Positions 1-64,000 of a DNA stretch of 64,000 nt are shown here, piece by piece. Location of the stretch: positions 1-64,000 of the forward strand of contig NZ_ARYL01000009.1 of the NCBI RefSeq assembly GCF_000685295.1, written 5' to 3'. Each line of letters starts with the position of its first letter. Within the stretch, counting starts at the first letter, position 1. The notes under the pieces were generated by a model that worked only from the letters and a program-made list of their open reading frames with translations, had not been told where the DNA came from and ran no database searches. This stretch comes from Hyphomonas oceanitis SCH89 (GTDB lineage Bacteria; Pseudomonadota; Alphaproteobacteria; Caulobacterales; Hyphomonadaceae). A program made the translations under genes and the position numbers.

Positions 1-50
1 GAGGAGACGGGGCGGACCATCCCATTAAACAAGGGCAAGGAAACACGCAG

Positions 51-1205
51 ATGGCTATCGCAAGGGAACCCTACGGGTTTGTGCACGCAGATTCGGGGCG
101 GCTGAAAGAGACGTATGGCGGCCCGGCGGGGCAGGTTTTCGTGGAGTGCATGCGCATCCGGCCGGATGATGTGGAGTCGAAAACTGTCATCCTGTTCAGC
201 CACCCGATTGGCGGGGGCAGCTTCCTGCCGCTGGTGACAGCGCTCGCCCGCGAAGGCCATCACGTGATTTATTGCAACCCGCGCTATCGCGGCAATGACA
301 CGGCGCTGATCATGGAGAAATGCGTGCTGGACCTTGGCGCCTGTATTGCAGATGCGAAGAAGCGCTTTGGATATGAGAAAATTGTGCTGGGTGGCTGGTC
401 TGGCGGCGGATCACTGTCGCTGTTCTATCAGGACCAGGCCGAGAACCCGACCATCACGGAAACGCCCGCAGGCGATGCGGTGGACATTGCAGGCGCGGGC
501 CTGATCCCGGCCGATGCCATCCTGCTGCTGGCGGCGCATATCAGCCGGTCGCACACGATGACGGAATGGATCGACCCGTCGATCCTTGACGAGGACAAGC
601 CGTTCGAACGCGACAGGGAACTGAACATCTATGACGCGGACTGCCCAAACCAACCGCCCTATTCCCATGAGTTCGTGACACTGTTCCGGGCAGCTCAGGT
701 GGCGCGCAACCGGCGCATCACCGACCGCGTGCTAACGCAACTGGCGGCCATCAAGGCGAGCGATGACCCGGACGCTGAGCGGTGCTTCGTGGTGCAGGGG
801 ACGATGAGCGATGTGCGCTGGCTGGACCCGACGCAGGACCCGTCGGACAGGAAGCCCGGCACGTGTTACCTCGGCGATCCGCGCATTGCCAATGACGGAC
901 CGGTCGGTCTAGGGCGTTTCACCACACTGCGCTCATGGCTGTCGCAGTGGAGCTATGACAAGAGTCGGGCGGACGGCACGGGCAATGCCTCGCGCGTCTC
1001 CTGCCCTGTGCTCGTCATCAGCAACTCAGCCGACTTGGCCTGCACGCCAAGCCATGCGAAGCGCCTGTTCGAGGCCGTCGGCTCGGAAGACAAGCAGATG
1101 GTGACGATCAAGGACGCCGACCATTACTATATCGAACGTCCTGACCTGCTGCCAAAGGCGGTCAAGGAAGTAACGGAGTGGATGGAGGCCCGGCGCCTGT
1201 TTTAG
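51..1205 (+). CDS. alpha/beta hydrolase family protein
   Basis: A 384-residue protein with the layout of an alpha/beta-hydrolase. The nucleophile elbow G-W-S-G-G puts the likely catalytic serine at S117. An HPIGGG segment at 51-56 fits the oxyanion region, and near the C-terminus D328 (SNSAD) and H358 (DADH) complete a plausible triad. No signal peptide is visible, so it is probably cytoplasmic. The ATG at 51 follows a purine-rich AAGGGCAAGGA that can serve as ribosome binding site. It stands alone on the plus strand, convergent with the secreted protein that ends at 1243. Its C-terminal segment resembles esterase/dienelactone-hydrolase relatives, but nothing indicates the substrate. The fold is a confident call; the function is not known. 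Confidence 0.8.
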   Translation: MAIAREPYGFVHADSGRLKETYGGPAGQVFVECMRIRPDDVESKTVILFSHPIGGGSFLPLVTALAREGHHVIYCNPRYRGNDTALIMEKCVLDLGACIADAKKRFGYEKIVLGGWSGGGSLSLFYQDQAENPTITETPAGDAVDIAGAGLIPADAILLLAAHISRSHTMTEWIDPSILDEDKPFERDRELNIYDADCPNQPPYSHEFVTLFRAAQVARNRRITDRVLTQLAAIKASDDPDAERCFVVQGTMSDVRWLDPTQDPSDRKPGTCYLGDPRIANDGPVGLGRFTTLRSWLSQWSYDKSRADGTGNASRVSCPVLVISNSADLACTPSHAKRLFEAVGSEDKQMVTIKDADHYYIERPDLLPKAVKEVTEWMEARRLF

Positions 1206-1242
1206 CGCACGTCCGCACAACCGGCATAGCGCTTCGGCGGGC

Positions 1243-3624
1243 TTACTCGCAGCGCTGATACTCTGCCATGCATGTGAGTCCGCACTTGGCCATTGCCAGT
1301 TCAGCGGGCGTTGGTGCGCGACTGGCCTGATCGACGGCCTCTCCCATGGCTTCCAGTTTGCGCATGCCGGAACAGGAGCAGTCACAGGCGGCACGTGGCG
1401 CCCCCTGTGAGGCCGCAATCGCCGACATGTCTGGAGCGTCTCCGGTCTGCCTGGCGGCCTCTGCGGCGGCCATGACGGCATCGACAATGTCTTCTTGGCC
1501 CTGGGGCATTCTTGCCATGATATCTGACCGCAAGTCAGACAGCGGCGTGACGGATTCATCGGGTTCGTAGCGGCTGTCTTCCTTCCAGGGGGCCGCGATC
1601 CGGAAATAGCCCTGCAGGTTTCCGATAATGTCGAGGGTGGGTTGCGATTCCTGCATCTGCTTCGGGGTTAGCGAATCTGGATCTGTAAAATCAGCGACAA
1701 AGCGGCCTTCGAGCAGGGTCGGCGAATAGTGGATGATTGTCACCGTTCCTGACGGCCTGAACTCACGCTGACCACCCGGCAGGGAATCGGTCGGTCCGAC
1801 GGCATGGAACTCACCGCCATCGTAGCCATTCGTCGAGATACGCGCACCAGGGATTGTTCCCGTGAAGCCGTAGTCAAAGAATGGAACGGCAATGTCTATG
1901 GCCGTGCCGGGCGTGCTCTTTTCCAATGCCGACAAGCTGAAGAATGTCCCGTTCATATCGCCAAGCGTCTCGTTCAATATCTCCCCGGCGGTGAGTATCT
2001 GTTCCATTGCACCGCCCTCAGCATTGACCCCGGCCAATACGTTGAGAATGTCAGGCGTGGCGCGTATCGAAATGCGAACCGCGCGATTGTCCGCATCGAT
2101 TACGACCTTGGTGGCTTCGGAGCCGTTGAAAGTCAGCTCCCGGGCAGCCTGCTTGTTTCTTGATGTGCCTGTCTTGGTCGCACCGCGGGCGGGCGCAGCC
2201 GGCAACGGACCGACAAACGTGCTGTCCACTTTTGCCGCTGTGGTGGTGATTGAAAGCTGGCCCGTGAAGCTTTTCGTCTCCCAAGGGGCGGCATCCATGT
2301 TTGTGACGATGAGGGACATCTGCTCATCGGGCAACAAATCCACCTGCCACAGGGCAAAGTGGCGGCCCATTTCTGTCATGCCAGACGCCTGCAGACGACG
2401 TGACGTTTTCTGGGCACCGGCTGCACCCATCCATAGTTGGTTCAATTCGCGTGCAGAGTCCGCCTCAACCTGGATGACCATTTGGACGGGCCCCGGCCGG
2501 CTCGCATCACCATCTGCAATCCTGATACACTTGCCTGCAAGGGCGTCGATCTTCAGTGGGATCGCCACGCCTGATTGAGGCCCTTCAAGCGGCAGTTCGG
2601 TACACTTATTGAACAGTTTGTCCTGCATGATGGCTTTGATCTTCTGCGGCGTATTTTTCTCGCTCGTGTATCGTCCTTCGCCATACCCGGCGAAAGTGGA
2701 GAGGAAGAATGCATATTCCCGGTCGAGGGGCTGTTTGATGCTTTTCAGCAGCCCACTGTTGAGCCACTGCAGGACGGCCTTGTCGCTGCCGGAGTTCAGC
2801 GGCTCGAGCATCATCTCATGAAGGTAGCGATAGTTGGCGGGTATCTCATGGATGCTCGCATTTTGTTGCTTGGCGGACGCGGTGACTTCCTCCCCGAGAT
2901 AGCGCCAGAAGGAAGCCGTTGCGTAAGTATCGTTCCTGTCGACGGGCTTGAGCAGCGATACATCATACCGCCGAGCCGCCCAGCGGCCTGAACCGGAGCG
3001 CGATGGTTCCTCCCCGCGAAGCCTGTACGCCATGTCGACACCGACAGCCTGCGCAGTTCCCTCGTTGAAAAAACCGCCCAGGTCGTCGTCATTATGGTCA
3101 TAGGCCGCCTGAACGGCATGGAAGAGTTCATGCGCCAGATGCTCATAGAGGCGTTTGTCCCATTTGCCCCAATTGATCACGGCATCGACGTCGACTTCAA
3201 GATGGGTCGGGTTTGCACGCGCGACGCGCGCAGGTGCATCAAACCCTTCCTCGAAGGGATAGAGATTGACCTCGTAGCGCCGCGCCGAGATGGGCAGCGC
3301 GGGGGCTTTGAAGCCCATGGCCTGGTACTCAAGCGCGACTTCGTGAAGGTAAGTTTCGATCTGGACGATGTGAGGCTGGAGTGCCTCTTCATAAAGGCCC
3401 GTCTGGTTACCGAGGGCCGCGATGGCACTATCAACCGCCGTCTGACGATGATCATGGAGAACGACCGTAAACTCCGTGGTGGGCCAATGCGCTGCCTGCG
3501 CCCGGACAGGATTGACTGAAGCGGCGATTGCCGAGGCGGCCAAAACCACAATCAGCCCCTTCAGCAAGCGTCTGAATGGAGCGACATCTCCGACGCCTTG
3601 GTGGCTAGCACGTCTTCCCAGCAT
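1243..3624 (-). CDS. secreted metallopeptidase-like protein, function unknown
   Basis: A 793-residue protein with an N-terminal hydrophobic signal segment (about 20-42, likely cleaved near VRA-Q). Residues 165-169 read HELFH, followed 18 residues later by N187-E188 in FFNEGT. That is the HExxH...NE spacing of gluzincin zinc peptidases, with H165 and H169 as ligands, E166 as base and E188 as the third ligand (inference). The long C-terminal half has no motif I recognise. The last 47 residues contain six cysteines (747, 749, 751, 781, 785, 792), suggesting a disulfide-bonded or metal-binding tail. It is monocistronic, convergent with the upstream hydrolase and separated from the cyd genes by 120 bp. 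Peptidase activity is inferred from the motif only. Confidence 0.7.
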   Translation of the reverse strand: MLGRRASHQGVGDVAPFRRLLKGLIVVLAASAIAASVNPVRAQAAHWPTTEFTVVLHDHRQTAVDSAIAALGNQTGLYEEALQPHIVQIETYLHEVALEYQAMGFKAPALPISARRYEVNLYPFEEGFDAPARVARANPTHLEVDVDAVINWGKWDKRLYEHLAHELFHAVQAAYDHNDDDLGGFFNEGTAQAVGVDMAYRLRGEEPSRSGSGRWAARRYDVSLLKPVDRNDTYATASFWRYLGEEVTASAKQQNASIHEIPANYRYLHEMMLEPLNSGSDKAVLQWLNSGLLKSIKQPLDREYAFFLSTFAGYGEGRYTSEKNTPQKIKAIMQDKLFNKCTELPLEGPQSGVAIPLKIDALAGKCIRIADGDASRPGPVQMVIQVEADSARELNQLWMGAAGAQKTSRRLQASGMTEMGRHFALWQVDLLPDEQMSLIVTNMDAAPWETKSFTGQLSITTTAAKVDSTFVGPLPAAPARGATKTGTSRNKQAARELTFNGSEATKVVIDADNRAVRISIRATPDILNVLAGVNAEGGAMEQILTAGEILNETLGDMNGTFFSLSALEKSTPGTAIDIAVPFFDYGFTGTIPGARISTNGYDGGEFHAVGPTDSLPGGQREFRPSGTVTIIHYSPTLLEGRFVADFTDPDSLTPKQMQESQPTLDIIGNLQGYFRIAAPWKEDSRYEPDESVTPLSDLRSDIMARMPQGQEDIVDAVMAAAEAARQTGDAPDMSAIAASQGAPRAACDCSCSGMRKLEAMGEAVDQASRAPTPAELAMAKCGLTCMAEYQRCE

Positions 3625-3744
3625 GTGATCGCTCTCCCCCCCTTCATCCCGCTCGATCAGGATGACCTGCCACCATGAGAGCGGGCGAACGCGGTTCAGG
3701 CAAGGGCGAAATCACGGGCCTTGCCGATATGGCCTTGTGCTATT

Positions 3745-3903
3745 TTACAGGAATAGCAGCGTTCGCAGCAGATAGGCGACGGCTGCGACAGCAAGCATGG
3801 AGATGATCGCGATCCCGACGAACCAGCCGAGCCGCTTGAAAAGCGGGCCTTCGGGCTGATCGTCTGGCAGCGGCTCGGTCGGGCGGAAGACGGGATCAGC
3901 CAT
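3745..3903 (-). CDS. DUF2474 small membrane protein of the cytochrome bd operon
   Basis: A 52-residue protein that starts with ATG at 3903, overlapping the cydB stop by 8 bp. It has a Pro/Asp-rich N-terminus, then LFKRLGWFVG, then one membrane segment (about 27-50) ending in LLRTLLFL. The RLGWFV motif, the single helix and the position after cydB match the DUF2474 family, short proteins encoded downstream of cyanide-insensitive-type cydAB. By analogy with CydX/CbdX it is probably an accessory subunit that stabilises the oxidase, but that role is inferred. The overlap indicates translational coupling with cydB. Confidence 0.8.
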   Translation of the reverse strand: MADPVFRPTEPLPDDQPEGPLFKRLGWFVGIAIISMLAVAAVAYLLRTLLFL

Positions 3904-4945
3904 GGTAGCCGTCCCCGGGCTTCACCTTGCCCCAGAAAAGTGAATACACATAGGCCGTGTACAGCAGGATGATCGGCAGCATGATCCCTGCCCCGACGAG
4001 CATGAAGCCAAGGGCATTGTCACGCGCAGCCGCATCCCAGATCGTGTACTCGAAGGGAACAATATACGGGTAGAGGCTGACGCCGAGACCGATATAGCCA
4101 CTGAGGAACACGCCGACGGCCAGCAGGTAGGGGCGCCAGTCTGGCGCCGCATTGGGCCCCGGTTTCATTGAAAGATCACGCCAGAGCCAGGCGCAAAGTG
4201 CCATGCCCGCAATGGGCGCTGGCGAAAGAGGCAGGAGACGCGCGAAGTCGATGCTGGTCATGGTGAAGCCCCAGCGCGCGCCGACCGACGGATCGATGGC
4301 CAGTGTGGCCAGGCTAACGGCCAGAAAGGCAATCGCCACACCCACCAGAGACATGCGCGCCCAGTTGCGGGCCCGGTTGTAGAGTTCGCCTTCGGTCTTC
4401 AGCACCAGCCAGCAGGACCCCAGCAGCAGGTAACCGATCACCACAGAGACGCCGACCAGGATAGAGAAAGGCGTAAGCCAGTCGAACGCACCGCCAGCAA
4501 AGGCGCCGCCCTCGACATTGATGCCCTGGATCATGCCGCCAAGCATGAGGCCCTGCGCGAATGCGGCCGTGGCCGATCCGCCGAAGAACGCGCTGTTCCA
4601 GAAGACACGCGTGGGCTTGCGTACAGCCTTGTGCCGGAACTCGAACGCCACACCGCGGAAGATAAGCGCCGCGAGCATGATCAGCACCGGCAGGTAAAAC
4701 GCCGGCATGATGATGCCATAGGCCTTGGGAAAGGCAGCGAAGAGGCCGCCGCCGCCGATGATCAGCCAGGTTTCGTTGCCGTCCCAGACGGGTTCGATCG
4801 TGGCGGTCATCATGTTGCGCTCTTCGTCGGAGCGGGCATGAAAGGTGAGCATGCCGACGCCGAGGTCGAACCCGTCGAGCAGGACGTACATGAAGACGCC
4901 AATGGCGAGGATGAGGCCCCAGATCAGAGGAAGGTCGAGTGTCAT
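3896..4945 (-). CDS. cydB: cytochrome bd-type quinol oxidase subunit II
   Basis: A 349-residue polytopic membrane protein opening with LPLIWGLILAIGVFMY and LLDGFDLGVG, the conserved CydB first helix. EPVWDGNETWL follows at about 50-60. CydB pairs with CydA in the terminal oxidase that reduces oxygen with quinol electrons without pumping protons. It lies 9 bp downstream of cydA and overlaps the DUF2474 gene at its 3' end, so the three form one operon. Length and sequence fit the cyanide-insensitive (CioB-like) branch. No cydDC assembly transporter is present in this window. Confidence 0.95.
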   Translation of the reverse strand: MTLDLPLIWGLILAIGVFMYVLLDGFDLGVGMLTFHARSDEERNMMTATIEPVWDGNETWLIIGGGGLFAAFPKAYGIIMPAFYLPVLIMLAALIFRGVAFEFRHKAVRKPTRVFWNSAFFGGSATAAFAQGLMLGGMIQGINVEGGAFAGGAFDWLTPFSILVGVSVVIGYLLLGSCWLVLKTEGELYNRARNWARMSLVGVAIAFLAVSLATLAIDPSVGARWGFTMTSIDFARLLPLSPAPIAGMALCAWLWRDLSMKPGPNAAPDWRPYLLAVGVFLSGYIGLGVSLYPYIVPFEYTIWDAAARDNALGFMLVGAGIMLPIILLYTAYVYSLFWGKVKPGDGYHG

Positions 4946-4954
4946 GGGTCTCTC

Positions 4955-6370
4955 CTAGTCCGCTGCGACAATGTCTTCGCCGGTTTCGGCGGGTTCGTCG
5001 ACGGCACCCATTGGCGAACCGGGCGGACGGCGGGCTTCCTTCGGTCCCTTCGGATCATCGTCAAAGCCGCGGGTGGCGATACGGGCCATGTAGACCGTGC
5101 CGGCGGTGAAGATGATCGCATAGGTGACCATGAAGACGAGGAGCGATGTGGCGACCTGCGCGGTGGAGACAGGCGAGACGCTGTCGACCGTTCGCAGGTG
5201 GCCATACACGGTGTAGGGCTGGCGACCGACTTCCGCGACAATCCAGCCGGTGATGACGGCGATGAAGCCAAGCGCGCCGCCGGGAACGGCGGCCCAGTGG
5301 AACAGGCCCTTTTCGTCCAGACGGCCACGCCACCAGAGGAAACAGCCCCAAAGGCCAAGCCCGAGCATCGCAAGGCCCGCGCCAACCATGATGCGGAAGC
5401 CGTAGAAGACGAGCCAGATGGGCGGCGTATCTTCCGGCGCAAACTGGTCGAGGCCTTTCAGGTCTTCGCCCTCGGGCGTGCCTGCGAAAAGGTAGGGGCT
5501 GGTGCCGGGAATGGTGATGCCGGCATGGCCACAGGCATTGTCTGCCGGCCAGGCGATCAGCATGGTGCCCTGAATGGGCGCGGTTTCGCACCAACCTTCG
5601 GCGGCGGCGATCTTTGCAGGCTGATACTCATGCGCGATGAGGCCCGACTCGTGGCCGAGCATGATCTGCAGGGGCAGAAGGATGGCGAGCGTGCCGGACG
5701 CCATGCGCATCTGCCAGCGTGTCGGCTTGGTGACGCGTCCTCGGAGCACCTGCCAGGCACCGGCCGCGAGGACGACAGCCGCTGTGGTGATGTAGGCGGC
5801 GATAAGCATGTGGGCGAGGCGCGACGGGAAGCTGGGCGTGAAGATGACCTTCATCCAGTCGGTGGCGTAGAAGTTGCCCGTGGCCGGATCGACGGCGAAA
5901 CCCTGCGGCGTCTGCATCCAGCTATTGGCCGAGATGATCCAGAAGGCGGAAATCGTGGTGCCGATGGCGACGGCGCAAGTGGCGACGAAGTGAAGCTTGC
6001 GGCCGACCTTGTTCCAGCCGAACAGCATGACGCCCAGGAAGGTTGCCTCAAGGAAGAAGGCTGTCAGCACTTCATAACCAAGGAGCGGACCGATGACGCT
6101 GCCGGCGATCTCGGAGAAGACGCTCCAGTTGGTGCCGAACTGGTAGCTCATGACGACGCCGGAGACGACGCCCATGGCGAAGGCCAGCGCGAAGATCTTC
6201 ACCCAGTGAAGGTAGAGTCGCTTGAACGCTTCATGGCCCGTCTTCAGCCACAGGCCCTCGCAAACGGCGAGAAAGGCCGCGAGGCCGATCGTGAACGCTG
6301 GAAACATGATGTGGAAGGCAATGACGAACGCGAACTGGATGCGCGATAAGAGTAGAGCGTCAAAATCCAT
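4955..6370 (-). CDS. cydA: cytochrome bd-type quinol oxidase subunit I
   Basis: A 471-residue membrane protein. The heme ligands expected for the family are visible: H20 (heme at the high-spin site), H187 (in RLAHML) and M328 (in FRIMVG). The conserved acidic pair E100 and E108 lies in GYEVLTAFFLEATFLG. A quinol-binding loop follows ESGLIAHE. At 471 residues, against about 522 in E. coli, it lacks the long C-terminal Q-loop extension, placing it with the short-loop/CIO-type oxidases (known of the family; the assignment is inference). It heads cydA-cydB-DUF2474. I see no clear FNR-type site in the 93 bp upstream. Confidence 0.95.
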   Translation of the reverse strand: MDFDALLLSRIQFAFVIAFHIMFPAFTIGLAAFLAVCEGLWLKTGHEAFKRLYLHWVKIFALAFAMGVVSGVVMSYQFGTNWSVFSEIAGSVIGPLLGYEVLTAFFLEATFLGVMLFGWNKVGRKLHFVATCAVAIGTTISAFWIISANSWMQTPQGFAVDPATGNFYATDWMKVIFTPSFPSRLAHMLIAAYITTAAVVLAAGAWQVLRGRVTKPTRWQMRMASGTLAILLPLQIMLGHESGLIAHEYQPAKIAAAEGWCETAPIQGTMLIAWPADNACGHAGITIPGTSPYLFAGTPEGEDLKGLDQFAPEDTPPIWLVFYGFRIMVGAGLAMLGLGLWGCFLWWRGRLDEKGLFHWAAVPGGALGFIAVITGWIVAEVGRQPYTVYGHLRTVDSVSPVSTAQVATSLLVFMVTYAIIFTAGTVYMARIATRGFDDDPKGPKEARRPPGSPMGAVDEPAETGEDIVAAD

Positions 6371-6463
6371 TGGTCGGGTATCCCTACGGCAACTTCATTT
6401 AGAGCCGGGATAACACAGTTCTGGGATATATGCGCGATTACTGTTGTCGCGCGCCAACCTGCC

Positions 6464-6877
6464 TCATGTGGTGCGCCGCCGCAGGGATCGGAACACCGCA
6501 TCGGCGCGGGCAGCGATATGGCCGTCTTCCTTTAGCAGGCGGGCTGTGACGTGGACGATATCGCCATCAACAGCCGTCACTTCCGGATGCGCTTCGAGCC
6601 ATGTGCCCTCGGGCACGATGTCCATGAATTCGAGGGTGAGCTTCAGGGTGACGGACATGCGCCCCGTGACAGTCCACACAGCCCAAGCCAGAGCGCTGTC
6701 GGAGAAGGCGCAGGTCATGCCGCCATGCATGAAGCCCATGCCGTTGCAGTGGCGGTCGAGGACCCACATGCCGGTGCGCATGTCGCCTTCTGCGCTGGCC
6801 CTGAAGGTGGGGCCATTGTGCAGGGTGAACTTGCCGCGTGAAGGATTGGCCGCGAAGCCAGCTGGAGGCGGCTTCAT
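6464..6877 (-). CDS. PaaI-family hotdog-fold thioesterase
   Basis: A 137-residue protein, taking the ATG at 6877 as start; the frame stays open further upstream but would run into the neighbouring DUF192 gene. It has the HGG motif (MHGGMTCAFSDSALAW) and the VDGDIVHVTARLLKEDGHIAA strand pattern of small hotdog acyl-CoA thioesterases of the PaaI/YbgC type. Such enzymes hydrolyse acyl- or aryl-CoA thioesters in the cytoplasm; the acyl group cannot be read from sequence. The start lies 13 bp after the DUF192 stop, so the two are probably co-transcribed. Family is clear, substrate unknown. Confidence 0.8.
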   Translation of the reverse strand: MKPPPAGFAANPSRGKFTLHNGPTFRASAEGDMRTGMWVLDRHCNGMGFMHGGMTCAFSDSALAWAVWTVTGRMSVTLKLTLEFMDIVPEGTWLEAHPEVTAVDGDIVHVTARLLKEDGHIAARADAVFRSLRRRTT

Positions 6878-6890
6878 GAGGCCGCGCAGA

Positions 6891-7346
6891 TCATTGCGCG
6901 AGATTGCCGAACACCGCGTGCTCGACCACATCGCCCGGCTCGATGCCAAGTGCCTCGGAGCGGCCACCATTCAGCTCCAGCACGGCCTTGACCGGAACGC
7001 CGGGGCCGATGGATCGCAGCGAACCTGGAACAGCATTGCGAGCAATGGCGATGATCTTGCCGTCAGTATCCAGAAACAGCATGTCGAGCGGGATGAGCGT
7101 GTTCTTCATCCAGAATGTAGCCTCACGCGGTTCTCCCAGATCGAACAGCATGCCGGCATTGGGCGCCATTTCGGGGCGGTTCATCAAGCCGACGCGGATC
7201 TCTTCCGGATCATTGGCCAGCTCAACCGTGAACTTGTGGACGGAGTCGCCAGTATCAATGGCGAGCGGGCCCGTCTCCAGCTGGGCGAAAGCGCCCTGAA
7301 CGAGGAAAAAGGCGGCGGCAAAAAGACTGGCAATTAAACGGGTCAT
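6891..7346 (-). CDS. DUF192 family exported protein
   Basis: A 151-residue protein from ATG 7346, with a signal peptide (MTRLIASLFAAAFFLVQGAFAQ). Residues after the signal carry the DUF192 pattern: VELANDPEEIRVGLMNRPEM, then MLFDLGEP, FWMKNTLIPLDMLFLD and a terminal GIEPGDVVEH. The family is widespread in bacteria and archaea and has no agreed molecular role. It sits between a cold-shock gene and a thioesterase gene on the same strand. A longer open frame begins at 7382, but the signal peptide supports the start at 7346. Confidence 0.8.
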   Translation of the reverse strand: MTRLIASLFAAAFFLVQGAFAQLETGPLAIDTGDSVHKFTVELANDPEEIRVGLMNRPEMAPNAGMLFDLGEPREATFWMKNTLIPLDMLFLDTDGKIIAIARNAVPGSLRSIGPGVPVKAVLELNGGRSEALGIEPGDVVEHAVFGNLAQ

Positions 7347-7403
7347 GCGCGTTGGTTTAGCCGCGCATGCGAGGCGGAGCAAGCGCTCTTGGCTGTTTGG
7401 CGC

Positions 7404-7934
7404 TCAGCCCTGACGTGGCTTCACGAGCGTGACATTTTCGCCCTTCGAGCCTTTGCCGAGAACGACCTCGATCCGGGTGCCGGGCTCGATATCCTCATAG
7501 CCAGCCTGGCGCAGCGCCACGGCGTGGACGAAGATGTCGATCTCGATACCGTCGCGCTGGACGAAGCCATAGCCGCGGGTGCGGTTGAACCATTTCAGCG
7601 TAACGGCCGTGTACTCGAAGTCGACGCCCTTCTCTCGGGCAATAACGGCACGCGGACGCTCCATCTCGATGATGTGGGCGGTCTGCCATCCGCGCTCGCG
7701 CTGCACCGCGTCACAAACGATGCGGGCGTCTTCGTCGGCATAGGTTTCGCCATAGTCGCGCAGGCACGACACATGCAGCATCACGTCGCCCGTCAGCGCA
7801 GCGTCCGACGTGGAATCTGCGACGATAAAGCCATAGCCTTTGGCGCTGTCGAACCACTTAACGCGGCCGATCACCCGCACCACGGGCTCAGCCGCAGGCA
7901 TATCTGATTCGGATGTCGCCACTGCTTTCGCCAT
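7404..7934 (-). CDS. tandem cold-shock-domain protein
   Basis: A 176-residue protein with two cold-shock domains. The first (about 20-86) has VKWFDSAKGYGFI (RNP1) and VMLHVS (RNP2). The second (about 107-170) has LKWFNRTRGYGFV and IFVHAV. The two are joined by an acidic/basic linker. Cold-shock domains bind single-stranded nucleic acid; tandem forms of this size are common in alphaproteobacteria and often act as stress or stationary-phase RNA/DNA-binding regulators. The ATG at 7934 is preferred over the TTG one codon upstream. A 10-bp inverted repeat lies 65-91 bp upstream of the start, in the probable leader or promoter region. Confidence 0.9.
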   Translation of the reverse strand: MAKAVATSESDMPAAEPVVRVIGRVKWFDSAKGYGFIVADSTSDAALTGDVMLHVSCLRDYGETYADEDARIVCDAVQRERGWQTAHIIEMERPRAVIAREKGVDFEYTAVTLKWFNRTRGYGFVQRDGIEIDIFVHAVALRQAGYEDIEPGTRIEVVLGKGSKGENVTLVKPRQG

Positions 7935-7998
7935 CAACCCAAATTCCCCAAGGACGCAACCTAAAATGTGATGACGCTCTTGTCACGCGATCTTCACA

Positions 7999-8025
7999 AC
8001 AAATGCCGGGAACATCGGCATTTGT
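7999..8025. repeat. perfect 10-bp inverted repeat (hairpin) upstream of the cold-shock gene
   Basis: ACAAATGCCG and its exact complement CGGCATTTGT flank a 7-nt loop. It lies between the 3' end of tRNA-Glu and the cold-shock gene, both on the minus strand. No T-run follows on either strand, so it is not a classic terminator. It could be a leader hairpin, an operator, or a processing signal. Confidence 0.6.
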
Positions 8026-8060
8026 GGATTTAAGCCATTGATTGTCGGATGAAAAAAACC

Positions 8061-8135
8061 TGGCAGTCCCTAGGGGAGTCGAACCCCTCTTTTCAGGTTG
8101 AAAACCTGACGTCCTAACCGATAGACGAAGGGACC
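8061..8135 (-). tRNA. tRNA-Glu (anticodon TTC)
   Basis: Reading the minus strand gives a full cloverleaf. The 7-bp acceptor stem GGTCCCT/AGGGACT has one G-T pair, the D-arm includes GTCTATCGGTTAGGAC, and the anticodon stem TCAGG/CCTGA encloses loop TTTTCAA with anticodon TTC. The T-arm is GAGGGGTTCGACTCCCCT, the discriminator base is G and CCA is encoded. It is an isolated tRNA gene downstream of recJ; a T-run directly follows the CCA. Confidence 0.95.
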
Positions 8136-8156
8136 GCACCGGTTTGAAGAAGAGGC

Positions 8157-8185
8157 GATATAGCGGCTGTTTCGGACGAGAGCAA
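8157..8185 (-). promoter_or_regulatory. candidate promoter of tRNA-Glu
   Basis: On the minus strand, TTGCTC (8180-8185) and TATATC (8157-8162) are spaced exactly 17 bp. The -10 lies about 21 bp upstream of the tRNA 5' end. The position, between the recJ stop and the tRNA, fits an independent sigma-70-type promoter. The call rests on hexamer match by eye. Confidence 0.45.
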
Positions 8186-8215
8186 CCCGTCTTTGAGGGG
8201 TATTATGCAGAATAT

Positions 8216-10009
8216 TCAGTCGGCCGCCACGTCAGCAACGTCCAGCTGGACTCTGCGGCGGCCATTCCACTCATCGGCTTTGAGTTTGCCCGCGATGTGT
8301 ACACGCGCGCCGTTTCGCAGCACATCGCCCATGGGCGTATCGGCAGCGCGCCAAGCGATACATTCGATCCGGCCACCGGCATCTTCGGCGATGAAACGCA
8401 AGTGATTGACGCCGACCTGCCGCACGCCTGTGACATGAACGGATTTCAGCGCGAACACCGGCTCGGGCGAGCCAATGCCGAACGGGCCGATCTGCGCGAT
8501 CTGGTCAACAAGCGCCGGGCTGGCAGCGCCGGGGGCGAGCACGGCATCGATGGCAAGTTCGAGCGCGGCTGTGCGCTCAGCCGAGAACTGCGCCATGTGC
8601 GCGACCATCCAGTCATCGAAAGCCTGGACCTGATCCGGATCGAGGCTGAGGCCACCGGCCATGGCGTGGCCGCCGCCGGAGAGGATGATCCCCTCGCGCG
8701 CAGCCATCGAGATGGCGTCGCCGATATTGACGCCCTTAACCGATCGGCCGGAGCCCTTGGCGACAGGGCCGAGCCCCTCCCCCCAACCAATGACGATGCT
8801 GGGCAGGTGGTAGCGTTCCTTCAGGCGACCGGCGACGATGCCGATGACGCCCGGATGCCAGCCTTCGCCGCTGGCGATGAGGATGCCGCGATCAGGATTG
8901 CGGGCCAGCGCCTGTTCGGCCTGCGCCATGGCGAGGTCGAGGATGGCGCTTTCGACTTCCTTGCGCTCTTCATTGAGGGCGTGGAGGCGCTCAGCCAGTT
9001 CAATCGCTTCCTGCCGGTCATCCGTGGCGAGCAGCTTGGCGGCGATCCATGGGTCGCCCACGCGGCCGCCAGCGTTAAGGCGGGGCCCGAGCATGAATGT
9101 CGCGTGGTAGACGGTCTCGGTCTTGCCGATGCCGGCGACATCGGCAAGCGCGCGCAGGCCGGGGTTCTGGTCGCGGGCCATGATGGTGAGCCCCTGCCGT
9201 ACGAAGGCACGGTTGACGCCATGAAGAGGCGCCATGTCGCAAAGCGTGCCGAGCGCACAGAGGTCGAGGAAGGGCATGATGTCCGGCAAGCCGTCGGCTG
9301 GCGCGAGGCCGCGTTCGCGGGCGAGGCGGTTCAGCGCTGCAACGAAGACGAAGACGACGCCTGCCGCCGCAAGGTGGCCGCAACCGGATGTGTCGTCAAG
9401 GCGGTTCGGATTGACGAGGGCGGCCGAGGGCGGGAGCACAGCCGACATGAGGTGGTGGTCGATGACGACGACCGGCAGGCCGATGGCTTCAGCCTCATTG
9501 AGCGCATCAACGGCCGCGCCGCCGCAGTCGACAGTGATAACGAGGTCCGAGCCGGTGTCCTTCAGATGGCGGAAGGCGGCAGGCGATGGACCATAGCCCT
9601 CTTCCAGACGATCCGGCACGTAGAGGCCGAGGTCTTGTCCCCAGGCACGGAAGTAGCGCGCGAGGATGGCCGAGGACGTTCCGCCATCGACGTCATAGTC
9701 CGCGAACACGGTGACGCGCTTCTTCGACAGGATGGCGTCAAGAATGATGCCTGCGGCCTTGTCCATGTCAGCAAAGCTGGACGGATCGGGGAAATAGTCG
9801 CGCAGCGTGGGGGCGAGATAGCTCGCGGCCTGCGCCGGGTCGACGCCACGCGTGGCGAGGAGGCGGGCCAACAGATCGGAGCTGCCCACGCTTGGCGCAA
9901 GGCGGCGCACGAGGGCCTCATCGGCATCAGCCAGCGTCCAGAAGCGGCCTGAGGCCGACTGGTCGACCTCGAAGAGGTGGGGACTGGACTGGTGAGCGGC
10001 TTGGGCCAT
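8216..10009 (-). CDS. recJ: single-stranded-DNA-specific exonuclease RecJ
   Basis: A 597-residue DHH-family nuclease. Motif I DYDVDG is at 104-109, ITVDCGG at 158-164 and the family-defining DHH at 184-186. Downstream are CALGTLCDMAPL and the DHHA1-type segment GEGWHPGVIGIVAGRLKE. The C-terminal OB-fold supports 5'-3' degradation of single-stranded DNA in RecF-pathway recombination and mismatch repair. It is the last gene of the hom-glpX-recJ cluster, 87 bp after glpX. The length is close to the usual 560-600 residues and all DHH aspartates are present. Confidence 0.95.
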   Translation of the reverse strand: MAQAAHQSSPHLFEVDQSASGRFWTLADADEALVRRLAPSVGSSDLLARLLATRGVDPAQAASYLAPTLRDYFPDPSSFADMDKAAGIILDAILSKKRVTVFADYDVDGGTSSAILARYFRAWGQDLGLYVPDRLEEGYGPSPAAFRHLKDTGSDLVITVDCGGAAVDALNEAEAIGLPVVVIDHHLMSAVLPPSAALVNPNRLDDTSGCGHLAAAGVVFVFVAALNRLARERGLAPADGLPDIMPFLDLCALGTLCDMAPLHGVNRAFVRQGLTIMARDQNPGLRALADVAGIGKTETVYHATFMLGPRLNAGGRVGDPWIAAKLLATDDRQEAIELAERLHALNEERKEVESAILDLAMAQAEQALARNPDRGILIASGEGWHPGVIGIVAGRLKERYHLPSIVIGWGEGLGPVAKGSGRSVKGVNIGDAISMAAREGIILSGGGHAMAGGLSLDPDQVQAFDDWMVAHMAQFSAERTAALELAIDAVLAPGAASPALVDQIAQIGPFGIGSPEPVFALKSVHVTGVRQVGVNHLRFIAEDAGGRIECIAWRAADTPMGDVLRNGARVHIAGKLKADEWNGRRRVQLDVADVAAD

Positions 10010-10096
10010 GCGAAACAGGCTTCCTCATTCAGAGAATCGGAATGCCCATCCTAGCGCAGAATGCGGGGTCTGTGACCCGGCTTGGCAGCGCGTTTG

Positions 10097-11050
10097 TCAG
10101 ACCTTGCGGTCGGAGCGGACGTGACGGACCATGCCATCAACAGAGGTCATCACCAGCGTGTGCGTGTGGACACGTCCACCGGCATACTTCACGCCGCTCA
10201 GCAGGCTGCCACTGGTGACGCCCGTTGCGCAGAAGACGGTATCGCCGGATGCGAGTTCGTTCAGCGAATAGGTGCGTCCGAAATCAGTGATGCCCACGCG
10301 GGTGGCGCGTTTCTTTTCATCATCATTGCGGAAGACGAGACGCGCAAGCATCTGCCCCCCAACGCATTTGAGGGCTGCTGCAGCCAGAACGCCTTCAGGC
10401 GCGCCGCCGGAGCCGACATAGAAGTCGATGCCTGTTTGCGGGTCTGTCGTTGCGATGACGCCTGCGACGTCGCCGTCCGTGATGAGGGCGATACGGCACC
10501 CCACTTCACGCAGGCCCGCGATGATGGCCTCATGGCGCGGGCGGTCGAGCACACAGGCGGTCATCTCGGACACGGGAACACCCTTGAACTCTGCCAGGGC
10601 CGTGATGTTCTCGGCTGGCGTCGCGTCGAGGCTGATAATGCCTTCCGGATAGCCGGGGCCGATTGCGACCTTGTCCATATACGTATCGGGGGCGTGAAGC
10701 AGGCCGCCGCGCGGGGCGATGGCAAGGACGGCCAGCGCGTTCGACATGGCCTTTGCCGTGAGCGTCGTGCCTTCAAGCGGGTCCAGCGCAATATCGATCT
10801 CGGGGCCGCGGCCTGTGCCGACTTCCTCGCCGATATAGAGCATCGGCGCCTCGTCGCGCTCGCCTTCGCCGATAACGACGCGACCTTTGAATTCAACAGC
10901 GTTAAAGGCGGTGCGCATCGCATCAACAGCGGCAGCATCGGCCTTTTTCTCGTCGCCGCGGCCGACTTCGCTGGCGGCAGCGATGGCCGCAAGCTCGGTC
11001 ACACGGACCATGGCGTCTGCGAGACTTGGCGTAAGAACGTTGTTTTTCAT
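10097..11050 (-). CDS. glpX: class II fructose-1,6-bisphosphatase
   Basis: A 317-residue protein with the GlpX signatures GEGERDEAPML (61-71) and DPLEGTT (90-96), which bind metal and phosphate. ITDGDVAGVIA and GSGGAPEGVLAAAALK follow later. It hydrolyses fructose-1,6-bisphosphate to fructose-6-phosphate in gluconeogenesis. It lies 56 bp after hom and before recJ, an arrangement often seen in alphaproteobacteria. The starting ATG and all motifs are intact. Confidence 0.95.
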   Translation of the reverse strand: MKNNVLTPSLADAMVRVTELAAIAAASEVGRGDEKKADAAAVDAMRTAFNAVEFKGRVVIGEGERDEAPMLYIGEEVGTGRGPEIDIALDPLEGTTLTAKAMSNALAVLAIAPRGGLLHAPDTYMDKVAIGPGYPEGIISLDATPAENITALAEFKGVPVSEMTACVLDRPRHEAIIAGLREVGCRIALITDGDVAGVIATTDPQTGIDFYVGSGGAPEGVLAAAALKCVGGQMLARLVFRNDDEKKRATRVGITDFGRTYSLNELASGDTVFCATGVTSGSLLSGVKYAGGRVHTHTLVMTSVDGMVRHVRSDRKV

Positions 11051-11106
11051 CGTTTTATTGCCCCCAGACGCACTGCTTGTATGGTCAGCGCGGCGTGTTT
11101 CACACT

Positions 11107-12390
11107 TTAACTTGCAGTTTCGATACGGATCAGGCGCGGCGCGTCAATCAGCATTGTTAGTTTGCCAAGCCGCGTGAGGGCGGCCTGCATGTGGGAGCGC
11201 GGGCACCTGTGGGTGACAATGGCAACCGGGCTGGCGCCGGAATCATCCGCAGAATCCTGAAGCAACTGGTTGACCGAAACCCCCTCGGCCGCCAGCGCTT
11301 CAGTGAGCGCAGCGAGCGCGCCGGGCTGGTCAGCCAGGCGAACGCGCAGGAAGAAGGCTGATGTCTCGTCACCCATTGCGGCCACGAACGGACGTGCAAC
11401 ATGGTGCTCGGCACGGCCGAATGCCGGCCTGATGGCCGGACGGAAAAGCTTGGCGACATCGCCCATGACGGCGCTGGCCGTCGGGCCTGCGCCTGCCCCG
11501 GGACCAGTCAGCGTGATGGCGCCGACAGGATCGCCTTCGATGCGAACCGTGTTGAGCGAGCCATTAACGCGAGCGAGCGGATGATTGGCCGACAAGGCCA
11601 TCGGCTCGACGCGGCAGACGACGCCGTCCTCGGTGAGCAAGCCTTCGGCGATCAGCTTGATGCGGAGGCCAAGACGATCAGCCAGTTTCAGGTCGAGCAG
11701 GTCGATGCCGTCGACGCCGGAGACTTTGACCTTTGAGAAGTCGAGATCGGCGGAAAAGGCGATGGCCGAGAGGATGGCGGCCTTGTGGGCAGCATCCATG
11801 CCGGACACGTCCAGCGTCGGGTCAGCTTCGGCATAGCCGAGCTTCTGCGCCTCTTCGAGAACCTCGTCATAGGACCGGCCGGTTTCGAGCATGCTGGTGG
11901 TGAGGTAGTTGCAGGTGCCATTCAGGATGCCCGCGACGCGCTTGATCTCGACGCCAGCGAGGCTGTCACGCAGCACGCGCACGACCGGGATGCCGCCTGC
12001 GACGGCGGCTTCGAACAGGAGGTCGACGCCCTTTTCCTCAGCGAGGGCTGCGAGCGCCATGCCATGCTTGGCCATCAGGGCCTTGTTGGCAGTGATGACG
12101 TGCTTGCCAGCCTTGAGGGCGCTTTCGACAGCGAACTTGGCCGGGCCGTCAGACCCGCCAATCAGTTCGACGAACACGTCGACGTCAGGGTCTTCAGCGA
12201 GCGTGGCCGCGTCATCGAACCAGCGATACTTGTCGGTATCGACCGGCCGGTTACGGCTTTGGCTGCGCGCGCTTACGCCTGTAATCTCGACAACACCGGG
12301 CAAGCGAAGCTTGTCCTGGCGTTCGACCAGTTCAATCAATCCACAGCCAACATGGCCGAGACCTGCGATGCCTATTTTCAGCGGCCCCAA
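11107..12390 (-). CDS. hom: homoserine dehydrogenase
   Basis: A 427-residue protein starting with TTG at 12390, preceded by a strong GGAGG at correct spacing. The N-terminal NAD(P)-binding motif is GIAGLGHVG (about 7-15). The core contains GIPVVRVLRDSL and GILNGTCNYLTT, typical of homoserine dehydrogenase. A C-terminal ACT domain (about 345-420) begins at FFLRVRLADQPGALA and probably mediates allosteric feedback. It reduces aspartate semialdehyde to homoserine, the branch point to threonine, methionine and isoleucine. It lies about 100 bp after alaC. Confidence 0.95.
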   Translation of the reverse strand: MGPLKIGIAGLGHVGCGLIELVERQDKLRLPGVVEITGVSARSQSRNRPVDTDKYRWFDDAATLAEDPDVDVFVELIGGSDGPAKFAVESALKAGKHVITANKALMAKHGMALAALAEEKGVDLLFEAAVAGGIPVVRVLRDSLAGVEIKRVAGILNGTCNYLTTSMLETGRSYDEVLEEAQKLGYAEADPTLDVSGMDAAHKAAILSAIAFSADLDFSKVKVSGVDGIDLLDLKLADRLGLRIKLIAEGLLTEDGVVCRVEPMALSANHPLARVNGSLNTVRIEGDPVGAITLTGPGAGAGPTASAVMGDVAKLFRPAIRPAFGRAEHHVARPFVAAMGDETSAFFLRVRLADQPGALAALTEALAAEGVSVNQLLQDSADDSGASPVAIVTHRCPRSHMQAALTRLGKLTMLIDAPRLIRIETAS

Positions 12391-12494
12391 GATTGGCCCT
12401 CCGTTTGATACCGGGCGGTGGATAGACCAGTTGGCAGCAAAAGCGAAGGGCCTATGGGGGGAATTCCAGCGATGAACTGAGGTTCGGGCGCCGC

Positions 12495-13700
12495 TTAGCT
12501 TGCGGCGGCCGACAGCTCCTTAACGCCATGCCTGGACATGAACTTGCGGATATTCCGTGCGGCCTGCCGGATGCGCTGCTCGTTCTCGACGAGCGCAATC
12601 CGGACATGACCGTCGCCATGCTCACCGAAGCCAGCACCCGGCGCGACCGCGACATGGGCCTCGTTCATCAGCATGAGCGAGAATTCGAGGCTGCCAAGCT
12701 CCTTGAACGGCTCGGGAATGGGCGCCCAGGCGAACATGGAGGCCTTGGGGCTGGGAATGTCCCACCCTGCCCGGCCAAAGCTCTCAACCAGCACGTCGCG
12801 GCGCTGCTTGTAGATCTGGCGGAATTCCTCGACGCAGTCCTGCGGGCCATCAAGCGCAGCCACGGCTGCGACCTGGATTGGCGTATAGGCGCCGTAATCG
12901 AGATAGGATTTGACGCGTGCGAGCGCGGCAATCAGCGTCTCGTTGCCCGCGACAAAACCCATGCGCCAGCCAGCCATGGAATAGGTCTTGGACATGGTGG
13001 TGAACTCGACCGCGATGTCCTTCGCGCCGTCGACCTGCAGGATCGAAGGCGTGGGCTCCTCGAAATAGATCTCATTGTAGGCAAGGTCGGACAGGATCCA
13101 GAGATCATGCTTCTTCGCGAACTTGACTGCGTCCTTGTAGAATTCGAGGTCACACACGTCCGCCGTCGGGTTTGACGGGTAGCAGAGCACCATGGCGGTC
13201 GGCGGCGGAACGCAATGTTTCACCGCTTTTTCAAGGTTGCGCAGGTATTGCTCCGGCGACGGCGCGGGCACGGCGCGGATCGACGCGCCGGCAATGATGA
13301 AGCCGAAGGAATGCAGCGGATAGGACGGATCAGGCGACAGGATCACGTCGCCGGGCGCGGAAATGGCCTGCGCCAGATTGGCGAAGCCTTCCTTCGAGCC
13401 GAGCGTGACGATGACTTCCTTGTTCCTGTCGAGCGTGACGCCGAAGCGGCGCTTGTAATAGTCGGTAACCGCGCGGCGCAGGCCGGGAATGCCGCGCGAG
13501 GCGGAATAACCGTTAACGTCAGGCTTGCGCGCGGTTTCGACCAGCTTGTCGACAATGTGCGTTGGTGTTGGCAGATCGGGGTTGCCCATGCCGAGGTCGA
13601 TAATGTCAGCGCCCTCAGCGCGCAAAGCCGCTTTAGCCCGGTTCACCTGCTCAAACACATACGGTGGCAGGCGACGGATCTTGTGAAAATCGGTGTTCAT
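12495..13700 (-). CDS. alaC: PLP-dependent aminotransferase, AlaC-like
   Basis: A 401-residue class I/II aminotransferase. The PLP-binding lysine is K238 in MSKTYSMAGWRMGF. D205 and Y208 (SDLAYNEI) and N177 (CYPSNPTA) fit the cofactor pocket, and GYSASRGIPGLR is at about 64-75. It is most like glutamate-pyruvate transaminase AlaC and the related LL-diaminopimelate aminotransferases. Alanine synthesis is the likeliest role, but amino-group specificity is not certain. The start overlaps the upstream lipoprotein stop as ATGA. The conserved position before hom suggests a joint amino-acid biosynthesis operon. Confidence 0.85.
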   Translation of the reverse strand: MNTDFHKIRRLPPYVFEQVNRAKAALRAEGADIIDLGMGNPDLPTPTHIVDKLVETARKPDVNGYSASRGIPGLRRAVTDYYKRRFGVTLDRNKEVIVTLGSKEGFANLAQAISAPGDVILSPDPSYPLHSFGFIIAGASIRAVPAPSPEQYLRNLEKAVKHCVPPPTAMVLCYPSNPTADVCDLEFYKDAVKFAKKHDLWILSDLAYNEIYFEEPTPSILQVDGAKDIAVEFTTMSKTYSMAGWRMGFVAGNETLIAALARVKSYLDYGAYTPIQVAAVAALDGPQDCVEEFRQIYKQRRDVLVESFGRAGWDIPSPKASMFAWAPIPEPFKELGSLEFSLMLMNEAHVAVAPGAGFGEHGDGHVRIALVENEQRIRQAARNIRKFMSRHGVKELSAAAS

Positions 13701-14131
13701 CTCTGGCCTTTCAGACCTTGGGTGACGCGCGGGACATTGAAGCTTTCCCTGATGGATGTGATCTCGGCGTCAGTCAAAAAATTCGAGGACAGGTCCAGGC
13801 CGGCAAATTGCTGGCGGATCTCGGTCCCAACGGCTGCGATTTCGGCCGGCCCATTGGCCGGCAATTCCGCTCGCGCGTTGGCCGTGAATTCCGCCGTGAG
13901 TTCATTCACACGTTCTGCAGATGCCGGCAGCGTCTTGCCCGGCAGGTCGTCCTCTGCAATCGTGGGGACCTCAAAAAGCTTTGGATACCCTTCACCCCGA
14001 ATTTCGGCACGACGGGTCTCATACCAGTCCGGAGCCTGGTTTACGGCGTCACGCATCTTTGAATACGAGCCGGTGCAGCCGGCCAGAAGCAAGCATGAAA
14101 CGCCTATGAGGGGAATCGTCGTGTTTTTCAT
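13697..14131 (-). CDS. small lipoprotein of unknown function
   Basis: A 144-residue protein from ATG 14131, with signal MKNTTIPLIGVSCLLLAGC; C19 is the lipidated residue of the LLAGC lipobox. The mature part is acidic and mostly helical in character, with SADELxxEFTANARAEL-like repeats of Ala/Glu, and has no known domain. It overlaps alaC by 4 bp and is therefore translationally coupled to it. It faces phaC across 71 bp. A longer frame from 14299 is open but would place residues before an otherwise perfect signal peptide. Confidence 0.75.
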   Translation of the reverse strand: MKNTTIPLIGVSCLLLAGCTGSYSKMRDAVNQAPDWYETRRAEIRGEGYPKLFEVPTIAEDDLPGKTLPASAERVNELTAEFTANARAELPANGPAEIAAVGTEIRQQFAGLDLSSNFLTDAEITSIRESFNVPRVTQGLKGQR

Positions 14132-14202
14132 GGTTAAACTCATTAAATCACAAACATTCTCATGAATAGTTACACAACGACAAACAGGCGATATTGGGAC
14201 AG

Positions 14203-16032
14203 ATGAGCGGCAATAAAAAAGAAAAGGCTGCACTTCCTTCACTTCAATCGCTGATGGCTGAGCAGAATCCACTGCAAATGCAGGTGTTGATGACAACACT
14301 GGCGCTCGCCAATACGGAATCTCAGGCCTTGATCAGCGATGTCCTGATGGGTTCCGGACCGGTCGGCACGATGGCTCAGGGCGATCCCATGGGCGCTGGC
14401 GAAGCCTTCCGCGCCGTCGGCATGAACCTCGCACAAAACCCGGCAGCACTTATGCGCGCCAATATGGAACTGATGCGCGGATGGATGGGCCTCTGGAACG
14501 AAATGACCCAGGAGGCGCTCGGCGCCGAGCCTGCGCCGGAAACGGACAAGCGGTTTTCAGATCCTGAATGGCAGTCCAATCCGGGCTTCAAATTCATCCG
14601 CAAAGCCTATGAGGTGAATACCAAGTGGCTGATGGGCCTGGCGGATCACACCACCGACCTGCCGGAAAACCTGCACCTGCGTACCAAGTTCTTCACGCAG
14701 CAGCTGACCGACATCATGTCGCCGACCAATTATCTCGGCACTAACCCACAAGCCCTGCGCGCGTTCATGGAAAGCGGCGGCGAGAGCGTGCTGAATGGCA
14801 TCCGCCTCGCCCGCGCCGACGTGAAGAAAGCTGGTGGCAAGCTGCACATCAGCCAGACCGACGAGACACCGTTCGAGATCGGCGAAAATATCGCGACGGC
14901 GCCCGGCAAGGTCGTGTTCCGCAATGACCTGATCGAACTGATCCAGTATGCACCGACGCAGGAAACCGTGCATTCGCGGCCCCTGCTGATCTTCCCGCCC
15001 TGGATCAACAAGTTCTATATTCTCGACCTGCGCGAAGAGAATTCGATGATCCGCTGGCTGGTCGACAAGGGCCTCACCGTGTTCGTCGTCTCGTGGCGTT
15101 CGGCTGACGATGTCACCAAGGACTATACCTGGGACGATTACAGCAAGAATGGCGTCTATGCCGCCGTTGAGGCCGCGCTACAGGCCTCCGGCGCCAAGAA
15201 GCTCAATGCCGTGGGCTATTGCATTGGGGGTACGCTGCTGTCGGGCACGCTGGCGCATATGGCGGCTAATGGCGACGACCGGGTGAACTCGGCCACCTTC
15301 TTTGCCTCGCAGTCGGACTTTGAGCTGGCGGGCGATCTTAAAGTGTTCACAGACGGGCCGGGCCGCAGCTATATCGATAGCCTGATCGAGAAGAGCGGCG
15401 GCGTGATGCCGGGCGCGATGATGTACGAGACCTTCAATTGGCTGCGCCCGATCGACCTCGTCTGGCGCTATGTCATCGACCAGTACATGCTGGGGAAATC
15501 GCCCCGCCCGTTCGACCTGCTCTACTGGAACGCCGACCAGACCAATATTCCGGGCGCCGTGCACCAGCGCTACCTCAAGGACTGCTATTACGACAACAAG
15601 CTGTCGAAGGGCGAGTTCGAGTTGCTGGGCGAGACGGTGGACCTGAAGAGCGTCACCATCCCCGTGATGGTCCAGGCCAGTCGCGACGACCATATCTGCC
15701 CGTTCGAGAGCGTGTACCGCACGGCGACTGTCTTTGGCGGTGATACCAAGTTCGTACTGTCGAGTTCCGGCCATATCGCCGGCGTGGTGAACCATCCCGA
15801 CGCGAAGAAGTACCAGCACTGGACCGGCGGCAAGATCACCCAGACGGGCGCAGAATGGCTGGAGACAGCTGAAGAAGCCCCCGGCTCATGGTGGCCCTAT
15901 TGGTGGGACTGGCTGAAGCCGAAATCCGGCGCAAAGAAGAAAGCCGTCGAGCCGAAAGACATGGGCCTCGGCGCTGCGCCGGGCACTTATGTCAAAGTGC
16001 GCCTGCAGCACATCAAGCTTCCGCTGGAATAG
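14203..16032 (+). CDS. phaC: class I poly(3-hydroxyalkanoate) synthase
   Basis: A 609-residue protein from ATG 14203 (a TTG lies 9 bp upstream). The N-terminal PhaC domain is followed by an alpha/beta-hydrolase core. The lipase-like box GYCIGG places the catalytic cysteine at C340. D496 in SRDDHICPF and H524 in SSGHIAGVVN complete the triad. Other hallmarks are PPWINKFYILDL and FVVSWRS. It polymerises (R)-3-hydroxyacyl-CoA into storage granules. No phaA, phaB, phasin or depolymerase gene is nearby, so it is an orphan synthase here. The gene is divergent from the lipoprotein-alaC operon and tail-to-tail with argC (6-bp gap). Confidence 0.95.
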   Translation: MSGNKKEKAALPSLQSLMAEQNPLQMQVLMTTLALANTESQALISDVLMGSGPVGTMAQGDPMGAGEAFRAVGMNLAQNPAALMRANMELMRGWMGLWNEMTQEALGAEPAPETDKRFSDPEWQSNPGFKFIRKAYEVNTKWLMGLADHTTDLPENLHLRTKFFTQQLTDIMSPTNYLGTNPQALRAFMESGGESVLNGIRLARADVKKAGGKLHISQTDETPFEIGENIATAPGKVVFRNDLIELIQYAPTQETVHSRPLLIFPPWINKFYILDLREENSMIRWLVDKGLTVFVVSWRSADDVTKDYTWDDYSKNGVYAAVEAALQASGAKKLNAVGYCIGGTLLSGTLAHMAANGDDRVNSATFFASQSDFELAGDLKVFTDGPGRSYIDSLIEKSGGVMPGAMMYETFNWLRPIDLVWRYVIDQYMLGKSPRPFDLLYWNADQTNIPGAVHQRYLKDCYYDNKLSKGEFELLGETVDLKSVTIPVMVQASRDDHICPFESVYRTATVFGGDTKFVLSSSGHIAGVVNHPDAKKYQHWTGGKITQTGAEWLETAEEAPGSWWPYWWDWLKPKSGAKKKAVEPKDMGLGAAPGTYVKVRLQHIKLPLE

Positions 16033-16038
16033 ACCAGC

Positions 16039-16986
16039 TTAGGCTTCGAGGCCCGTCCACTCATCAAGGCCGAGCGCAATGTTCAGGTTCTGGACGGCGG
16101 CGCCTGAGGCGCCTTTGCCCAGGTTGTCGAGGCGGGCGACGAGGCGGGCCTGTTCATCATTGCCGAAGACAAAGAGTTCGAGCCGATTGGTGCCGTTGCA
16201 GGCTTCCGGTTCGAGCCCGGTCAGCTTGTCGGACTCGGCCAGCGGCACGACGCGCACGAAGCGTTCGCCTTCATAGGCCTGCGTCAGGGCGCGGTGCAGG
16301 TCAGCCTTGCGCGGCGTGTTCGGGAGCATACGCAGGGTGAGGGGCACTTCGACGATCATGCCCTGCGCAAAACGGCCAACGGCCGGCATGAACATGGGCA
16401 GGTTTGCGAGGCGCCCGTGGCGCATCATTTCCGGTGGGTGCTTGTGCTTCTGGGTGAGGCCATAGATGCGGTAATTATCGCTCGTATGGTTCGCAGCAGA
16501 TGTGTCCTCGAACTCGGCAATCATGGCATTGCCGCCGCCTGTGTAGCCGGAAACAGCATTCACGGTGAGCGGATAGGAGGGCGGCACGAAGCCCCGCACG
16601 ACAAGGGGGCGCACGAGCGCGATGACGCCCGTCGGGTAGCAGCCGGGATTGGAAATGCGTGTGGAGGCACGGATGGCCGCGCGCTGACCCTTGTCCATTT
16701 CGGGGAAGCCATAGGTCCAGCCCGGCGCCGTGCGGTGGGCCGTGGAGGCATCAATGATGATCGTGTTCTTGTTGGTGACGAGCGATACGCCGAGCCTGGC
16801 GGCATCGTCCGGCAGGCAGAGGATCACGGCATCGGCCGAGTTCATCATGCTGGCGCGCGCATCAATATCCTTGCGCTTGGCCGGATCGATCGAGATCAGC
16901 TCGATATCGTCACGCGCCCGCAGCCGGTCCGCGATCTGAAGACCGGTCGTGCCGGCTTCGCCATCAATGAAAACTTTTGGCAGCAT
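16039..16986 (-). CDS. argC: N-acetyl-gamma-glutamyl-phosphate reductase
   Basis: A 315-residue protein starting KVFIDGEAGTTGLQIADRL, the nucleotide-binding N-terminus of type-2 ArgC. The active-site cysteine is C116 in SNPGCYPTG. It catalyses the NADPH-dependent step of arginine synthesis that makes N-acetylglutamate semialdehyde. It lies downstream of the rplM-rpsI operon, as in many alphaproteobacteria. A strong terminator between rpsI and argC implies that most argC transcription is separate. Confidence 0.95.
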   Translation of the reverse strand: MLPKVFIDGEAGTTGLQIADRLRARDDIELISIDPAKRKDIDARASMMNSADAVILCLPDDAARLGVSLVTNKNTIIIDASTAHRTAPGWTYGFPEMDKGQRAAIRASTRISNPGCYPTGVIALVRPLVVRGFVPPSYPLTVNAVSGYTGGGNAMIAEFEDTSAANHTSDNYRIYGLTQKHKHPPEMMRHGRLANLPMFMPAVGRFAQGMIVEVPLTLRMLPNTPRKADLHRALTQAYEGERFVRVVPLAESDKLTGLEPEACNGTNRLELFVFGNDEQARLVARLDNLGKGASGAAVQNLNIALGLDEWTGLEA

Positions 16987-17010
16987 GGCCGCCTCCCACC
17001 ACAGAACAAT

Positions 17011-17042
17011 AAAAAACGGGCGCTTCGTTCCCGAAGCGCCCG
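17011..17042 (-). terminator. rho-independent terminator of the rplM-rpsI operon
   Basis: On the minus strand, an 11-bp GC-rich stem (CGGGCGCTTCG and complement, 17017-17027 with 17032-17042) closes a 4-nt loop. It is followed by six T residues (17011-17016). It starts 26 bp after the rpsI stop. Confidence 0.9.
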
Positions 17043-17068
17043 CCGGAATTGGAAAACCGGAATACGGC

Positions 17069-17554
17069 CTAGCGCTTGGAGAACTGGAAGCTACGACGGG
17101 CTTTCGCCTTGCCGTACTTCTTACGCTCGACGACGCGTGGATCGCGGGTCATGAAGCCGAATGGCTTGAGCACGGCGCGCAGGCTTGGCTCGTAGTTGAC
17201 GAGTGCGCGCGAGATGCCGTGGCGCACAGCGCCAGCCTGACCCATGAGGCCCGAACCTTTGACAGTCGCGATGACGTCGAATTCGCTGTCGCGGCCGGCT
17301 TCGATCAGCGGCTGGGCGATAACCATGCGCAGGACCGGACGTGCGAAATATTGCTCCTGGTCGCGGCCATTGATCGTGATCTTGCCGGAACCCGGTTTGA
17401 TCCAGACGCGTGCCGTGGCTTCCTTGCGGCGGCCTGTACCGTAGGCGCGGCCCTGAGCGTCGATCTTTGGTTCGATCTTCGCGGCTGGCGCTTCAGCGGC
17501 TGGCGTGCCCGACATGGTGCCGAGGTCCTGGAGGGAATTTGCAGTATCGGTCAT
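17069..17554 (-). CDS. rpsI: 30S ribosomal protein S9
   Basis: A 161-residue protein with the S9 core from [17 protein letters not shown], through [19 protein letters not shown], to the basic tail [11 protein letters not shown] that reaches the ribosomal P site. It carries an N-terminal Ala/Pro extension of about 35 residues, common in alphaproteobacterial S9. It lies 3 bp downstream of rplM in the usual two-gene operon and is followed by a strong terminator. Confidence 0.97.
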
Positions 17555-17557
17555 GGA

Positions 17558-18022
17558 TTAGGCTGCCTTGATGTTCTTGCGGTTCATCGATTTGAAATCG
17601 ACGACTTCAGGCTGTTGGGCTGTGTGCGGGTGCTCGGCACCGGCATAGACGCGCAGCTTGCCGAACTGGGTACGAGCCAGCGTGCTTTCCTTCGGCATCA
17701 TGCGCTTCACGGCCATCTGGATGGTGCGCTCAGGGAACTTGCCGTTGAGGATTTTCTCAGGCGTGGTCGACTTGATGCCGCCCGGGTAACCAGTGTGACG
17801 GTAGTAGATCTTGTCCGTCATCTTCTTGCCTGTGAATTTTGCTTTATCCGCGTTGATAATGACGACATGATCGCCTGTATCGATGTGCGGTGTGAAATCG
17901 ACGCGGTGCTTGCCGCGAAGACGTTTTGCGACGTAAGAAGCAAGGCGTCCGATGACGACGTCAGTCGCATCAATCACGACCCACTTGTGCTCCACATCTG
18001 CTGGTGCGTTATAGGTTTTCAT
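17558..18022 (-). CDS. rplM: 50S ribosomal protein L13
   Basis: A 154-residue protein with L13 signatures [44 protein letters not shown] and [18 protein letters not shown]. It is an early-assembling large-subunit protein and first gene of the rplM-rpsI operon. A good sigma-70-type promoter for it lies inside the divergent gene that begins at 18061. Confidence 0.97.
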
Positions 18023-18060
18023 CGCTCTAATCAGAGCCTCTCGACTTCGGAGTTCATGGA

Positions 18061-19026
18061 ATGCAATTCAAGCGCTGGCGTTTAAGCGCCGTGTCCCCCC
18101 TTGTCAACGCCGGGCTTGGACTTGCCCTGCTTTTTACAGCAACGGCGTGTTCAAAACAAGACAAGCAGGCTGATACCAAGCCTGAAACCCCTGTCATTGC
18201 TGCAGGGACGCAGCTACCGGCCGTCTGGGCCACGCGTCCTCTGGAAGGTCAGGTTTCCTCCATCGCCCTCTCAGGCGGCCTGCGTGGCATTCTGGCCATC
18301 GCCTACGAGAAAGGCGGCCTGCAATTTTTCGATATGGAGGCTGAAAAACTTGGCGAAAAAGCCAATTTTCGCCTCAAGGCACTGGGTAGCGGCGAGTCTG
18401 CGGTCATCGAAGACCGCTCAATCACCGTTTTCCCGGGAATCACCCGCGAAGGCGAGCTGAAGGGCTTTATCTATGGCGAGGGCCTGATTGCCCCGGCACA
18501 GATCGATCTGCCTGTCACAAGTGATCATGACATCGCGGGCGTCTGCTCAGGCCCGGCGCTTGGAACAGGCCTCATGCGGCTGGCCTTCTGGACGGATGTG
18601 AACAGCACCGTGCTTCAAAACGGGATCATCAAGGCGGATGACGGCGACCTGCGCTGGGTCGCTGGCGAATCGACCTTTACCGACTTCCCGGTCAAATCCT
18701 GCGCTTTCACAAGCGACACGCTGGTCGCCTCGCCGCGCGCGTCTGATGCCGCCTCTTTGGTGAGAGGGCCGCTGGATGCGCTCGTATCGCTTGAGAACGG
18801 CAAACTCGGCATCTCGACCGACATGGGAATGACGAACGCCGAAATCGACGTGAAGGACGGCATTACGGTCGTGGCGCCCGCGACGCCCGATGCCATGGCA
18901 GCAATGGGCACGATGATGTCAGGTGGCTACCCGGGCGGACTGATCGTGATCGCGGGCGAAACCAAGCCCGGAGAACATCACGCCGTATTCGTGGACCCGA
19001 GCCCGCTGACCCTTTCGACCAATTAG
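18061..19026 (+). CDS. putative lipoprotein, function unknown
   Basis: A 321-residue protein from ATG 18061, preceded by GGAG at 8-nt spacing. The signal segment (about 12-29) ends in a weak lipobox at C30 (TATAC). The mature part is rich in short beta-type segments ([32 protein letters not shown]), possibly propeller-like; I recognise no named family. The first 47 bases of its coding region double as the rplM promoter. It ends tail-to-tail with ctaA, sharing a 4-bp overlap of stop codons. Confidence 0.65.
18079..18107 (-). promoter_or_regulatory. promoter of rplM-rpsI, within the divergent coding region
   Basis: On the minus strand, TTGACA (18102-18107, perfect -35) and TAAACG (18079-18084) are 17 bp apart. 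The predicted start near 18071 gives a leader of about 50 nt before rplM. The whole element lies inside the first 47 bases of the coding sequence that starts at 18061 on the plus strand. Confidence 0.7.
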
Positions 19027-20051
19027 GTCGCCGAGCGTGTCAGCCAGACCAATCTGACAGCCGCCAACGTGACGATCACCCCGATGGCTTGGTGCAGCAG
19101 CGCCAGGTTCATTGGGGCGGCGTTCATCAGCGTGAGAATGCCCCAGCAGGCCTGAAGGCTGACCAGCGCCGCAAGGCCTGCAAAGGCGCCCTTGAGCGGC
19201 GTTGAGCGGAAAGCCAACACGGCCCAGAGGGACAATATCCAGATTCCGTATGCGAGCATGCGGTGGTTGAACTGGGTCGTCGCCCGGCCCTCAAACAGGC
19301 TGCGCAGACCAAGCCCCTCCCCCAGATAGCCTTGCGGCACGAACTCGCCCGCCATCAGCGGCCAGTCATTATAGGTGCGCCCGGCGTCAAGACCGGCAAC
19401 CAGGGCGCCTGCCGCCATTTGCAGGAAGATGAGGCCAAGCAGGGCAACGGCGACCGTACGAATCATCCTGGAGACCTGCGGACGCGTCTTGCCGCCAAGG
19501 TCCAGCCACAGCCAGCCTGTGTAGGCAATTATCAGCAAAGCCAGCATGAAGTGCGTAGCAAGGCGATAAGGCGCAACGTCGACACGGGTGGTCTCGCCGA
19601 TGCCACTGGACACCATCCACCAGCCGATGGCGCCCTGAAGGCCACCGAGCAGGATGAGAATGACGAATTTCATCGCGAGGCCGCGCGACAGCCAGCCGCG
19701 AATTGCGAAAATGGCGAGGCCGCCCATCGCAACGAGGCCGATCATGCGACCGAACAGGCGATGGCCCCACTCCCACCAGAATATCTGCTGGAAATCGGCC
19801 AGCGTCATGCCGGAATTCTGCAGTTTGTACTCGGCCGTCTGCTGGTATTTGGCGAACAGGCTGGCCCAGGACGCATCGCTAAGTGGCGGCAGGGTGCCCT
19901 TGATCGGGTCCCATTCGGTGATCGAAAGGCCGCTATCCGTCAGGCGCGTGGCCCCGCCAATCAGGATCATGGCGTAGACGAGCAGGCCAACGAGCACGAG
20001 CCAGTTGCGCATCCAGCGCGTCGCCTGCGGGGATTTGCCTGTATGGGACAT
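19023..20051 (-). CDS. ctaA: heme A synthase (COX15/CtaA type)
   Basis: A 342-residue membrane protein. It has LVYAMILIGGATRLTDSGLS followed by TEWDPIKGTLPPL, then WEWGHRLFGRMIGL with a heme-ligand histidine, QGAIGWWMVSSG, and a late LHQAIGV histidine. This is the eight-helix COX15/CtaA pattern. It oxidises heme O to heme A for aa3-type oxidases, so the organism probably has a cytochrome aa3 besides the bd oxidase encoded here. No cox genes are adjacent. Confidence 0.95.
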   Translation of the reverse strand: MSHTGKSPQATRWMRNWLVLVGLLVYAMILIGGATRLTDSGLSITEWDPIKGTLPPLSDASWASLFAKYQQTAEYKLQNSGMTLADFQQIFWWEWGHRLFGRMIGLVAMGGLAIFAIRGWLSRGLAMKFVILILLGGLQGAIGWWMVSSGIGETTRVDVAPYRLATHFMLALLIIAYTGWLWLDLGGKTRPQVSRMIRTVAVALLGLIFLQMAAGALVAGLDAGRTYNDWPLMAGEFVPQGYLGEGLGLRSLFEGRATTQFNHRMLAYGIWILSLWAVLAFRSTPLKGAFAGLAALVSLQACWGILTLMNAAPMNLALLHQAIGVIVTLAAVRLVWLTRSAT

Positions 20052-20120
20052 GCGGCCTAAATGGCCTATTCAGGCGACACGGCAAGAGGCAACCGTGTCG
20101 CAGAGCCCCGCCGCCGCCCA

Positions 20121-20345
20121 ATGAAAGCCGACCAGACCATGCGCAAACCGATCGCCAGCCTGATCCTTCTCGCCTTCATTATCGCGTGGATCGTGATCGT
20201 GGGCACACTGTCCGGCATGCTTGGCACATGGCCGCGCTGGGCACAGCTTCTGTTCTATGTCGTGGCCGGATTTGGATGGATCATCCCGCTGAAACCACTG
20301 TTCGCATGGATGAATAGCGGGCCGCAAAAAGAAACTGACGACTAG
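20121..20345 (+). CDS. DUF2842 small membrane protein
   Basis: A 74-residue protein (ATG 20121; an upstream in-frame ATG at 20061 is less likely). It has two hydrophobic segments, LILLAFIIAWIVIVGTL and LLFYVVAGFGWIIPL, followed by KPLFAWM. The WPRWAQLLFYVVAGFGWIIPL pattern is typical of DUF2842, a small alphaproteobacterial family of unknown role. It is divergent from ctaA and ends tail-to-tail with the psd-like gene, with a 4-bp CTAG overlap of stops. Confidence 0.75.
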   Translation: MKADQTMRKPIASLILLAFIIAWIVIVGTLSGMLGTWPRWAQLLFYVVAGFGWIIPLKPLFAWMNSGPQKETDD

Positions 20346-21229
20346 TCCTCTTCGCCATGCTTGCGCGCGGCTTCGCGCAGGCGAGCAAAGATTTCGGCCG
20401 GATCTTCGGGAACGGACACTTCCTCGGGCGACGGGTAATCGTCGTCTTCCTCTTCCTCGATCTCGGGTTCCGCCTCCGTTTCGACCTGAAGCACGGGCGC
20501 TTCTTCCTGCTCTTCAGCTGTCATGCCATCGAACAGGTCGGTGTCGCCTTGTGATTTCAGGCGTCCGAGGACGGTTTCGCCGCCAATGAGGGTCTGACCG
20601 GGCCAGATCAGAACGCCCGTATTGCTCGGCACGTAGATATCGCACCAGCCACCAAGACGCCGCGTCCCGAACGGGCGACCGAGACGCACAATATCGCCGG
20701 CTTCGGTGCTGAGTTCGATTCGCGGGCCAAAGCCGCCTGAGGCGAGCCTCACGCCGACCTGCTGGCCACGGCTTTCAAAGGTGAGATAGGCGCGCATCAG
20801 GCCGTCATCTTCCGGGCGCGTGGCCAGCGGCACGCCCTTTTCCCCAGATTCAAGGATCAGCGATTCGAGACTGCCCGCGATGGGCGTGTAGACCTTGTTC
20901 GTGGCCGAAGGCGCTGACGACACGCGAATGCGCATCGTGGCAGACTCGGTGAGGCGCAGTTCCGAGGGCGCATCAACCCGCTCGACAGACACAACGACAC
21001 CGTCGCAGGGCGATACGATGCCATTGGCAAGATCGGGCGGTGTCCGGTGCGACCAGCGCGCTGCCATGAGCGCCAGTATCACGCCGGCAAAGCCAATCCA
21101 GAAAAGCGGTGACCAGAGCAGGCCCAGCAAGAGCGCGACGAGCAGCGCGCCGAGCGCAGCGGCAACGCCTTCCCAGTCGAGACCAATGGTCAGCCAGGGT
21201 GTGCTTCTGCGATCGAGGTCTTCAGACAT
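20342..21229 (-). CDS. phosphatidylserine-decarboxylase-like protein, probably non-catalytic
   Basis: A 295-residue protein related to the PSD-A type of phosphatidylserine decarboxylase: two N-terminal membrane segments (about 22-57), SPCDGVVVSVERVD (73-86), YTPIAGSL, RLGGWCDIYVP (191-201) and GETVLGRL. In active members the last block reads R-F-G-S-R-V-D-x-Y-L-P, where the serine becomes the pyruvoyl group; here G194 stands in its place. The usual DVHxNR block is also replaced by RIRVSSAPSATNK. A Glu/Asp-rich tail (about 237-275) is extra. No pssA is adjacent. I infer a pseudoenzyme or a divergent function; a sequencing error cannot explain the several changes together. Confidence 0.7.
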   Translation of the reverse strand: MSEDLDRRSTPWLTIGLDWEGVAAALGALLVALLLGLLWSPLFWIGFAGVILALMAARWSHRTPPDLANGIVSPCDGVVVSVERVDAPSELRLTESATMRIRVSSAPSATNKVYTPIAGSLESLILESGEKGVPLATRPEDDGLMRAYLTFESRGQQVGVRLASGGFGPRIELSTEAGDIVRLGRPFGTRRLGGWCDIYVPSNTGVLIWPGQTLIGGETVLGRLKSQGDTDLFDGMTAEEQEEAPVLQVETEAEPEIEEEEDDDYPSPEEVSVPEDPAEIFARLREAARKHGEED

Positions 21230-21257
21230 TCAAATGGGCCCCTTCCCCGGGCAATTC

Positions 21258-23105
21258 CTATTCGTCTACCAATGCCAAATCGGCATTCTTGGCCTGACGT
21301 TCCCACATATCAGCATATTTGCCGTCTTTGGCCAGCAGGGTCGCATGATTGCCACGCTCGATAATCCGTCCTGCCTCAAGCACGATGATCTCGTCAGCGG
21401 ATTTTACCGTGGACAGGCGGTGGGCGACCATGAGGGTCGTGCGGCCGCTGGCGGCCTCTTCGAGGGCGTCCTGAACGGCTTCTTCGGTGGCACTATCCAG
21501 TGCTGACGTGGCCTCGTCGAGAACGAGGATGGCCGGATCGGCGAGGATGACGCGGGCGATGCCGACGCGCTGTTTCTCGCCGCCGGAGAGCTTGAGTCCC
21601 CGCTCGCCGACGCGGGTGTTCCAGCCGTCTGGCAGGCTATCGATGAAATCGAGCAGCTGAGCGCGCCGGGCGGCATCGCGCAGGTCTTCTTCGCTCGCAT
21701 CAGGGCGGGCATAGCCGATATTGTAGCGGATCGTATCGTTGAAGAGGACAACATCTTGCGGGACGAGGCCGAGGGCCTTGCGCAGCGATTCCTGCGTCAG
21801 AGTGCGCACATCCTTGCCGTCGACCAGCACGCGCCCGGAATCCACTTCATAGAAACGGAAGAGCAGCTTCAGCAGCGTAGACTTGCCAGCGCCAGATGTG
21901 CCGACAAAGGCGATCTTGCGACCGGGTCCCAGGTGGAAGCTGACATCGCTGACGCCGACAGCCCGGCCTTCGTGGGAAAACCCGACATGTTCGAACGTCA
22001 CCTCACCCTTGGGCGACGTGAGCGGCATGGCATTTGGCGCGTCGGAAATATCGGCCGTCATCGAGAGTAGGCCGAACAGCTTCTCAAGGTCGACCGCGCC
22101 CTGCTTGATCTCGCGCCAGGCCCAGCCGAGGATGTTCAGCGGCGCATAGAGTGAAAGCAACATCAGCATCACGGCCGTCAGGTCGCCGATCTGCATCTTC
22201 CCATCGATGACGTTCCAGGCCGACAGGACCATGACGGCCAGAAGGCCGATATTCATGACCAGCGCCTGCACCGTGTTCAGGATGTACATGCTGCGCACAG
22301 TTTCGACGTAACGGTCGTTATAGTTGCCCATGGCCTTGTCGAAGCGGCCGGTCTCACGACGCTCGGCGGCGAAGGACTTTACGGTCTCGAAATTGGTCAG
22401 GATGTCGACGGACATGGCGCGGAAATGCGTGTCGGCCTCGTTCATGCGTCGGCGCTGGCGCACGCGCCATTCGGTAATGATGACCGTGGAAATGACATAG
22501 ATGATGATCGTGCCGATCGCGATCAGCGCAAGGCGATAATCGTAAGCGACGCCTAGCGCGATAGACGCGAGGACGAGGCGAATGAAAGTCGGCCCGATAT
22601 TGAAAGCAAGAAAGCGGATCAGGTAGTCGATGGCACCCGCCCCGCGCTCGATGACGCGGTTGAGAGCGCCCGTGCGACGTGTCTGGTGGAAGTTCAGCGA
22701 CAGGAGCTGGGCGTGGCCAAAGGCATCGACGCTGGCAACGCGCTGCGCATCCTGGCTGACCGGGGCGAACAGGAAGTCGCGCATTTGCGGCAGGGCAGCA
22801 GCCAGGAACCGCACGCCGATGCCGATGGTGAGCCACATCGCAGCGGCGGCAAAGGCCGGTGGCTCGCCTCCCTCAGGCGCTGCGCGGTTGATGGCATGAC
22901 CAAGGACGAGGGGCGAGACGACCTCAAGCACGGAGGCGGCGAGCGTGACGATCACGGCAATGGCCATGATCGGGCGCCACTTGGCCAGCTCTGACCGGCC
23001 GAGCAGTTTCAGGATTCGCAGGATCGATACGCCAATGCCGCCGTCGGCACTGTCGATCTTGTCATGATTGGCTTGTGTATCTGTAGGTGGGCTCATGGGC
23101 GCCAT
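21258..23105 (-). CDS. Atm1/HMT1-type ABC exporter (fused permease-ATPase)
   Basis: A half-transporter of about 615 residues with an N-terminal six-helix domain and a C-terminal ATPase: GTSGAGKSTLLKL (Walker A), LSGGEKQR (signature) and ILVLDEATSALD (Walker B). NFHQTRRTGALNRVIERG and ILNTVQALVMNIGL match the Atm1/ABCB7 group, which exports glutathione-linked sulfur species or metal conjugates from the cytoplasm. Substrate is inferred from the family. Start choice is uncertain (23105 or 23096); an open frame to 23165 is unlikely to be used. It is divergent from the LOG gene and sits upstream of the psd-like gene, with a 28-bp gap. Confidence 0.85.
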   Translation of the reverse strand: MAPMSPPTDTQANHDKIDSADGGIGVSILRILKLLGRSELAKWRPIMAIAVIVTLAASVLEVVSPLVLGHAINRAAPEGGEPPAFAAAAMWLTIGIGVRFLAAALPQMRDFLFAPVSQDAQRVASVDAFGHAQLLSLNFHQTRRTGALNRVIERGAGAIDYLIRFLAFNIGPTFIRLVLASIALGVAYDYRLALIAIGTIIIYVISTVIITEWRVRQRRRMNEADTHFRAMSVDILTNFETVKSFAAERRETGRFDKAMGNYNDRYVETVRSMYILNTVQALVMNIGLLAVMVLSAWNVIDGKMQIGDLTAVMLMLLSLYAPLNILGWAWREIKQGAVDLEKLFGLLSMTADISDAPNAMPLTSPKGEVTFEHVGFSHEGRAVGVSDVSFHLGPGRKIAFVGTSGAGKSTLLKLLFRFYEVDSGRVLVDGKDVRTLTQESLRKALGLVPQDVVLFNDTIRYNIGYARPDASEEDLRDAARRAQLLDFIDSLPDGWNTRVGERGLKLSGGEKQRVGIARVILADPAILVLDEATSALDSATEEAVQDALEEAASGRTTLMVAHRLSTVKSADEIIVLEAGRIIERGNHATLLAKDGKYADMWERQAKNADLALVDE

Positions 23106-23229
23106 ATGGGGCGGAATCGGTTGAAGACAAAACGCCAAATACGCTCCACGAAAGCGCACAGACATTGGAACTGGCGCCGGGGCGCCTCAGTCGTTATCTC
23201 TGCGCGTCGAGAAAAGAGCCGGATTTGCC

Positions 23230-23793
23230 ATGAAGAAGTTGAAATCGATCTGTGTCTATTGCGGCGCGTCGGATGCCGTAAGCCCCGGATATATTGCCCT
23301 TGCCGTTGAGCTCGGCCGTGAACTCGCCAAGCGCGACATCCGCCTCGTCTATGGCGGCGGTGGCGTTGGCCTAATGGGCGCATGCGCCCGTGCAGCGCAT
23401 GAATCGGCCGGCGAAGTGCTCGGCATCATGCCGCGCTTCCTGCTGCAGAAAGAGCGCATCTTCGAAGACGTGGAGCACCGCATCGTCGAAGACATGCACA
23501 CGCGCAAGCAGATGATGTTCGACGAATCAGACGCGTTTATTGTGCTCCCGGGCGGCATCGGCACGCTTGAAGAAGCGGTCGAGATCCTGTCATGGGCGCG
23601 CCTCGGCCTGCACCAGAAGCCGATGGCTTTCCTCGACGAAGACGGGTTCTGGGAACCCTTCTTCGACCTGATGGAAAAGATCATCGATGGCGGCTTCACG
23701 CCGGAGAGCTTCCGGTCATTGCTCGTTCACTCGGACTCGCCGCAGACAGCCATTGCCGCCCTCGATGATCGCGTGGTGGTTATCGACGCCTAG
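23230..23793 (+). CDS. LOG-family nucleoside 5'-monophosphate phosphoribohydrolase
   Basis: A 187-residue protein with the LOG signature: YGGGGVGLMG (41-50), R92-K93 and PGGIGTLEE (107-115). Family members cleave the N-glycosidic bond of (modified) nucleoside monophosphates such as AMP or cytokinin ribotides. In bacteria the role is usually nucleotide salvage rather than hormone synthesis. It is monocistronic and convergent with secF, sharing a 4-bp CTAG stop overlap. Confidence 0.9.
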   Translation: MKKLKSICVYCGASDAVSPGYIALAVELGRELAKRDIRLVYGGGGVGLMGACARAAHESAGEVLGIMPRFLLQKERIFEDVEHRIVEDMHTRKQMMFDESDAFIVLPGGIGTLEEAVEILSWARLGLHQKPMAFLDEDGFWEPFFDLMEKIIDGGFTPESFRSLLVHSDSPQTAIAALDDRVVVIDA

Positions 23794-24779
23794 CGGACAC
23801 CCTGAAAGCCGGTGACTTCTTCGGCCGGCTTCTTGTTCAGGTCCATGCCGAGCGACAGCACGATCGCGGACGCGATGAAGATCGACGAATAAGTACCGAT
23901 AAAGATACCCCAGATCAGCGCAAAGCTCATGCCGCGCAGAACCGGGCCGCCAAGGAAAAAGATGGCGAACAGGGCCAGTAGCGTCGTGCCTGAGGTCAAT
24001 AGCGTGCGTGACAGGGTCGAGTTCAGCGACTGGTCGATGACTTGCCGGTCGGGCATCTTCTTGTACTTGCGACGCTCTTCGCGCACCCGGTCGAACACAA
24101 CAACCGTGTCGTTCATAGAGTAACCGATGATGGTCAGCAGGGCAGCGATAGTGGTCAGGTTGAACTCAAGCTGGAGCAGCGAAAACACGCCGAGCGTGAT
24201 GATCACATCGTGCGCCAGTGCCGCAACTGCGCCCACTGAGAACTGCCACTCGAACCGGAACCAGATATAGGCCAGCATCAGGGCCAGTGCGACCACGAGC
24301 GCCATGATGCCGGAGCGGAAGAGTTCGCCTGATACTTTCGGACCGACAGAATCATCGCGCAGGAAATCTGAGTCAGTGAGACCGAGTTTTTCCTTCAGCG
24401 TTTTGGCGACGATATCGTTTGTCACCTGCTGGGCACGCTCGGCCTGTGCTGCTGGCGCAAGGTTGGCAAATTCATCACCAAGCTGGGCAGGATCGGCGGC
24501 ACCGAACTTGACGACGACAATGGGCCGCGCATCGGTGCCAACAGCCGTGTTCACTTCCGCATTGAATGGCATGTTGGCGCGGACGCTCTCGACCGTAACC
24601 GTTTCGGTCTGCTGCAGCTCCATCACTGTGCCGCCAGCAAAGTCGACGCCCAGGTTCAGGCCCCGCGTTGCCAGGAAATAGATCGACGCCGTGATCATGA
24701 TAACCGACAGGATCGCGCCGCCCATGCGCAGGCTCATGAACTTAACGTTCGTGCTTTCAGGCCAGTATCTGAGTAACAT
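23790..24779 (-). CDS. secF: protein-export membrane protein SecF
   Basis: A 329-residue membrane protein with an LGVDFAGGTVMEL block near the N-terminus, a periplasmic domain, then helices including GYSMNDTVVVFDRVREE and SRTLLTSGTTLLALFAIF. SecF forms the SecDF-YajC complex that uses proton-motive force to help SecYEG complete translocation. It lies 18 bp downstream of secD. Confidence 0.97.
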   Translation of the reverse strand: MLLRYWPESTNVKFMSLRMGGAILSVIMITASIYFLATRGLNLGVDFAGGTVMELQQTETVTVESVRANMPFNAEVNTAVGTDARPIVVVKFGAADPAQLGDEFANLAPAAQAERAQQVTNDIVAKTLKEKLGLTDSDFLRDDSVGPKVSGELFRSGIMALVVALALMLAYIWFRFEWQFSVGAVAALAHDVIITLGVFSLLQLEFNLTTIAALLTIIGYSMNDTVVVFDRVREERRKYKKMPDRQVIDQSLNSTLSRTLLTSGTTLLALFAIFFLGGPVLRGMSFALIWGIFIGTYSSIFIASAIVLSLGMDLNKKPAEEVTGFQGVR

Positions 24780-24797
24780 TGTCTCTCTCCTGTCCGC

Positions 24798-26405
24798 CTA
24801 AAGCGCGAATTTCTTGGGCTTGAAGCCCTTGAGATATATCACCGTGAACCAGCGCGTCAGCACGAAAGCCGTAAACACTGAGGTGACGATACCAATGGCC
24901 AGCGTGACCGCGAAGCCCTTCACCGGGCCGGAGCCGAGGAGGTAAAGGATCGAAGCGGCGATGAAGGTCGTAATGTTGGCATCAAGGATGGTCGACAGGG
25001 CGCGTTCATAACCTGCCTGTACAGCCGTTAGCGGCGAGCGGCCTGCGCGTTGTTCTTCCCGGATACGTTCGAAAACCAGCACGTTGGCGTCCACGGCCAT
25101 ACCGATTGTGAGAATGATACCTGCGATACCCGGCAGCGTAAGCGTGGCGCCGAGCCCGGAAAGCGAGCCGACGATCAGGATGATGTTTGCCGCCAGCGAG
25201 CCGACCGCAAAGATGCCCATCAGGCCATAGGCAAGGATCATGAAGACGGCGACCAATGCGAGGCCGATCAGCGATGCGCGGATACCGGCGCGGATTGAGT
25301 CCTGCCCCAGTGTCGCGCTGACCGTACGCTGATCGAGGAACTGGACCTTGGCAGGCATCTCACCGGCTTCGATGATGGCCGCAAGATCGGAAGCCTCTTC
25401 TTCGGTGAACTGTCCCGTGATACGAACTTGGCCGCCCGGAATCGGCTCGTTGATGCGAGGCGCCGACATGATCGTGTCGTCGAGCACGATCGCGAACAGC
25501 TTGCCGGTGTTGAGCCGGGTCGTATCGTAGAACTTGCGCGCGCCATTGCCGTTCAGGCGGAAATTGATTTGCGGATTGTTGGCGTCATCCCGCCCGACCG
25601 CTGCGTTGGCGATATCGGCGCCGGTGACTTCCGGAATATTGCGCACCAGCATAGGGCCGGTCTGAGCGCCGTCCAGGAGCCGGTATCCCGTGCGAGGGAG
25701 GCCAGCCTGCGCCCGGGCGATCTCGGATGCGCTGTTTTCCGCGAGGTTGAACGTCATCTTGCCGTCGCGGCTAAGTAGGTTTTTCAGACGGGTTGCATCC
25801 GGCTCGCCCGGCGCTTCCAGGATGATCCGGTTGTTGCCCTGCGGCGTAATGGAAATCTCGCTGACGCCTTCCGGGTCGACGCGGCGGCGCACGATGGTCA
25901 TCGTCTTGGCCAGGGCGTCTTTCATCAGCGCTTCTTCGGAGGTTGAGGGCACGGTGACCTTGATCAACGCCGGACCGGCAGCCTCGATTTCATAGGTTTT
26001 GGCCCCGCCAATGGCGCCTTCGACGCTGCCATTCAGCTTGCGGAGACGTGTCAGGGCTTCATCAACCGGGTAATTGCCATCGGCATCGGGACGGGTCAGG
26101 CTGATGTTCAGCGTGCGGCCATCAACTTCGGAAAGGTGACCGATCAGCGGCTTGCCATCCTTGTTGCCGAGCGCATTGCGCACATCGATGGCGAACACTT
26201 CAAGCCGGTTGGCGATGACTTCGTCCGGGCTGATCTCCATCATGAGATAGACGCCGCCCTGAAGGTCGAGACCGAGATTGACGCCCTGCTTGGGTATGCC
26301 GGTGGGCGCGCCTGACATGTTTACGACATTGGGCAGGGCCATCAGCGTGCCCCAGAGCATGATGCCGAGGATCAGGCAGATCTTCCAGGGCGGAAACTGA
26401 AGCAT
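24798..26405 (-). CDS. secD: protein-export membrane protein SecD
   Basis: A 535-residue protein with one N-terminal helix, GVNLGLDLQGGVYLMME, a large periplasmic region (P1) and five C-terminal helices including LTIGMAVDANVLVFERIREE, the conserved proton-path segment. It works with SecF and YajC at the Sec translocon. It lies 42 bp after yajC and before secF. Length is shorter than E. coli SecD (615) but usual for alphaproteobacteria. Confidence 0.97.
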   Translation of the reverse strand: MLQFPPWKICLILGIMLWGTLMALPNVVNMSGAPTGIPKQGVNLGLDLQGGVYLMMEISPDEVIANRLEVFAIDVRNALGNKDGKPLIGHLSEVDGRTLNISLTRPDADGNYPVDEALTRLRKLNGSVEGAIGGAKTYEIEAAGPALIKVTVPSTSEEALMKDALAKTMTIVRRRVDPEGVSEISITPQGNNRIILEAPGEPDATRLKNLLSRDGKMTFNLAENSASEIARAQAGLPRTGYRLLDGAQTGPMLVRNIPEVTGADIANAAVGRDDANNPQINFRLNGNGARKFYDTTRLNTGKLFAIVLDDTIMSAPRINEPIPGGQVRITGQFTEEEASDLAAIIEAGEMPAKVQFLDQRTVSATLGQDSIRAGIRASLIGLALVAVFMILAYGLMGIFAVGSLAANIILIVGSLSGLGATLTLPGIAGIILTIGMAVDANVLVFERIREEQRAGRSPLTAVQAGYERALSTILDANITTFIAASILYLLGSGPVKGFAVTLAIGIVTSVFTAFVLTRWFTVIYLKGFKPKKFAL

Positions 26406-26447
26406 GGTCTAGTCCTTGAGACGGGAAAACAGCCGGTAGCGGGCGGC

Positions 26448-26819
26448 CTAGTCGTTGGCGGCAACGGGCTCGTTCTTGCCCTTCACATCGACAACCATGG
26501 CCTTTATCACGCGGACGCGGACGTTTTCGGCCAGCTCAAGCGACACTTCCGTATCGCCGACCTTGATGACCTTGCCGATCAGACCGCCCGACGTGATCAC
26601 CGTGTCGCCGCGCTTCACGGCTTCAATCATCAGCTTGTGCTTCTTCGCGCGCTGTTGCTGAGGCCGGATCAGGAGGAAGTAGAAGATCAGGATCAGGGGC
26701 AGGAAGAACATGACCTGCGTCAGGACGCCTGGGCCTGCAGCGGGCGGTGCAGCCTGCGCCAAAGCCGGCAGGGACAGGCCCGCGAAAACAACGGTAGCCG
26801 CGGCGAATTTGTTCAGCAT
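26448..26819 (-). CDS. yajC: preprotein translocase accessory subunit YajC
   Basis: A 123-residue protein from ATG 26819. An N-terminal signal-like segment (LNKFAAATVVFAGLSLPALAQA) precedes the YajC helix MFFLPLILIFYFLLIRPQQQRAKKHK, then the small cytoplasmic domain GDTVITSGGLIGKVIKV. Most YajC proteins lack the extra N-terminal hydrophobic stretch seen here; Ala-rich forms like this occur in alphaproteobacteria. First gene of yajC-secD-secF. Confidence 0.93.
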   Translation of the reverse strand: MLNKFAAATVVFAGLSLPALAQAAPPAAGPGVLTQVMFFLPLILIFYFLLIRPQQQRAKKHKLMIEAVKRGDTVITSGGLIGKVIKVGDTEVSLELAENVRVRVIKAMVVDVKGKNEPVAAND

Positions 26820-26942
26820 GATGGTCCAACTCCCTGTAACCCTTGTCCGCAATGGCGCCTTCAGGCGCCCGCGAAAGTCATGCCCCTATAGCTGTGGCCG
26901 CTGGGCTTGGCAAACAAGCCCTGCAGGTCGCGCGAATCTGTC

Positions 26943-27596
26943 CTAGAGGGCGCGGGAGGCGCCTTCCAGCAGCGGCGCGAGCGGGTGGGCGATAGCAAGG
27001 CGTTCCTGCGAGCCGTCCTTGCCCATCCGCAGCAGGACCTGACCATCGCCGGTATCCAAGGGCGCAATCAGTTCGCCGCCCTTGCCAAGCTGCTGCAACA
27101 GGACATCCGGCACCTCGGACACCGCGCCTGTCAGGAGAATCCGGTCATAGGGGCCCCGTTCCGGCCAGCCGGCGAGACCGTCGCCATGCCGCACGGCCAC
27201 ATTGCCAAGCCCAAGGTCCAGCATCCGTCTGCGGGCCGCATCGCAGAGGCGGCGATAACGGTCCATGGCAAACACATCCGCCCCGAGCTGGGCCGCCAGA
27301 GCCGCCGTATAGCCACTGCCCATGCCGATCAGCAGGATTCGGGCTTCCCGCATCTGGCGTATTTGCAAAGCCTGCAGCAATTGGCCGGTAACCGCCGGAC
27401 GCGGAATGACCTGTCCGCAGGGAATCGGCAGGATACAGTCTTCAAACGCGAGTTTGTCGATGCCCGGCGTATCAACAAAGGCGCCTCGGTCGATCGTCTC
27501 CATCGCCTTCAGCACGCCGTCGTCGGTGATGCCCTCCTGGCGCAGGTGCAACACAAGGCGCGCGGCCCGGAAGGGATCGGCGATCAGCTCTGCCAT
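26943..27596 (-). CDS. pcm: protein-L-isoaspartate O-methyltransferase
   Basis: A 217-residue SAM-dependent methyltransferase. It has [19 protein letters not shown], the [17 protein letters not shown] block at the place of the canonical GQTISQP loop, and SAM motif [14 protein letters not shown] (88-100). It methylates L-isoaspartyl residues in aged proteins so they can be repaired. The substrate loop is less conserved than usual (PCGQVIPRP). It overlaps surE by 13 bp, the classic surE-pcm pairing. Confidence 0.9.
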
Positions 27597-28345
27597 GTCT
27601 CGCGGAGTTTCAGGAGATAGGCCTCGTGCGTGAGGTCTACGTGCAGGGGCGAAACGGAGACATAGCCGTCGTAGATGGCACGCAGGTCGGTTCCGGCGTC
27701 GGGTTTGGACAGCTTCCCCTTGTGACCGATCCAGTAATAGTCATTGCCGCGCAGGTCTTCGCGGCGGTCGGTATGGATGATGCTTTCATCCCGGAAACCC
27801 TGACGGGTGATCTGGATGCCGGCCACGTCTTCAGGCTCGCGGTCGGGGAAGTTGACGTTGATGACAACATCCTTCGGCCAGGGCCGCGCCAGAAGCGGCT
27901 TCAGCGTTTTGGCGCCCCATGCCCGCGCCGTATCCCAAGGCAGCGAGCCACGCTCACGGAAGCTCTGCGCCTGGCTGAGCGCGATGGAGGGAATCCCGAG
28001 CTGCATGCCGAACATGGCGGCGGCAATCGTGCCGGAAAAGCTCGTATCCTCGGCAATGTTCTGGCCGCGATTGACGCCGGAAAGCACTAGGTGCGGCGCA
28101 TCAGGCATCAGGTCCTGCGTCGCCAGCAGCACGCAGTCGGACGGCGTGCCGACAATCGCCCACGCCTTGGCGCCAACCTTGCGCACGCGCACGGGCTGGG
28201 TCAGCGAAATGGCGCGGCCCTTGCCGGACTGTTCCTCTTCCGGCGCGGCGATCCAGATATCGTCGCTCAGCTCCTTGGCGATGTCTTCGAGCACGGCAAG
28301 GCCGGGCGCGTTAATGCCGTCATCATTTGTGAGGAGAATTCTCAT
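27584..28345 (-). CDS. surE: 5'/3'-nucleotidase SurE
   Basis: A 253-residue protein beginning [17 protein letters not shown]8-D9 are the metal-binding pair of Sur[23 protein letters not shown] and [23 protein letters not shown] complete the active-site pattern. SurE removes phosphate from nucleoside monophosphates and is linked to stress survival. It is coupled to pcm. In related genomes surE normally follows serS directly; here a repeat-bounded DUF559 gene lies between them. Confidence 0.96.
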
Positions 28346-28369
28346 AGGGCCACCTCAAAGCGCAGGCTT

Positions 28370-28415
28370 ATCCTCACCCGCTTGCGGGGGAGGTGCCCGA
28401 AGGGCGGAGGGGGGA
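28370..28415 (+). repeat. palindromic repeat copy A (left end of the DUF559 unit)
   Basis: A 46-bp element made of hairpin CCTCACCCG-CTTG-CGGGGGAGG, a second small hairpin GCCCGAAGGGC, and a tail GGAGGGGGGAA. It is the same element as copies B and C with a few base changes; A and B face each other across the DUF559 gene. No T-run follows, so it is not a simple terminator. Confidence 0.85.
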
Positions 28416-28423
28416 ATGCGGAC

Positions 28424-28789
28424 TCAGTCACCATGCACCTGTCTCAATTGATAGAGAATGCCGTCGAGGACGCCATCAAGATTGTCATAGATGTCCGTAT
28501 TCCAGACGCGGTGCACACGCCACCCCTGCCCCCCGAGAAAAACCGTGCGTTTTTGGTCTCTTGTGATCTCGTCATCAGTGGAATGTGTCTCACCATCAAC
28601 TTCAATTATCAGGCGCCGCTCGACGCAGGCAAAGTCAGCAATGAAGGGGCCGACAGGCACCTGCCGCCGAAACTTGAAGCCAACAAGATTCTGACGACGC
28701 AGGTTTTGCCAGAGGATGACCTCGGCGCGTGTCATCGTGCGGCGCAGCGCGCGGGCACGTTTGACGGTTTGCTTCTCGGCTTCGCGCAC
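28424..28789 (-). CDS. DUF559 (Vsr/PD-(D/E)xK-like) endonuclease-domain protein
   Basis: A 121-residue protein with GTG start at 28789. The DUF559 core reads TRAEVILWQNLRR, GFKFRRQVPVGPFIADFAC, then LIIEVDGETH and a C-terminal GWRVHRVWN. D52, E63 and D65 match the PD-(D/E)xK-type acidic cluster of the very-short-patch-repair-like fold, so nuclease activity is plausible. Its ribosome binding site (GGAGG) is the tail of repeat copy B just upstream, and its 3' end is 9 bp from repeat A. It interrupts the otherwise conserved serS-surE neighbourhood. Biological role unknown; a selfish or repeat-linked function is inferred from context. Confidence 0.85.
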   Translation of the reverse strand: MREAEKQTVKRARALRRTMTRAEVILWQNLRRQNLVGFKFRRQVPVGPFIADFACVERRLIIEVDGETHSTDDEITRDQKRTVFLGGQGWRVHRVWNTDIYDNLDGVLDGILYQLRQVHGD

Positions 28790-28790
28790 G

Positions 28791-28836
28791 TTCCCCCCTC
28801 CGCCCTACGGGCACCTCCCCCGTAAACGGGGGAGGA
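28791..28836 (-). repeat. palindromic repeat copy B (right end of the DUF559 unit)
   Basis: The inverted copy of repeat A: hairpin CCTCCCCCG-TTTA-CGGGGGAGG, then GCCCGTAGGGC, then GGAGGGGGGAA, reading on the minus strand into the DUF559 gene. The terminal GGAGG stands 8 to 9 nt before the GTG start and acts as its Shine-Dalgarno. Confidence 0.85.
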
Positions 28837-28860
28837 TCGCGCCACCGCAGCACCGCCCTT

Positions 28861-28912
28861 ATCCTCCCCCGTTTACGGGGGAGGTGGCCCCGAAGGAGTC
28901 GGAGGGGGGAAC
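28861..28912 (+). repeat. palindromic repeat copy C (serS side)
   Basis: A third copy in the orientation of A: hairpin CCTCCCCCG-TTTA-CGGGGGAGG, then TGGCCCCGAAGGAGTC in place of the short hairpin, then GGAGGGGGGAA. It lies 24 bp from copy B and ends 1 bp before the serS stop codon. Copies B and C together form an inverted pair. Confidence 0.85.
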
Positions 28913-28913
28913 T

Positions 28914-30341
28914 CTATGACGCTGCGATCACCTCCAGCCCGCCCATGTAGGGCCGCAGCACGTCCGGCACCGTGATGGAGCCGTCTTCGTTCTGGTAGTT
29001 CTCGATCACGGCGACCAGCGTGCGGCCGACGGCGAGGCCGGAACCGTTGAGCGTGTGGACGAATTCAGGCTTCGCGCCGGCTTCCTTGCGGAAGCGCGCA
29101 TCCATGCGGCGGGCCTGGAAGTCGCCGCAATAGGAGCACGAGCTGATCTCGCGATAGGTGTTCTGGCTGGGGATCCAGACTTCGAGGTCATAGGTCTTGC
29201 GGGCCCCTGCCCCCATGTCGCCGGTGCAGAGCAGCATGCGGCGGAACGGCAGGTTCAGGCGTTTGAGCACTTCCTCGGCACAGCCGGTCATGCGTTCCAG
29301 CTCTGCGAGGCCCGCCTCTTCATTCTCCACGATGGAAACGAGTTCGACCTTGTTGAACTGGTGCAGCCGGATCATGCCCTTCGTATCGCGCCCCGCGCTG
29401 CCCGCTTCTGAGCGGAAGCACGGCGTATGCGCGGTGAAGCGGAGCGGGAGACGGGAGGCGTCGAGGATTTGCTCGCGCACGAGGTTCGTGAGCGGCACTT
29501 CGGCGGTGGGGATGAGCCAACGGACATCACGATTGTTCAGCTGTTCGGTAATGTCGCTCAATACTTCGCTCACGCTGGCAACATCATTCAAGTTGCCGAC
29601 TTTCAGCTTAATTTCTGCGCCTCTTTTCCAAGTATCAATATCCACAACGCTAGAAGCGTTGAATAAATCCTCTTTGAACTTCGGCAATTGCCCAGTTCCA
29701 AAAAGCGCCTCGTCCCGCACCAACAGTGGCGGGCTTACTTCCTCATAGCCATGCTCCTCCGTCTGCAGGTCGAGCATGAATGCGGCCAGCGCACGTTCCA
29801 TGCGGGCCAGCTTGCCGCGCAACGCGACGAAGCGGGCGCCGCTCATTTTCACGGCGCTGTCGAAATCCATCTGCGAGAAGCCGAGATCGCTCTTCAGCGC
29901 CTCGCCAAGATCGGCGTGGTCTTTAGGGTTGTTGATGCGTTTCGGTTCGCCCCAGCGATGCTGTTCTTCATTGCCCTCTTCATCACTGCCGAGCGGCACC
30001 TCGGCCAGCGGCAAGTTGGGCAAGCCCATCAGCAAGTCGTCGAGCAGCGCCTTGGCGGCGGCTTCCTGTTCGCCGGCCGTTTCAATCGTGCTCTTGGCCT
30101 CCGCAACCAGTGCCATCAGGCGGGCGGCTTCGTCCTCATTCTTCTCGGCCTTGGCGCGGCCGATGAGCTTGGAATTCTCGTTGCGGACCTTCTCGGCATC
30201 CTGCTTGTCGGTCACCGCTTTGCGCAGCGCCGAGTCGTGCCGGAGGATTTCGTCGACCGAGTCGCCAAGGCCCGGCTTGCGGCGGTTCCAGGCGGCGCGG
30301 AAAGCGTCCGGATTGTCTCGGATGGCGCGGATATCGAACAT
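28914..30341 (-). CDS. serS: serine--tRNA ligase, with an extra internal segment
   Basis: A 475-residue class II synthetase. The N-terminal coiled-coil arm spans about 28-105. Core motifs are [21 protein letters not shown] (motif 1 region), [29 protein letters not shown] (motif 2) and [19 protein letters not shown] (motif 3). It charges tRNA-Ser (and tRNA-Sec where present). Residues 228-274, between EDLF and WLIPTAEV, are about 34 residues longer than in E. coli SerS. That stretch (about 29520-29700) falls to roughly 45% GC while flanks are near 60-65%. The frame and all catalytic motifs are intact. Confidence 0.96.
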
Positions 30342-30414
30342 GGATCAGTCCTGAGTTGGCTTTGCCACCCGCTCTAATGCGCGCGGCGCGCGGCGTCCAC
30401 TGTTCGAAACGGTC

Positions 30415-31386
30415 TCAGGCGCGGGCTTCGGCCTGTGTCACGGCCGACTTCACCGCCTTGTCAGGCATGCGGCAGATGACCTGCGTGCCGTTACGCTTTT
30501 GCGGGCGCACCTCAATGCAGGGCTCAAGCGCGCGCAGGCGCATCATCATCACGGCGAAATTGCGCAGGCCGAACCAGGCCGGTTTGCCCTTTTGCGGCGT
30601 CGGCGTGAAATCCGGGATGGCCCCGAGGGCCTTGATGATCTTCTCGCGCGCGATGGGTTGATCGGGCGTACGTGCGCCGAGCTGCATGACGAGTTCCGCA
30701 GCGCGTGTCAGATGCGGGTGCTCGTCTTCCGGTCGGGGCTCTTCGCTGCGCGAATCCATCTCGTCACGCACGGCACTGCGCACCCTCATCATCAGGGGCG
30801 AACGTCGCTCCTGAACCAGGCGCGGTTCGGGCACTTCGGGCGGCGGACTGCGGAAGCGATACCATTTGCGCTTGGTGCGCTCATACTCACACGCGGCCTT
30901 CAGGGCCGACATATGGATCACCGCATCGGCATGCTGGCTGTAAAGCTCGTAAGTGGGGTCGGTTTCCTTGCCGCCCGCGACGACACGCAAACGGGGAGAC
31001 TGGATGCGATTCACCACAGGCACGAAATCTGAGTCGGTCGTCAGGACGATGATTTCTTGAACGTTCTTAAGCCGATCGGTCATCTGGACGGCATCCATTG
31101 TCAGCACGATATCGGCCGAACTCTTGCCGGAACTGATCTTGTTCTTCGCAAAGGCACGGCAGTTGAAAGCCTCAAAGCCCGCGGCCTCGAATGTCTGCCT
31201 GTGCACATCGTGCTGCAGGTTCCAATAGACGCGTTTGCTCAGGAACTTGCGGCGTTTCTGGCGGTGCGACAGCGCGCCATCCTCCAGCCAGAGAACCCAG
31301 TTAGCGACTTTTTCAGTGAAGGCCTCGCCCGTCGCAGCGTGGATATTGTCGAAGTCGACAAGCAGGACGCTGTTAACGCGTGACAA
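30415..31386 (-). CDS. NYN-domain protein (LabA/DUF88 type)
   Basis: A protein of about 323 residues. The N-terminal NYN (PIN-like) domain has VLLVDFDNIHAATGE, then DIVLTMDAVQM and IVLTTDSDFVPVVNRI; the aspartates fit a metal-dependent RNase site. The C-terminal part (TPQKGKPAWFGLRNFAVMM) resembles a small winged-helix, perhaps OST-HTH/LOTUS-like, domain (weak). I chose the TTG at 31386, behind GGAG; the frame is open to a GTG at 31461. Role probably RNA processing, by family. It sits between tatC and serS, which are neighbours in many related genomes. Confidence 0.75.
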   Translation of the reverse strand: MSRVNSVLLVDFDNIHAATGEAFTEKVANWVLWLEDGALSHRQKRRKFLSKRVYWNLQHDVHRQTFEAAGFEAFNCRAFAKNKISSGKSSADIVLTMDAVQMTDRLKNVQEIIVLTTDSDFVPVVNRIQSPRLRVVAGGKETDPTYELYSQHADAVIHMSALKAACEYERTKRKWYRFRSPPPEVPEPRLVQERRSPLMMRVRSAVRDEMDSRSEEPRPEDEHPHLTRAAELVMQLGARTPDQPIAREKIIKALGAIPDFTPTPQKGKPAWFGLRNFAVMMMRLRALEPCIEVRPQKRNGTQVICRMPDKAVKSAVTQAEARA

Positions 31387-31475
31387 AAGGGTTTCTCCCT
31401 GATTCGCGGACTGAGCGAGTGACAGATGTTCTACATCCGACGCCGGAAAGCAACCGTGCACCGCACCAAAATTAA

Positions 31476-32303
31476 CTATTCAGCGGGTGAGTCGGCGTCC
31501 AGTTCAGCCTGCTTCTTCTCGATCAGTTTCACGCAGAAAATCGAGATCTCATACAGGAGATAGACAGGTCCCGTTAGCAGGAGCTGGGAAATGATATCCG
31601 GCGGCGTGAACACGGCCGAGAAGAGGAGAATGATCACGATGGCATACTTGCGGCCACTGATCAGCGTCTGCGCCGTGATGATGCCGATCTTGGCCAGCAG
31701 CGTGAGGATCACCGGCAGCTGGAACGAGATGCCGAAGGCCAACATCAGCGCCATCACCAGCGACAGGTATTCCGAAACTTTGGGCAGCAGCTTGATCGTC
31801 GCCACGCCGCTATTGATCTGCTCCTGCGAGATTGAGAAGCGCGCCAGCATGGGCAGCATCAGCACGTAGACGAAGGCCGCACCGGCAGTGAACAGCAGCG
31901 GCGCAAAGACGAGGAAGGGCCAGAAGGCCCCGCGCTCGTTCTTGTAGAGGCCAGGCGCGACGAAGGCGTATATCTGCCAGGCGATAACCGGGAAGGACAG
32001 GAAGATGCCTGCAAACAGAGCGAGCTTCACCTTGGCGAAGAAAAATTCCATCGGCGCCGTGAAGATCAGCTCCAGCGGTGCGCCGCGCAGCGCTTCGGCC
32101 TTGGCGGCGAAGGGCGCGAGCAGGAAGTCATAGATTGGCTGGGCGACGAAGAAACAGCCGAGCGAGGCAATACCAAGCACGCTCAGCGAGATGATCAGGC
32201 GTGTGCGCAGCTCGGTCAGGTGTTCGAGCAGCGGGGCGCGGCTCGCCTCAACTTCATCATCCAGGATTTCAGGCTGTTCGTCCTTGGGCGGGGTGGTGTT
32301 CAC
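31476..32303 (-). CDS. tatC: Sec-independent protein translocase TatC
   Basis: A 275-residue six-helix membrane protein with the TatC signature: LLEHLTELRTRLI (about 25-37), FAFVAPGLYKNERG, MLPMLARFS and a FQLPVILTLLAKIG helix. TatC binds the twin-arginine signal peptide and with TatB forms the receptor. The GTG start overlaps the tatB stop by 4 bp. Confidence 0.97.
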   Translation of the reverse strand: MNTTPPKDEQPEILDDEVEASRAPLLEHLTELRTRLIISLSVLGIASLGCFFVAQPIYDFLLAPFAAKAEALRGAPLELIFTAPMEFFFAKVKLALFAGIFLSFPVIAWQIYAFVAPGLYKNERGAFWPFLVFAPLLFTAGAAFVYVLMLPMLARFSISQEQINSGVATIKLLPKVSEYLSLVMALMLAFGISFQLPVILTLLAKIGIITAQTLISGRKYAIVIILLFSAVFTPPDIISQLLLTGPVYLLYEISIFCVKLIEKKQAELDADSPAE

Positions 32304-32725
32304 GCAGCATCGTCCTTGGACTTGGGCGCAGGCGCTTCAGGCGATGCGGTGTCTGCCGTGGCCTCGGCCGTTTCGGGGGCGGGTGCAGCAGGCTTTGCGG
32401 CTGCCTCAGCGGCAGCCTTTTCCTCGGCCATGGTCTTCTTCATAACGGCGGAATTGATCTCGCCTTCCATATTGGCGAGGTCGGCCTGCGCTTCGGTCAT
32501 CATGTTGGTGCGCTTGAGGTCTTCGATTTCCTTGCGCAGCTCTTCCAGCTCGCTCTGGCGGGCAATGTCTTCAAAGGCGGCCTGGAATTCACGTGCCATG
32601 GCGCGGCCCTTGCCGACCATCTGGCCGACCTTGCGCATCATCAAAGGCAAATCCTTCGGGCCCACGATAATGAGCGCCGCAAGGGCCAGGACAAGGAGTT
32701 CGGAAAATCCGACGCCGGGCAGCAT
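32300..32725 (-). CDS. tatB: Sec-independent protein translocase TatB
   Basis: A 141-residue protein: MLPGVGFSELLVLALAALIIVGPKDLP, the TatB membrane anchor with the conserved Glu and Gly-Pro hinge. An amphipathic helix (RKVGQMVGKGRAMAREFQAAF) and an Ala/Pro-rich cytoplasmic tail follow. It lies 22 bp after tatA and overlaps tatC. Confidence 0.96.
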   Translation of the reverse strand: MLPGVGFSELLVLALAALIIVGPKDLPLMMRKVGQMVGKGRAMAREFQAAFEDIARQSELEELRKEIEDLKRTNMMTEAQADLANMEGEINSAVMKKTMAEEKAAAEAAAKPAAPAPETAEATADTASPEAPAPKSKDDAA

Positions 32726-32747
32726 TATGCGCCCTCCACCAGGAACA

Positions 32748-32969
32748 CTATGACGAGACTTTCGACTCGTCTTTCTTCTTCGGGGTCACATCAACAAGGT
32801 CGTCCTTGTCGACAGCCTTGGGCTCATCATCATCCGAAAGACCCTTGCGGAAAGATTTCACACCCTTGGCCATATCGCCCATGATGGAAGAAATCCGCCC
32901 ACGGCCGCCGAACAGCAGCAATGCCACCACGATGACGAGAACGATCTGGAGAGGTCCGACTGAGCCCAT
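32748..32969 (-). CDS. tatA: Sec-independent protein translocase TatA
   Basis: A 73-residue protein from ATG 32969, preceded by AGGAGG. One membrane helix ([26 protein letters not shown]) and the FGG hinge lead into an amphipathic helix and a charged tail. TatA forms the translocation pore. The frame is open further upstream, but the strong Shine-Dalgarno and family length fix this start. Confidence 0.95.
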
Positions 32970-33056
32970 TGGGGCCTCCTGATTAGGTGTTTCGCATTGC
33001 AGCATAGCGCTCCGTTCCTGCTGGAACAATGGGGCGAAGCTGTTAAAGGAAGTGGC

Positions 33057-33833
33057 ATGCGTATCGCGACCTGGAATGTCAACTCGATCAAGGCCCGCCT
33101 TTCCACTGTTCTGGAAGTGCTGGGCGCAATCGAATGTGACGTCGTCTGCCTTCAGGAACTCAAGTGTGAGACTGACGGCTTTCCCTATATGGAGCTTGAG
33201 GAACTGGGCTGGACCTGCGCCGTTCACGGGCAGAAATCCTACAATGGCGTTGCTATCCTCTCGAAATACCCGCTGGATGATGTCCAGAAGGGCCTTTCGA
33301 CCCTTGAGGACGACCAGTCGCGCTATATCGAGGCGCTGGTCATGGCGGAGACGCCAATCCGCGTCGGCGCGATCTACCTGCCCAATGGCAACCCTGCGCC
33401 CGGCGTGAAATATGACTATAAACTTGAATGGATGGAGGCGCTTGAGGGCCATGCGCGTCAGCTGCTGAAGCAGGAAGAGGCCTTTGTCCTCTGCGGCGAC
33501 TACAACGTCATCCCGGGCATTGATGACAGCTGGGACGAGACGGTCTGGGCGGATGATGCCCTTGCCCTGCCTGAAACGAGGCAAGCCTTCCGGCGCCTGC
33601 GCAATCTCGGCCTGACTGATGTGTTCGACATGTGCGACGGCCGCGCGCACCAGTACACGTTCTGGGACTATCAGGGCGGCGCCTTCCCCAAGGATCACGG
33701 CATCCGCATTGACCATCTTCTCTGCTCGCCACAGGCGGCAGACAGGCTCAGCGGCGTCGAGATTTACAGCAAGGCGCGCGAGCTGGAAAAACCTTCAGAC
33801 CATGTGCCCGTGATCGGCACTTTTCAGGACTGA
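33057..33833 (+). CDS. xthA: exodeoxyribonuclease III
   Basis: A 258-residue EEP-fold nuclease from ATG 33057 (AAAGGAAG upstream). It has [15 protein letters not shown] (N7 metal region), CLQELKC (catalytic Glu), [19 protein letters not shown] and the terminal [10 protein letters not shown] (catalytic Asp-His). It is the AP endonuclease/3'-5' exonuclease of base-excision repair. It is monocistronic and divergent from tatABC. Confidence 0.96.
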
Positions 33834-33836
33834 TGC

Positions 33837-34214
33837 CTATTTTTTAGGCGTGCAAGACTGGTTGTAGTCAGCCACGTCCTGATTGTACTGCCGCGCATTG
33901 GCCTGCAAAGCGAACTCCGCCTGCGCGAAAGCCCGCTTGGCAGCATCGAATTCGGCCTTGGCGGAATCGGCGGCCTTGGCGTTGAACGCCGAAGCCAGGC
34001 GCACGATTTGTGCATCCTCATAGCTGTCGCCAAGCGCCTCAGCCTTGGCCGCCAGCGCGTCCCGGTTGGCCGTCGCGGCTTCCAGCTCAGCCTTCTTCGG
34101 TGCCAACGTCACCTGCATGGCCTTGCAGCGCTCAACCTGTTTCGGCGAGAGCGTATCTGCAGCCGCCGGCATTGCGACGGCCACAGCGAGCGAGGCAAGG
34201 AGCAAACGGATCAT
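33837..34214 (-). CDS. small periplasmic helical protein, function unknown
   Basis: A 125-residue protein from ATG 34214, with a signal peptide (MIRLLLASLAVAVAMPAAADT). The rest is almost entirely Ala/Glu/Lys helix (KKAELEAATANRDALAAKAEAL, AAKRAFAQAEFALQ), consistent with a coiled coil. Two cysteines (in ERCKAM and NQSCTPKK) could form one disulfide bridge. No family recognised. An upstream open frame to 34319 adds no signal-like sequence. Confidence 0.6.
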   Translation of the reverse strand: MIRLLLASLAVAVAMPAAADTLSPKQVERCKAMQVTLAPKKAELEAATANRDALAAKAEALGDSYEDAQIVRLASAFNAKAADSAKAEFDAAKRAFAQAEFALQANARQYNQDVADYNQSCTPKK

Positions 34215-34445
34215 GGCGGGGCCCTTCTTCAATATCCTGCCTAATGCCCGATAGCGGCTGAAGCAAACCTGAATAAAGCCGTCACACACTGGCCTCAATT
34301 GGGGCAACGTTCGCCCCATTCCAAAGCCCGCCGAACGCCCAAAGATTAAAAATGATCAATCGCTCACTTGGCCACACTTTTGCCGTATTCAGAGGCGATT
34401 TTGTGATTGTTCGCTCACATAGCGAGCTATTCAGGAGACAGACCA

Positions 34446-34676
34446 ATGACCGCCTTGAACCCACAAACCACCACACAACGCCCCGCACTGGACGTTGCCG
34501 TTACGCTTGATCAACTGGTCGCCCCGCTCGAAATACCGGCTGATCTCAGCCGCGCTCGCTGGGCACCGAAATGGACATTGATCCTGCCCATTGCGATGCT
34601 GGCAGCCTTCACTGTCCCTGCCCTGCCTATGGACTCCGATGGCGTGGCGAACACGGCTGCAACTCATCTGGCCTGA
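34446..34676 (+). CDS. small single-pass membrane protein, function unknown
   Basis: A 76-residue protein from ATG 34446, with CAGGAG 8-9 nt upstream. A polar N-terminus (about 1-40, ending in PADLSRARWAPKW) is followed by one membrane helix (TLILPIAMLAAFTVPALP) and a short tail. No family recognised. The 231-bp region upstream is AT-rich for this genome and holds a 6-bp hairpin (TGGGGC...GCCCCA, 34300-34318) and two copies of TCGCTCAC, so it may carry regulation. Confidence 0.5.
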   Translation: MTALNPQTTTQRPALDVAVTLDQLVAPLEIPADLSRARWAPKWTLILPIAMLAAFTVPALPMDSDGVANTAATHLA

Positions 34677-34687
34677 TCGGTCCACCG

Positions 34688-35722
34688 TCAGCCGCCCGCG
34701 CGCGGATCCTGGGCGCGGCGGTTGGCCACGACCGAGTCGATAATGTTGAACACGGCCGCGAAGTCGCTGAGCAGCTCGCACACCCGGTCCGGGTCATCCA
34801 GCCGCTTGAACATGGTGCCAGGTTCGAACAGGTTGCCGCCCTGCAGCGTGATGAACATGTCGCCGCCATCGAAGCAGCATTTCAGCTTGCCGCCATGGAA
34901 CGCCTCTTCCATGTCGACCAGCTTTTGCATCAGGTCCGGCGTCAGCAGGTAGCGGCTCTCGACCTGATCGGTCGTATAGACTTCGAAGATCTTCTCGAAG
35001 ACAGGATCCTCAAGGCTAGCCCGCTGCATGCCCTTGCCGCCACCGAATCGGTTGAAGAAACCGGCATCGCGCGTCACCAGCGTGCGACCGTAGAAAACCT
35101 TGTCGAATTCAAAGCGCAGGCACTGGCCCTTGAAGACGGTGACCCAGCGCGTCTGCGAACGTCCCTTGGAATCGGTTGTCTGGCGGCGTTCTTCCAGGTG
35201 CGCCTCGAACAGTTCGAACTCCACGCCCTTGCGCGCGCCGGTGACGAGATCCTCATAGCTGGCCCTGTCCCAGCTCGGCACGAGCCCGATTTCCCGGTGC
35301 TTGTGGATCGCGTCCACCTGCCCCGGATCGGCATTGAAGCTGAGCTCGAACTGACGCGCGACCGGCGTGACCAGCAGCGTCTTGGCCTCCTTGGCAAGCT
35401 TTGTGATGTCCCGCGAGCCCCACCAGACATAGCCGAAGCCGACAATGGCCGCGATAAAAGCAACGAAGGGCATCTTCGCCACGAAGAGCCCAACCAGAAC
35501 GCCGATTACCCCGATCGCCCCGCCAACGTAACGCGCCTGTCGCGCCTTGCCGACGGCCGCCAATCTATCGCCTTCACGCGCCTGCAATGCAGGGCGAATC
35601 TCATCCTGAAAGACCTGTCCGAAGTGCTGAAAGCCAGCTGGCAGGTCGGCAAGGGCCACCGTGATCTCGGGGTCCACCCGGGGCGGCTCGCCGTCGGGAA
35701 GGTCAGGTGTCTGGTCCGTCAT
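34688..35722 (-). CDS. DUF3137 domain protein
   Basis: A 344-residue protein with two neighbouring membrane helices (about 66-96, YVGGAIGVIGVLVGLFV and FVAFIAAIVGFGYVWWG) after a soluble N-terminus. The cytoplasmic-type domain that follows has AHLEERRQTTDSKGR, TVFKGQC and FNRFGG, and matches DUF3137. The family has no established function. It lies downstream of the asparaginase-like lipoprotein gene (23-bp gap). Confidence 0.75.
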   Translation of the reverse strand: MTDQTPDLPDGEPPRVDPEITVALADLPAGFQHFGQVFQDEIRPALQAREGDRLAAVGKARQARYVGGAIGVIGVLVGLFVAKMPFVAFIAAIVGFGYVWWGSRDITKLAKEAKTLLVTPVARQFELSFNADPGQVDAIHKHREIGLVPSWDRASYEDLVTGARKGVEFELFEAHLEERRQTTDSKGRSQTRWVTVFKGQCLRFEFDKVFYGRTLVTRDAGFFNRFGGGKGMQRASLEDPVFEKIFEVYTTDQVESRYLLTPDLMQKLVDMEEAFHGGKLKCCFDGGDMFITLQGGNLFEPGTMFKRLDDPDRVCELLSDFAAVFNIIDSVVANRRAQDPRAGG

Positions 35723-35745
35723 AGGTCGTCGTTTCGCGTCTGCAT

Positions 35746-36780
35746 CTATTGTTCCACCTCAACCGGCGCACGGAATATGGCTGTCGATGATCCCGATGGA
35801 CTGATCTCGCCGCGATACATGCCGGCCGAGTTGAAAACGAAATCCACATTCCCGGCGCCGTCGATGACGATCACGCCGCCGTCGCCGCCTAGCGCTGCGA
35901 CTTCGCCAAGCGCCACACCCGCAGCCGTGCCGACACTTTCATCCCCTAATTTCACCCGGTCGCAGATCGTCTTGGCGACGCCGACGCGGATGAAATACTC
36001 GCCATGCCCTGTGGCTGACACGGCGCAGACGCCGTTCTCGGCATAGGTCGCCGCACCGATCAGCGGCGCATCGCCCACCCGGCCCGGCGCTTTGGCCGTC
36101 ATGCCGCCAGTCGTGGTCGCCGCCGCCAGATTGCCTGCGCTATCCATGGCGACTGCGCCAACAGTCCCGAAGCGCTCTTCATCCGTGCGCAGTGCGGCGA
36201 GCGGTTTGCCCTCACGCGCCTCAAGCAGTCGGTCCAGCGCTTCACGCCTGCGGTCTGTGTCGAAATACGAGTTCAGGACCATTTCCAGCCCCTGCACATC
36301 CGCAAACTGGTCCGCCGCCGGCCCGGCGAACATGACATGCTCGGACTCGTCCATCACGGCGCGCGCCGCAAGGATCGGGTTCTTCACGCGCATGACGCCC
36401 GCAACGGCGCCCGCGTCACGGTCTCGCCCGTCCATGATAGAGGCGTCCAGCTCATGCGTGCCATTGGCCGCAAACACAGCGCCATAACCCGCATTGAACA
36501 GCGGATTGTCTTCCATCGGAATGACAGCGGCCTGCACCGCGTCCACCGCGCTACCGCCCTCGCGCAGCACGGCTGCCCCGGCTTCGAGGGCCGCGTTGAG
36601 ACCCGCAGTATAGGCAGCTTCTTCTTCAGCCATCATGTTCTCGCGCAAGATCACGCCTGCGCCGCCATGGATCGCGAGATGCCATTCAGGGACAGCAACA
36701 GGCTCAGGTTCAACCGGAGTTGCACACGCTGCCAGGAACAGGCCAGCGCCCGCCAGGATCGTCAGGGATTTCAGTGTCAT
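35746..36780 (-). CDS. isoaspartyl peptidase/L-asparaginase-like lipoprotein
   Basis: A 344-residue Ntn-hydrolase. AIHGGAG (37-42) and GYGAVFAANGTHELDASIMDG are typical. The autoproteolysis site is F204-G205-T206 in GTVGAVAMD, making T206 the likely nucleophile of the mature beta chain. The N-terminus is a lipoprotein signal with C19 in LFLAAC, so it is probably anchored to the envelope. Plant-type members remove isoaspartyl or asparaginyl residues from peptides. Export with a lipobox is less common in this family. Confidence 0.88.
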   Translation of the reverse strand: MTLKSLTILAGAGLFLAACATPVEPEPVAVPEWHLAIHGGAGVILRENMMAEEEAAYTAGLNAALEAGAAVLREGGSAVDAVQAAVIPMEDNPLFNAGYGAVFAANGTHELDASIMDGRDRDAGAVAGVMRVKNPILAARAVMDESEHVMFAGPAADQFADVQGLEMVLNSYFDTDRRREALDRLLEAREGKPLAALRTDEERFGTVGAVAMDSAGNLAAATTTGGMTAKAPGRVGDAPLIGAATYAENGVCAVSATGHGEYFIRVGVAKTICDRVKLGDESVGTAAGVALGEVAALGGDGGVIVIDGAGNVDFVFNSAGMYRGEISPSGSSTAIFRAPVEVEQ

Positions 36781-36820
36781 CGCCGCCTCCAGTTTTCTGA
36801 AGGCAGGATGGACTGATTAC

Positions 36821-39559
36821 CTACAGGTCTTCAAGGCTTTTACGGGCGGCCTTGAGCTTTTCGCGGCGGCCCGTCCAGTCGACGATACGCTCGCGGTTCT
36901 CTTCCACGATCTCGGGCGGCGCCTTCGAAACGAAGGCCTCGTTGCCGAGCTTCTTCTCGGTCGACATGATGTCCTTGTCGAGCTGGCCGATCTCCTTGTC
37001 GAGCCGCTTGCGCGCCTCAGCCACGTCGATCTGATCGGCAATACCGAGCGCCACAACCGTTTCGCCCACAACCGTCGACACGGCGCCATCCGGAACCGAC
37101 TCACTGACAACAATGTCTTCAAGGCGCGCGATGCGTTTGAGGATATCTTCGTGACGGTAAGCGCGATCCTCAATGACCGGGCCAGCATTGACCAGCGACA
37201 GCGGAATCTTCGAGCCAGCCGGCACGCCGAGATCATTGCGCAGCGAGCGCACTTCCGTGATCAGGTCGATCACCCACTGGATCTCGTCGTCGGCTTCGGC
37301 ATCGCGCGCGATGTCATATTCCGGCCAGGACTGGAGCATGAGGAAACCCTGTTCGTCCACGCGGCCCGCGGCGCGGCGCTCCCACAATTCTTCCGTCACG
37401 AACGGCATGAACGGGTGCAGCAGCTTCAGCGTCTCGTCGAGCACATAGCCGCACACGTCGCGCGTCTCCTGCTTGGCCGTGTCGTCCATGCCCATCAGCA
37501 GCGGCTTGATGAGTTCGAGATACCAGTCGCAGAGCACGTTCCAGATGAACTTGTAGAGCGCGCCAGCCGCATCATTGAAGCGGTATTCTTCAATAGCTTT
37601 CGTGGCCTCGGCCTCGCACGCGGCAAGCTCGCCCAGAACCCAGCGGTTCACGGGGCTCGTCACCTTGGCAAAGTCGATCTCGCCCGGTGCGCCGCATTCG
37701 TTCATCTCGGCAAAGCGCGCCGCGTTCCAAAGCTTGGTCGCGAAATTGCGGTTGCTTTCGACGGCCTGTTTCGAGAGGCGAATGTTGCGCCCCTGACCGG
37801 CCATGCGGCCCATGGTGAAGCGCAGCGCATCGGCGCCGTATTCGTTCACCAGTTCCAGCGGGTCCATGACGTTGCCCTTGGACTTGGACATCTTCTGGCC
37901 CTTCTCGTCGAGGACGAGGGCGTGGATATAGACATCCTTGAACGGAACTTCGCCCATGAACTCGATGCCCATCATCATCATCCGGGCAACCCAGAAGAAG
38001 ATGATGTCAAAGGCGGTGACGAGCGTGGCGGTGGGATAAAATGCGTCCAGCTCAGGCGTCTTGTCCGGCCAACCCATGGTCGAGAACGGCCAGAGTGCGG
38101 ACGAGAACCATGTGTCGAGGACGTCTTCGTCCTGTTTCAGCTTCACACCTTTACCGGCCTGTTGCTGAGCTTCTTCTTCCGAATAAGCGACGTAGATTTT
38201 GCTGTCGTCACCAAACCAGGCCGGAATCCGATGTCCCCACCAGAGCTGTCGGCTGACACACCAGGGCTGGATGTTGTCCATCCAGTTGTAATAGGTCTTT
38301 TCCCAGTTCTCGGGCACGAAGCGGGTCTTGCCCTCTTTCACGGCCGCGATGGCGGGCTGGGCCATGGTCTTGGCGTCGACATACCACTGGTCGGTCATCC
38401 ACGGCTCGATCACCACGTTGGACCGGTCGCCGAAGGGCTGTTCGATCTTGAGGTTCTCGATTTCCTGCAGCAGTTCCAGCGCCTCGAACGCCTCGACCAC
38501 TTTCTTGCGCGCATCAAAGCGATCAAGGCCGCGATAGTCCGCCGGAATGCCGGCTGCGTCCCCCTCAGCGCCATCAACGATGTGCGCCGTGGCGTTCAGG
38601 ATGTTCAGCGGCGTATGCCCCGCGCGCTTCCCGACTTCAAAGTCGTTGAAATCATGCGCCGGCGTGATCTTCACCGCGCCGGAGCCTTTTTCAGGGTTCG
38701 CATAGTCGTCCGCGATGATCGGCACGCGGCGGCCGACAATCGGCAGCTCCACGTACTTGCCCACAAGGCCCGCATAGCGCGCGTCTTCCGGGTGAACGGC
38801 CACGCCCGTATCGCCGAGCATGGTTTCAGGGCGCGAGGTGGCGACCACGATATAGTCACGCATCTCAGATCCGGTGACGTTGCCGTCTTCGTCCTTGACC
38901 GGGTGCAGGTAGGTCACGCCGTCCGCCAGTGGATAGCGCAGGTGCCAGTAATGGCCGTTGACTTCGCGCTGGTCGACTTCGAGGTCCGAGATCGCGGTCT
39001 GGAAATGCGGGTCCCAGTTCACGAGGCGCTTGTCGCGATAGATCAGGCCCTTCTTGTAAAGCTCGACGAACACTTTGGTGACGGCGCGCATCATGTTGTT
39101 GTCGGGCTCGGCCCGGTCACCCATCGTGAAGGCGAGGCGAGACCAGTCGCACGAGGCGCCAAGGCGCTTCAGCTGGCCAACAATGGCGCCGCCGGATTCC
39201 TCTTTCCACGCCCAGACGCGGTCCACGAAGGCATCACGCCCCATCTCGCGGCGGCTTTCATTGCCAGCTTCGGCCAGCTGGCGCTCGACAACCATCTGCG
39301 TGGCAATGCCCGCATGGTCGGTGCCTGCCTGCCAGAGCACGTTCTTGCCACGCATCCGCTCGAAGCGGACCAGCACGTCCTGCAGCGTATTGTTCAGCGC
39401 ATGGCCCATGTGCAGCACGCCGGTAACGTTCGGTGGCGGGATGACGATGGAATAGGCTTGCGCACTTGTATCGCCCGAAGGCTTGAAGCATCCGCGTGCC
39501 TCCCAGGCCTTGTAGAGGCGTGTTTCGGCTTCGGCGGGGTCAAATCGTTGGTCGAGCAT
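36821..39559 (-). CDS. valS: valine--tRNA ligase
   Basis: A 912-residue class I synthetase. It has PPPNVTGVLHMGHALN with the HIGH-type HMGH at 50-53, the editing (CP1) domain including ARYAGLVGKYVELPIVGRRVPI and the threonine-rich SRPETMLGDTGVAVHP, the KMSKS loop in GQKMSKSKGNVMDP, and a C-terminal coiled-coil arm (VAEARKRLDKEIGQLDKDI). It charges tRNA-Val and edits mischarged threonine. It follows popZ, separated by a terminator. Confidence 0.97.
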   Translation of the reverse strand: MLDQRFDPAEAETRLYKAWEARGCFKPSGDTSAQAYSIVIPPPNVTGVLHMGHALNNTLQDVLVRFERMRGKNVLWQAGTDHAGIATQMVVERQLAEAGNESRREMGRDAFVDRVWAWKEESGGAIVGQLKRLGASCDWSRLAFTMGDRAEPDNNMMRAVTKVFVELYKKGLIYRDKRLVNWDPHFQTAISDLEVDQREVNGHYWHLRYPLADGVTYLHPVKDEDGNVTGSEMRDYIVVATSRPETMLGDTGVAVHPEDARYAGLVGKYVELPIVGRRVPIIADDYANPEKGSGAVKITPAHDFNDFEVGKRAGHTPLNILNATAHIVDGAEGDAAGIPADYRGLDRFDARKKVVEAFEALELLQEIENLKIEQPFGDRSNVVIEPWMTDQWYVDAKTMAQPAIAAVKEGKTRFVPENWEKTYYNWMDNIQPWCVSRQLWWGHRIPAWFGDDSKIYVAYSEEEAQQQAGKGVKLKQDEDVLDTWFSSALWPFSTMGWPDKTPELDAFYPTATLVTAFDIIFFWVARMMMMGIEFMGEVPFKDVYIHALVLDEKGQKMSKSKGNVMDPLELVNEYGADALRFTMGRMAGQGRNIRLSKQAVESNRNFATKLWNAARFAEMNECGAPGEIDFAKVTSPVNRWVLGELAACEAEATKAIEEYRFNDAAGALYKFIWNVLCDWYLELIKPLLMGMDDTAKQETRDVCGYVLDETLKLLHPFMPFVTEELWERRAAGRVDEQGFLMLQSWPEYDIARDAEADDEIQWVIDLITEVRSLRNDLGVPAGSKIPLSLVNAGPVIEDRAYRHEDILKRIARLEDIVVSESVPDGAVSTVVGETVVALGIADQIDVAEARKRLDKEIGQLDKDIMSTEKKLGNEAFVSKAPPEIVEENRERIVDWTGRREKLKAARKSLEDL

Positions 39560-39580
39560 GGGTCAGGCGTATTCCAGGAC

Positions 39581-39615
39581 AAAAGAAAAGGGCGCGCCGG
39601 TGGCAGCGCGCCCTT
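39581..39615 (-). terminator. rho-independent terminator after popZ
   Basis: On the minus strand, a 10-bp GC-rich stem (AAGGGCGCGC with GCGCGCCCTT, 39588-39597 and 39606-39615) with an 8-nt loop is followed by TTCTTTT. It lies 27 bp after the popZ stop and ends 21 bp before the valS start. Confidence 0.85.
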
Positions 39616-39641
39616 CCCTATAAACATTTTGGCGGGAGAGG

Positions 39642-40313
39642 CTAGCGCGCCATGCGGGCGATGCGCTGTACTTCCGCTTCGACCTTTTCCTCGACAATGC
39701 CGGGCAGGTTGGCGTCGAGCCAGTCCTTGATCATCGGCTTGAGCAGTTCGCGGACGAGACCCTCAATCGTGTTGTCGCCGCCGAAATCCATTTTGGAGAT
39801 CAGCTTGCCGAGTGCGCCGGCGGCGGCATCGGACGTTGAGTCGTCGGTCAGGACGGTCTGCTGGTAGCGGGCGCTGGCGGGCATTTCATTCTCCACAGGA
39901 GCATAGGCTTTTTGACGGGGGGCTGGTTCCGGGATGGGTTCCGGCTCCGGTTCGGGTTCATGACGGAAGGTCGGAGCTGGCTCAGGCTCTTCGACAGAGC
40001 GAGCGGCCATGAGCAGATCCTCAAACGAATCAGCAGGCTCCGGCTCGCTTTCCTCTGCGACTTGCTCCGGCTCTTCCAGCACGAACGTGTCGTCTTCCTC
40101 GGCCTCGAAGATGCCCTCATCGACATCTTCCTCAACCGGATCGAACGCCATGTCGGAAAAACCGCCATCATCCTCTTCCTCGACCGCTTCCTCGCGAACA
40201 GGAGTCGGCGCACCGGGACGGCGGGCCGTCGTGGCATCGTCCTCTGAGATTATCTTGCGGATCGACGCGAGGATTTCCTCCATCGTCGGTTCCTTGTGCG
40301 CTTCGTTGGCCAT
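39642..40313 (-). CDS. popZ: PopZ-family polar organising protein (DUF2497)
   Basis: A 223-residue protein. The conserved N-terminal helix EPTMEEILASIRKIISEDD interacts with client proteins. A long acidic, proline-rich linker (about 45-155, with EPEPEPEPIPEP) keeps it disordered. The C-terminal oligomerisation region is LISKMDFGGDNTIEGLVRELLKPMIKDWLDANLPGIVEEKVEAEVQRI. PopZ forms the pole-anchoring microdomain for the ParB-parS complex in Caulobacter. The valS-popZ-tolC-PIMT order is shared by relatives. The call to PopZ is by domain and layout. Confidence 0.88.
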   Translation of the reverse strand: MANEAHKEPTMEEILASIRKIISEDDATTARRPGAPTPVREEAVEEEDDGGFSDMAFDPVEEDVDEGIFEAEEDDTFVLEEPEQVAEESEPEPADSFEDLLMAARSVEEPEPAPTFRHEPEPEPEPIPEPAPRQKAYAPVENEMPASARYQQTVLTDDSTSDAAAGALGKLISKMDFGGDNTIEGLVRELLKPMIKDWLDANLPGIVEEKVEAEVQRIARMAR

Positions 40314-40399
40314 GTCAGCCCCTTACTCTTTACCCATCAGAATCAGTACAGGTTAATGGATAAGATGTATCAGTTAACAACCGCTTGACGATGTTAACC

Positions 40400-41704
40400 T
40401 TATTCGATTTCCGGCGCGGCGCCAGTGGGAACAGGCTTGTCCAGCTCGCCAGCCGCACGCAGAAGTCGAAACGCTGCGACATAGGCATCACGCTCGGACT
40501 GTACCAGCGCGAGTCGCGCCTCAAACAGTTGCTGCTCCTGGTCCAGAACGTCGAGAGTCGTGCGCACGCCGACGGCGAGTTCTTCCTTCGCACCGTCATA
40601 GGCGATCTCGGCGGCATCCACCTGACGGCGAGACGCTTCGATCGAGCGCAGCGACGCATCGTAGCCATACCAGGCCTGTGCGATCTGTGCGCGGACCTGG
40701 CGTTCAAGCAGGTCGATCTGCTGGCGCGCCTGGTCGCGGCGCAGACGCGCTTCACTGACCTGGCTCTTGATCAGGCCACCTGAAAGAATCGGGATTCGGC
40801 CCTGAGCAACGGCAGAAACGCTTGTATTGCGCTGCTCCGGATCACCATAGGTCGAATCGACGCCAGCAGTGCCAACGATGCTGATCTGTGGCCGGTACTG
40901 CGATTTTGCAACCGAGATCGCTTCGCTTGCAGCGCGCTCGGAATGACGCGCGGCTTGGATATCCGGATTGCCATCAAGCGCAATCTTCACCGCCTCATCA
41001 ATGGAGCGCGGCAGAGGCGGCAGTGGCGGTGGTGGCGGCAGGTCGCCCGGCTTCAGGCTGGTGAGGAACTGGTAATTGGCTTCGCTGGCCTCAAGCTGCG
41101 CTTCGGCGCCAGCCAGCGCGGCACGTGCACCTTCAAGGCGCGCATTGGAGAGCGAAACATCCGTCCGCGTGACAACCCCGACTTCGAATCGGTCATCGGC
41201 GGCGCGGACCTGCTCGCCCGTAACATCGACATTGTTCTTGCGAATCGTAACCGCCTCACGGTCGCGGCGCACGTCGACATAGGCGGTCACGACCTGGAGA
41301 ATCATGTCCTGCTGGGCAGCATCATATTGCGACTTCGCGGCGCTGATGCCAGCCTTTGCCTGCCGAATGCCGGCGCTGACACGCCCACCCGTATAGAGCG
41401 GCTGCACGGCCTGGACCTGCGCGTTGGCAATCGGACGGTCACCAAGTCCGAAGGCAAACGGCGACGTCGTATCGACATATTCGTAACCGGCACTGCCGAC
41501 GACATTCAGCGTCGCGCGGCCGCCTGAGCGGGCTTGCGCAAGGCTCTCACGCGCCACGTCGGTCTCATATCGCTGGATGTCGAGCTGGGGGTTTGTCGCA
41601 AAGGCCGAGGCGATTGCCTGATCCAGCGTTTCCGCCGTAGCAGAGCTTCCGGCAATCATCGCAACGACCGCCGCACCCATAAGGCAACGATACTTCACAC
41701 GCAT
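40400..41704 (-). CDS. tolC: TolC-family outer-membrane efflux protein
   Basis: A 434-residue protein with a signal peptide (MRVKYRCLMGAAVVAMIAGSSATAET). It has two OEP repeats of paired long helices and strands, with family marks such as LARAQSGGRATLNVVG and VGVRTTLDVLDQEQQLFEARL. It forms the outer-membrane channel for tripartite efflux pumps and type I secretion. No inner-membrane pump genes are adjacent. A 17-bp palindrome sits 58 bp upstream of the start and overlaps a TATATC motif. Confidence 0.94.
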   Translation of the reverse strand: MRVKYRCLMGAAVVAMIAGSSATAETLDQAIASAFATNPQLDIQRYETDVARESLAQARSGGRATLNVVGSAGYEYVDTTSPFAFGLGDRPIANAQVQAVQPLYTGGRVSAGIRQAKAGISAAKSQYDAAQQDMILQVVTAYVDVRRDREAVTIRKNNVDVTGEQVRAADDRFEVGVVTRTDVSLSNARLEGARAALAGAEAQLEASEANYQFLTSLKPGDLPPPPPLPPLPRSIDEAVKIALDGNPDIQAARHSERAASEAISVAKSQYRPQISIVGTAGVDSTYGDPEQRNTSVSAVAQGRIPILSGGLIKSQVSEARLRRDQARQQIDLLERQVRAQIAQAWYGYDASLRSIEASRRQVDAAEIAYDGAKEELAVGVRTTLDVLDQEQQLFEARLALVQSERDAYVAAFRLLRAAGELDKPVPTGAAPEIE

Positions 41705-41761
41705 CCTGAGCTCCTTGATAACCCGGTTTCAGCAGCATCATATAGCGACGCCCGAAGATAT

Positions 41762-41778
41762 AGTGAACACTGTTCACT
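41762..41778. promoter_or_regulatory. palindromic operator upstream of tolC (TetR/AcrR-like)
   Basis: AGTGAACA-C-TGTTCACT is a perfect 8+8 bp palindrome about a single central base. It is 58 bp before the tolC ATG and abuts a TATATC sequence on the minus strand that could be a -10 box. The form TGAACA-n-TGTTCA is typical of sites for TetR/AcrR-type repressors of efflux genes; the regulator itself is not in this window. Confidence 0.6.
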
Positions 41779-41840
41779 TTTCGGGAGTCTTAAACGCTGA
41801 GAATAATTCTTATGATGCGGGCAATCAGCGCAGTCTGACT

Positions 41841-42494
41841 TTAAAAAACGAAGGCCTGCTTGCGATTGAACTGCTCGAACTTGGGCGGGAAGGCGTCAAA
41901 GCCGTCACGCGCCGCAACCGTGTCGCCCGCCTTCGTGAACACTTTGCCACGCCCAAGGCCTTCGCGCTCCATGACAACGGTCGCGAGGCGTCCGCCATCA
42001 GCCAGTTGAGCGGTCCACGCGTCCGGAACGGTTTCGACCATGCCGCACACATAAATAACGTCAAACGGCGCCTGGTCCGGCAGGCCTGCGGCGATATTGC
42101 CTTCAACGGCCACCGCACGATCAAGGCCAAGCGTCGCAAAGCGCTCCGACATGGCGTCTACCAGCTCGGTCGTTTCCTCAAGCGCAATGACGGTTTCCGA
42201 CAGGTGGCTGATAAGGGCAGCCTCATAGCCAGCCCCTGCCCCAATCACGAGCACAATATCGGTCGGCCGAATCGCAGCCAACTTGATCAGCTTGCCGGTA
42301 TCGCGCGGAATCCACAGCGAACGCCCCGGCGATGTCGCGATTTCCAGTTCGGAATAGGCCACCGATTTGCGGGAGTTCGGCACAAAGGCCTCGCGCGGCG
42401 TGCGCAGGAAAGCCGAAACGATCGGTGCATCGGAGACATCATTCGGGCGGATCTGGCTATCCACCATGATCTCGCGGGCTGCGTCAAAGCTCAT
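41841..42494 (-). CDS. PIMT-like SAM-dependent methyltransferase, second copy
   Basis: A 217-residue protein from ATG 42494, related to protein-L-isoaspartate methyltransferase. It has FDAAREIMVDSQIRPNDV at the N-terminus, the PRETFVP-like TPREAFVP (32-39), and SAM motif I LVIGAGAGYEAAL (82-94). The substrate loop expected to read GQTISQP is SPGRSLWIPRD, so the isoaspartate pocket is changed. It is upstream of tolC, a position kept in relatives. Methyltransferase is secure, isoaspartate specificity is not. Confidence 0.85.
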   Translation of the reverse strand: MSFDAAREIMVDSQIRPNDVSDAPIVSAFLRTPREAFVPNSRKSVAYSELEIATSPGRSLWIPRDTGKLIKLAAIRPTDIVLVIGAGAGYEAALISHLSETVIALEETTELVDAMSERFATLGLDRAVAVEGNIAAGLPDQAPFDVIYVCGMVETVPDAWTAQLADGGRLATVVMEREGLGRGKVFTKAGDTVAARDGFDAFPPKFEQFNRKQAFVF

Positions 42495-42597
42495 GGGCGC
42501 GCGCCTTCCTCTGGTAAAAACGGACGTATAACCGCCCTTTAGCATGGGCCGCGCCCCACGCAATGCGCGATAAACGCACGGGTGGTGAAAACGCTGA

Positions 42598-42626
42598 TTG
42601 AAAGCCTGCCTTTTGCTTGCTAGTGA
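42598..42626 (+). promoter_or_regulatory. candidate promoter of tRNA-Cys
   Basis: TTGAAA (42598-42603) and TAGTGA (42621-42626) are spaced 17 bp. The predicted start lies a few bases before the tRNA at 42641. The -10 match is weak. Confidence 0.4.
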
Positions 42627-42640
42627 CGCGCCTCTGGTCA

Positions 42641-42714
42641 GGCTCTATGGCGGAGTGGTGACGCAGCGGATTGCAAATCCGCGCACCCCGGTTCGATTCC
42701 GGGTGGAGCCTCCA
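42641..42714 (+). tRNA. tRNA-Cys (anticodon GCA)
   Basis: A full cloverleaf: acceptor GGCTCTA/TGGAGCC, anticodon stem GCGGA/TCCGC with loop TTGCAAA (anticodon GCA), T-arm CCCCGGTTCGATTCCGGG, discriminator T (usual for tRNA-Cys) and encoded CCA. Confidence 0.96.
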
Positions 42715-42775
42715 GACGCAATCCACAGATTTGGATCATTCTTAACGCATTCTTGCGCTAATTTTGCGCGTTTGC

Positions 42776-42892
42776 TGGTTAATCATTTACGGCGCGTTAA
42801 CCAATTCGGGCGATCTTGGGCATGTCTTCTCTTGGAGACACCCACCATCACCCAACGCCTCGGCGGGAGCTTTCAGCTTCCGCCATTTTTTT
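42776..42892 (+). ncRNA. possible small RNA between tRNA-Cys and tRNA-Asn
   Basis: The interval holds TTAA-rich sequence with GTTAACCA (a CtrA-like half-site), then pyrimidine-rich ATGTCTTCTCTTGGAGAC, able to form a small hairpin, then CCCACCATCACCC and a strong terminator at 42862. There is no convincing coding frame. This is the layout of a short trans-acting RNA, but no family was recognised and the 5' end is a guess. Confidence 0.25.
42862..42892 (+). terminator. rho-independent terminator between two tRNA genes
   Basis: A 9-bp stem GGCGGGAGC/GCTTCCGCC with one G-T pair closes a 5-nt loop and is followed by A and seven T. It is too far (148 bp) from tRNA-Cys to be its obvious terminator, and it lies upstream of the tRNA-Asn promoter. 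Confidence 0.8.
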
Positions 42893-42933
42893 GTCCGAAC
42901 ACAAGTTTTTGGACAGGAGCAGCATGTTGGGGC

Positions 42934-42961
42934 TTGAACCGGACCATCGGTCTGCTATTCA
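42934..42961 (+). promoter_or_regulatory. candidate promoter of tRNA-Asn
   Basis: TTGAAC (42934-42939) and TATTCA (42956-42961) are spaced 16 bp. The predicted start is about 9 bp before the tRNA 5' end. Confidence 0.4.
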
Positions 42962-42976
42962 CCCGCTCTCGGCTGA

Positions 42977-43052
42977 TCCGCGATAGCTCAGTTGGTAGAG
43001 CAGGCGACTGTTAATCGCCCGGTCGTAGGTTCGAGTCCTACTCGCGGAGCCA
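42977..43052 (+). tRNA. tRNA-Asn (anticodon GTT)
   Basis: Acceptor TCCGCGA/TCGCGGA, D-arm AGCTCAGTTGGTAGAGC, anticodon stem GGCGA/TCGCC with loop CTGTTAA (anticodon GTT), T-arm GTAGGTTCGAGTCCTAC, discriminator G and encoded CCA. The 209 bp that follow hold no gene or clear signal. Confidence 0.97.
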
Positions 43053-43261
43053 CCCCCCTTACCAACCTCGAGGCCAATGCCGGCCACCAGCTGCTTCCCG
43101 CAAGCTACAGCCGTGTCATCACTGTCACGACACGCTCAAATATACCTACGGATGTGCCTCGAGCTGTTTCGGTGTTGAGGGCTTGCCCATATAAGCCCGG
43201 AAACCGTTACTTCACCCGCCCTCCTCCTCCCACAGCCAGCCTCCCTCGGAGACCTTGCGTT

Positions 43262-44164
43262 ATGCTTGCCCCCTTTGACCTTGTCGAAGTCGAGCCTGGT
43301 CGGCGGCTGCACGTCTGTGTCGAAGGCCCCGTCGATGCCCCCTGGGTCGTCTTCGATCATGGCGCGTTTGGCTCCTACACCGATGGCTGGTGGATCAAGG
43401 AGGCACTGAAAGCCGATCATCGCGTCGTGCTTTACGGTCGCGCCGGCATGGACTGGAGCGATCCGGCTCCCGAAGGCACGCCCCTCAGCCCCGAATTCCA
43501 TGTCGCAGACCTGCGGCGACTGCTGGATGAGCTCGGCGCGCGTCCACCTTATGTGCTGGTCGGCCACTCCATGGCGGGCCTGAGGCTTCATGCTTACGCC
43601 AACCTCCATCCGGACGAGATCGCAGGCCGCGTGTTCGTGGATGCGATGAACCCCGCCAACCTGCGCCGGAAGGGCGGCATGCGCCTGCTGAAGGCCTTTG
43701 CCGGGCTATTGCGAATGGGGCGGTTGGCCTCGAAGATCGGCGCACTCAACCTGATCGCCCCCTTCACCGGCGACGACATAGACCTGCCCAAGGAGCGCAA
43801 GCTCGAGAAGCGGTTCCTTTTTCGCAAGACGGATCACTGGACGGCCGCACTGGGCGAAGTACTGGCAACCGAGTCTGAGGCGGCCTGCTTCGACCAATCC
43901 ATTCCCGTCACCACGCCGGTTTCGGTTTTTTCACGTGAGGCCGATGGCGGCGAAAACGCGGGTATCGTCAAATCCGTTTCGAATCAGGGAGGCTACGGAC
44001 GCCTCTTTGCGCTCGAAGGCGAAACGCACACATCCCTGCTCAACCCACACCACGCGGCCCGAATCGCCCGCGAAGTTCGCTACATGACACGTATCCAGGT
44101 GCCATGGAGCCGCACATCTCCGCCCGATAAAGCGATGCATGACCAGTCCGAAATAGGCGTATAG
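43262..44164 (+). CDS. alpha/beta hydrolase
   Basis: A 300-residue protein from ATG 43262; the frame is open upstream through the tRNA gene, which cannot be coding. It has FDHGAFGSYTDGWW (oxyanion region), LYGRAGMDWSD, and the nucleophile elbow VGHSMAGL (S102). VFVDAMNP follows. The C-terminal histidine candidate is in GETHTSLLN. The fold is that of esterase/epoxide-hydrolase/lyase relatives; substrate unknown. It may share a transcript with the DUF1003-mprF pair 30 bp downstream. Confidence 0.8.
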   Translation: MLAPFDLVEVEPGRRLHVCVEGPVDAPWVVFDHGAFGSYTDGWWIKEALKADHRVVLYGRAGMDWSDPAPEGTPLSPEFHVADLRRLLDELGARPPYVLVGHSMAGLRLHAYANLHPDEIAGRVFVDAMNPANLRRKGGMRLLKAFAGLLRMGRLASKIGALNLIAPFTGDDIDLPKERKLEKRFLFRKTDHWTAALGEVLATESEAACFDQSIPVTTPVSVFSREADGGENAGIVKSVSNQGGYGRLFALEGETHTSLLNPHHAARIAREVRYMTRIQVPWSRTSPPDKAMHDQSEIGV

Positions 44165-44194
44165 GATCGGTCGCGCCACGGAAGGAATACCGGC

Positions 44195-44764
44195 ATGAAG
44201 GATATCGCGACGCTTGCGCGCCAATTTCTGCACACAAAGCCGGAGGATCTGACCGAACGCGAGCGCCGTGTACTGGAGCGCTTTGTCGAACGGCGCCGGA
44301 TATCCCGCAATGTCAGCAAGATGCTCGATAAGGACATGTCCTTCGGCGACCGCCTTGCCGACAAGGTCGCGGCCTTCGGCGGCTCATGGACCTTCATCAT
44401 CATCTTCTTCGTGGTGCTCGTCATCTGGATCGGCGGCAACACGCTGCTGGCGGCGGGCAAGATCGGCGCAATCGATCCCTACCCCTTCATTTTCCTGAAT
44501 CTCATTCTCTCAATGGTCGCCGCCATACAGGCGCCGGTCATCATGATGTCTCAGAACCGGCAGGCCACGAAGGACCGTGCGGCGGCTGGCTATGACTATG
44601 AAGTGAACCTCAAGGCCGAGCTGGAAATCCTCCAGCTTCATGAAAAGCTCGACGAGATGCGTCAGAATCAACTGACGGCCCTCTTGGAACAACAGGCCGC
44701 GCAACTGGCGATCCTTGAAAAACTGGTACAGACGAAAACAGACGGAGCACCGGAAGTTGGCTGA
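44195..44764 (+). CDS. DUF1003 membrane protein
   Basis: A 189-residue protein with the DUF1003 core: LADKVAAFGGSWTFIIIFFVVLVIWI, then DPYPFIFLNLILSMVAAIQAPVIMMSQNR and KAELEILQLHEKLD. It has two membrane helices and a C-terminal coiled coil (about 140-180). The family has no settled function. The next gene, mprF, starts within its last codons (8-bp overlap), so the two products are probably made together. Confidence 0.85.
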   Translation: MKDIATLARQFLHTKPEDLTERERRVLERFVERRRISRNVSKMLDKDMSFGDRLADKVAAFGGSWTFIIIFFVVLVIWIGGNTLLAAGKIGAIDPYPFIFLNLILSMVAAIQAPVIMMSQNRQATKDRAAAGYDYEVNLKAELEILQLHEKLDEMRQNQLTALLEQQAAQLAILEKLVQTKTDGAPEVG

Positions 44765-47366
44765 ACAAACGAAAGCTGATTTCGAAGACGAGCCCGTCAT
44801 CGCCCTTTCGCCATGGAAACGGCGACTGGGGCTGCTTCTTGTTGCGCTCCTCTTTGTGGCGGCAATTGCCGCCGTGCATACAGAATTGCGGCACATGTCG
44901 GTCCACAAGATCTATGCCGAGCTGAGAGGCCTGACACCGGGCCAGGTCCTGCTTGCGCTCGCGGGCACCGTGATCAGCTATCTCGGCGTCTCAGGCTACG
45001 ACACGCTGGCGCTTCGCTACGCGCGCAGGCCGCTCCCCTATCAGAAGACGGCATTTGCCTCATTCACGTCCTACGCCTTGTCCAACACGCTGGGCATGCC
45101 TCTGCTGACCGGCGGCGCCGTTCGCTACCGACTCTACTCCAGCTGGGGCCTGACAGCGAAGGATGTCGGCCTGCTTGCCGTGGTTACAGGCGGGACGCTC
45201 TATGTCGGCGCGCTGGCCTTTGCAGGCCTCGGCCTGCTGGTCGAAGCAGACCGTTTCGAGTCCGTTTTCCATATCCCGGCAATCCTCGCGCACCTGGCAG
45301 GCATCGTCTTCCTCGCCCTTGTGCTGGCCTTCCTCGTCCTCTCCCGGTTCACCAACCGCACTTGGCGCATACGCTCCTACGAGATCACACCGCCCGGCCT
45401 GCCCGTGGCGACCGGCCAGCTACTGGTCAGCATGGCCGATTGGGCGGGCGCGAGCCTCGTTCTCTTCGCTGTCCTGCCGCCAGACACTGGCCTCTCCTTT
45501 CTGGCCTTCCTTCCCATATTCGTCGCCGCGACGTTCATCGGTGGCATGAGCGGATTGCCGGGCGGTGTTGGGGTGTTCGAAGCCGTCATCCTGCTGATGG
45601 TTCCGGCCGGGAGTAGCGAGGCCCTTGCCGCCAGTCTGATTGCCTATCGCGTCATCTACTACCTGATGCCGCTCGCCGTGGCGGCCATCCTGCTGGCCGT
45701 GCATCAGTACCGTCACGCCGGGGCGCAGATCAAAGGCGCCGCCGCCGCAGCGCAGGACGTGACCGAACTCTTCGCGCCAACACTGTTCTCGCTGATCGCC
45801 TTCCTTTCTGGCGCCTTCATGCTGATCTCGGCGACGACACCCACGCTGGCAGGCCCATTGGAGGCGGCCTCGCGTATCCTGCCCCTCCCGGTGATCGAGC
45901 TGTCGCACTTCCTCGCCTCCATTGTCGGCGTGCTTCTCCTCATCGTCGCGCTGGGCCTGCGCCAAAAGCTCGACCATGCCTGGACCATCGGCATGATTCT
46001 GCTGGTCCTCGGCGCGGGGCTGACCCTGCTGAAGGGCGCGCAACCGCATGAGGCCATCATTCTGCTCGCAGCGCTCGGCCTGCTCGCCACCTCACGCAAG
46101 GCCTTCTATCGCAAGACACCGCTTAGTCAGGCGCGCCTCACACTGCCCTGGATCCTCGCCATCCTTGGCGCCGTCAGCGCGGCCATCTGGCTCGGCTTCT
46201 TCTCCTATGAACATGTCGCCTATCGCGACGAACTCTGGTGGACCTTCTCCATCAAGGGCCAGACATCCCGCTTCCTGCGCGCCGCTGCCGGCATCCCCAT
46301 CGTGCTCCTGCTCGCATCGCTCTGGCGTTGGCTGCAGCCCGCCATCCGCAAGCGTGATACCGCGCTCGAATCGCCTGCGCCCGGCCGGATCGCGGAAATC
46401 CTCGCCAGCGCGGAAACAGGCTATGCGGATGGCGCGCTCGCCTTGCTCGACGACAAGCAGTTCCTGTTCAGCCCCAGCGGCGAAAGCTTCATCATGTACG
46501 GCGTGCGTGGTCGTCACTGGATCGCCATGAGCGCCCCCGTCGGCAAACAGAAAGAAATCGGCCCCCTGCTATGGCAGTTCCGCGAGCAGGCCGATCTCTA
46601 TGGCGCCGTGCCGGTCTTCTATTCAGTGCGGAAGGAATTCCTGCCCCTCGCGCTCGACCTTGGCCTCAGTGCCCAGAAGATCGGCGAGACAGCGCTCGTG
46701 CCGCTGCAGGACTTCTCCCTCGAAGGCTCGTCCCGCTCCGGCCTGCGCGCCAGCCACAAGCGCGCCCTGCGCGATGGCCTCAGTTTCGAGATCATCCCCG
46801 CCAACGCCTGCGACGATATCCTGCCAGACCTCGCAACCATTTCCGACGAATGGCTCGCCATCCATGGCGGCGCGGAGAAAAGCTTTTCCCTCGGCCGGTT
46901 CGACCGGGACTACCTGCGTAACTTTCCCATGGGCGTCGCCTGGTGTGACGGCCAGATCGTCGCCTTCGCCAACCTGATGTCCACTTCCGACGGCACGGAA
47001 ATCGCCATCGACCTGATGCGCTATGGCCATGCCGCGCCAAAGGGCGTGATGGACTTCCTGTTCATCGAACTGATGCTCTGGGGCAAGGCGCAGGGCGCCG
47101 AGACGTTCGACCTCGGCATGGCGCCGCTCTCCGGCCTCGAAGGCCACCGCCTCGCTACGCTCACGTCCAAGCTAGGTGCATTCGTCTACGAGCATGCCAA
47201 CAAGATCTACGGCTTTGAGGGCCTCAGGAACTACAAGAAGAAGTTCCTGCCCGAGTGGGAGCCGCTCTATCTCGCCGCGCCTGCCGGTCTCTCCCTGCCC
47301 ATCGCGCTTGGCGACGTCGCCATGCTCACCAGCGGCGGCCTCAAAGGCATGTTCACCAAGGGCTGA
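44757..47366 (+). CDS. mprF: MprF-type aminoacyl-phosphatidylglycerol synthase/flippase
   Basis: A protein of about 869 residues. The N-terminal half is a multi-helix flippase domain (LGVSGYDTLALRYARRPLPY, LTGGAVRYRLYSSWGLT, MSGLPGGVGVFEAV). The C-terminal DUF2156/GNAT-like half (about 560-850) has SPSGESFIMYGVRGRHWIAM, RASHKRALRDGL and FDLGMAPLSGLEGH. The enzyme attaches an amino acid from tRNA (Lys or Ala) to phosphatidylglycerol and flips it, lowering surface charge. I prefer the TTG at 44757, behind GGAG and overlapping the DUF1003 stop; a TTG at 44715 is an alternative. Amino acid not determined. Confidence 0.9.
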   Translation: MAEQTKADFEDEPVIALSPWKRRLGLLLVALLFVAAIAAVHTELRHMSVHKIYAELRGLTPGQVLLALAGTVISYLGVSGYDTLALRYARRPLPYQKTAFASFTSYALSNTLGMPLLTGGAVRYRLYSSWGLTAKDVGLLAVVTGGTLYVGALAFAGLGLLVEADRFESVFHIPAILAHLAGIVFLALVLAFLVLSRFTNRTWRIRSYEITPPGLPVATGQLLVSMADWAGASLVLFAVLPPDTGLSFLAFLPIFVAATFIGGMSGLPGGVGVFEAVILLMVPAGSSEALAASLIAYRVIYYLMPLAVAAILLAVHQYRHAGAQIKGAAAAAQDVTELFAPTLFSLIAFLSGAFMLISATTPTLAGPLEAASRILPLPVIELSHFLASIVGVLLLIVALGLRQKLDHAWTIGMILLVLGAGLTLLKGAQPHEAIILLAALGLLATSRKAFYRKTPLSQARLTLPWILAILGAVSAAIWLGFFSYEHVAYRDELWWTFSIKGQTSRFLRAAAGIPIVLLLASLWRWLQPAIRKRDTALESPAPGRIAEILASAETGYADGALALLDDKQFLFSPSGESFIMYGVRGRHWIAMSAPVGKQKEIGPLLWQFREQADLYGAVPVFYSVRKEFLPLALDLGLSAQKIGETALVPLQDFSLEGSSRSGLRASHKRALRDGLSFEIIPANACDDILPDLATISDEWLAIHGGAEKSFSLGRFDRDYLRNFPMGVAWCDGQIVAFANLMSTSDGTEIAIDLMRYGHAAPKGVMDFLFIELMLWGKAQGAETFDLGMAPLSGLEGHRLATLTSKLGAFVYEHANKIYGFEGLRNYKKKFLPEWEPLYLAAPAGLSLPIALGDVAMLTSGGLKGMFTKG

Positions 47367-47369
47367 GCC

Positions 47370-48746
47370 TCAGCACTCGATGACGTTCACGGCCAGCCCG
47401 CCCTGGCTGGTCTCCTTGTACTTCGACGACATGTCGATGCCCGTCTGACGCATCGTTTCGATCACCTGGTCGAGCGACACCTTGGTCTGCTCCAGCGAGT
47501 GCAGCGCAAGGCGCGCGGCATTCACCGCCTTCACCGCACCAATCGCATTGCGCTCGATGCACGGGATCTGCACGAGGCCACCAACGGGGTCACACGTCAG
47601 CCCCAGATTATGCTCCATGCCGATCTCGGCCGCATTGGCGCACTGCTGCGGCGTGCCGCCCCACACAGATGCCAACCCGGCAGCCGCCATCGAACAGGCC
47701 ACGCCCACTTCACCCTGGCAGCCCATCTCGGCGCCCGAGATCGACGCGCGCTGCTTGTAGAGGAGGCCCACGCCGCCCGCCGTCAGCAGGAACTTGCGCA
47801 GCCGCACCGTGCGGTCTTCCGCATCGGCGCAATAATGCCTGATCACGGACGGAATAATCCCCGCCGCGCCATTGGTCGGCGCCGTCACCACTTGCCCGCC
47901 GCCGGCATTCTCTTCATTCACCGCCATTGCATAGGCGTTTAGCCAGTCGAATATCTGCTCGCGCTCATTCGATTGCGGTGAGGCCTGCAGCTTCGCCCAT
48001 ATCTCCGGTGCCCGGCGGCGCACCTTCAAGCCGCCCGGCAGGATGCCCTCATGCACAAGCCCCCGGTCGATACAGGCCAGCATCACATCCGCAATCCGGT
48101 CCAGCGCCGCTTCCGTCTCCGCGCGCGGCCGCATCGCGTCTTCATTCGTCAGGATCACTTCATGGATCGCCATGCCCTTGTCGGCGCATATCCCCAGCAG
48201 CTCTGCCGCCGATCCGAAAGGATAGGGCACATCACTGCCGGTCTTTACAATGTCGTCTTCCGGCGGCGTGCTCAGCTGCTTGGCTGTCGCAATGAATCCG
48301 CCGCCAACGGAGTAATACGTCTCCTCCACCAGCACATCGCCATTGGCTGCAAAGGCGCTCAGCTTCATCCCGTTCGGGTGCAGGTCCGGCAGCACATGAT
48401 AGGCGAAAACAATATCCGTCTCCGGATCGAACGGAATCACCCGCCCGTCAGCCAGCCTGAGGTCCTTGGCCGTATAGACGTCGGCCACCATCGCATCGGC
48501 CTTGTTCGGGTCCAGCGTCTCCGGCTCCATCCGCAACAGGCCCAGCACCACGGCCTTCGGCGTCGCGTGCCCCGCGCCGGTCAGCGCCAGCGATCCCTGC
48601 AACTCCACCTCGATCCGCTCCACACTGCCCAGAACATCCCCATCCGCCAGCGAGGCGGCAAACCGGTTCGCAATCCGGATCGGCCCCACAGTGTGGGAGC
48701 TGGACGGGCCGATACCGACGCGAAAGAGATCAAGAACTGAAAGCAT
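47370..48746 (-). CDS. sdaA: L-serine ammonia-lyase, single-chain iron-sulfur type
   Basis: A 458-residue protein opening [20 protein letters not shown], the conserved start of bacterial L-serine dehydratase. The C-terminal alpha domain carries the cysteines of the [4Fe-4S] cluster: [18 protein letters not shown] and [14 protein letters not shown]. It deaminates serine to pyruvate and ammonia. It is monocistronic, tail-to-tail with mprF (3-bp gap). Confidence 0.95.
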
Positions 48747-48800
48747 GGCTGTGTCCGCTCATGATGCCACTGGGCCGCCATGCCTGCCCGCCCCTGCGTC

Positions 48801-50006
48801 TCAAGGCAAGGGCTTGTTCTGCAATCCGGCGGTCACATCATGTCCATAGATCCAGTCATTGCGCGCGTGCACAAATTTTGGTGCCGCACGGCCCGCCAGC
48901 CACATCGGTCCATAGGTCGCCAGCTGCGTGACGGGGTTGTGCCGGTGGAACAGTTTCGCGTTGTTGCGCGCTCCGGCTTGCACGGCGGATGTCCGCCCCC
49001 GCCGGTCGCGCTCATAGGCCGCCAGCGCATGGGTCACGTCGCCGCCTTCCGAAAGGCGCGCCGCCAGCACCCATGCGTCCTCAATCGCCATCACAGCCCC
49101 CTGCGCCAGGAAAGGCAGCATCGGGTGGCAGGCATCGCCCAACAGCACGACGCGGCCATCATGCCAGCGCGGCAGGGCCGGGCGATCAAACAGTGCCCAG
49201 CGGTTCAGCACGTCCGCCTGCCGGATCATATTGGAGATGACAGGATGCCAGCCGGCAAAATCCGCCGACGCATCCTCGCGTTGCCCTTCGCCCGACCATG
49301 ATTCCACCTGCCAGCCATCATGCTCCACAACGCCGACAAAGTTCGCCAGCGCCCCGCCGCGCAGCCGATAGGTCACGGCGTGACGCCCCTTGCCGACCCA
49401 GGCGCAGGCCGTCGGCGGCGGCAGGTCATCGCCCAGCCGCTCAATCGGCACCACCGCACGCCAGGCGACATTGCCGGTAAAGCGCGGCTTGTCCGGCCCC
49501 AGCATTGTCCCGCGTACAACCGAATGGATGCCATCGGCGCCCACCAGCACGCTGCCATCGACATGGGTGCCGTCCTCAAGCGTGACGGTCACGCTTTGGC
49601 CATCCTGCGTGTAGGACGCGATCTTCGCGTTAAACCGCACGGCCCCCGGCGCGCGCTCCGCCAGCTCAGCCGCCAGCGCATCAACCAGATCGGCCCGATG
49701 CAGGTGGAGGTATGGCGCGCCCCAGCGGTCAGCCGCGCTCAGGCCCAACGGAATATCAAACACGACACGTCCGCTTCGCCCCATGCGCAACTCGATGCCC
49801 TCTGGCTGGAAGGCGTTGGCCGCAATCCGGTCGGACATGCCGAGCGCTTCGAACACTTTCATGCCATTGGGGCTGATCTGCAGGCCCGCGCCGACTTCGC
49901 CAAGCGCCTCGGCCTGCTCCAGCACGACCACGTCATGCCCGAATTGCGTCAAGGCCAGCGCAGCTGTCAGCCCGCCGATACCGCCCCCTGCAATCAGGAT
50001 TTTCAT
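48801..50006 (-). CDS. FAD-dependent aromatic monooxygenase-like protein
   Basis: A 401-residue class A flavoprotein hydroxylase: dinucleotide fold MKILIAGGGIGGLTAALAL, VLVGADGIHS (DG motif) and VVLLGDACHPMLPFLAQGA (GD motif). The closest known enzymes are salicylate- and 3-hydroxybenzoate-hydroxylases, but aromatic-ring genes are absent here, so the substrate is open. It follows the zinc-finger gene by 12 bp. Confidence 0.85.
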   Translation of the reverse strand: MKILIAGGGIGGLTAALALTQFGHDVVVLEQAEALGEVGAGLQISPNGMKVFEALGMSDRIAANAFQPEGIELRMGRSGRVVFDIPLGLSAADRWGAPYLHLHRADLVDALAAELAERAPGAVRFNAKIASYTQDGQSVTVTLEDGTHVDGSVLVGADGIHSVVRGTMLGPDKPRFTGNVAWRAVVPIERLGDDLPPPTACAWVGKGRHAVTYRLRGGALANFVGVVEHDGWQVESWSGEGQREDASADFAGWHPVISNMIRQADVLNRWALFDRPALPRWHDGRVVLLGDACHPMLPFLAQGAVMAIEDAWVLAARLSEGGDVTHALAAYERDRRGRTSAVQAGARNNAKLFHRHNPVTQLATYGPMWLAGRAAPKFVHARNDWIYGHDVTAGLQNKPLP

Positions 50007-50018
50007 GGCTTTCGCCGC

Positions 50019-50222
50019 CTATCGGTTTTGCGAACGGTCTTCCTTGCCGCCAATCAGAACGAATCGCCGGTCGCAGTATTTGCACTCGACATAGTCTTCG
50101 TCGCCCATCTCGTACCACACCTTGGGGTGGCCGAGCGCGCCGCCAGCGCCATTGCAGGATACCTTGTGGCTGTTGGACAGCACGATTTCAGGCGGGCTGA
50201 AGACATCACGGGGTTTGCTCAT
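50019..50222 (-). CDS. zinc-finger CHCC protein, NDUFS6-like
   Basis: A 67-residue protein with a C-x8-H-x14-C-x2-C pattern (C23, H32, C47, C50), the zf-CHCC type. The fold is shared with the NDUFS6 accessory subunit of complex I. Zinc binding is likely; attachment to complex I is inference. It lies upstream of the flavoprotein gene on the same strand. Confidence 0.85.
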   Translation of the reverse strand: MSKPRDVFSPPEIVLSNSHKVSCNGAGGALGHPKVWYEMGDEDYVECKYCDRRFVLIGGKEDRSQNR

Positions 50223-50258
50223 AATGGGCGGCTTTCCATGGAGTTTCCGGCGCAGTCC

Positions 50259-50287
50259 TTGTTCGCGCCGCTACACGGACCTAACTA
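50259..50287 (+). promoter_or_regulatory. candidate promoter of the ABC ATPase gene
   Basis: TTGTTC (50259-50264) and TAACTA (50282-50287) are 17 bp apart, 53 bp before the ATG at 50341. An inverted repeat CGGAC-CTAACTA-GTCCG overlaps the -10. Hexamer matches are modest. Confidence 0.3.
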
Positions 50288-50340
50288 GTCCGCAGGGCCG
50301 CGCTGCGCAAGATCGCCCTGTGAAGAGCATTGAGGCCCGT

Positions 50341-51300
50341 ATGACCGACGCAAAGACCGCCCCCGACTACGCCATCGAGATCGAGCACCTCCAGAAAATC
50401 TATCGCGCCTCCGGCAAGATGCCCGAAAAGCACGCCCTGAAGGACATCAGCCTGCAAATTCCGCGCGGCTCGGTCTTCGGCCTGCTCGGCCCGAATGGCG
50501 CGGGAAAGTCCACATTCATCAACATTCTCGCCGGTCTCGTGAACAAGACGTCCGGTACGGCCCGCATCTGGGGCCTCGATATCGACCAGCATCCGCGCCA
50601 GAGCCGCGCAGCGATCGGCGTCGTCAATCAGGAGATCGTGGCCGACCCCTTCTTCACGCCCATGGAGATGCTGGAACTCATGGCCGGTTTCTACGGCGTG
50701 CCAAAAAACGAGCGCCGCAGCCTCGAAATTCTCACCGCGCTCGGCCTTGATGACAAGAAAGATGCCTATGTGCGCCAGCTGTCAGGCGGCATGAAGCGCC
50801 GACTCATGGTCGCCAAGGCGCTCGTCCACAATCCGCCCGTCCTGATTCTCGATGAGCCCACCGCTGGGGTTGACGTGGAACTGCGCCGGTCCCTCTGGAC
50901 CTATGTGCGCGAACTGCACGACCGCGGCACGACCATCATCCTCACCACACACTATCTGGAAGAGGCCGAGGAGCTTTGTGATACGATCGCCATCGTGAAC
51001 CATGGCGAGATCGTCGCCAGCGAGCCCACCCCGAAACTGCTCGCACGCCTCGACTACAAGACACTCGTCATCACACCGCGCGAACCGCTGACCATTGTTC
51101 CCGCAGGCCTCGCGGCCTTCGATGCCAGGATTCGTGATACCGGCACCCTCGCCATCACGTTCCGCACCAGTGAGACAGGCATCGGCCGCATCCTGGAGCA
51201 GGTACGCACCTCTGGAATCAGTATCGGGGACCTCGTTACCGAAGCCCCCGATCTGGAAGACGTATTCCTGTCACTGACCAGCGAGCCTGAAGCCGCCTAG
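50341..51300 (+). CDS. ABC-2-type transporter ATP-binding protein, orphan
   Basis: A 319-residue ATPase: GLLGPNGAGKSTFI (Walker A), VRQLSGGMKRRL (signature), VLILDEPTAGVDVELRR (Walker B) and LTTHYLEEAEEL. It is most like the YadG/CcmA group that drives ABC-2 exporters of lipids, polysaccharides or drugs. The expected permease gene does not follow; a DUF305 gene does. The ATG at 50341 is preferred, since the open frame upstream overlaps the divergent zinc-finger gene. Confidence 0.9.
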   Translation: MTDAKTAPDYAIEIEHLQKIYRASGKMPEKHALKDISLQIPRGSVFGLLGPNGAGKSTFINILAGLVNKTSGTARIWGLDIDQHPRQSRAAIGVVNQEIVADPFFTPMEMLELMAGFYGVPKNERRSLEILTALGLDDKKDAYVRQLSGGMKRRLMVAKALVHNPPVLILDEPTAGVDVELRRSLWTYVRELHDRGTTIILTTHYLEEAEELCDTIAIVNHGEIVASEPTPKLLARLDYKTLVITPREPLTIVPAGLAAFDARIRDTGTLAITFRTSETGIGRILEQVRTSGISIGDLVTEAPDLEDVFLSLTSEPEAA

Positions 51301-51362
51301 GCAGGTTACGGAACTGTCACCCCCTTCTTCCGTTGCCTCAATAGCAACCCAAGGAGGAGAGG

Positions 51363-51851
51363 ATGGAAAGCCAAGGCTCACATTACTGGAAATTCGCGGC
51401 CATGATCGCGACCTCGACGGTCGTCATGTTCGGGCTCATGTACCTCAATACTTATGCTCTGGATCATGTCTGGTTCAGCGAAACCCGGCTCTACATGGCC
51501 TTTGTCATGGGCGCATCAATGGCAGTGGTCATGCTCGGCTTCATGCTGAACATGTACAAGAACACCAAGGTCAACATCGCCATTTTCGCCGGCAGTGTGG
51601 CGGTCTTTGCGCTGTCGCTGTGGCTCGTGCGCAGTCAGGAAACCGTGGATGACGTCGCCTGGATGAAGGCCATGATCCCGCACCACTCCATCGCAATCCT
51701 GACCAGCGAGCGCGCTCACATACGTGATCCCCGCGTTCGGGAACTCGCGGACGGCATCATCGAGACACAACGGAAAGAGATTGGGGAAATGGAAGCCCTG
51801 ATCGCCGATATCGACAAGAATGGCGTTCAGGCACAGGGCAGCCCGGACTGA
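51363..51851 (+). CDS. DUF305 membrane protein
   Basis: A 162-residue protein with three hydrophobic helices (FAAMIATSTVVMFGLMY, MGASMAVVMLGFMLNM and VAVFALSLWLV) and a C-terminal four-helix DUF305 domain marked by DDVAWMKAMIPHHSIAILTSERA and the His/Glu pattern of the ferritin-like fold. DUF305 is often found with copper-handling genes, though none is here. AAGGAGG precedes the ATG. Confidence 0.85.
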   Translation: MESQGSHYWKFAAMIATSTVVMFGLMYLNTYALDHVWFSETRLYMAFVMGASMAVVMLGFMLNMYKNTKVNIAIFAGSVAVFALSLWLVRSQETVDDVAWMKAMIPHHSIAILTSERAHIRDPRVRELADGIIETQRKEIGEMEALIADIDKNGVQAQGSPD

Positions 51852-51874
51852 AAGCCCGGGCGCGCCAGCGTCAA

Positions 51875-52195
51875 CTAGACGCTCTGCTTGATCCAGTCAG
51901 CGATGGCTTGCTTGCTCATCGCGCCAAGATGGGTTGCAGCAACCTTGCCATCCTTGAACACCATCAGGGTCGGCATGCCGCGCACGCCATATTTCGACGC
52001 GACCATCGGGTTTTCGTCGACATTGATCTTGGCGACTTTCACCTTGTCAGCCATCTCTTCCGAGACAGCCTCGAGATGAGGTGACATCTGCTTACAAGGG
52101 CCACACCATTCAGCCCAGAAGTCGACAACGACCGGAAGCTCGGAATTGGCGATCACGGAGTCGAATTCGTCGTCCGTTACATTCACTGCAGCCAT
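51875..52195 (-). CDS. trxA: thioredoxin 1
   Basis: A 106-residue thioredoxin from ATG 52195, with AAAGGAG upstream. The active site WCGPC has redox cysteines C31 and C34, followed by MSPHLEAVSEE, KINVDENPMVASKYGVRGMPTLMVFKDG with the cis-Pro. It reduces disulfides in the cytoplasm. It lies after addA; a candidate promoter (TTGACT at 52249-52254, weak -10 TGTATC 17 bp downstream) overlaps the addA stop. Confidence 0.96.
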   Translation of the reverse strand: MAAVNVTDDEFDSVIANSELPVVVDFWAEWCGPCKQMSPHLEAVSEEMADKVKVAKINVDENPMVASKYGVRGMPTLMVFKDGKVAATHLGAMSKQAIADWIKQSV

Positions 52196-52250
52196 GATTG
52201 GCTCCTTTATGCTTGTTTCTTGCTTGATACATAGGGACTCATCAGCGAAG

Positions 52251-55200
52251 TCAAACCTCGCTCTGCGCACGCTTTAGTGACTCTAACAGGTCTGCCTCAG
52301 GCAGCACCATCAGTTTCGGCCCGTCCGTCCAGCACAGCGCCGCCACCACATCGCGGCCCGGATAAGCCTTCCTCAGCACCGCCCAATAGGCCCCCATCTG
52401 CGCCCGATACGTGTCTGCCACACCCGCAGCCGTTGCCGGCGCCGGCTGATCCGTCTTGAAGTCGATGATCAGCACCCGCTCCGGCGTCACCACCAGCCGG
52501 TCCACCCGGCCATTGATCACGGTGCCATCCGGTAGCTCCGGCGCCGTGCCGATCACCGCCGCCTCCGCGCGTCCACCCGGCTGGAAGATCTCCGCCATCG
52601 CCGCGTCATTCATCACGCCCATGGCTGCGCTCAGCATCTCTTCGCGCTGCGCATCATCAAGGTCCGGGTTCCGCCGCAGGAACTCCTGCCCCGCCGTCTC
52701 GCGCTTCGCCTCCGGAATGGCCGGCAAGTATTGAAGCAAGGAGTGGATCAGGCGCCCGCGTCGCATCTGTTCCTCACGGCGCGGCCCGAACGGGGCGAGC
52801 ACCGGCGTGTTGCGCGCCAGCAGGCTTGTCGGGGCGCTCAGCTTCCGGGCAGGCCCGTCAGCAGGCGGTTTTCGCAAGGCCCAGTCCGGGAATGGTCCGG
52901 GAATGGTCCGGGAATGGTCCGAGACGACCTTCGAAGGCCCCCGGGAGCCATATGTCCGCACCCCTTCAGTACCCTCTGGCGCCAAGCCATCCATCGCGTC
53001 AGCACACAGCGCGTACCAGCTCTTCTTGTGGAAGCCTTCCTTGCCACCGCCATGCCAGTGACCGGCAATAATCAGCCTGTCCTGCGCCCGTGTCAGTGCC
53101 ACGTAAAGCAAGCGACGATGCTCCTCCTCCGCCTTGGCATCTGCAATGGCCCTTACAGCAGCCACGTCTGGCGTATCGGTGTCCTTACGCGGCGACCAGA
53201 CCGGCACACCGTCAATCTCGAACAGGCGCCCAGAGCCCCCGCGCGGCCCTGACGTCGTATCAGGCAACACCACAACCGGCGCCTGCAGGCCCTTGGCCCC
53301 GTGCACCGTCATCACCCGCACTTCCCGCTCCGGCGCCGCCAAATCCCGTTTGATTTCAGTGTCATGCGCCTCCATCGCCGCAAGGAATCTCTGCAGCGAA
53401 GCCGGCTCAGCCGAGTCATGCGCCAGTGCCCGCGCCATCAGCGCCTCGACCGGATCGCGCGCCGGCGTCCCCAGCCGCGCATTGATCTTTTCCCAGCCCG
53501 TCTGCCCATCGGCGCCCGGCTGATCCATCACGGATGACAGGAACTCATACGGCGCCAGATGCGCCCGCTGCAGCAGACTCTGCAGGAAGGCCGCCGCCGC
53601 AACAACATCCGGGTCTTCGCTTTCCTGCACCCGCGTCCACAGCGAGATCTTGCGTCCCCTGCCAGCAGCCAGCGGATAGAGATACCGGTCGTCATCCACC
53701 AGGCCCACAAACGGCCCGCGCAGGATTTCCGCCAGCGTCAGGTCCGCCTCCGGCAGCGTCACGAACCGCAACAGGTTCAGGCAATCCTGCACACCGATAT
53801 GATCCAGCAGCTTCAGCCTGTCCGCGCCCGCCACGGGCAGGCCGGCCGCCTTGAGGGCGGAAATCATCGCATCGAACAATCCGCCCGTGCGGCCCCTCAC
53901 CAGCACAAGAATGTCCTGCGGCTCCACGGGGCGGCGCACCCAGTCACGCCCCTCTTCCACCCAGACTGTCTCGCGCCGATCAATCATGCCCTTGATCTCA
54001 GCGGCCAGGTGTTTCGCCAACTGCGCCTTGGGCGAGGCCTCGCGCATCGCGTTGACCGGCCGGTCCCAGGCATCTTCCGGCACATCCTCGGCTGGCGGAT
54101 CCAACGGCCAGAGTTCAACACAGCCTGGCTGGCTTGCCCGGCGTGCCGTATGTTTCACAAGGTCCGCCACCATCGGCGCGTCAGGCGCATGCGCGCCCTC
54201 AATCGGCGGCGCCGTGTTCCAGACCTGGTCGACAAATTCCAGAACCTGCGGCGACGAGCGGAACGACATGTCCATCGAGCCAAGCAGCATGTCCGTCGAC
54301 AGAAGCGTGAATTCCTGCGCCTTCTGGCGAAACTTCGACGGGTCGGCACCCTGGAAGGAATAAATCGACTGTTTCTCGTCACCGACCACAAACAGGGTTC
54401 GCGGGTCCTGCAGGCGCTCTGCGCCCATCCCGGAGAAGAATTCCGCCGTCAGCGCGCTGATCAGCTCCCATTGCGGCGGGCTCGTATCCTGCGCTTCGTC
54501 CAGCAGCACGTGGCTGAGGCCGCCATCCAGCTTGTAGAGCACCCAGTCCGACATACCCGTCTGCGTGAGCAGAAGGCGCGTCTTGTGGATCAGGTCGTCG
54601 AAGTCGAGCGCTGCCCGCGCCGCCTTTTCCCGCTGGTAGGCCAGCAGCGCAGGCACGCCCACCCGGAACAAGGCAGACGTCCGCTCGAACGCCCGCGCGC
54701 GGGCAAGCGCCTCGGCCAGTTCGCGAACCCGCGCGGTTTCGCTGCCCTCGCCATCCTTCATCTGGAAGAGATCACCAATCAGGGGCGTCTGCTTGGCCGT
54801 TGGCGCCGTGTAGGGATTGGACTTGCGGAAATCCCCTGTGCCAGTCGTGAAGATGCCGAGATAGGTATCCCAGCGCGCAACAGGGCCAACGGCTTCCATC
54901 ACGGCAACCAGGGCGTCTGCCGTTTTCACGTCCGTCGCAGCGCCGCCCTGAAGCGCGCCTATGACCGCGCGCAGGTCAGCCACCGGCAGCCCCTCGCCCA
55001 TTGCCAGTTCGAGCATCTCGTCCGCGCTCGCCTCCGGCGCATTGAGGCTTTCGCGCAGAACAAAATCCATCGCGTCGAAATCAAAGTCATGCGTCTCGGC
55101 AAAATCGAGCACGACACCGCCCGACCAGCGCAGCGTATCCAGCGCCGCCATCGCGCCTTCATGTCCGCCTTCCAACGCGAGAAGGTCCAGCAACTCCGGC

Positions 55201-55778
55201 GCATTATCCTGCGCTTGCAGCACAGCCTGCGCCCGCGCGGCATTCCACAGCGCCGCCGCCTCATCTTCCTCGATCTCCGCAAAGCCCGGCAGCACGCCAG
55301 CCTCCAGCGGGAACCGCCGTAGGATACGCGAACAGAAGGCGTGGATCGTCTCGATACGAAGGCCACCGGGCGACTCAAGCGCGCGCGCAAACAGGGCACG
55401 GGCGGCTTTAAGGTCATCCGGCTTGTAGGCCTTCTCAGGCCGGCCTTCGAGCTTTGCGAGTTCAGCGCGGAGTTTGTCATCCGCCATCACCGACCAGCGG
55501 CCCAGCGTCTTGAACAGGCGCGACAGCATCTCGCTCGCCGCCGCCTTGGTGTAGGTGATGCACAGGATGGAATCCGGCGCCGCGCCCGGCCGACCGTCTT
55601 CACGGCGCAGCAAAAGGCGCGCGACGCGGTCGATCAGAACCTTGGTCTTGCCGCTGCCGGCATTGGCAGACACGAAAGCCGGGATGGCCGGATTGGCGAC
55701 AGCCGCCTGCACGCCGATCGCCTCCAGAAAGGCCGGCGCCTCATTGCTCTCGCGGACGGGGGCAAAAGGATCAGCCAT
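52251..55778 (-). CDS. addA: double-strand break repair helicase-nuclease AddA
   Basis: A 1175-residue UvrD-type helicase with a nuclease tail. Walker A is SANAGSGKT (38-45); motif II is LLDEAQDTSP; AVMTVHGAKGLQAPVVVLPD and VALTRAQDRLI follow. The C-terminal PD-(D/E)xK nuclease shows VLIIDFKTDQ. AddAB resects DNA ends for RecA loading. It overlaps addB by 8 bp. Between helicase and nuclease (about residues 953-965) the DNA is a tandem 11-bp repeat (52884-52921), so a gain or loss of one copy would shift the frame and remove the nuclease domain. Confidence 0.95.
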   Translation of the reverse strand: MADPFAPVRESNEAPAFLEAIGVQAAVANPAIPAFVSANAGSGKTKVLIDRVARLLLRREDGRPGAAPDSILCITYTKAAASEMLSRLFKTLGRWSVMADDKLRAELAKLEGRPEKAYKPDDLKAARALFARALESPGGLRIETIHAFCSRILRRFPLEAGVLPGFAEIEEDEAAALWNAARAQAVLQAQDNAPELLDLLALEGGHEGAMAALDTLRWSGGVVLDFAETHDFDFDAMDFVLRESLNAPEASADEMLELAMGEGLPVADLRAVIGALQGGAATDVKTADALVAVMEAVGPVARWDTYLGIFTTGTGDFRKSNPYTAPTAKQTPLIGDLFQMKDGEGSETARVRELAEALARARAFERTSALFRVGVPALLAYQREKAARAALDFDDLIHKTRLLLTQTGMSDWVLYKLDGGLSHVLLDEAQDTSPPQWELISALTAEFFSGMGAERLQDPRTLFVVGDEKQSIYSFQGADPSKFRQKAQEFTLLSTDMLLGSMDMSFRSSPQVLEFVDQVWNTAPPIEGAHAPDAPMVADLVKHTARRASQPGCVELWPLDPPAEDVPEDAWDRPVNAMREASPKAQLAKHLAAEIKGMIDRRETVWVEEGRDWVRRPVEPQDILVLVRGRTGGLFDAMISALKAAGLPVAGADRLKLLDHIGVQDCLNLLRFVTLPEADLTLAEILRGPFVGLVDDDRYLYPLAAGRGRKISLWTRVQESEDPDVVAAAAFLQSLLQRAHLAPYEFLSSVMDQPGADGQTGWEKINARLGTPARDPVEALMARALAHDSAEPASLQRFLAAMEAHDTEIKRDLAAPEREVRVMTVHGAKGLQAPVVVLPDTTSGPRGGSGRLFEIDGVPVWSPRKDTDTPDVAAVRAIADAKAEEEHRRLLYVALTRAQDRLIIAGHWHGGGKEGFHKKSWYALCADAMDGLAPEGTEGVRTYGSRGPSKVVSDHSRTIPGPFPDWALRKPPADGPARKLSAPTSLLARNTPVLAPFGPRREEQMRRGRLIHSLLQYLPAIPEAKRETAGQEFLRRNPDLDDAQREEMLSAAMGVMNDAAMAEIFQPGGRAEAAVIGTAPELPDGTVINGRVDRLVVTPERVLIIDFKTDQPAPATAAGVADTYRAQMGAYWAVLRKAYPGRDVVAALCWTDGPKLMVLPEADLLESLKRAQSEV
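52884..52921. repeat. 11-bp tandem repeat inside addA
   Basis: GTCCGGGAATG occurs three times in perfect tandem (52884-52894, 52895-52905, 52906-52916) and is followed by a partial GTCCG. Three copies (33 bp) keep the frame; a single-copy change does not. The three copies are translated in three successive frames as DHSR, TIPG and PFP segments. Confidence 0.9.
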
Positions 55779-58700
55779 TGTCGCCCTCCCCGTCTTCCGT
55801 GTCGCCCGCCCATTCCGCGCGGCGCGCGAGGCGGTTGAAGCCATTGTCATACTTCACGAATTTCACGCGGGGGGCCGACAGGAAATTTGTATCCGGCTGG
55901 CGATAATTTGCGATCAGGCGCTTCATGCCCTCTTCCGCCTTGTCGGCCAGCTCTCCCGGCGTGGCGGTCAGCGCCCGCGACGCACCGACGACCCGCGCAT
56001 CCGGTTTCGCCTTGAACGCCACATATTCCAGCGCACTCACTGTAGCCGCGTCGATGCCTTTATAGGCTCCCGCGCGGGCGAGGAGTGCCTGAAGCGGCAT
56101 CTGCTGGCTCAGCTCGGTCGCAATCTCTTTGTCCGATGGCGGACTACCGGTCTTGAAGTCGACGATAACGAGATCGCCTGTCGCGGTCCGCTCGATCCTG
56201 TCTGCCGTGGCCGAAAGCGTGAAGGGATAGCCCGCGATGTCGAAATTCAGTTCACCTTTGACCTCAAGCTTCGGCTTCGTCCCGCCTGTATCGCGCGTCG
56301 CGCGCCAGTTCAGATACCAGTCGACAGTCTTCTGCCAGACAGCGCGGCGGGCCACCCAGTCTTCCCTTGGCTCGCCGACGCGGGCGAGTTCCTGCTCAAG
56401 CAGCGTCATCAGGTGTTGCGGCGTCTTGGGTGCGCCGTCTTCTTCGAGCAATTCCAGCGCGTGGTGGATCGCCGTGCCGCGCGGGGCTGGGCCCAGCAGC
56501 GCATTCATCGGATCAATCGTCTCGAGGCCAAGTACATTCTCCGCCCACATCGCATAGGGGTCGCGCTGCAACAGGTCGATACGTGTGACTGACAGGCGCT
56601 TGGGCCAACCCTCCGGGTGCCGCGTCGGCTTCGGCTCGACAGGAAAGTCCTTTGGCAGACTGCCCGTGCCGCGATCCTGCATTGCCGCGACCCATTCCAG
56701 CGGATGCCCGCCAACGGGCGCAAGCGCCTCCGCAGCCTTGTCGTCCAGCGCACCCTCGGCCAGCGTCTTCAGGCGCCACACCCAGCGCGAGGCCACCGCG
56801 GGCGCATCATCGCGCCGCGCCGCATGCAGCATCACCACACTCGGCGCACAGGCGAGCTGGGCAAAGTCATGCGCCGAGAGACCCAGCCGGTCTTCCGGAT
56901 CGTTCAAGCCCAGTTCCTGCCGGAAACGACGCGGCAGGAAAGCATCTGGCGCCGGGCGGTGTGGCCAGACATCCTCGTTGAGTCCTGCAAGAATGACGCG
57001 GCTTGCAGATTGCAGACGGGCTTCAAGCGGCCCCCAGATAGACAGCCGAGAATGCTCGACAATCCCGGCACTTATTGTCATCTGCGCGCTCTGGGCATGG
57101 ATCAGGTCGACCAGCGCATAGGGCGCCATCGGGCCGAGTTGCCCGGAGAGCTCGCTGATGCTTTCTAGCAGCTTGGTCGCCCCGCGGCCATCCTCACCGG
57201 CCCACGGCAACGGCGCTTCGCTGATGCGTCCCGCGAGCGCCGCTATCCGCTCAGCGCCCTGCGTTCCATCCACCAGCGTTTCGACAGACAGGTCTGCATC
57301 CGTTTCCTCAAATACGGCGATCAGTCGATCAACCAGCGCGATGGCCGCGTCCTGATGCTCCCGCTTGAAGCTCGCATAAGGCTCGATCTCGCCGCGCGTA
57401 TCGATGCTGTCGCGCAGACCTGCCAGATCTCGCCAGCGACGCGGACCGCGCAGGAAATACCGTTCCAGCACGGCCAGCCCCTCGCGATCCTTCACGAAGC
57501 CATGTTTCAGCGCCGCGGTCAGCGCCACCGGCTCGGACGGATCAATCGCCCAGCTGGCGCAAAGCCCGATCAGGCTGCCCGCAGGCGTTCGCCCAAGCGG
57601 CACACCCGCAGAAGGCGGCACATCCACGCCCCAGCGCTTGAGCAAGGCGGACACACGCCGCGCCAGCCCGGCATCCGGTGTCACCAGTGCGGCCGTTTCT
57701 TTTGGCGTTTCCAGCGTCTCACGCATCAGCAGCGCGGCGGCTTCCGCCTCCGCTGCTTCATCCGGTGCCTCGATCACCGTCAGGCCAGACAGCGCATCGA
57801 CTGCAAAGCCTTCAACTGTCGAGCCCGTCGCTTTCGCCAGCACTTTTAGTGTCGCTCGCCAGTCAGCCGTCGCATCAGCCGGCGCAAGGGCTTCGTGGAT
57901 CAGCCGTCGGCGGGCCGTACTCGTGTCCTGCTCTTTAATACCCGGCCAACCGGCGACATCGGCAGGTGCCACGGCGAGATGATCCAGCGCATCAATCAGG
58001 GAATTCTGCGGATGGCTTACTGATTGCCGGATCGCATTCCACGCCTCTTCGTCCGCATCCATGTCGAGCCCCGGCAGGACGATCAGTCCCTTGGGCAGCA
58101 TCAGCGCGGCTTTCATCAGCACACGGCCAGCAGGCGTGGCGCCGGTAGAGCCCGCAATGATGACCGGCGCAGATGGCGGGTTCGCCAACCAGTCTGCGGC
58201 CAGTGCCTCCGCCGCCGCGAGGCGCCGCGCAAACGGGTCCATCGCATTATTGTCATTCAACCATTCCGGCCAGGCCGCCGTGATGATCTTCAGGAATGCA
58301 ACCGACCGATGCCAGTGCGCTGCGAGGTCTGACTCGCCGACCAGCGTATCAAGCTTCGACCAGTCCGCGCCCGCACTGAGCGCCGCCTGATCGAGCAGCC
58401 GGGAGAGTTCCCGCGCCGCCGCCAGTGCCGAGGCAGGTGGCAGGTCGACGCGATATTCCGCTTCGTAAAACTTGCGCACCAGCGCCGCCAACGCGCCAAG
58501 CCGCCGGGCGGGCGACAGTGCGGGCGGCAGGCCGACCAGCGCCGTCTCCGCATTCGGCGGCGCCTCTTCGCTTTCAAGGTCGCCCAGCGTGCGCACATCC
58601 GGCGGCAGGATCGATTTTTCTCCCGCCGCATCGTACAGCGCAAGGATCAGCGCCCGCGATGATCGGCTGTTCGGCACGTAGATGATCGCATCGCTGAGCG

Positions 58701-58830
58701 CGTCGGGTTGCTCACTCAGGTGCGTTTCTCTGGCTAAAGCTGTCGCCAGCGCCCGCAGGAAATCGGCCCCCGGCGGAATGGACCAGACTTTCGGGCGCCC
58801 GGCCCCGAAGATCTGCGCCTCATTCGCCAT
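55771..58830 (-). CDS. addB: double-strand break repair protein AddB
   Basis: A 1019-residue protein from ATG 58830. It has the inactive-helicase N-terminal region of AddB (DAIIYVPNSRSSRALILALYD), a large middle region, and a C-terminal nuclease with VIVDFKTGSPP and an LQALLARAG-type QxxxY-like segment. It is partner of AddA in the end-resection complex. It overlaps murU by 11 bp upstream and addA by 8 bp downstream. Confidence 0.93.
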   Translation of the reverse strand: MANEAQIFGAGRPKVWSIPPGADFLRALATALARETHLSEQPDALSDAIIYVPNSRSSRALILALYDAAGEKSILPPDVRTLGDLESEEAPPNAETALVGLPPALSPARRLGALAALVRKFYEAEYRVDLPPASALAAARELSRLLDQAALSAGADWSKLDTLVGESDLAAHWHRSVAFLKIITAAWPEWLNDNNAMDPFARRLAAAEALAADWLANPPSAPVIIAGSTGATPAGRVLMKAALMLPKGLIVLPGLDMDADEEAWNAIRQSVSHPQNSLIDALDHLAVAPADVAGWPGIKEQDTSTARRRLIHEALAPADATADWRATLKVLAKATGSTVEGFAVDALSGLTVIEAPDEAAEAEAAALLMRETLETPKETAALVTPDAGLARRVSALLKRWGVDVPPSAGVPLGRTPAGSLIGLCASWAIDPSEPVALTAALKHGFVKDREGLAVLERYFLRGPRRWRDLAGLRDSIDTRGEIEPYASFKREHQDAAIALVDRLIAVFEETDADLSVETLVDGTQGAERIAALAGRISEAPLPWAGEDGRGATKLLESISELSGQLGPMAPYALVDLIHAQSAQMTISAGIVEHSRLSIWGPLEARLQSASRVILAGLNEDVWPHRPAPDAFLPRRFRQELGLNDPEDRLGLSAHDFAQLACAPSVVMLHAARRDDAPAVASRWVWRLKTLAEGALDDKAAEALAPVGGHPLEWVAAMQDRGTGSLPKDFPVEPKPTRHPEGWPKRLSVTRIDLLQRDPYAMWAENVLGLETIDPMNALLGPAPRGTAIHHALELLEEDGAPKTPQHLMTLLEQELARVGEPREDWVARRAVWQKTVDWYLNWRATRDTGGTKPKLEVKGELNFDIAGYPFTLSATADRIERTATGDLVIVDFKTGSPPSDKEIATELSQQMPLQALLARAGAYKGIDAATVSALEYVAFKAKPDARVVGASRALTATPGELADKAEEGMKRLIANYRQPDTNFLSAPRVKFVKYDNGFNRLARRAEWAGDTEDGEGDNG

Positions 58831-59545
58831 GGCAACGCAGCCACATTTCGGCATCCTTCAGCGCGCCGGGATCGCCCACATGCAGCCAGAACCGGTCGAG
58901 CGGCCAGCCCATCAGGCGCCCTTCGGCGATCAGCCTGTCCCACACACGCAAGGCCGAGAAGCGCTCAACGGGGGTGTTATCGTAGAGCTGCGGCCGAATG
59001 ATCCGCGCGCCCGCATAGGCCCACGGCGCAGACACCGCATCGCCCCGGCGCACCATGCGGCGGTCCTCGCCGAGGAAGAAATCCCCCGCTCCGTCGAAGC
59101 CAAGACTTTGCCCCGTGTCGGCCACCATCAGCAGCGCGTCGGCCTTGTCGGGCTCAAAAGCCTCGGCCATCGCCCGCAGGGGCACATCGGATTCCGGCGC
59201 CCAAAAGGCATCCGTGTTGATTACAAAGATCGGATCATCGCCCAGTAGCGGCCGCGCCTTGGCCAGCGCACCGCCCGTCTCGAGTACTTCGCCGCGCTCA
59301 TCCGAGATCACAACTTCCAGATCGGTCCGCCCGGCAAGATGCGCTTCCAGCTGGTCCGCCAGGTAGTGCACATTGACCACCACGCGCTTCACGCCAGCTG
59401 CGGCCAGCGGGTCCAGCATCCGGTCGATCAAACGCTTGCCGCACACCTCGATCAGCGGTTTCGGCGTGCCATCCGTCAGCGGCCGCATCCGCGTACCGAG
59501 GCCGGCCGCCAGCACCATGGCCGTATGGGGAACCGGAACGCTCAT
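58820..59545 (-). CDS. murU: N-acetylmuramate alpha-1-phosphate uridylyltransferase, MurU-like
   Basis: A 241-residue nucleotidyltransferase: MVLAAGLGTRMRPLTDGTPKPLI is the pyrophosphorylase signature, and NTDAFW binds metal. In cell-wall recycling MurU turns MurNAc-1-phosphate into UDP-MurNAc after the kinase AmgK. It overlaps amgK by 4 bp, and the pair supports the assignment. This route is known for Pseudomonas and many alphaproteobacteria and gives intrinsic fosfomycin tolerance. Confidence 0.88.
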   Translation of the reverse strand: MSVPVPHTAMVLAAGLGTRMRPLTDGTPKPLIEVCGKRLIDRMLDPLAAAGVKRVVVNVHYLADQLEAHLAGRTDLEVVISDERGEVLETGGALAKARPLLGDDPIFVINTDAFWAPESDVPLRAMAEAFEPDKADALLMVADTGQSLGFDGAGDFFLGEDRRMVRRGDAVSAPWAYAGARIIRPQLYDNTPVERFSALRVWDRLIAEGRLMGWPLDRFWLHVGDPGALKDAEMWLRCHGE

Positions 59546-60636
59546 GGCTTTGCCTCAAATACGAACGGCGTCGTCTCGCGCACGAACGCCGCCATACCCT
59601 CCAGTGCAGGATGGGACAGGTTGCGCGCAAGGATCGACAACTGGCGCGGCTGGAACAGCCCATAACGTGGCTTGCCGTCCCGGATCATCAGTCGCGCGAA
59701 AATGCCCGCAATGCGCAACGCGTTGAGCGCGCCGATCACAGCCAGCCGCTCGTCGAACGCGGCGCGGTCTTTGCCAGTCGTGTTCACGTAATGGCTGATT
59801 GCAGCCTCCGCCGCTTCCGGCGAAACGGCACGGCGCGCGTCCTGCGTCAGCATGGAAATATCCCAGGCATCCCAGCCTTTCACCGCGTCCTGGAAGTCGA
59901 GCAGGCCAATCTGGCCGCCTTCCAGCCAGAGCAGGTTCTCGGCATGGAAATCGCGCAGGGTCAGTCCGCGCGGGAAGGCCATGGCCTGCTGGATCAGCGC
60001 ATCGCGCTCGGCTTCCCAGCGCGCCCGCAGCTTGCCCTCAAGCGCGGCGCCACCCGCCTGTACCGGCAGCCAGTCAGCATACAGGTCCGCATTCGTTGCC
60101 AGTGCGAGCCGGTCAAATTCCAGGATCGGCCAGACCTCGCTGCCGACTTCCAGATGCACCGGCACAGGAAGCGCGTCGATCTTGGTCAGCACATCGGCGG
60201 CTGCCACATAGGCTGCGGTTTCATCAACCAGTCCGCGCTCGATCTGGCGCGCAATTTCCCGGCCATCGCCAAAATCCTCGATCAGCGCGAGCCCGGCCGC
60301 CGTATCATGCGCCATTATCTGCGGCGGCCGCAGCCCATGCTCGGCCAGAAAGCCCGCCAGCAGCACGAAGGCATCAACGCGCGAGGCGGCAAGACGCGTC
60401 TGCGCGTTCCACCCCATCTGATTCCGGACGGCCTCATCGGCGTCGGGCGGGCAGGGGTCCGCCTCGATCCGGGGTGCATCCATCAGCAGAGCCCGCGCGG
60501 CATCTGGCCGCACCAGCCTTATGTAGCGGCGTGTGGAGGCATCCTGTCCAAGCGGAATACGTGTCGCGTCGCCCCACCCGGCCTTGGCCAGGAAGGTGTC
60601 GATCTGCGCTGTCCGGTGGCTAGAATCGAAATCCAT
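59542..60636 (-). CDS. amgK: anomeric N-acetylmuramate/N-acetylglucosamine kinase, AmgK-like
   Basis: A 364-residue aminoglycoside-phosphotransferase-fold kinase from ATG 60636. It has LIEDFGDG, the catalytic loop RDFHAENLLW (Asp as base) and GLLDFQDAVKG (metal-binding Asp). With murU it makes UDP-MurNAc from recycled sugar. It starts inside the last 17 bp of tsaE, so the two are coupled. Confidence 0.88.
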   Translation of the reverse strand: MDFDSSHRTAQIDTFLAKAGWGDATRIPLGQDASTRRYIRLVRPDAARALLMDAPRIEADPCPPDADEAVRNQMGWNAQTRLAASRVDAFVLLAGFLAEHGLRPPQIMAHDTAAGLALIEDFGDGREIARQIERGLVDETAAYVAAADVLTKIDALPVPVHLEVGSEVWPILEFDRLALATNADLYADWLPVQAGGAALEGKLRARWEAERDALIQQAMAFPRGLTLRDFHAENLLWLEGGQIGLLDFQDAVKGWDAWDISMLTQDARRAVSPEAAEAAISHYVNTTGKDRAAFDERLAVIGALNALRIAGIFARLMIRDGKPRYGLFQPRQLSILARNLSHPALEGMAAFVRETTPFVFEAKP

Positions 60637-61075
60637 CCAGCCGCTTCTGCCAGTCTTCGCCCACCGGTTCCAGCCTCGCGCGGCGCTGCTCCCCAACCAT
60701 TTCAAGAGTCAGGTCCAGCCGCACTGTCGGCAAATAGCGCCCGGCGCGCTCCGGCCACTCAATCAGCGCCACACCGTCTTGCGTCTCGTCCCACCCCAGT
60801 TCCATCACCTCATCCGGCGTGTTCATGCGGTACAAGTCGAAGTGCCATATGGGGAATTCCGGCCCCTCATAAGACTGGACGAGGGTGTAGGTCGGGCTCG
60901 GAACCTCTTCATCGGTGCCGCACAGGGACTGCACAAGGCCGCGCGTCAGCGTGGTCTTGCCAGCCCCCAGATCGCCATGCAGGGCGACCACATCGCCCAC
61001 ACGCAGGAGGGTTGCGAGATGCGCGCCAAGGGTCCGCGTGGCGGCATCATCTGCCAGGTCAAACGTCAATTGCAT
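60620..61075 (-). CDS. tsaE: tRNA threonylcarbamoyladenosine biosynthesis ATPase TsaE
   Basis: A 151-residue P-loop protein from ATG 61075: HGDLGAGKTTLTRG (Walker A), PSPTYTLVQSY, FDLYRM and IEWPERAGRYLP. TsaE works with TsaB-TsaD to form t6A37 on ANN-decoding tRNAs. It heads the tsaE-amgK-murU-addB-addA operon. Confidence 0.96.
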   Translation of the reverse strand: MQLTFDLADDAATRTLGAHLATLLRVGDVVALHGDLGAGKTTLTRGLVQSLCGTDEEVPSPTYTLVQSYEGPEFPIWHFDLYRMNTPDEVMELGWDETQDGVALIEWPERAGRYLPTVRLDLTLEMVGEQRRARLEPVGEDWQKRLDGFRF

Positions 61076-61193
61076 GCTGCGCAATATAGCCACTCCTGCC
61101 GTCCCGGCTACGCGCAATTCCCTGTGCGATCAGACAGGGTTCTTGACACCGACGCCTCCGGCTGGAACTCCAGTGCCATAAGGGATTGCAAAA

Positions 61194-61209
61194 ATGACGC
61201 TAGCGTCAT
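61194..61209. promoter_or_regulatory. 16-bp palindrome upstream of the ferredoxin-reductase operon
   Basis: ATGACGCTAGCGTCAT is a perfect 8+8 palindrome, 33 bp upstream of the TTG start at 61243. It lies in the 167-bp divergent region between tsaE and the reductase gene, near a TTGACA (61143-61148). No T-run follows; it looks like an operator for a dimeric regulator. Confidence 0.55.
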
Positions 61210-61242
61210 AATTTGCCGATAGTTACGGGACGGGAACGCATT

Positions 61243-62490
61243 TTGGATCTGACAGGCGCAACACGCATCGTCATCATCGGCGGCGGACAGGCTGGCGCGC
61301 AAGCGCTTCAGTCGCTGCGCCAGGGTGGCTATGAAGGCAAACTGACGCTCGTTGCTGACGAAGCTGCGCTGCCCTATCAGCGCCCGCCTCTGTCCAAGGC
61401 CTATATGAAGGGCGAGTTCTCCGAGGAGCGCCTCTATTTCCGTCCTGAATCCTGGTATCAGGATCAAAATATCGAGGTCATTCTCTCGACGCATGCGGCG
61501 AAGATTGATCGCACGGCGCAGACGGTGGAACTGCCCCATGGCGGGCAAATCGATTATGATGCGCTGATCATCGCAACGGGCTCGCGCCCGCGCGCCCTGC
61601 CCACCAAAGGCGCCGATCTCGAAGGCGTTCACGACCTGCGGGACCTTTCGGATGTCGAGCGCATCCGCCCCAACATGATTGCCGGACGTCGGATGGTCAT
61701 CATCGGCGCGGGCTATATCGGCCTTGAAGCCGCCGCCGTTGCGCGCCAGATGGGGCTCGACGTTACCGTTCTGGAAATGGCGCCGCGCGTGCTCGCGCGC
61801 GTTACCAGCCCGGTCATGAGCGAATTCTTCGAGACCGAACACCGCGCCCAGGGCGTCACCATTCTTACCGGCGCCCGCCTCGACCATCTTGACGGCGCCG
61901 ATGGCAAAGTTTCGGCTGCCATACTGGCAGACGGCACACGTCTCGACGCTGATATCGTCCTCGTCGGCATCGGCATCCTGCCAAATGAGGAACTCGCCAG
62001 CGACGCTGGCATCGCCTGCAACAATGGCATCCTCGTCGATCGCGACGCCCGTACGTCTGACCCGCGCGTCTTCGCGGCGGGTGACTGCGCCAGCCGTCCG
62101 CTCGTGCATTTCGGTCGGTCGGGACGTCTTGAAAGCGTCCACAACGCCATTGAGCAGGGCAAGCTCGCGGCGGCGGCCATTCTCGGCAAGCCTCGCCCGG
62201 CGGAAGACTGCCCCTGGTTCTGGTCTGACCAGTATGACCTGAAGCTGCAGATTGCCGGCCTCAGCCAGGACTATGATGAAATCGTCGTGCGCGGCGACCC
62301 GAAGGAGCGCAAGTTCGCAGCCTTCTACCTGCGCAACGGAATCCTGATTGCGGTGGATGCTGTCAACAGCCCGCCGGAATTCCTCGCCTCGAAAAAGCTG
62401 ATCATGTCGGGGGCCAAGCTTGCGCCCGCCACGCTTGGCGATACATCAGTTTCGATGAAAGACATTGCCGCGGCAGCCACTGCCGCTTGA
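61243..62490 (+). CDS. FAD/NAD-dependent ferredoxin reductase (BphA4/putidaredoxin-reductase type)
   Basis: A protein of about 415 residues. The FAD fold is [16 protein letters not shown], the second dinucleotide fold [16 protein letters not shown], then [15 protein letters not shown]. It matches single-component reductases that pass NAD(P)H electrons to a small [2Fe-2S] ferredoxin feeding a P450 or dioxygenase. I chose the TTG at 61243, behind GGGACGGGA, over the TTG at 61213. The partner ferredoxin follows 17 bp downstream. No oxygenase is in this window. Confidence 0.88.
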
Positions 62491-62507
62491 AGGAGACAAT
62501 ACAGCCC

Positions 62508-62828
62508 ATGGCAAAGATCACTTACGTAGACAATGACGGCACAGAACGCGTCGTCGAGGCCACCAATGGCGAATCCGTGATGGAAGCCGCCGTGAAAAAC
62601 GGCATTCCCGGCATTGATGCCGATTGCGGCGGCGCCTGCGCCTGCGCCACCTGCCATGTCTATGTCGACAAAGCCTTCATGGATAAGGTCGGCGAGCAGC
62701 AGGAAATGGAAAAGTCCATGCTCGACTTCGCTGAAAACGTTCAGGAAAACTCCCGCCTGTCCTGCCAGATCACCGTGTCTGACGCGCTTGATGGCCTCAA
62801 GGTCACGACGCCGGAAAGCCAGCACTAG
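62508..62828 (+). CDS. [2Fe-2S] ferredoxin, adrenodoxin/putidaredoxin type
   Basis: A 105-residue ferredoxin from ATG 62508, behind AAGGAGA. The cluster ligands are C40-x5-C46-x2-C49 and C86, the vertebrate-type pattern. An extra C44 lies between them. It is almost certainly the electron acceptor of the reductase just upstream and may feed a P450 or dioxygenase encoded elsewhere. Confidence 0.93.
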
Positions 62829-62831
62829 GTC

Positions 62832-63623
62832 TTGGCTGCCTATACCGAACTGCTCGCAGGCATCCGCAGGGATGAAGCGAACGCCACAAAAGTGGTGCTG
62901 CCCGATGCATGGATGCAGGGCCGCACCACCTATGGCGGCCTGACGGCGGCGCTTTGCCTCGAAGCAGCCATTCCGCTGGCACCCGGCATGCCGATCCGCT
63001 CCGCGCAGGTCGCCTTTGTCGGCCCGGTGGGCGGCGAAGTGACGTGTACGCCAACCCTGCTACGCCAGGGCAAGAACACGGTCTTCGTCTCGGTCCGCAT
63101 GATGGGCAGCGATGGCGTGGCTGCCGAAGCGATCTTCGCTTTCGGCGCAGCACGGGAATCCGCGCTAGATTTCAACAATCTCAAAGCGCCTGACGTGACC
63201 TCGCCCGAGGATACGGTCAGCTATTTCGGCGAGAACCCCAACCGCCCCAACTTTACGCGCAATTTCAACATGCGCATGGCGGCGGGCGAGCGCCCCATTT
63301 CCGGGGCAGACAAAGGTGACGTCACGATCTGGATGCGCCATGTCGATCCAGCTGTCGTCCCGGACGCCGTCGCTGTGCTCGCCATTGCCGATGCACCGCC
63401 ACCTGCGGCCATGTCCATGTTCACGGCACCCGCCCGGATCAGCTCGATGACCTGGATGGCGGAATTCCTGACCGACGAAACCACCACTCGCGACGGCTGG
63501 TTCCTCGCGCGTCACGTTGCCGAGACGGCCCGCCACGGCTATTCCAGCCAGGCCATGACCCTCTGGAACGCAAACGGCCAACCTGTGATGGTTGGCCGTC
63601 AGACAATTGCAATTTTTGGCTAG
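62832..63623 (+). CDS. acyl-CoA thioesterase, TesB-like double hotdog
   Basis: A 263-residue protein with two hotdog domains: GRTTYGGLTAALCLEAA, then PIRSAQVAFVGPVGGEVTCTPTLLRQGKNTVFVSVRM, and a C-terminal half ending in GWFLARHVAETARHGYSSQAMTLWNANGQPVMVGRQT. The layout is that of TesB/thioesterase-II relatives. TTG at 62832 is used as start, 3 bp after the ferredoxin stop, so the three genes are one operon. Substrate unknown. Confidence 0.82.
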   Translation: MAAYTELLAGIRRDEANATKVVLPDAWMQGRTTYGGLTAALCLEAAIPLAPGMPIRSAQVAFVGPVGGEVTCTPTLLRQGKNTVFVSVRMMGSDGVAAEAIFAFGAARESALDFNNLKAPDVTSPEDTVSYFGENPNRPNFTRNFNMRMAAGERPISGADKGDVTIWMRHVDPAVVPDAVAVLAIADAPPPAAMSMFTAPARISSMTWMAEFLTDETTTRDGWFLARHVAETARHGYSSQAMTLWNANGQPVMVGRQTIAIFG

Positions 63624-63638
63624 GGCCAGACTGGCCCC

Positions 63639-64000
63639 TTAGTGGACCAGCGCGGCTTTCAGGCTTTCGAGATAGTCGAAGTGCGCCTGCAGTGCACCCT
63701 TTGCCGTATCATCCTTGTCCAGCGCCTGGATCTTCAGGAGCGTCGCTTCCATCTCGGCCTGAACCTCTTCGACTTTCACGCCGTCAAGATTGCGGGCCTC
63801 TTCAGCGAGGATGGTCAGGCCGTCCGGCGTCACGTCGGCAAAGCCGCCGCGCACGAAGATGCGCATCTTCACGCTGTCGCCTTCGAGAACGCGCACGACA
63901 CCATTCTTCAGCGTCGTCATGAACGGCGCATGGTTCACCAGCACGCCGAACTCACCCTCGGTGCCCGGCGCGATCACCTGATCGACCTCACCGGAGAAGA
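63639..64000 (-). CDS. atpC: ATP synthase F1 epsilon subunit, 5' end outside the window
   Basis: The last 120 codons of the gene; the frame runs off the window edge. The visible FSGEVDQVIAPGTEGEFGVLVNHAPFMTTLKNGVVRVL is the N-terminal beta-sandwich of the F1 epsilon subunit, followed by ADVTPDGLTILAEEA and a short helical tail. It inhibits and couples the rotor of F1Fo ATP synthase. atpD is expected upstream, beyond position 64000. Confidence 0.95.
   Translation of the reverse strand, partial: FSGEVDQVIAPGTEGEFGVLVNHAPFMTTLKNGVVRVLEGDSVKMRIFVRGGFADVTPDGLTILAEEARNLDGVKVEEVQAEMEATLLKIQALDKDDTAKGALQAHFDYLESLKAALVH

Follow-up and report, generated by a model that had tools for sequence, protein, structure and literature searches.

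The DUF559 nuclease gene described here, together with the two terminal inverted copies of its cognate palindrome, is probably a minimal mobile (or recently mobile) element of ~470 bp that would be copied in via host repair. It lies in a window of 64,000 nucleotides from Hyphomonas oceanitis SCH89 (contig NZ_ARYL01000009.1, positions 1 to 64,000), which is the whole stretch of DNA that was analyzed. That enzyme and cognate palindromes form one element is strongly supported; that mobility is driven by the DUF559 enzyme is inferred, and is the best reading. This interpretation is built on the unit and its generality, the match between palindrome class and protein clade, the covariation of mirror arms, gene-less copies, and presence or absence at the same sites. 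The original prediction, made from the letters of the window, had proposed that the nuclease and the repeat family form one selfish or domesticated mobile system, and the proposal has passed those of its tests that are open to computation.

The features of the unit are listed in Table 1. As originally predicted, the nuclease gene sits between inverted palindrome copies: arms A and B are 91% complementary over 47 nt with a separation of 374 nt, and the core palindrome has three matches in the window versus 0.09 expected from shuffles. The third match, copy C, had been overlooked, and forms with copy B a close inverted pair with the heads facing. Copy A consists of a head hairpin (CCTCACCCG-CGGGGGAGG), a small hairpin (GCCCGAAGGGC), and a purine tail (GGAGGGGGG). 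Upon single-stranded folding, A, B, and C each form the head hairpin, to which A and B add a small second hairpin; shuffled sequences fold as well or better in 7/200 (A), 6/200 (B), and 3/200 (C) cases. The end of copy B on the gene strand (GGAGGGGGGAAC) is immediately 5' of the GTG start. Since the minus strand reads GGAGG-GGGGAAC-GTG in the tail of copy B, GGAGG ends 7 nt before the start, rather than the 8-9 nt first proposed, and it is a probable Shine-Dalgarno for the DUF559 gene, a function inferred from position and sequence. A repeat-borne Shine-Dalgarno fits here, but in only 48 of the 128 flanked units with a usable start codon is that codon ≤15 nt from the arm. The neighboring serS frame is conserved in 42/42 Hyphomonas genomes. 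Within it, a segment of ~140 bp (29517-29654) finds almost no match in congeners, the main matches stopping near 29516 and four of them resuming near 29655; this is apparently an in-frame insertion or a replaced segment of seryl-tRNA synthetase.

Table 1. Coordinates of the DUF559 unit, its palindromes, and its neighbors in the window
Feature	Position	Strand	Remarks
Whole unit, 468 bp: DUF559 gene between inverted repeats A and B	28370..28837	-	
Palindrome copy A, class I	28370..28416	+	Tail toward gene
DUF559 (PF04480) gene, 121 aa, GTG start, Vsr/homing-endonuclease fold	28424..28789	-	
Palindrome copy B, class I	28791..28837	-	Tail toward gene, adjoins GTG start
GGAGG within copy B tail, probable Shine-Dalgarno	28797..28801	-	From sequence; function inferred
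Palindrome copy C, class I, between B and serS	28858..28912	+	Repeat families D1-D3, I2, I4
Approximate span missing from empty surE-serS junctions of congeners	28346..28925	.	By eye, against L085-L091
surE, left neighbor	27584..28345	-	Open frame; name from the original prediction, consistent with translation only
serS, right neighbor	28914..30341	-	Open frame; name from the original prediction, consistent with translation only

The protein encoded by the unit matches PF04480 over profile positions 3-108 of 109 (E = 2.5e-35, 121.1 bits versus a gathering cut-off of 20.6), which Pfam lists as a family of unknown function. Six acidic or His residues (E23, D52, E63, D65, H69, and D78) are invariant in 47 aligned sequences, from which we infer that the protein is likely to be an active nuclease. 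A structure model (pLDDT 88) submitted to Foldseek retrieved NGO0050 (E = 2.7e-8), I-Bth0305I (3r3p, 9.2e-5), and Vsr (5e-3), and a profile search of PDB sequences also found NGO0050 and I-Bth0305I (E = 8.5e-5); PDB profile matches weaker than PvuRts1I were taken as chance. The test for an EDxHD-type fold is thus met by model, Foldseek, and profile search, the closest solved enzymes being NGO0050 and then the homing endonuclease I-Bth0305I, which is the best match with a known function. The protein scores 25.9 bits against the Vsr mismatch endonuclease family TIGR00632 (cut-off 97.85), and PF03852 is absent from its Pfam matches. Its closest named relative is from Hyphomonas atlantica. In Caulobacter, the DUF559 protein VsrA is described as SOS-induced and responsible for the damage response in cells without cytosine methylase (PMC12907096); the stem "palindrom" is absent from the main text of that paper. 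On Klebsiella plasmids (H154-H182), the large anti-phage protein Hhe has a related nuclease domain toward its end, and one fold possibly serves both defense (Hhe) and mobility (DUF559). Klebsiella plasmid matches were rejected as solo DUF559 genes, the annotated ones among the 40 listed of 279 records being mostly the large protein Hhe/DUF4011.

A check proposed with the original prediction was whether DUF559 genes lie between inverted copies more often than other genes do. We assessed this by aligning the left flank of each gene, including 70-100 nt of the gene itself, with the reverse complement of the right flank, and by counting scores of at least 15. This procedure replaced a control with exact ORF borders, which was weak (score ≥13 in 4/19 DUF559 ORFs and 3/299 others), since the ORFs of DUF559 genes extend into the palindromic arms. 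Within Hyphomonas, where 33 of 43 DUF559 rows were used (ten partial or weak ones, ≤33.2 bits, were left out), the threshold was reached by 21/30 DUF559 loci versus 0/261 other genes from the same stretches. In a sample spread over the class (69 of 85 non-own rows, all ≥52 bits, used and 16 left out, some of them as broken), it was reached by 50/67 DUF559 loci versus 3/211 other genes. Genuine Vsr genes from the same sample, which served as a control because they resemble DUF559 genes in size and fold, were never flanked (0/28). Further samples comprised the phylum (16/28 newly fetched DUF559 loci) and named genomes, including Cyanobacteria, Chloroflexi, and Bacteroidetes, in which 49/63 loci and 8/9 later ones scored, i.e. 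57/72 with full flanks. The flank, mirror, and combined tests used 63 of the 78 named loci, the other 15 being the nine later ones with full flanks and six that are cut. Once proteins ≥90% identical had been removed and the last nine named loci left out, the combined set contained 130 flanked loci out of 181 (71.8%) versus 4/359 control genes (1.1%; 3/144 among the small ones), a far higher rate than for other genes; 51/181 DUF559 loci remain unflanked at this score. Shuffled flanks reached the threshold in 0.17% of cases, and flank pairs drawn from two different loci in 10.8%. Shared ancestry is not taken into account in the P values. The median length over 136 flanked units is 477 bp, and the two arms of one locus can be identical (53/53 at L148 and 47/47 at L176) whereas arms differ between genomes. 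Bacteroidota DUF559 genes (L299 in Xanthomarina, L300 in Bizionia, L295 and L296 in Prevotella) are accompanied by different inverted repeats, e.g. GTCCCCTCAAGGGGAC, which suggests that systems of this kind also include other families of repeats.

The genome from which the window comes (G000, 4.28 Mb in 188 contigs) has five DUF559 genes, all of which adjoin class I, II, or III palindromes and four of which lie between matching inverted arms, the exception being L033 (score 9). Class I is defined by CCTCCCCCG..CGGGGGAGG plus tail, class II by CCCTCACCTCCC..CCTCTCCC, and class III by CCCCTCTCCC..GGGAGAGGGG plus tail. The class I pattern has 15 matches in G000 at ≤1 mismatch; several of them are close inverted pairs without a gene. 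Many palindromes in G000 lie away from the five DUF559 genes. Across Hyphomonas, DUF559 is present in 22/42 genomes, and four palindrome classes coexist, several of them inside one genome. The classes were set by patterns written after inspection of the flanks and without a protein tree. When the class labels, including "none" as an additional fifth label, are mapped onto a tree of the 33 DUF559 proteins, they require six changes versus a mean of 18.5 for shuffled labels, none of 200 shuffles being as low. These 33 loci occupy 20 distinct sites, and when one locus is kept per site, 17 have a class; the nearest DUF559 protein at another site is of the same class in 17/17 (permuted mean 4.35; 0/20,000 permutations). 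Arm and protein similarity are weakly correlated over 124 flanked loci (r = 0.21), a value that is above all 2000 permutations (maximum 0.145). Palindromes are also more numerous in genomes with a DUF559 gene of the same class than in those without (median 12.5 versus 1 for class I and 10 versus 2 for class III). Cross-class counts are raised too, and genome-wide counts alone therefore show no class specificity. Moreover, a gene and its arms merely travelling together would produce the class-clade match without the enzyme acting on the repeat. G040, a Hyphomonas genome without DUF559, contains 15 class I palindromes.

Two observations in Hyphomonas concern where units and palindromes have settled. 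One site carries DUF559 genes of two clades in different species (L045 and L064 versus L051 and L052), which suggests replacement or repeated targeting of one site. In L013 (G000:C2:1-2968), a helicase-like frame (frame 3, nt 3-2444) of 814 codons is uninterrupted by the three class I palindromes that it contains; they are translated in frame and are inserted in coding sequence. Insertion of palindromes in coding sequence is likewise known from the Rickettsia palindromic elements.

Polymorphic sites among congeners, another expectation of the original prediction, were found at serS-surE and at further loci. The serS-surE junction was viewed in G000 and 29 congeners, 18 of which are empty, nine filled, and two unreadable (L095 and L099). 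Other comparisons revealed G002 as a tenth filled congener, hence 18/28 readable congeners are empty; the other 11 of the 42 genomes are outside this count. At the empty junctions, serS and surE touch or nearly so, with a GTGA stop-start overlap in L085. The filled junctions differ in content: DUF559 units in G000, G018, and G002, class II pairs in G039, G003, and G008, class III pairs in G016, G022, and G023, a single class I copy in G021, and a remnant in G007. On the serS tree (in which the rows of G013 and G033, with branch lengths of about 5, were ignored), genomes with the same junction content are never sisters. For each of the three contents the tree requires three changes, possibly a single gain plus two losses. 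The serS gene next to the G000 unit is 95% identical to that of an empty congener versus 81-82% to those of the two filled ones, and G000 and G018 have a similar spacing between copies B and C; the unit may therefore have been inserted long ago and lost cleanly many times. Occupation of one site in distant species and its vacancy in close ones fits homing-like reinvasion, but also an old insertion followed by repeated clean loss.

Elsewhere in Hyphomonas, the L033 unit is absent at the same place in G004, G029 (which has other sequence there), G014, and G030, and the L034 unit is absent in G004, G029, G006, and G030. The gene-less pairs L004, L010, L030, and L017 are absent in the relatives compared (G004 only for L017); at L010, G029 has an extra block. 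At L031, G006 retains only a shortened remnant, and L035 is shared with G004. Alignments were uninformative for L031 (G004 and G030), L005, L006, L001, and L035 (G029). Outside the genus, Sinorhizobium meliloti Ak57 and Sinorhizobium sp. K101 have a DUF559 gene between repeat pairs, to which Ak57 adds ISRm16; the two genes that border this block are 8 nt apart in Shinella sp. PSBB067, the only relative compared, which is a clean empty allele. In Sphingomonas parapaucimobilis, a DUF559 unit lies between sufB and sufC. Target duplications were looked for by eye: no clear or consistent one was found at serS-surE or at the further polymorphic loci, with CTCAT at both ends in L092 and L113 and roughly 20 bp at L010 as candidates.

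The DUF559 arms share with the BoxC/PIT/TM repeats a pyrimidine arm, a loop, a purine arm, a spacer, and a mirror purine tail, an order described, together with a consensus for Escherichia coli, in a 2015 study of TM motifs (PMC4666352). In 281 flanks, the purine tail resembles the mirror of its own purine arm (0.812) more than the unmirrored arm (0.656) or the arms of other loci (0.581), and for DUF559 flanks as a whole the mirror tail covaries with the purine arm between loci. As judged from these letters, and with no data on triplex formation in DNA, the DUF559 arms follow the intrastrand triplex grammar of BoxC/PIT/TM. The class I palindromes of the window differ from BoxC in that their second loop is longer and contains a hairpin, and they do not match the E. 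coli consensus, whereas the arms of some other DUF559 units are that consensus exactly, e.g. both arms at L157 (G151:C1:28555-28875). The repeats have been known from E. coli since the 1990s and are present in over 260 genomes; the same study reports that genetic-mobility activities were never found near the motif (PMC4666352). Among 299 Pseudomonadota genomes, the exact E. coli consensus occurs in 56 and not in G000; with DUF559 counted at E ≤ 1e-10, both are present in 41 genomes, the motif alone in 15, DUF559 alone in 39, and neither in 204 (odds ratio 14.3). Three motif-rich genomes have no DUF559 match among those listed (G355 with 121 copies, G275 with 36, and G412 with 21), and may represent relics, incomplete assemblies, or another partner. 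No link between DUF559 and palindromes or BoxC was found in the literature, within those sources that were accessible (subscription journals were outside the scope).

E. coli itself has a DUF559 protein, YcjD, encoded in the order sapF-ycjD-fabI (L222, strain K-12), and it was beside fabI that BoxC was first described. The ycjD-region query is covered at ≥80% in 3364 of 5426 complete E. coli genomes (about 62%). BoxC-type copies are found downstream of ycjD and a near-perfect hairpin just upstream, with no BoxC-type copy in the 420 nt upstream of the gene. Since the BoxC-type copies are only downstream, YcjD can be no more than a unit that has decayed or been domesticated. The sapF-fabI interval was rejected as a clean empty site, because eefRABCD replaces ycjD in other lineages.

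Several known systems resemble the DUF559 units in part. RAYT/TnpA-REP systems (REPtrons) also combine a dispersed small palindrome, inverted pairs, and one associated gene for a DNA-cutting enzyme. In REPtrons, the palindrome class follows the enzyme lineage, a feature that DUF559 meets (17/17 sites; six changes versus 18.5). The REPtron enzyme is HUH/Y1, however, and the DUF559 enzyme PD-(D/E)XK and Vsr-like; the DUF559 units differ further in their triplex mirror grammar and in a gene that usually lies between two inverted copies (~470 bp). Membership in RAYT-REP was rejected, because its two defining features, an HUH/Y1 gene and a GTAG/CGTC tag, are not met. Y1_Tnp (PF01797) has no match in G000 and any match at all in only 9/42 Hyphomonas genomes, four of them over the cut-off, and among 297 flank hairpins GTAG occurs in 3 and CGTC in 9, against 2 and 8 for random 10-mers. 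The parallel drawn in the original prediction thus holds in function only: DUF559 and its palindromes are like RAYT-REP, with an unrelated enzyme. EDxHD/Vsr-like homing endonucleases such as I-Bth0305I are alike in fold and in having empty and filled alleles at one site, but no intron or intein is seen here, and cognate palindromes flank the gene. MITEs and small insertion sequences share terminal inverted repeats, gene-less copies, and polymorphic sites; the sole gene of the DUF559 unit, in contrast, encodes a nuclease and not a DDE transposase, and no consistent target duplication was found. Vsr and Caulobacter VsrA belong to the same fold superfamily, and VsrA has a DUF559 domain, but genuine Vsr genes are without such flanks. 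Also considered were the Caulobacter CIR repeats (about 110 bp, GANTC; PMC2229807), which were rejected since their structure differs.

Four other explanations have to be weighed. The palindromes could be independent dispersed repeats of the BoxC/PIT type that cause genomes to break and recombine, with DUF559 genes landing or surviving in them as mere passengers. BoxC/TM occurs without DUF559 in 15/56 genomes, TM loci are reported to be unstable (PMC4666352), and many G000 palindromes are distant from the five DUF559 genes, all of which would agree with passengers. Such genes would not be expected, however, to have the same class at their nearest relative from another site in 17/17 cases despite several classes per genome, or arms that can be identical within a locus (L148 and L176) yet differ between genomes, and other genes are rarely so flanked (4/359); we regard this explanation as unlikely. 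We are slightly more skeptical of a Vsr-like host enzyme for repair or hairpin processing, with regulatory palindromes (attenuation, mRNA stability, Shine-Dalgarno) and spread mostly by ordinary recombination. Such a role is suggested by the link of Caulobacter VsrA to cytosine methylation and SOS (PMC12907096), by the GGAGG that the window tail supplies, and by the 48/128 units with a start ≤15 nt from the arm. It is difficult to reconcile with a patchy distribution (22/42 genomes) and several diverged copies per genome, with units missing at the same place in close relatives, with gene-less copies of the same palindromes, and with genuine Vsr genes that are unflanked (0/28).

The remaining two have little to recommend them. 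If the palindromes were REPs moved in trans by a RAYT (HUH/Y1), DUF559 would be irrelevant; the layout is indeed REPtron-like, with inverted pairs and gene-less REPIN-like copies, but the lack of a Y1_Tnp match in G000 and tags at background largely refute this for G000, and we consider it very improbable. Chance similarity of arms in G-rich intergenic DNA is hardly credible at all: the arms are of low complexity and G-rich, and flank pairs from two loci do reach the threshold in 10.8% of cases, but the rates for own pairs (71.8%), shuffled flanks (0.17%), and other genes (1.1%) refute it.

For the mobile element that we favor, a mechanism can be proposed in which recognition, cleavage, repair-based copying, and mobilization in trans are all inferred. 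In single-stranded or supercoiled DNA, the nuclease would recognize the palindrome in its folded state (hairpin or triplex), and would break DNA at the palindrome or at an empty target. Host break repair would then copy the element in, in a manner like homing and not like DDE cut-and-paste. Gene-less inverted pairs and single palindromes may be non-autonomous copies mobilized in trans, in the same way as MITEs and REPINs.

The recurrence of the same pairing in distantly related bacteria points to a type of small mobile element that has not been described before. We lean, by a little, toward the wider view that DUF559 proteins are the missing mobility enzymes of BoxC/PIT/TM, i.e. that these are phylum-spanning selfish elements made of a ~360-nt gene and two triplex palindromes, which spread by structure-guided cleavage and repair, leave gene-less offspring, and have been domesticated in places (perhaps as E. 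coli YcjD and Caulobacter VsrA). If true, this would place beside RAYT-REP a second nuclease-palindrome partnership, one of independent origin and based on a PD-(D/E)XK enzyme, and would account for a widespread source of intergenic hairpins and of insertion polymorphism. It may explain a repeat that has been known for decades and, by tying BoxC/PIT/TM to a nuclease family, makes the question testable in laboratory bacteria, with ycjD of E. coli K-12 to hand.
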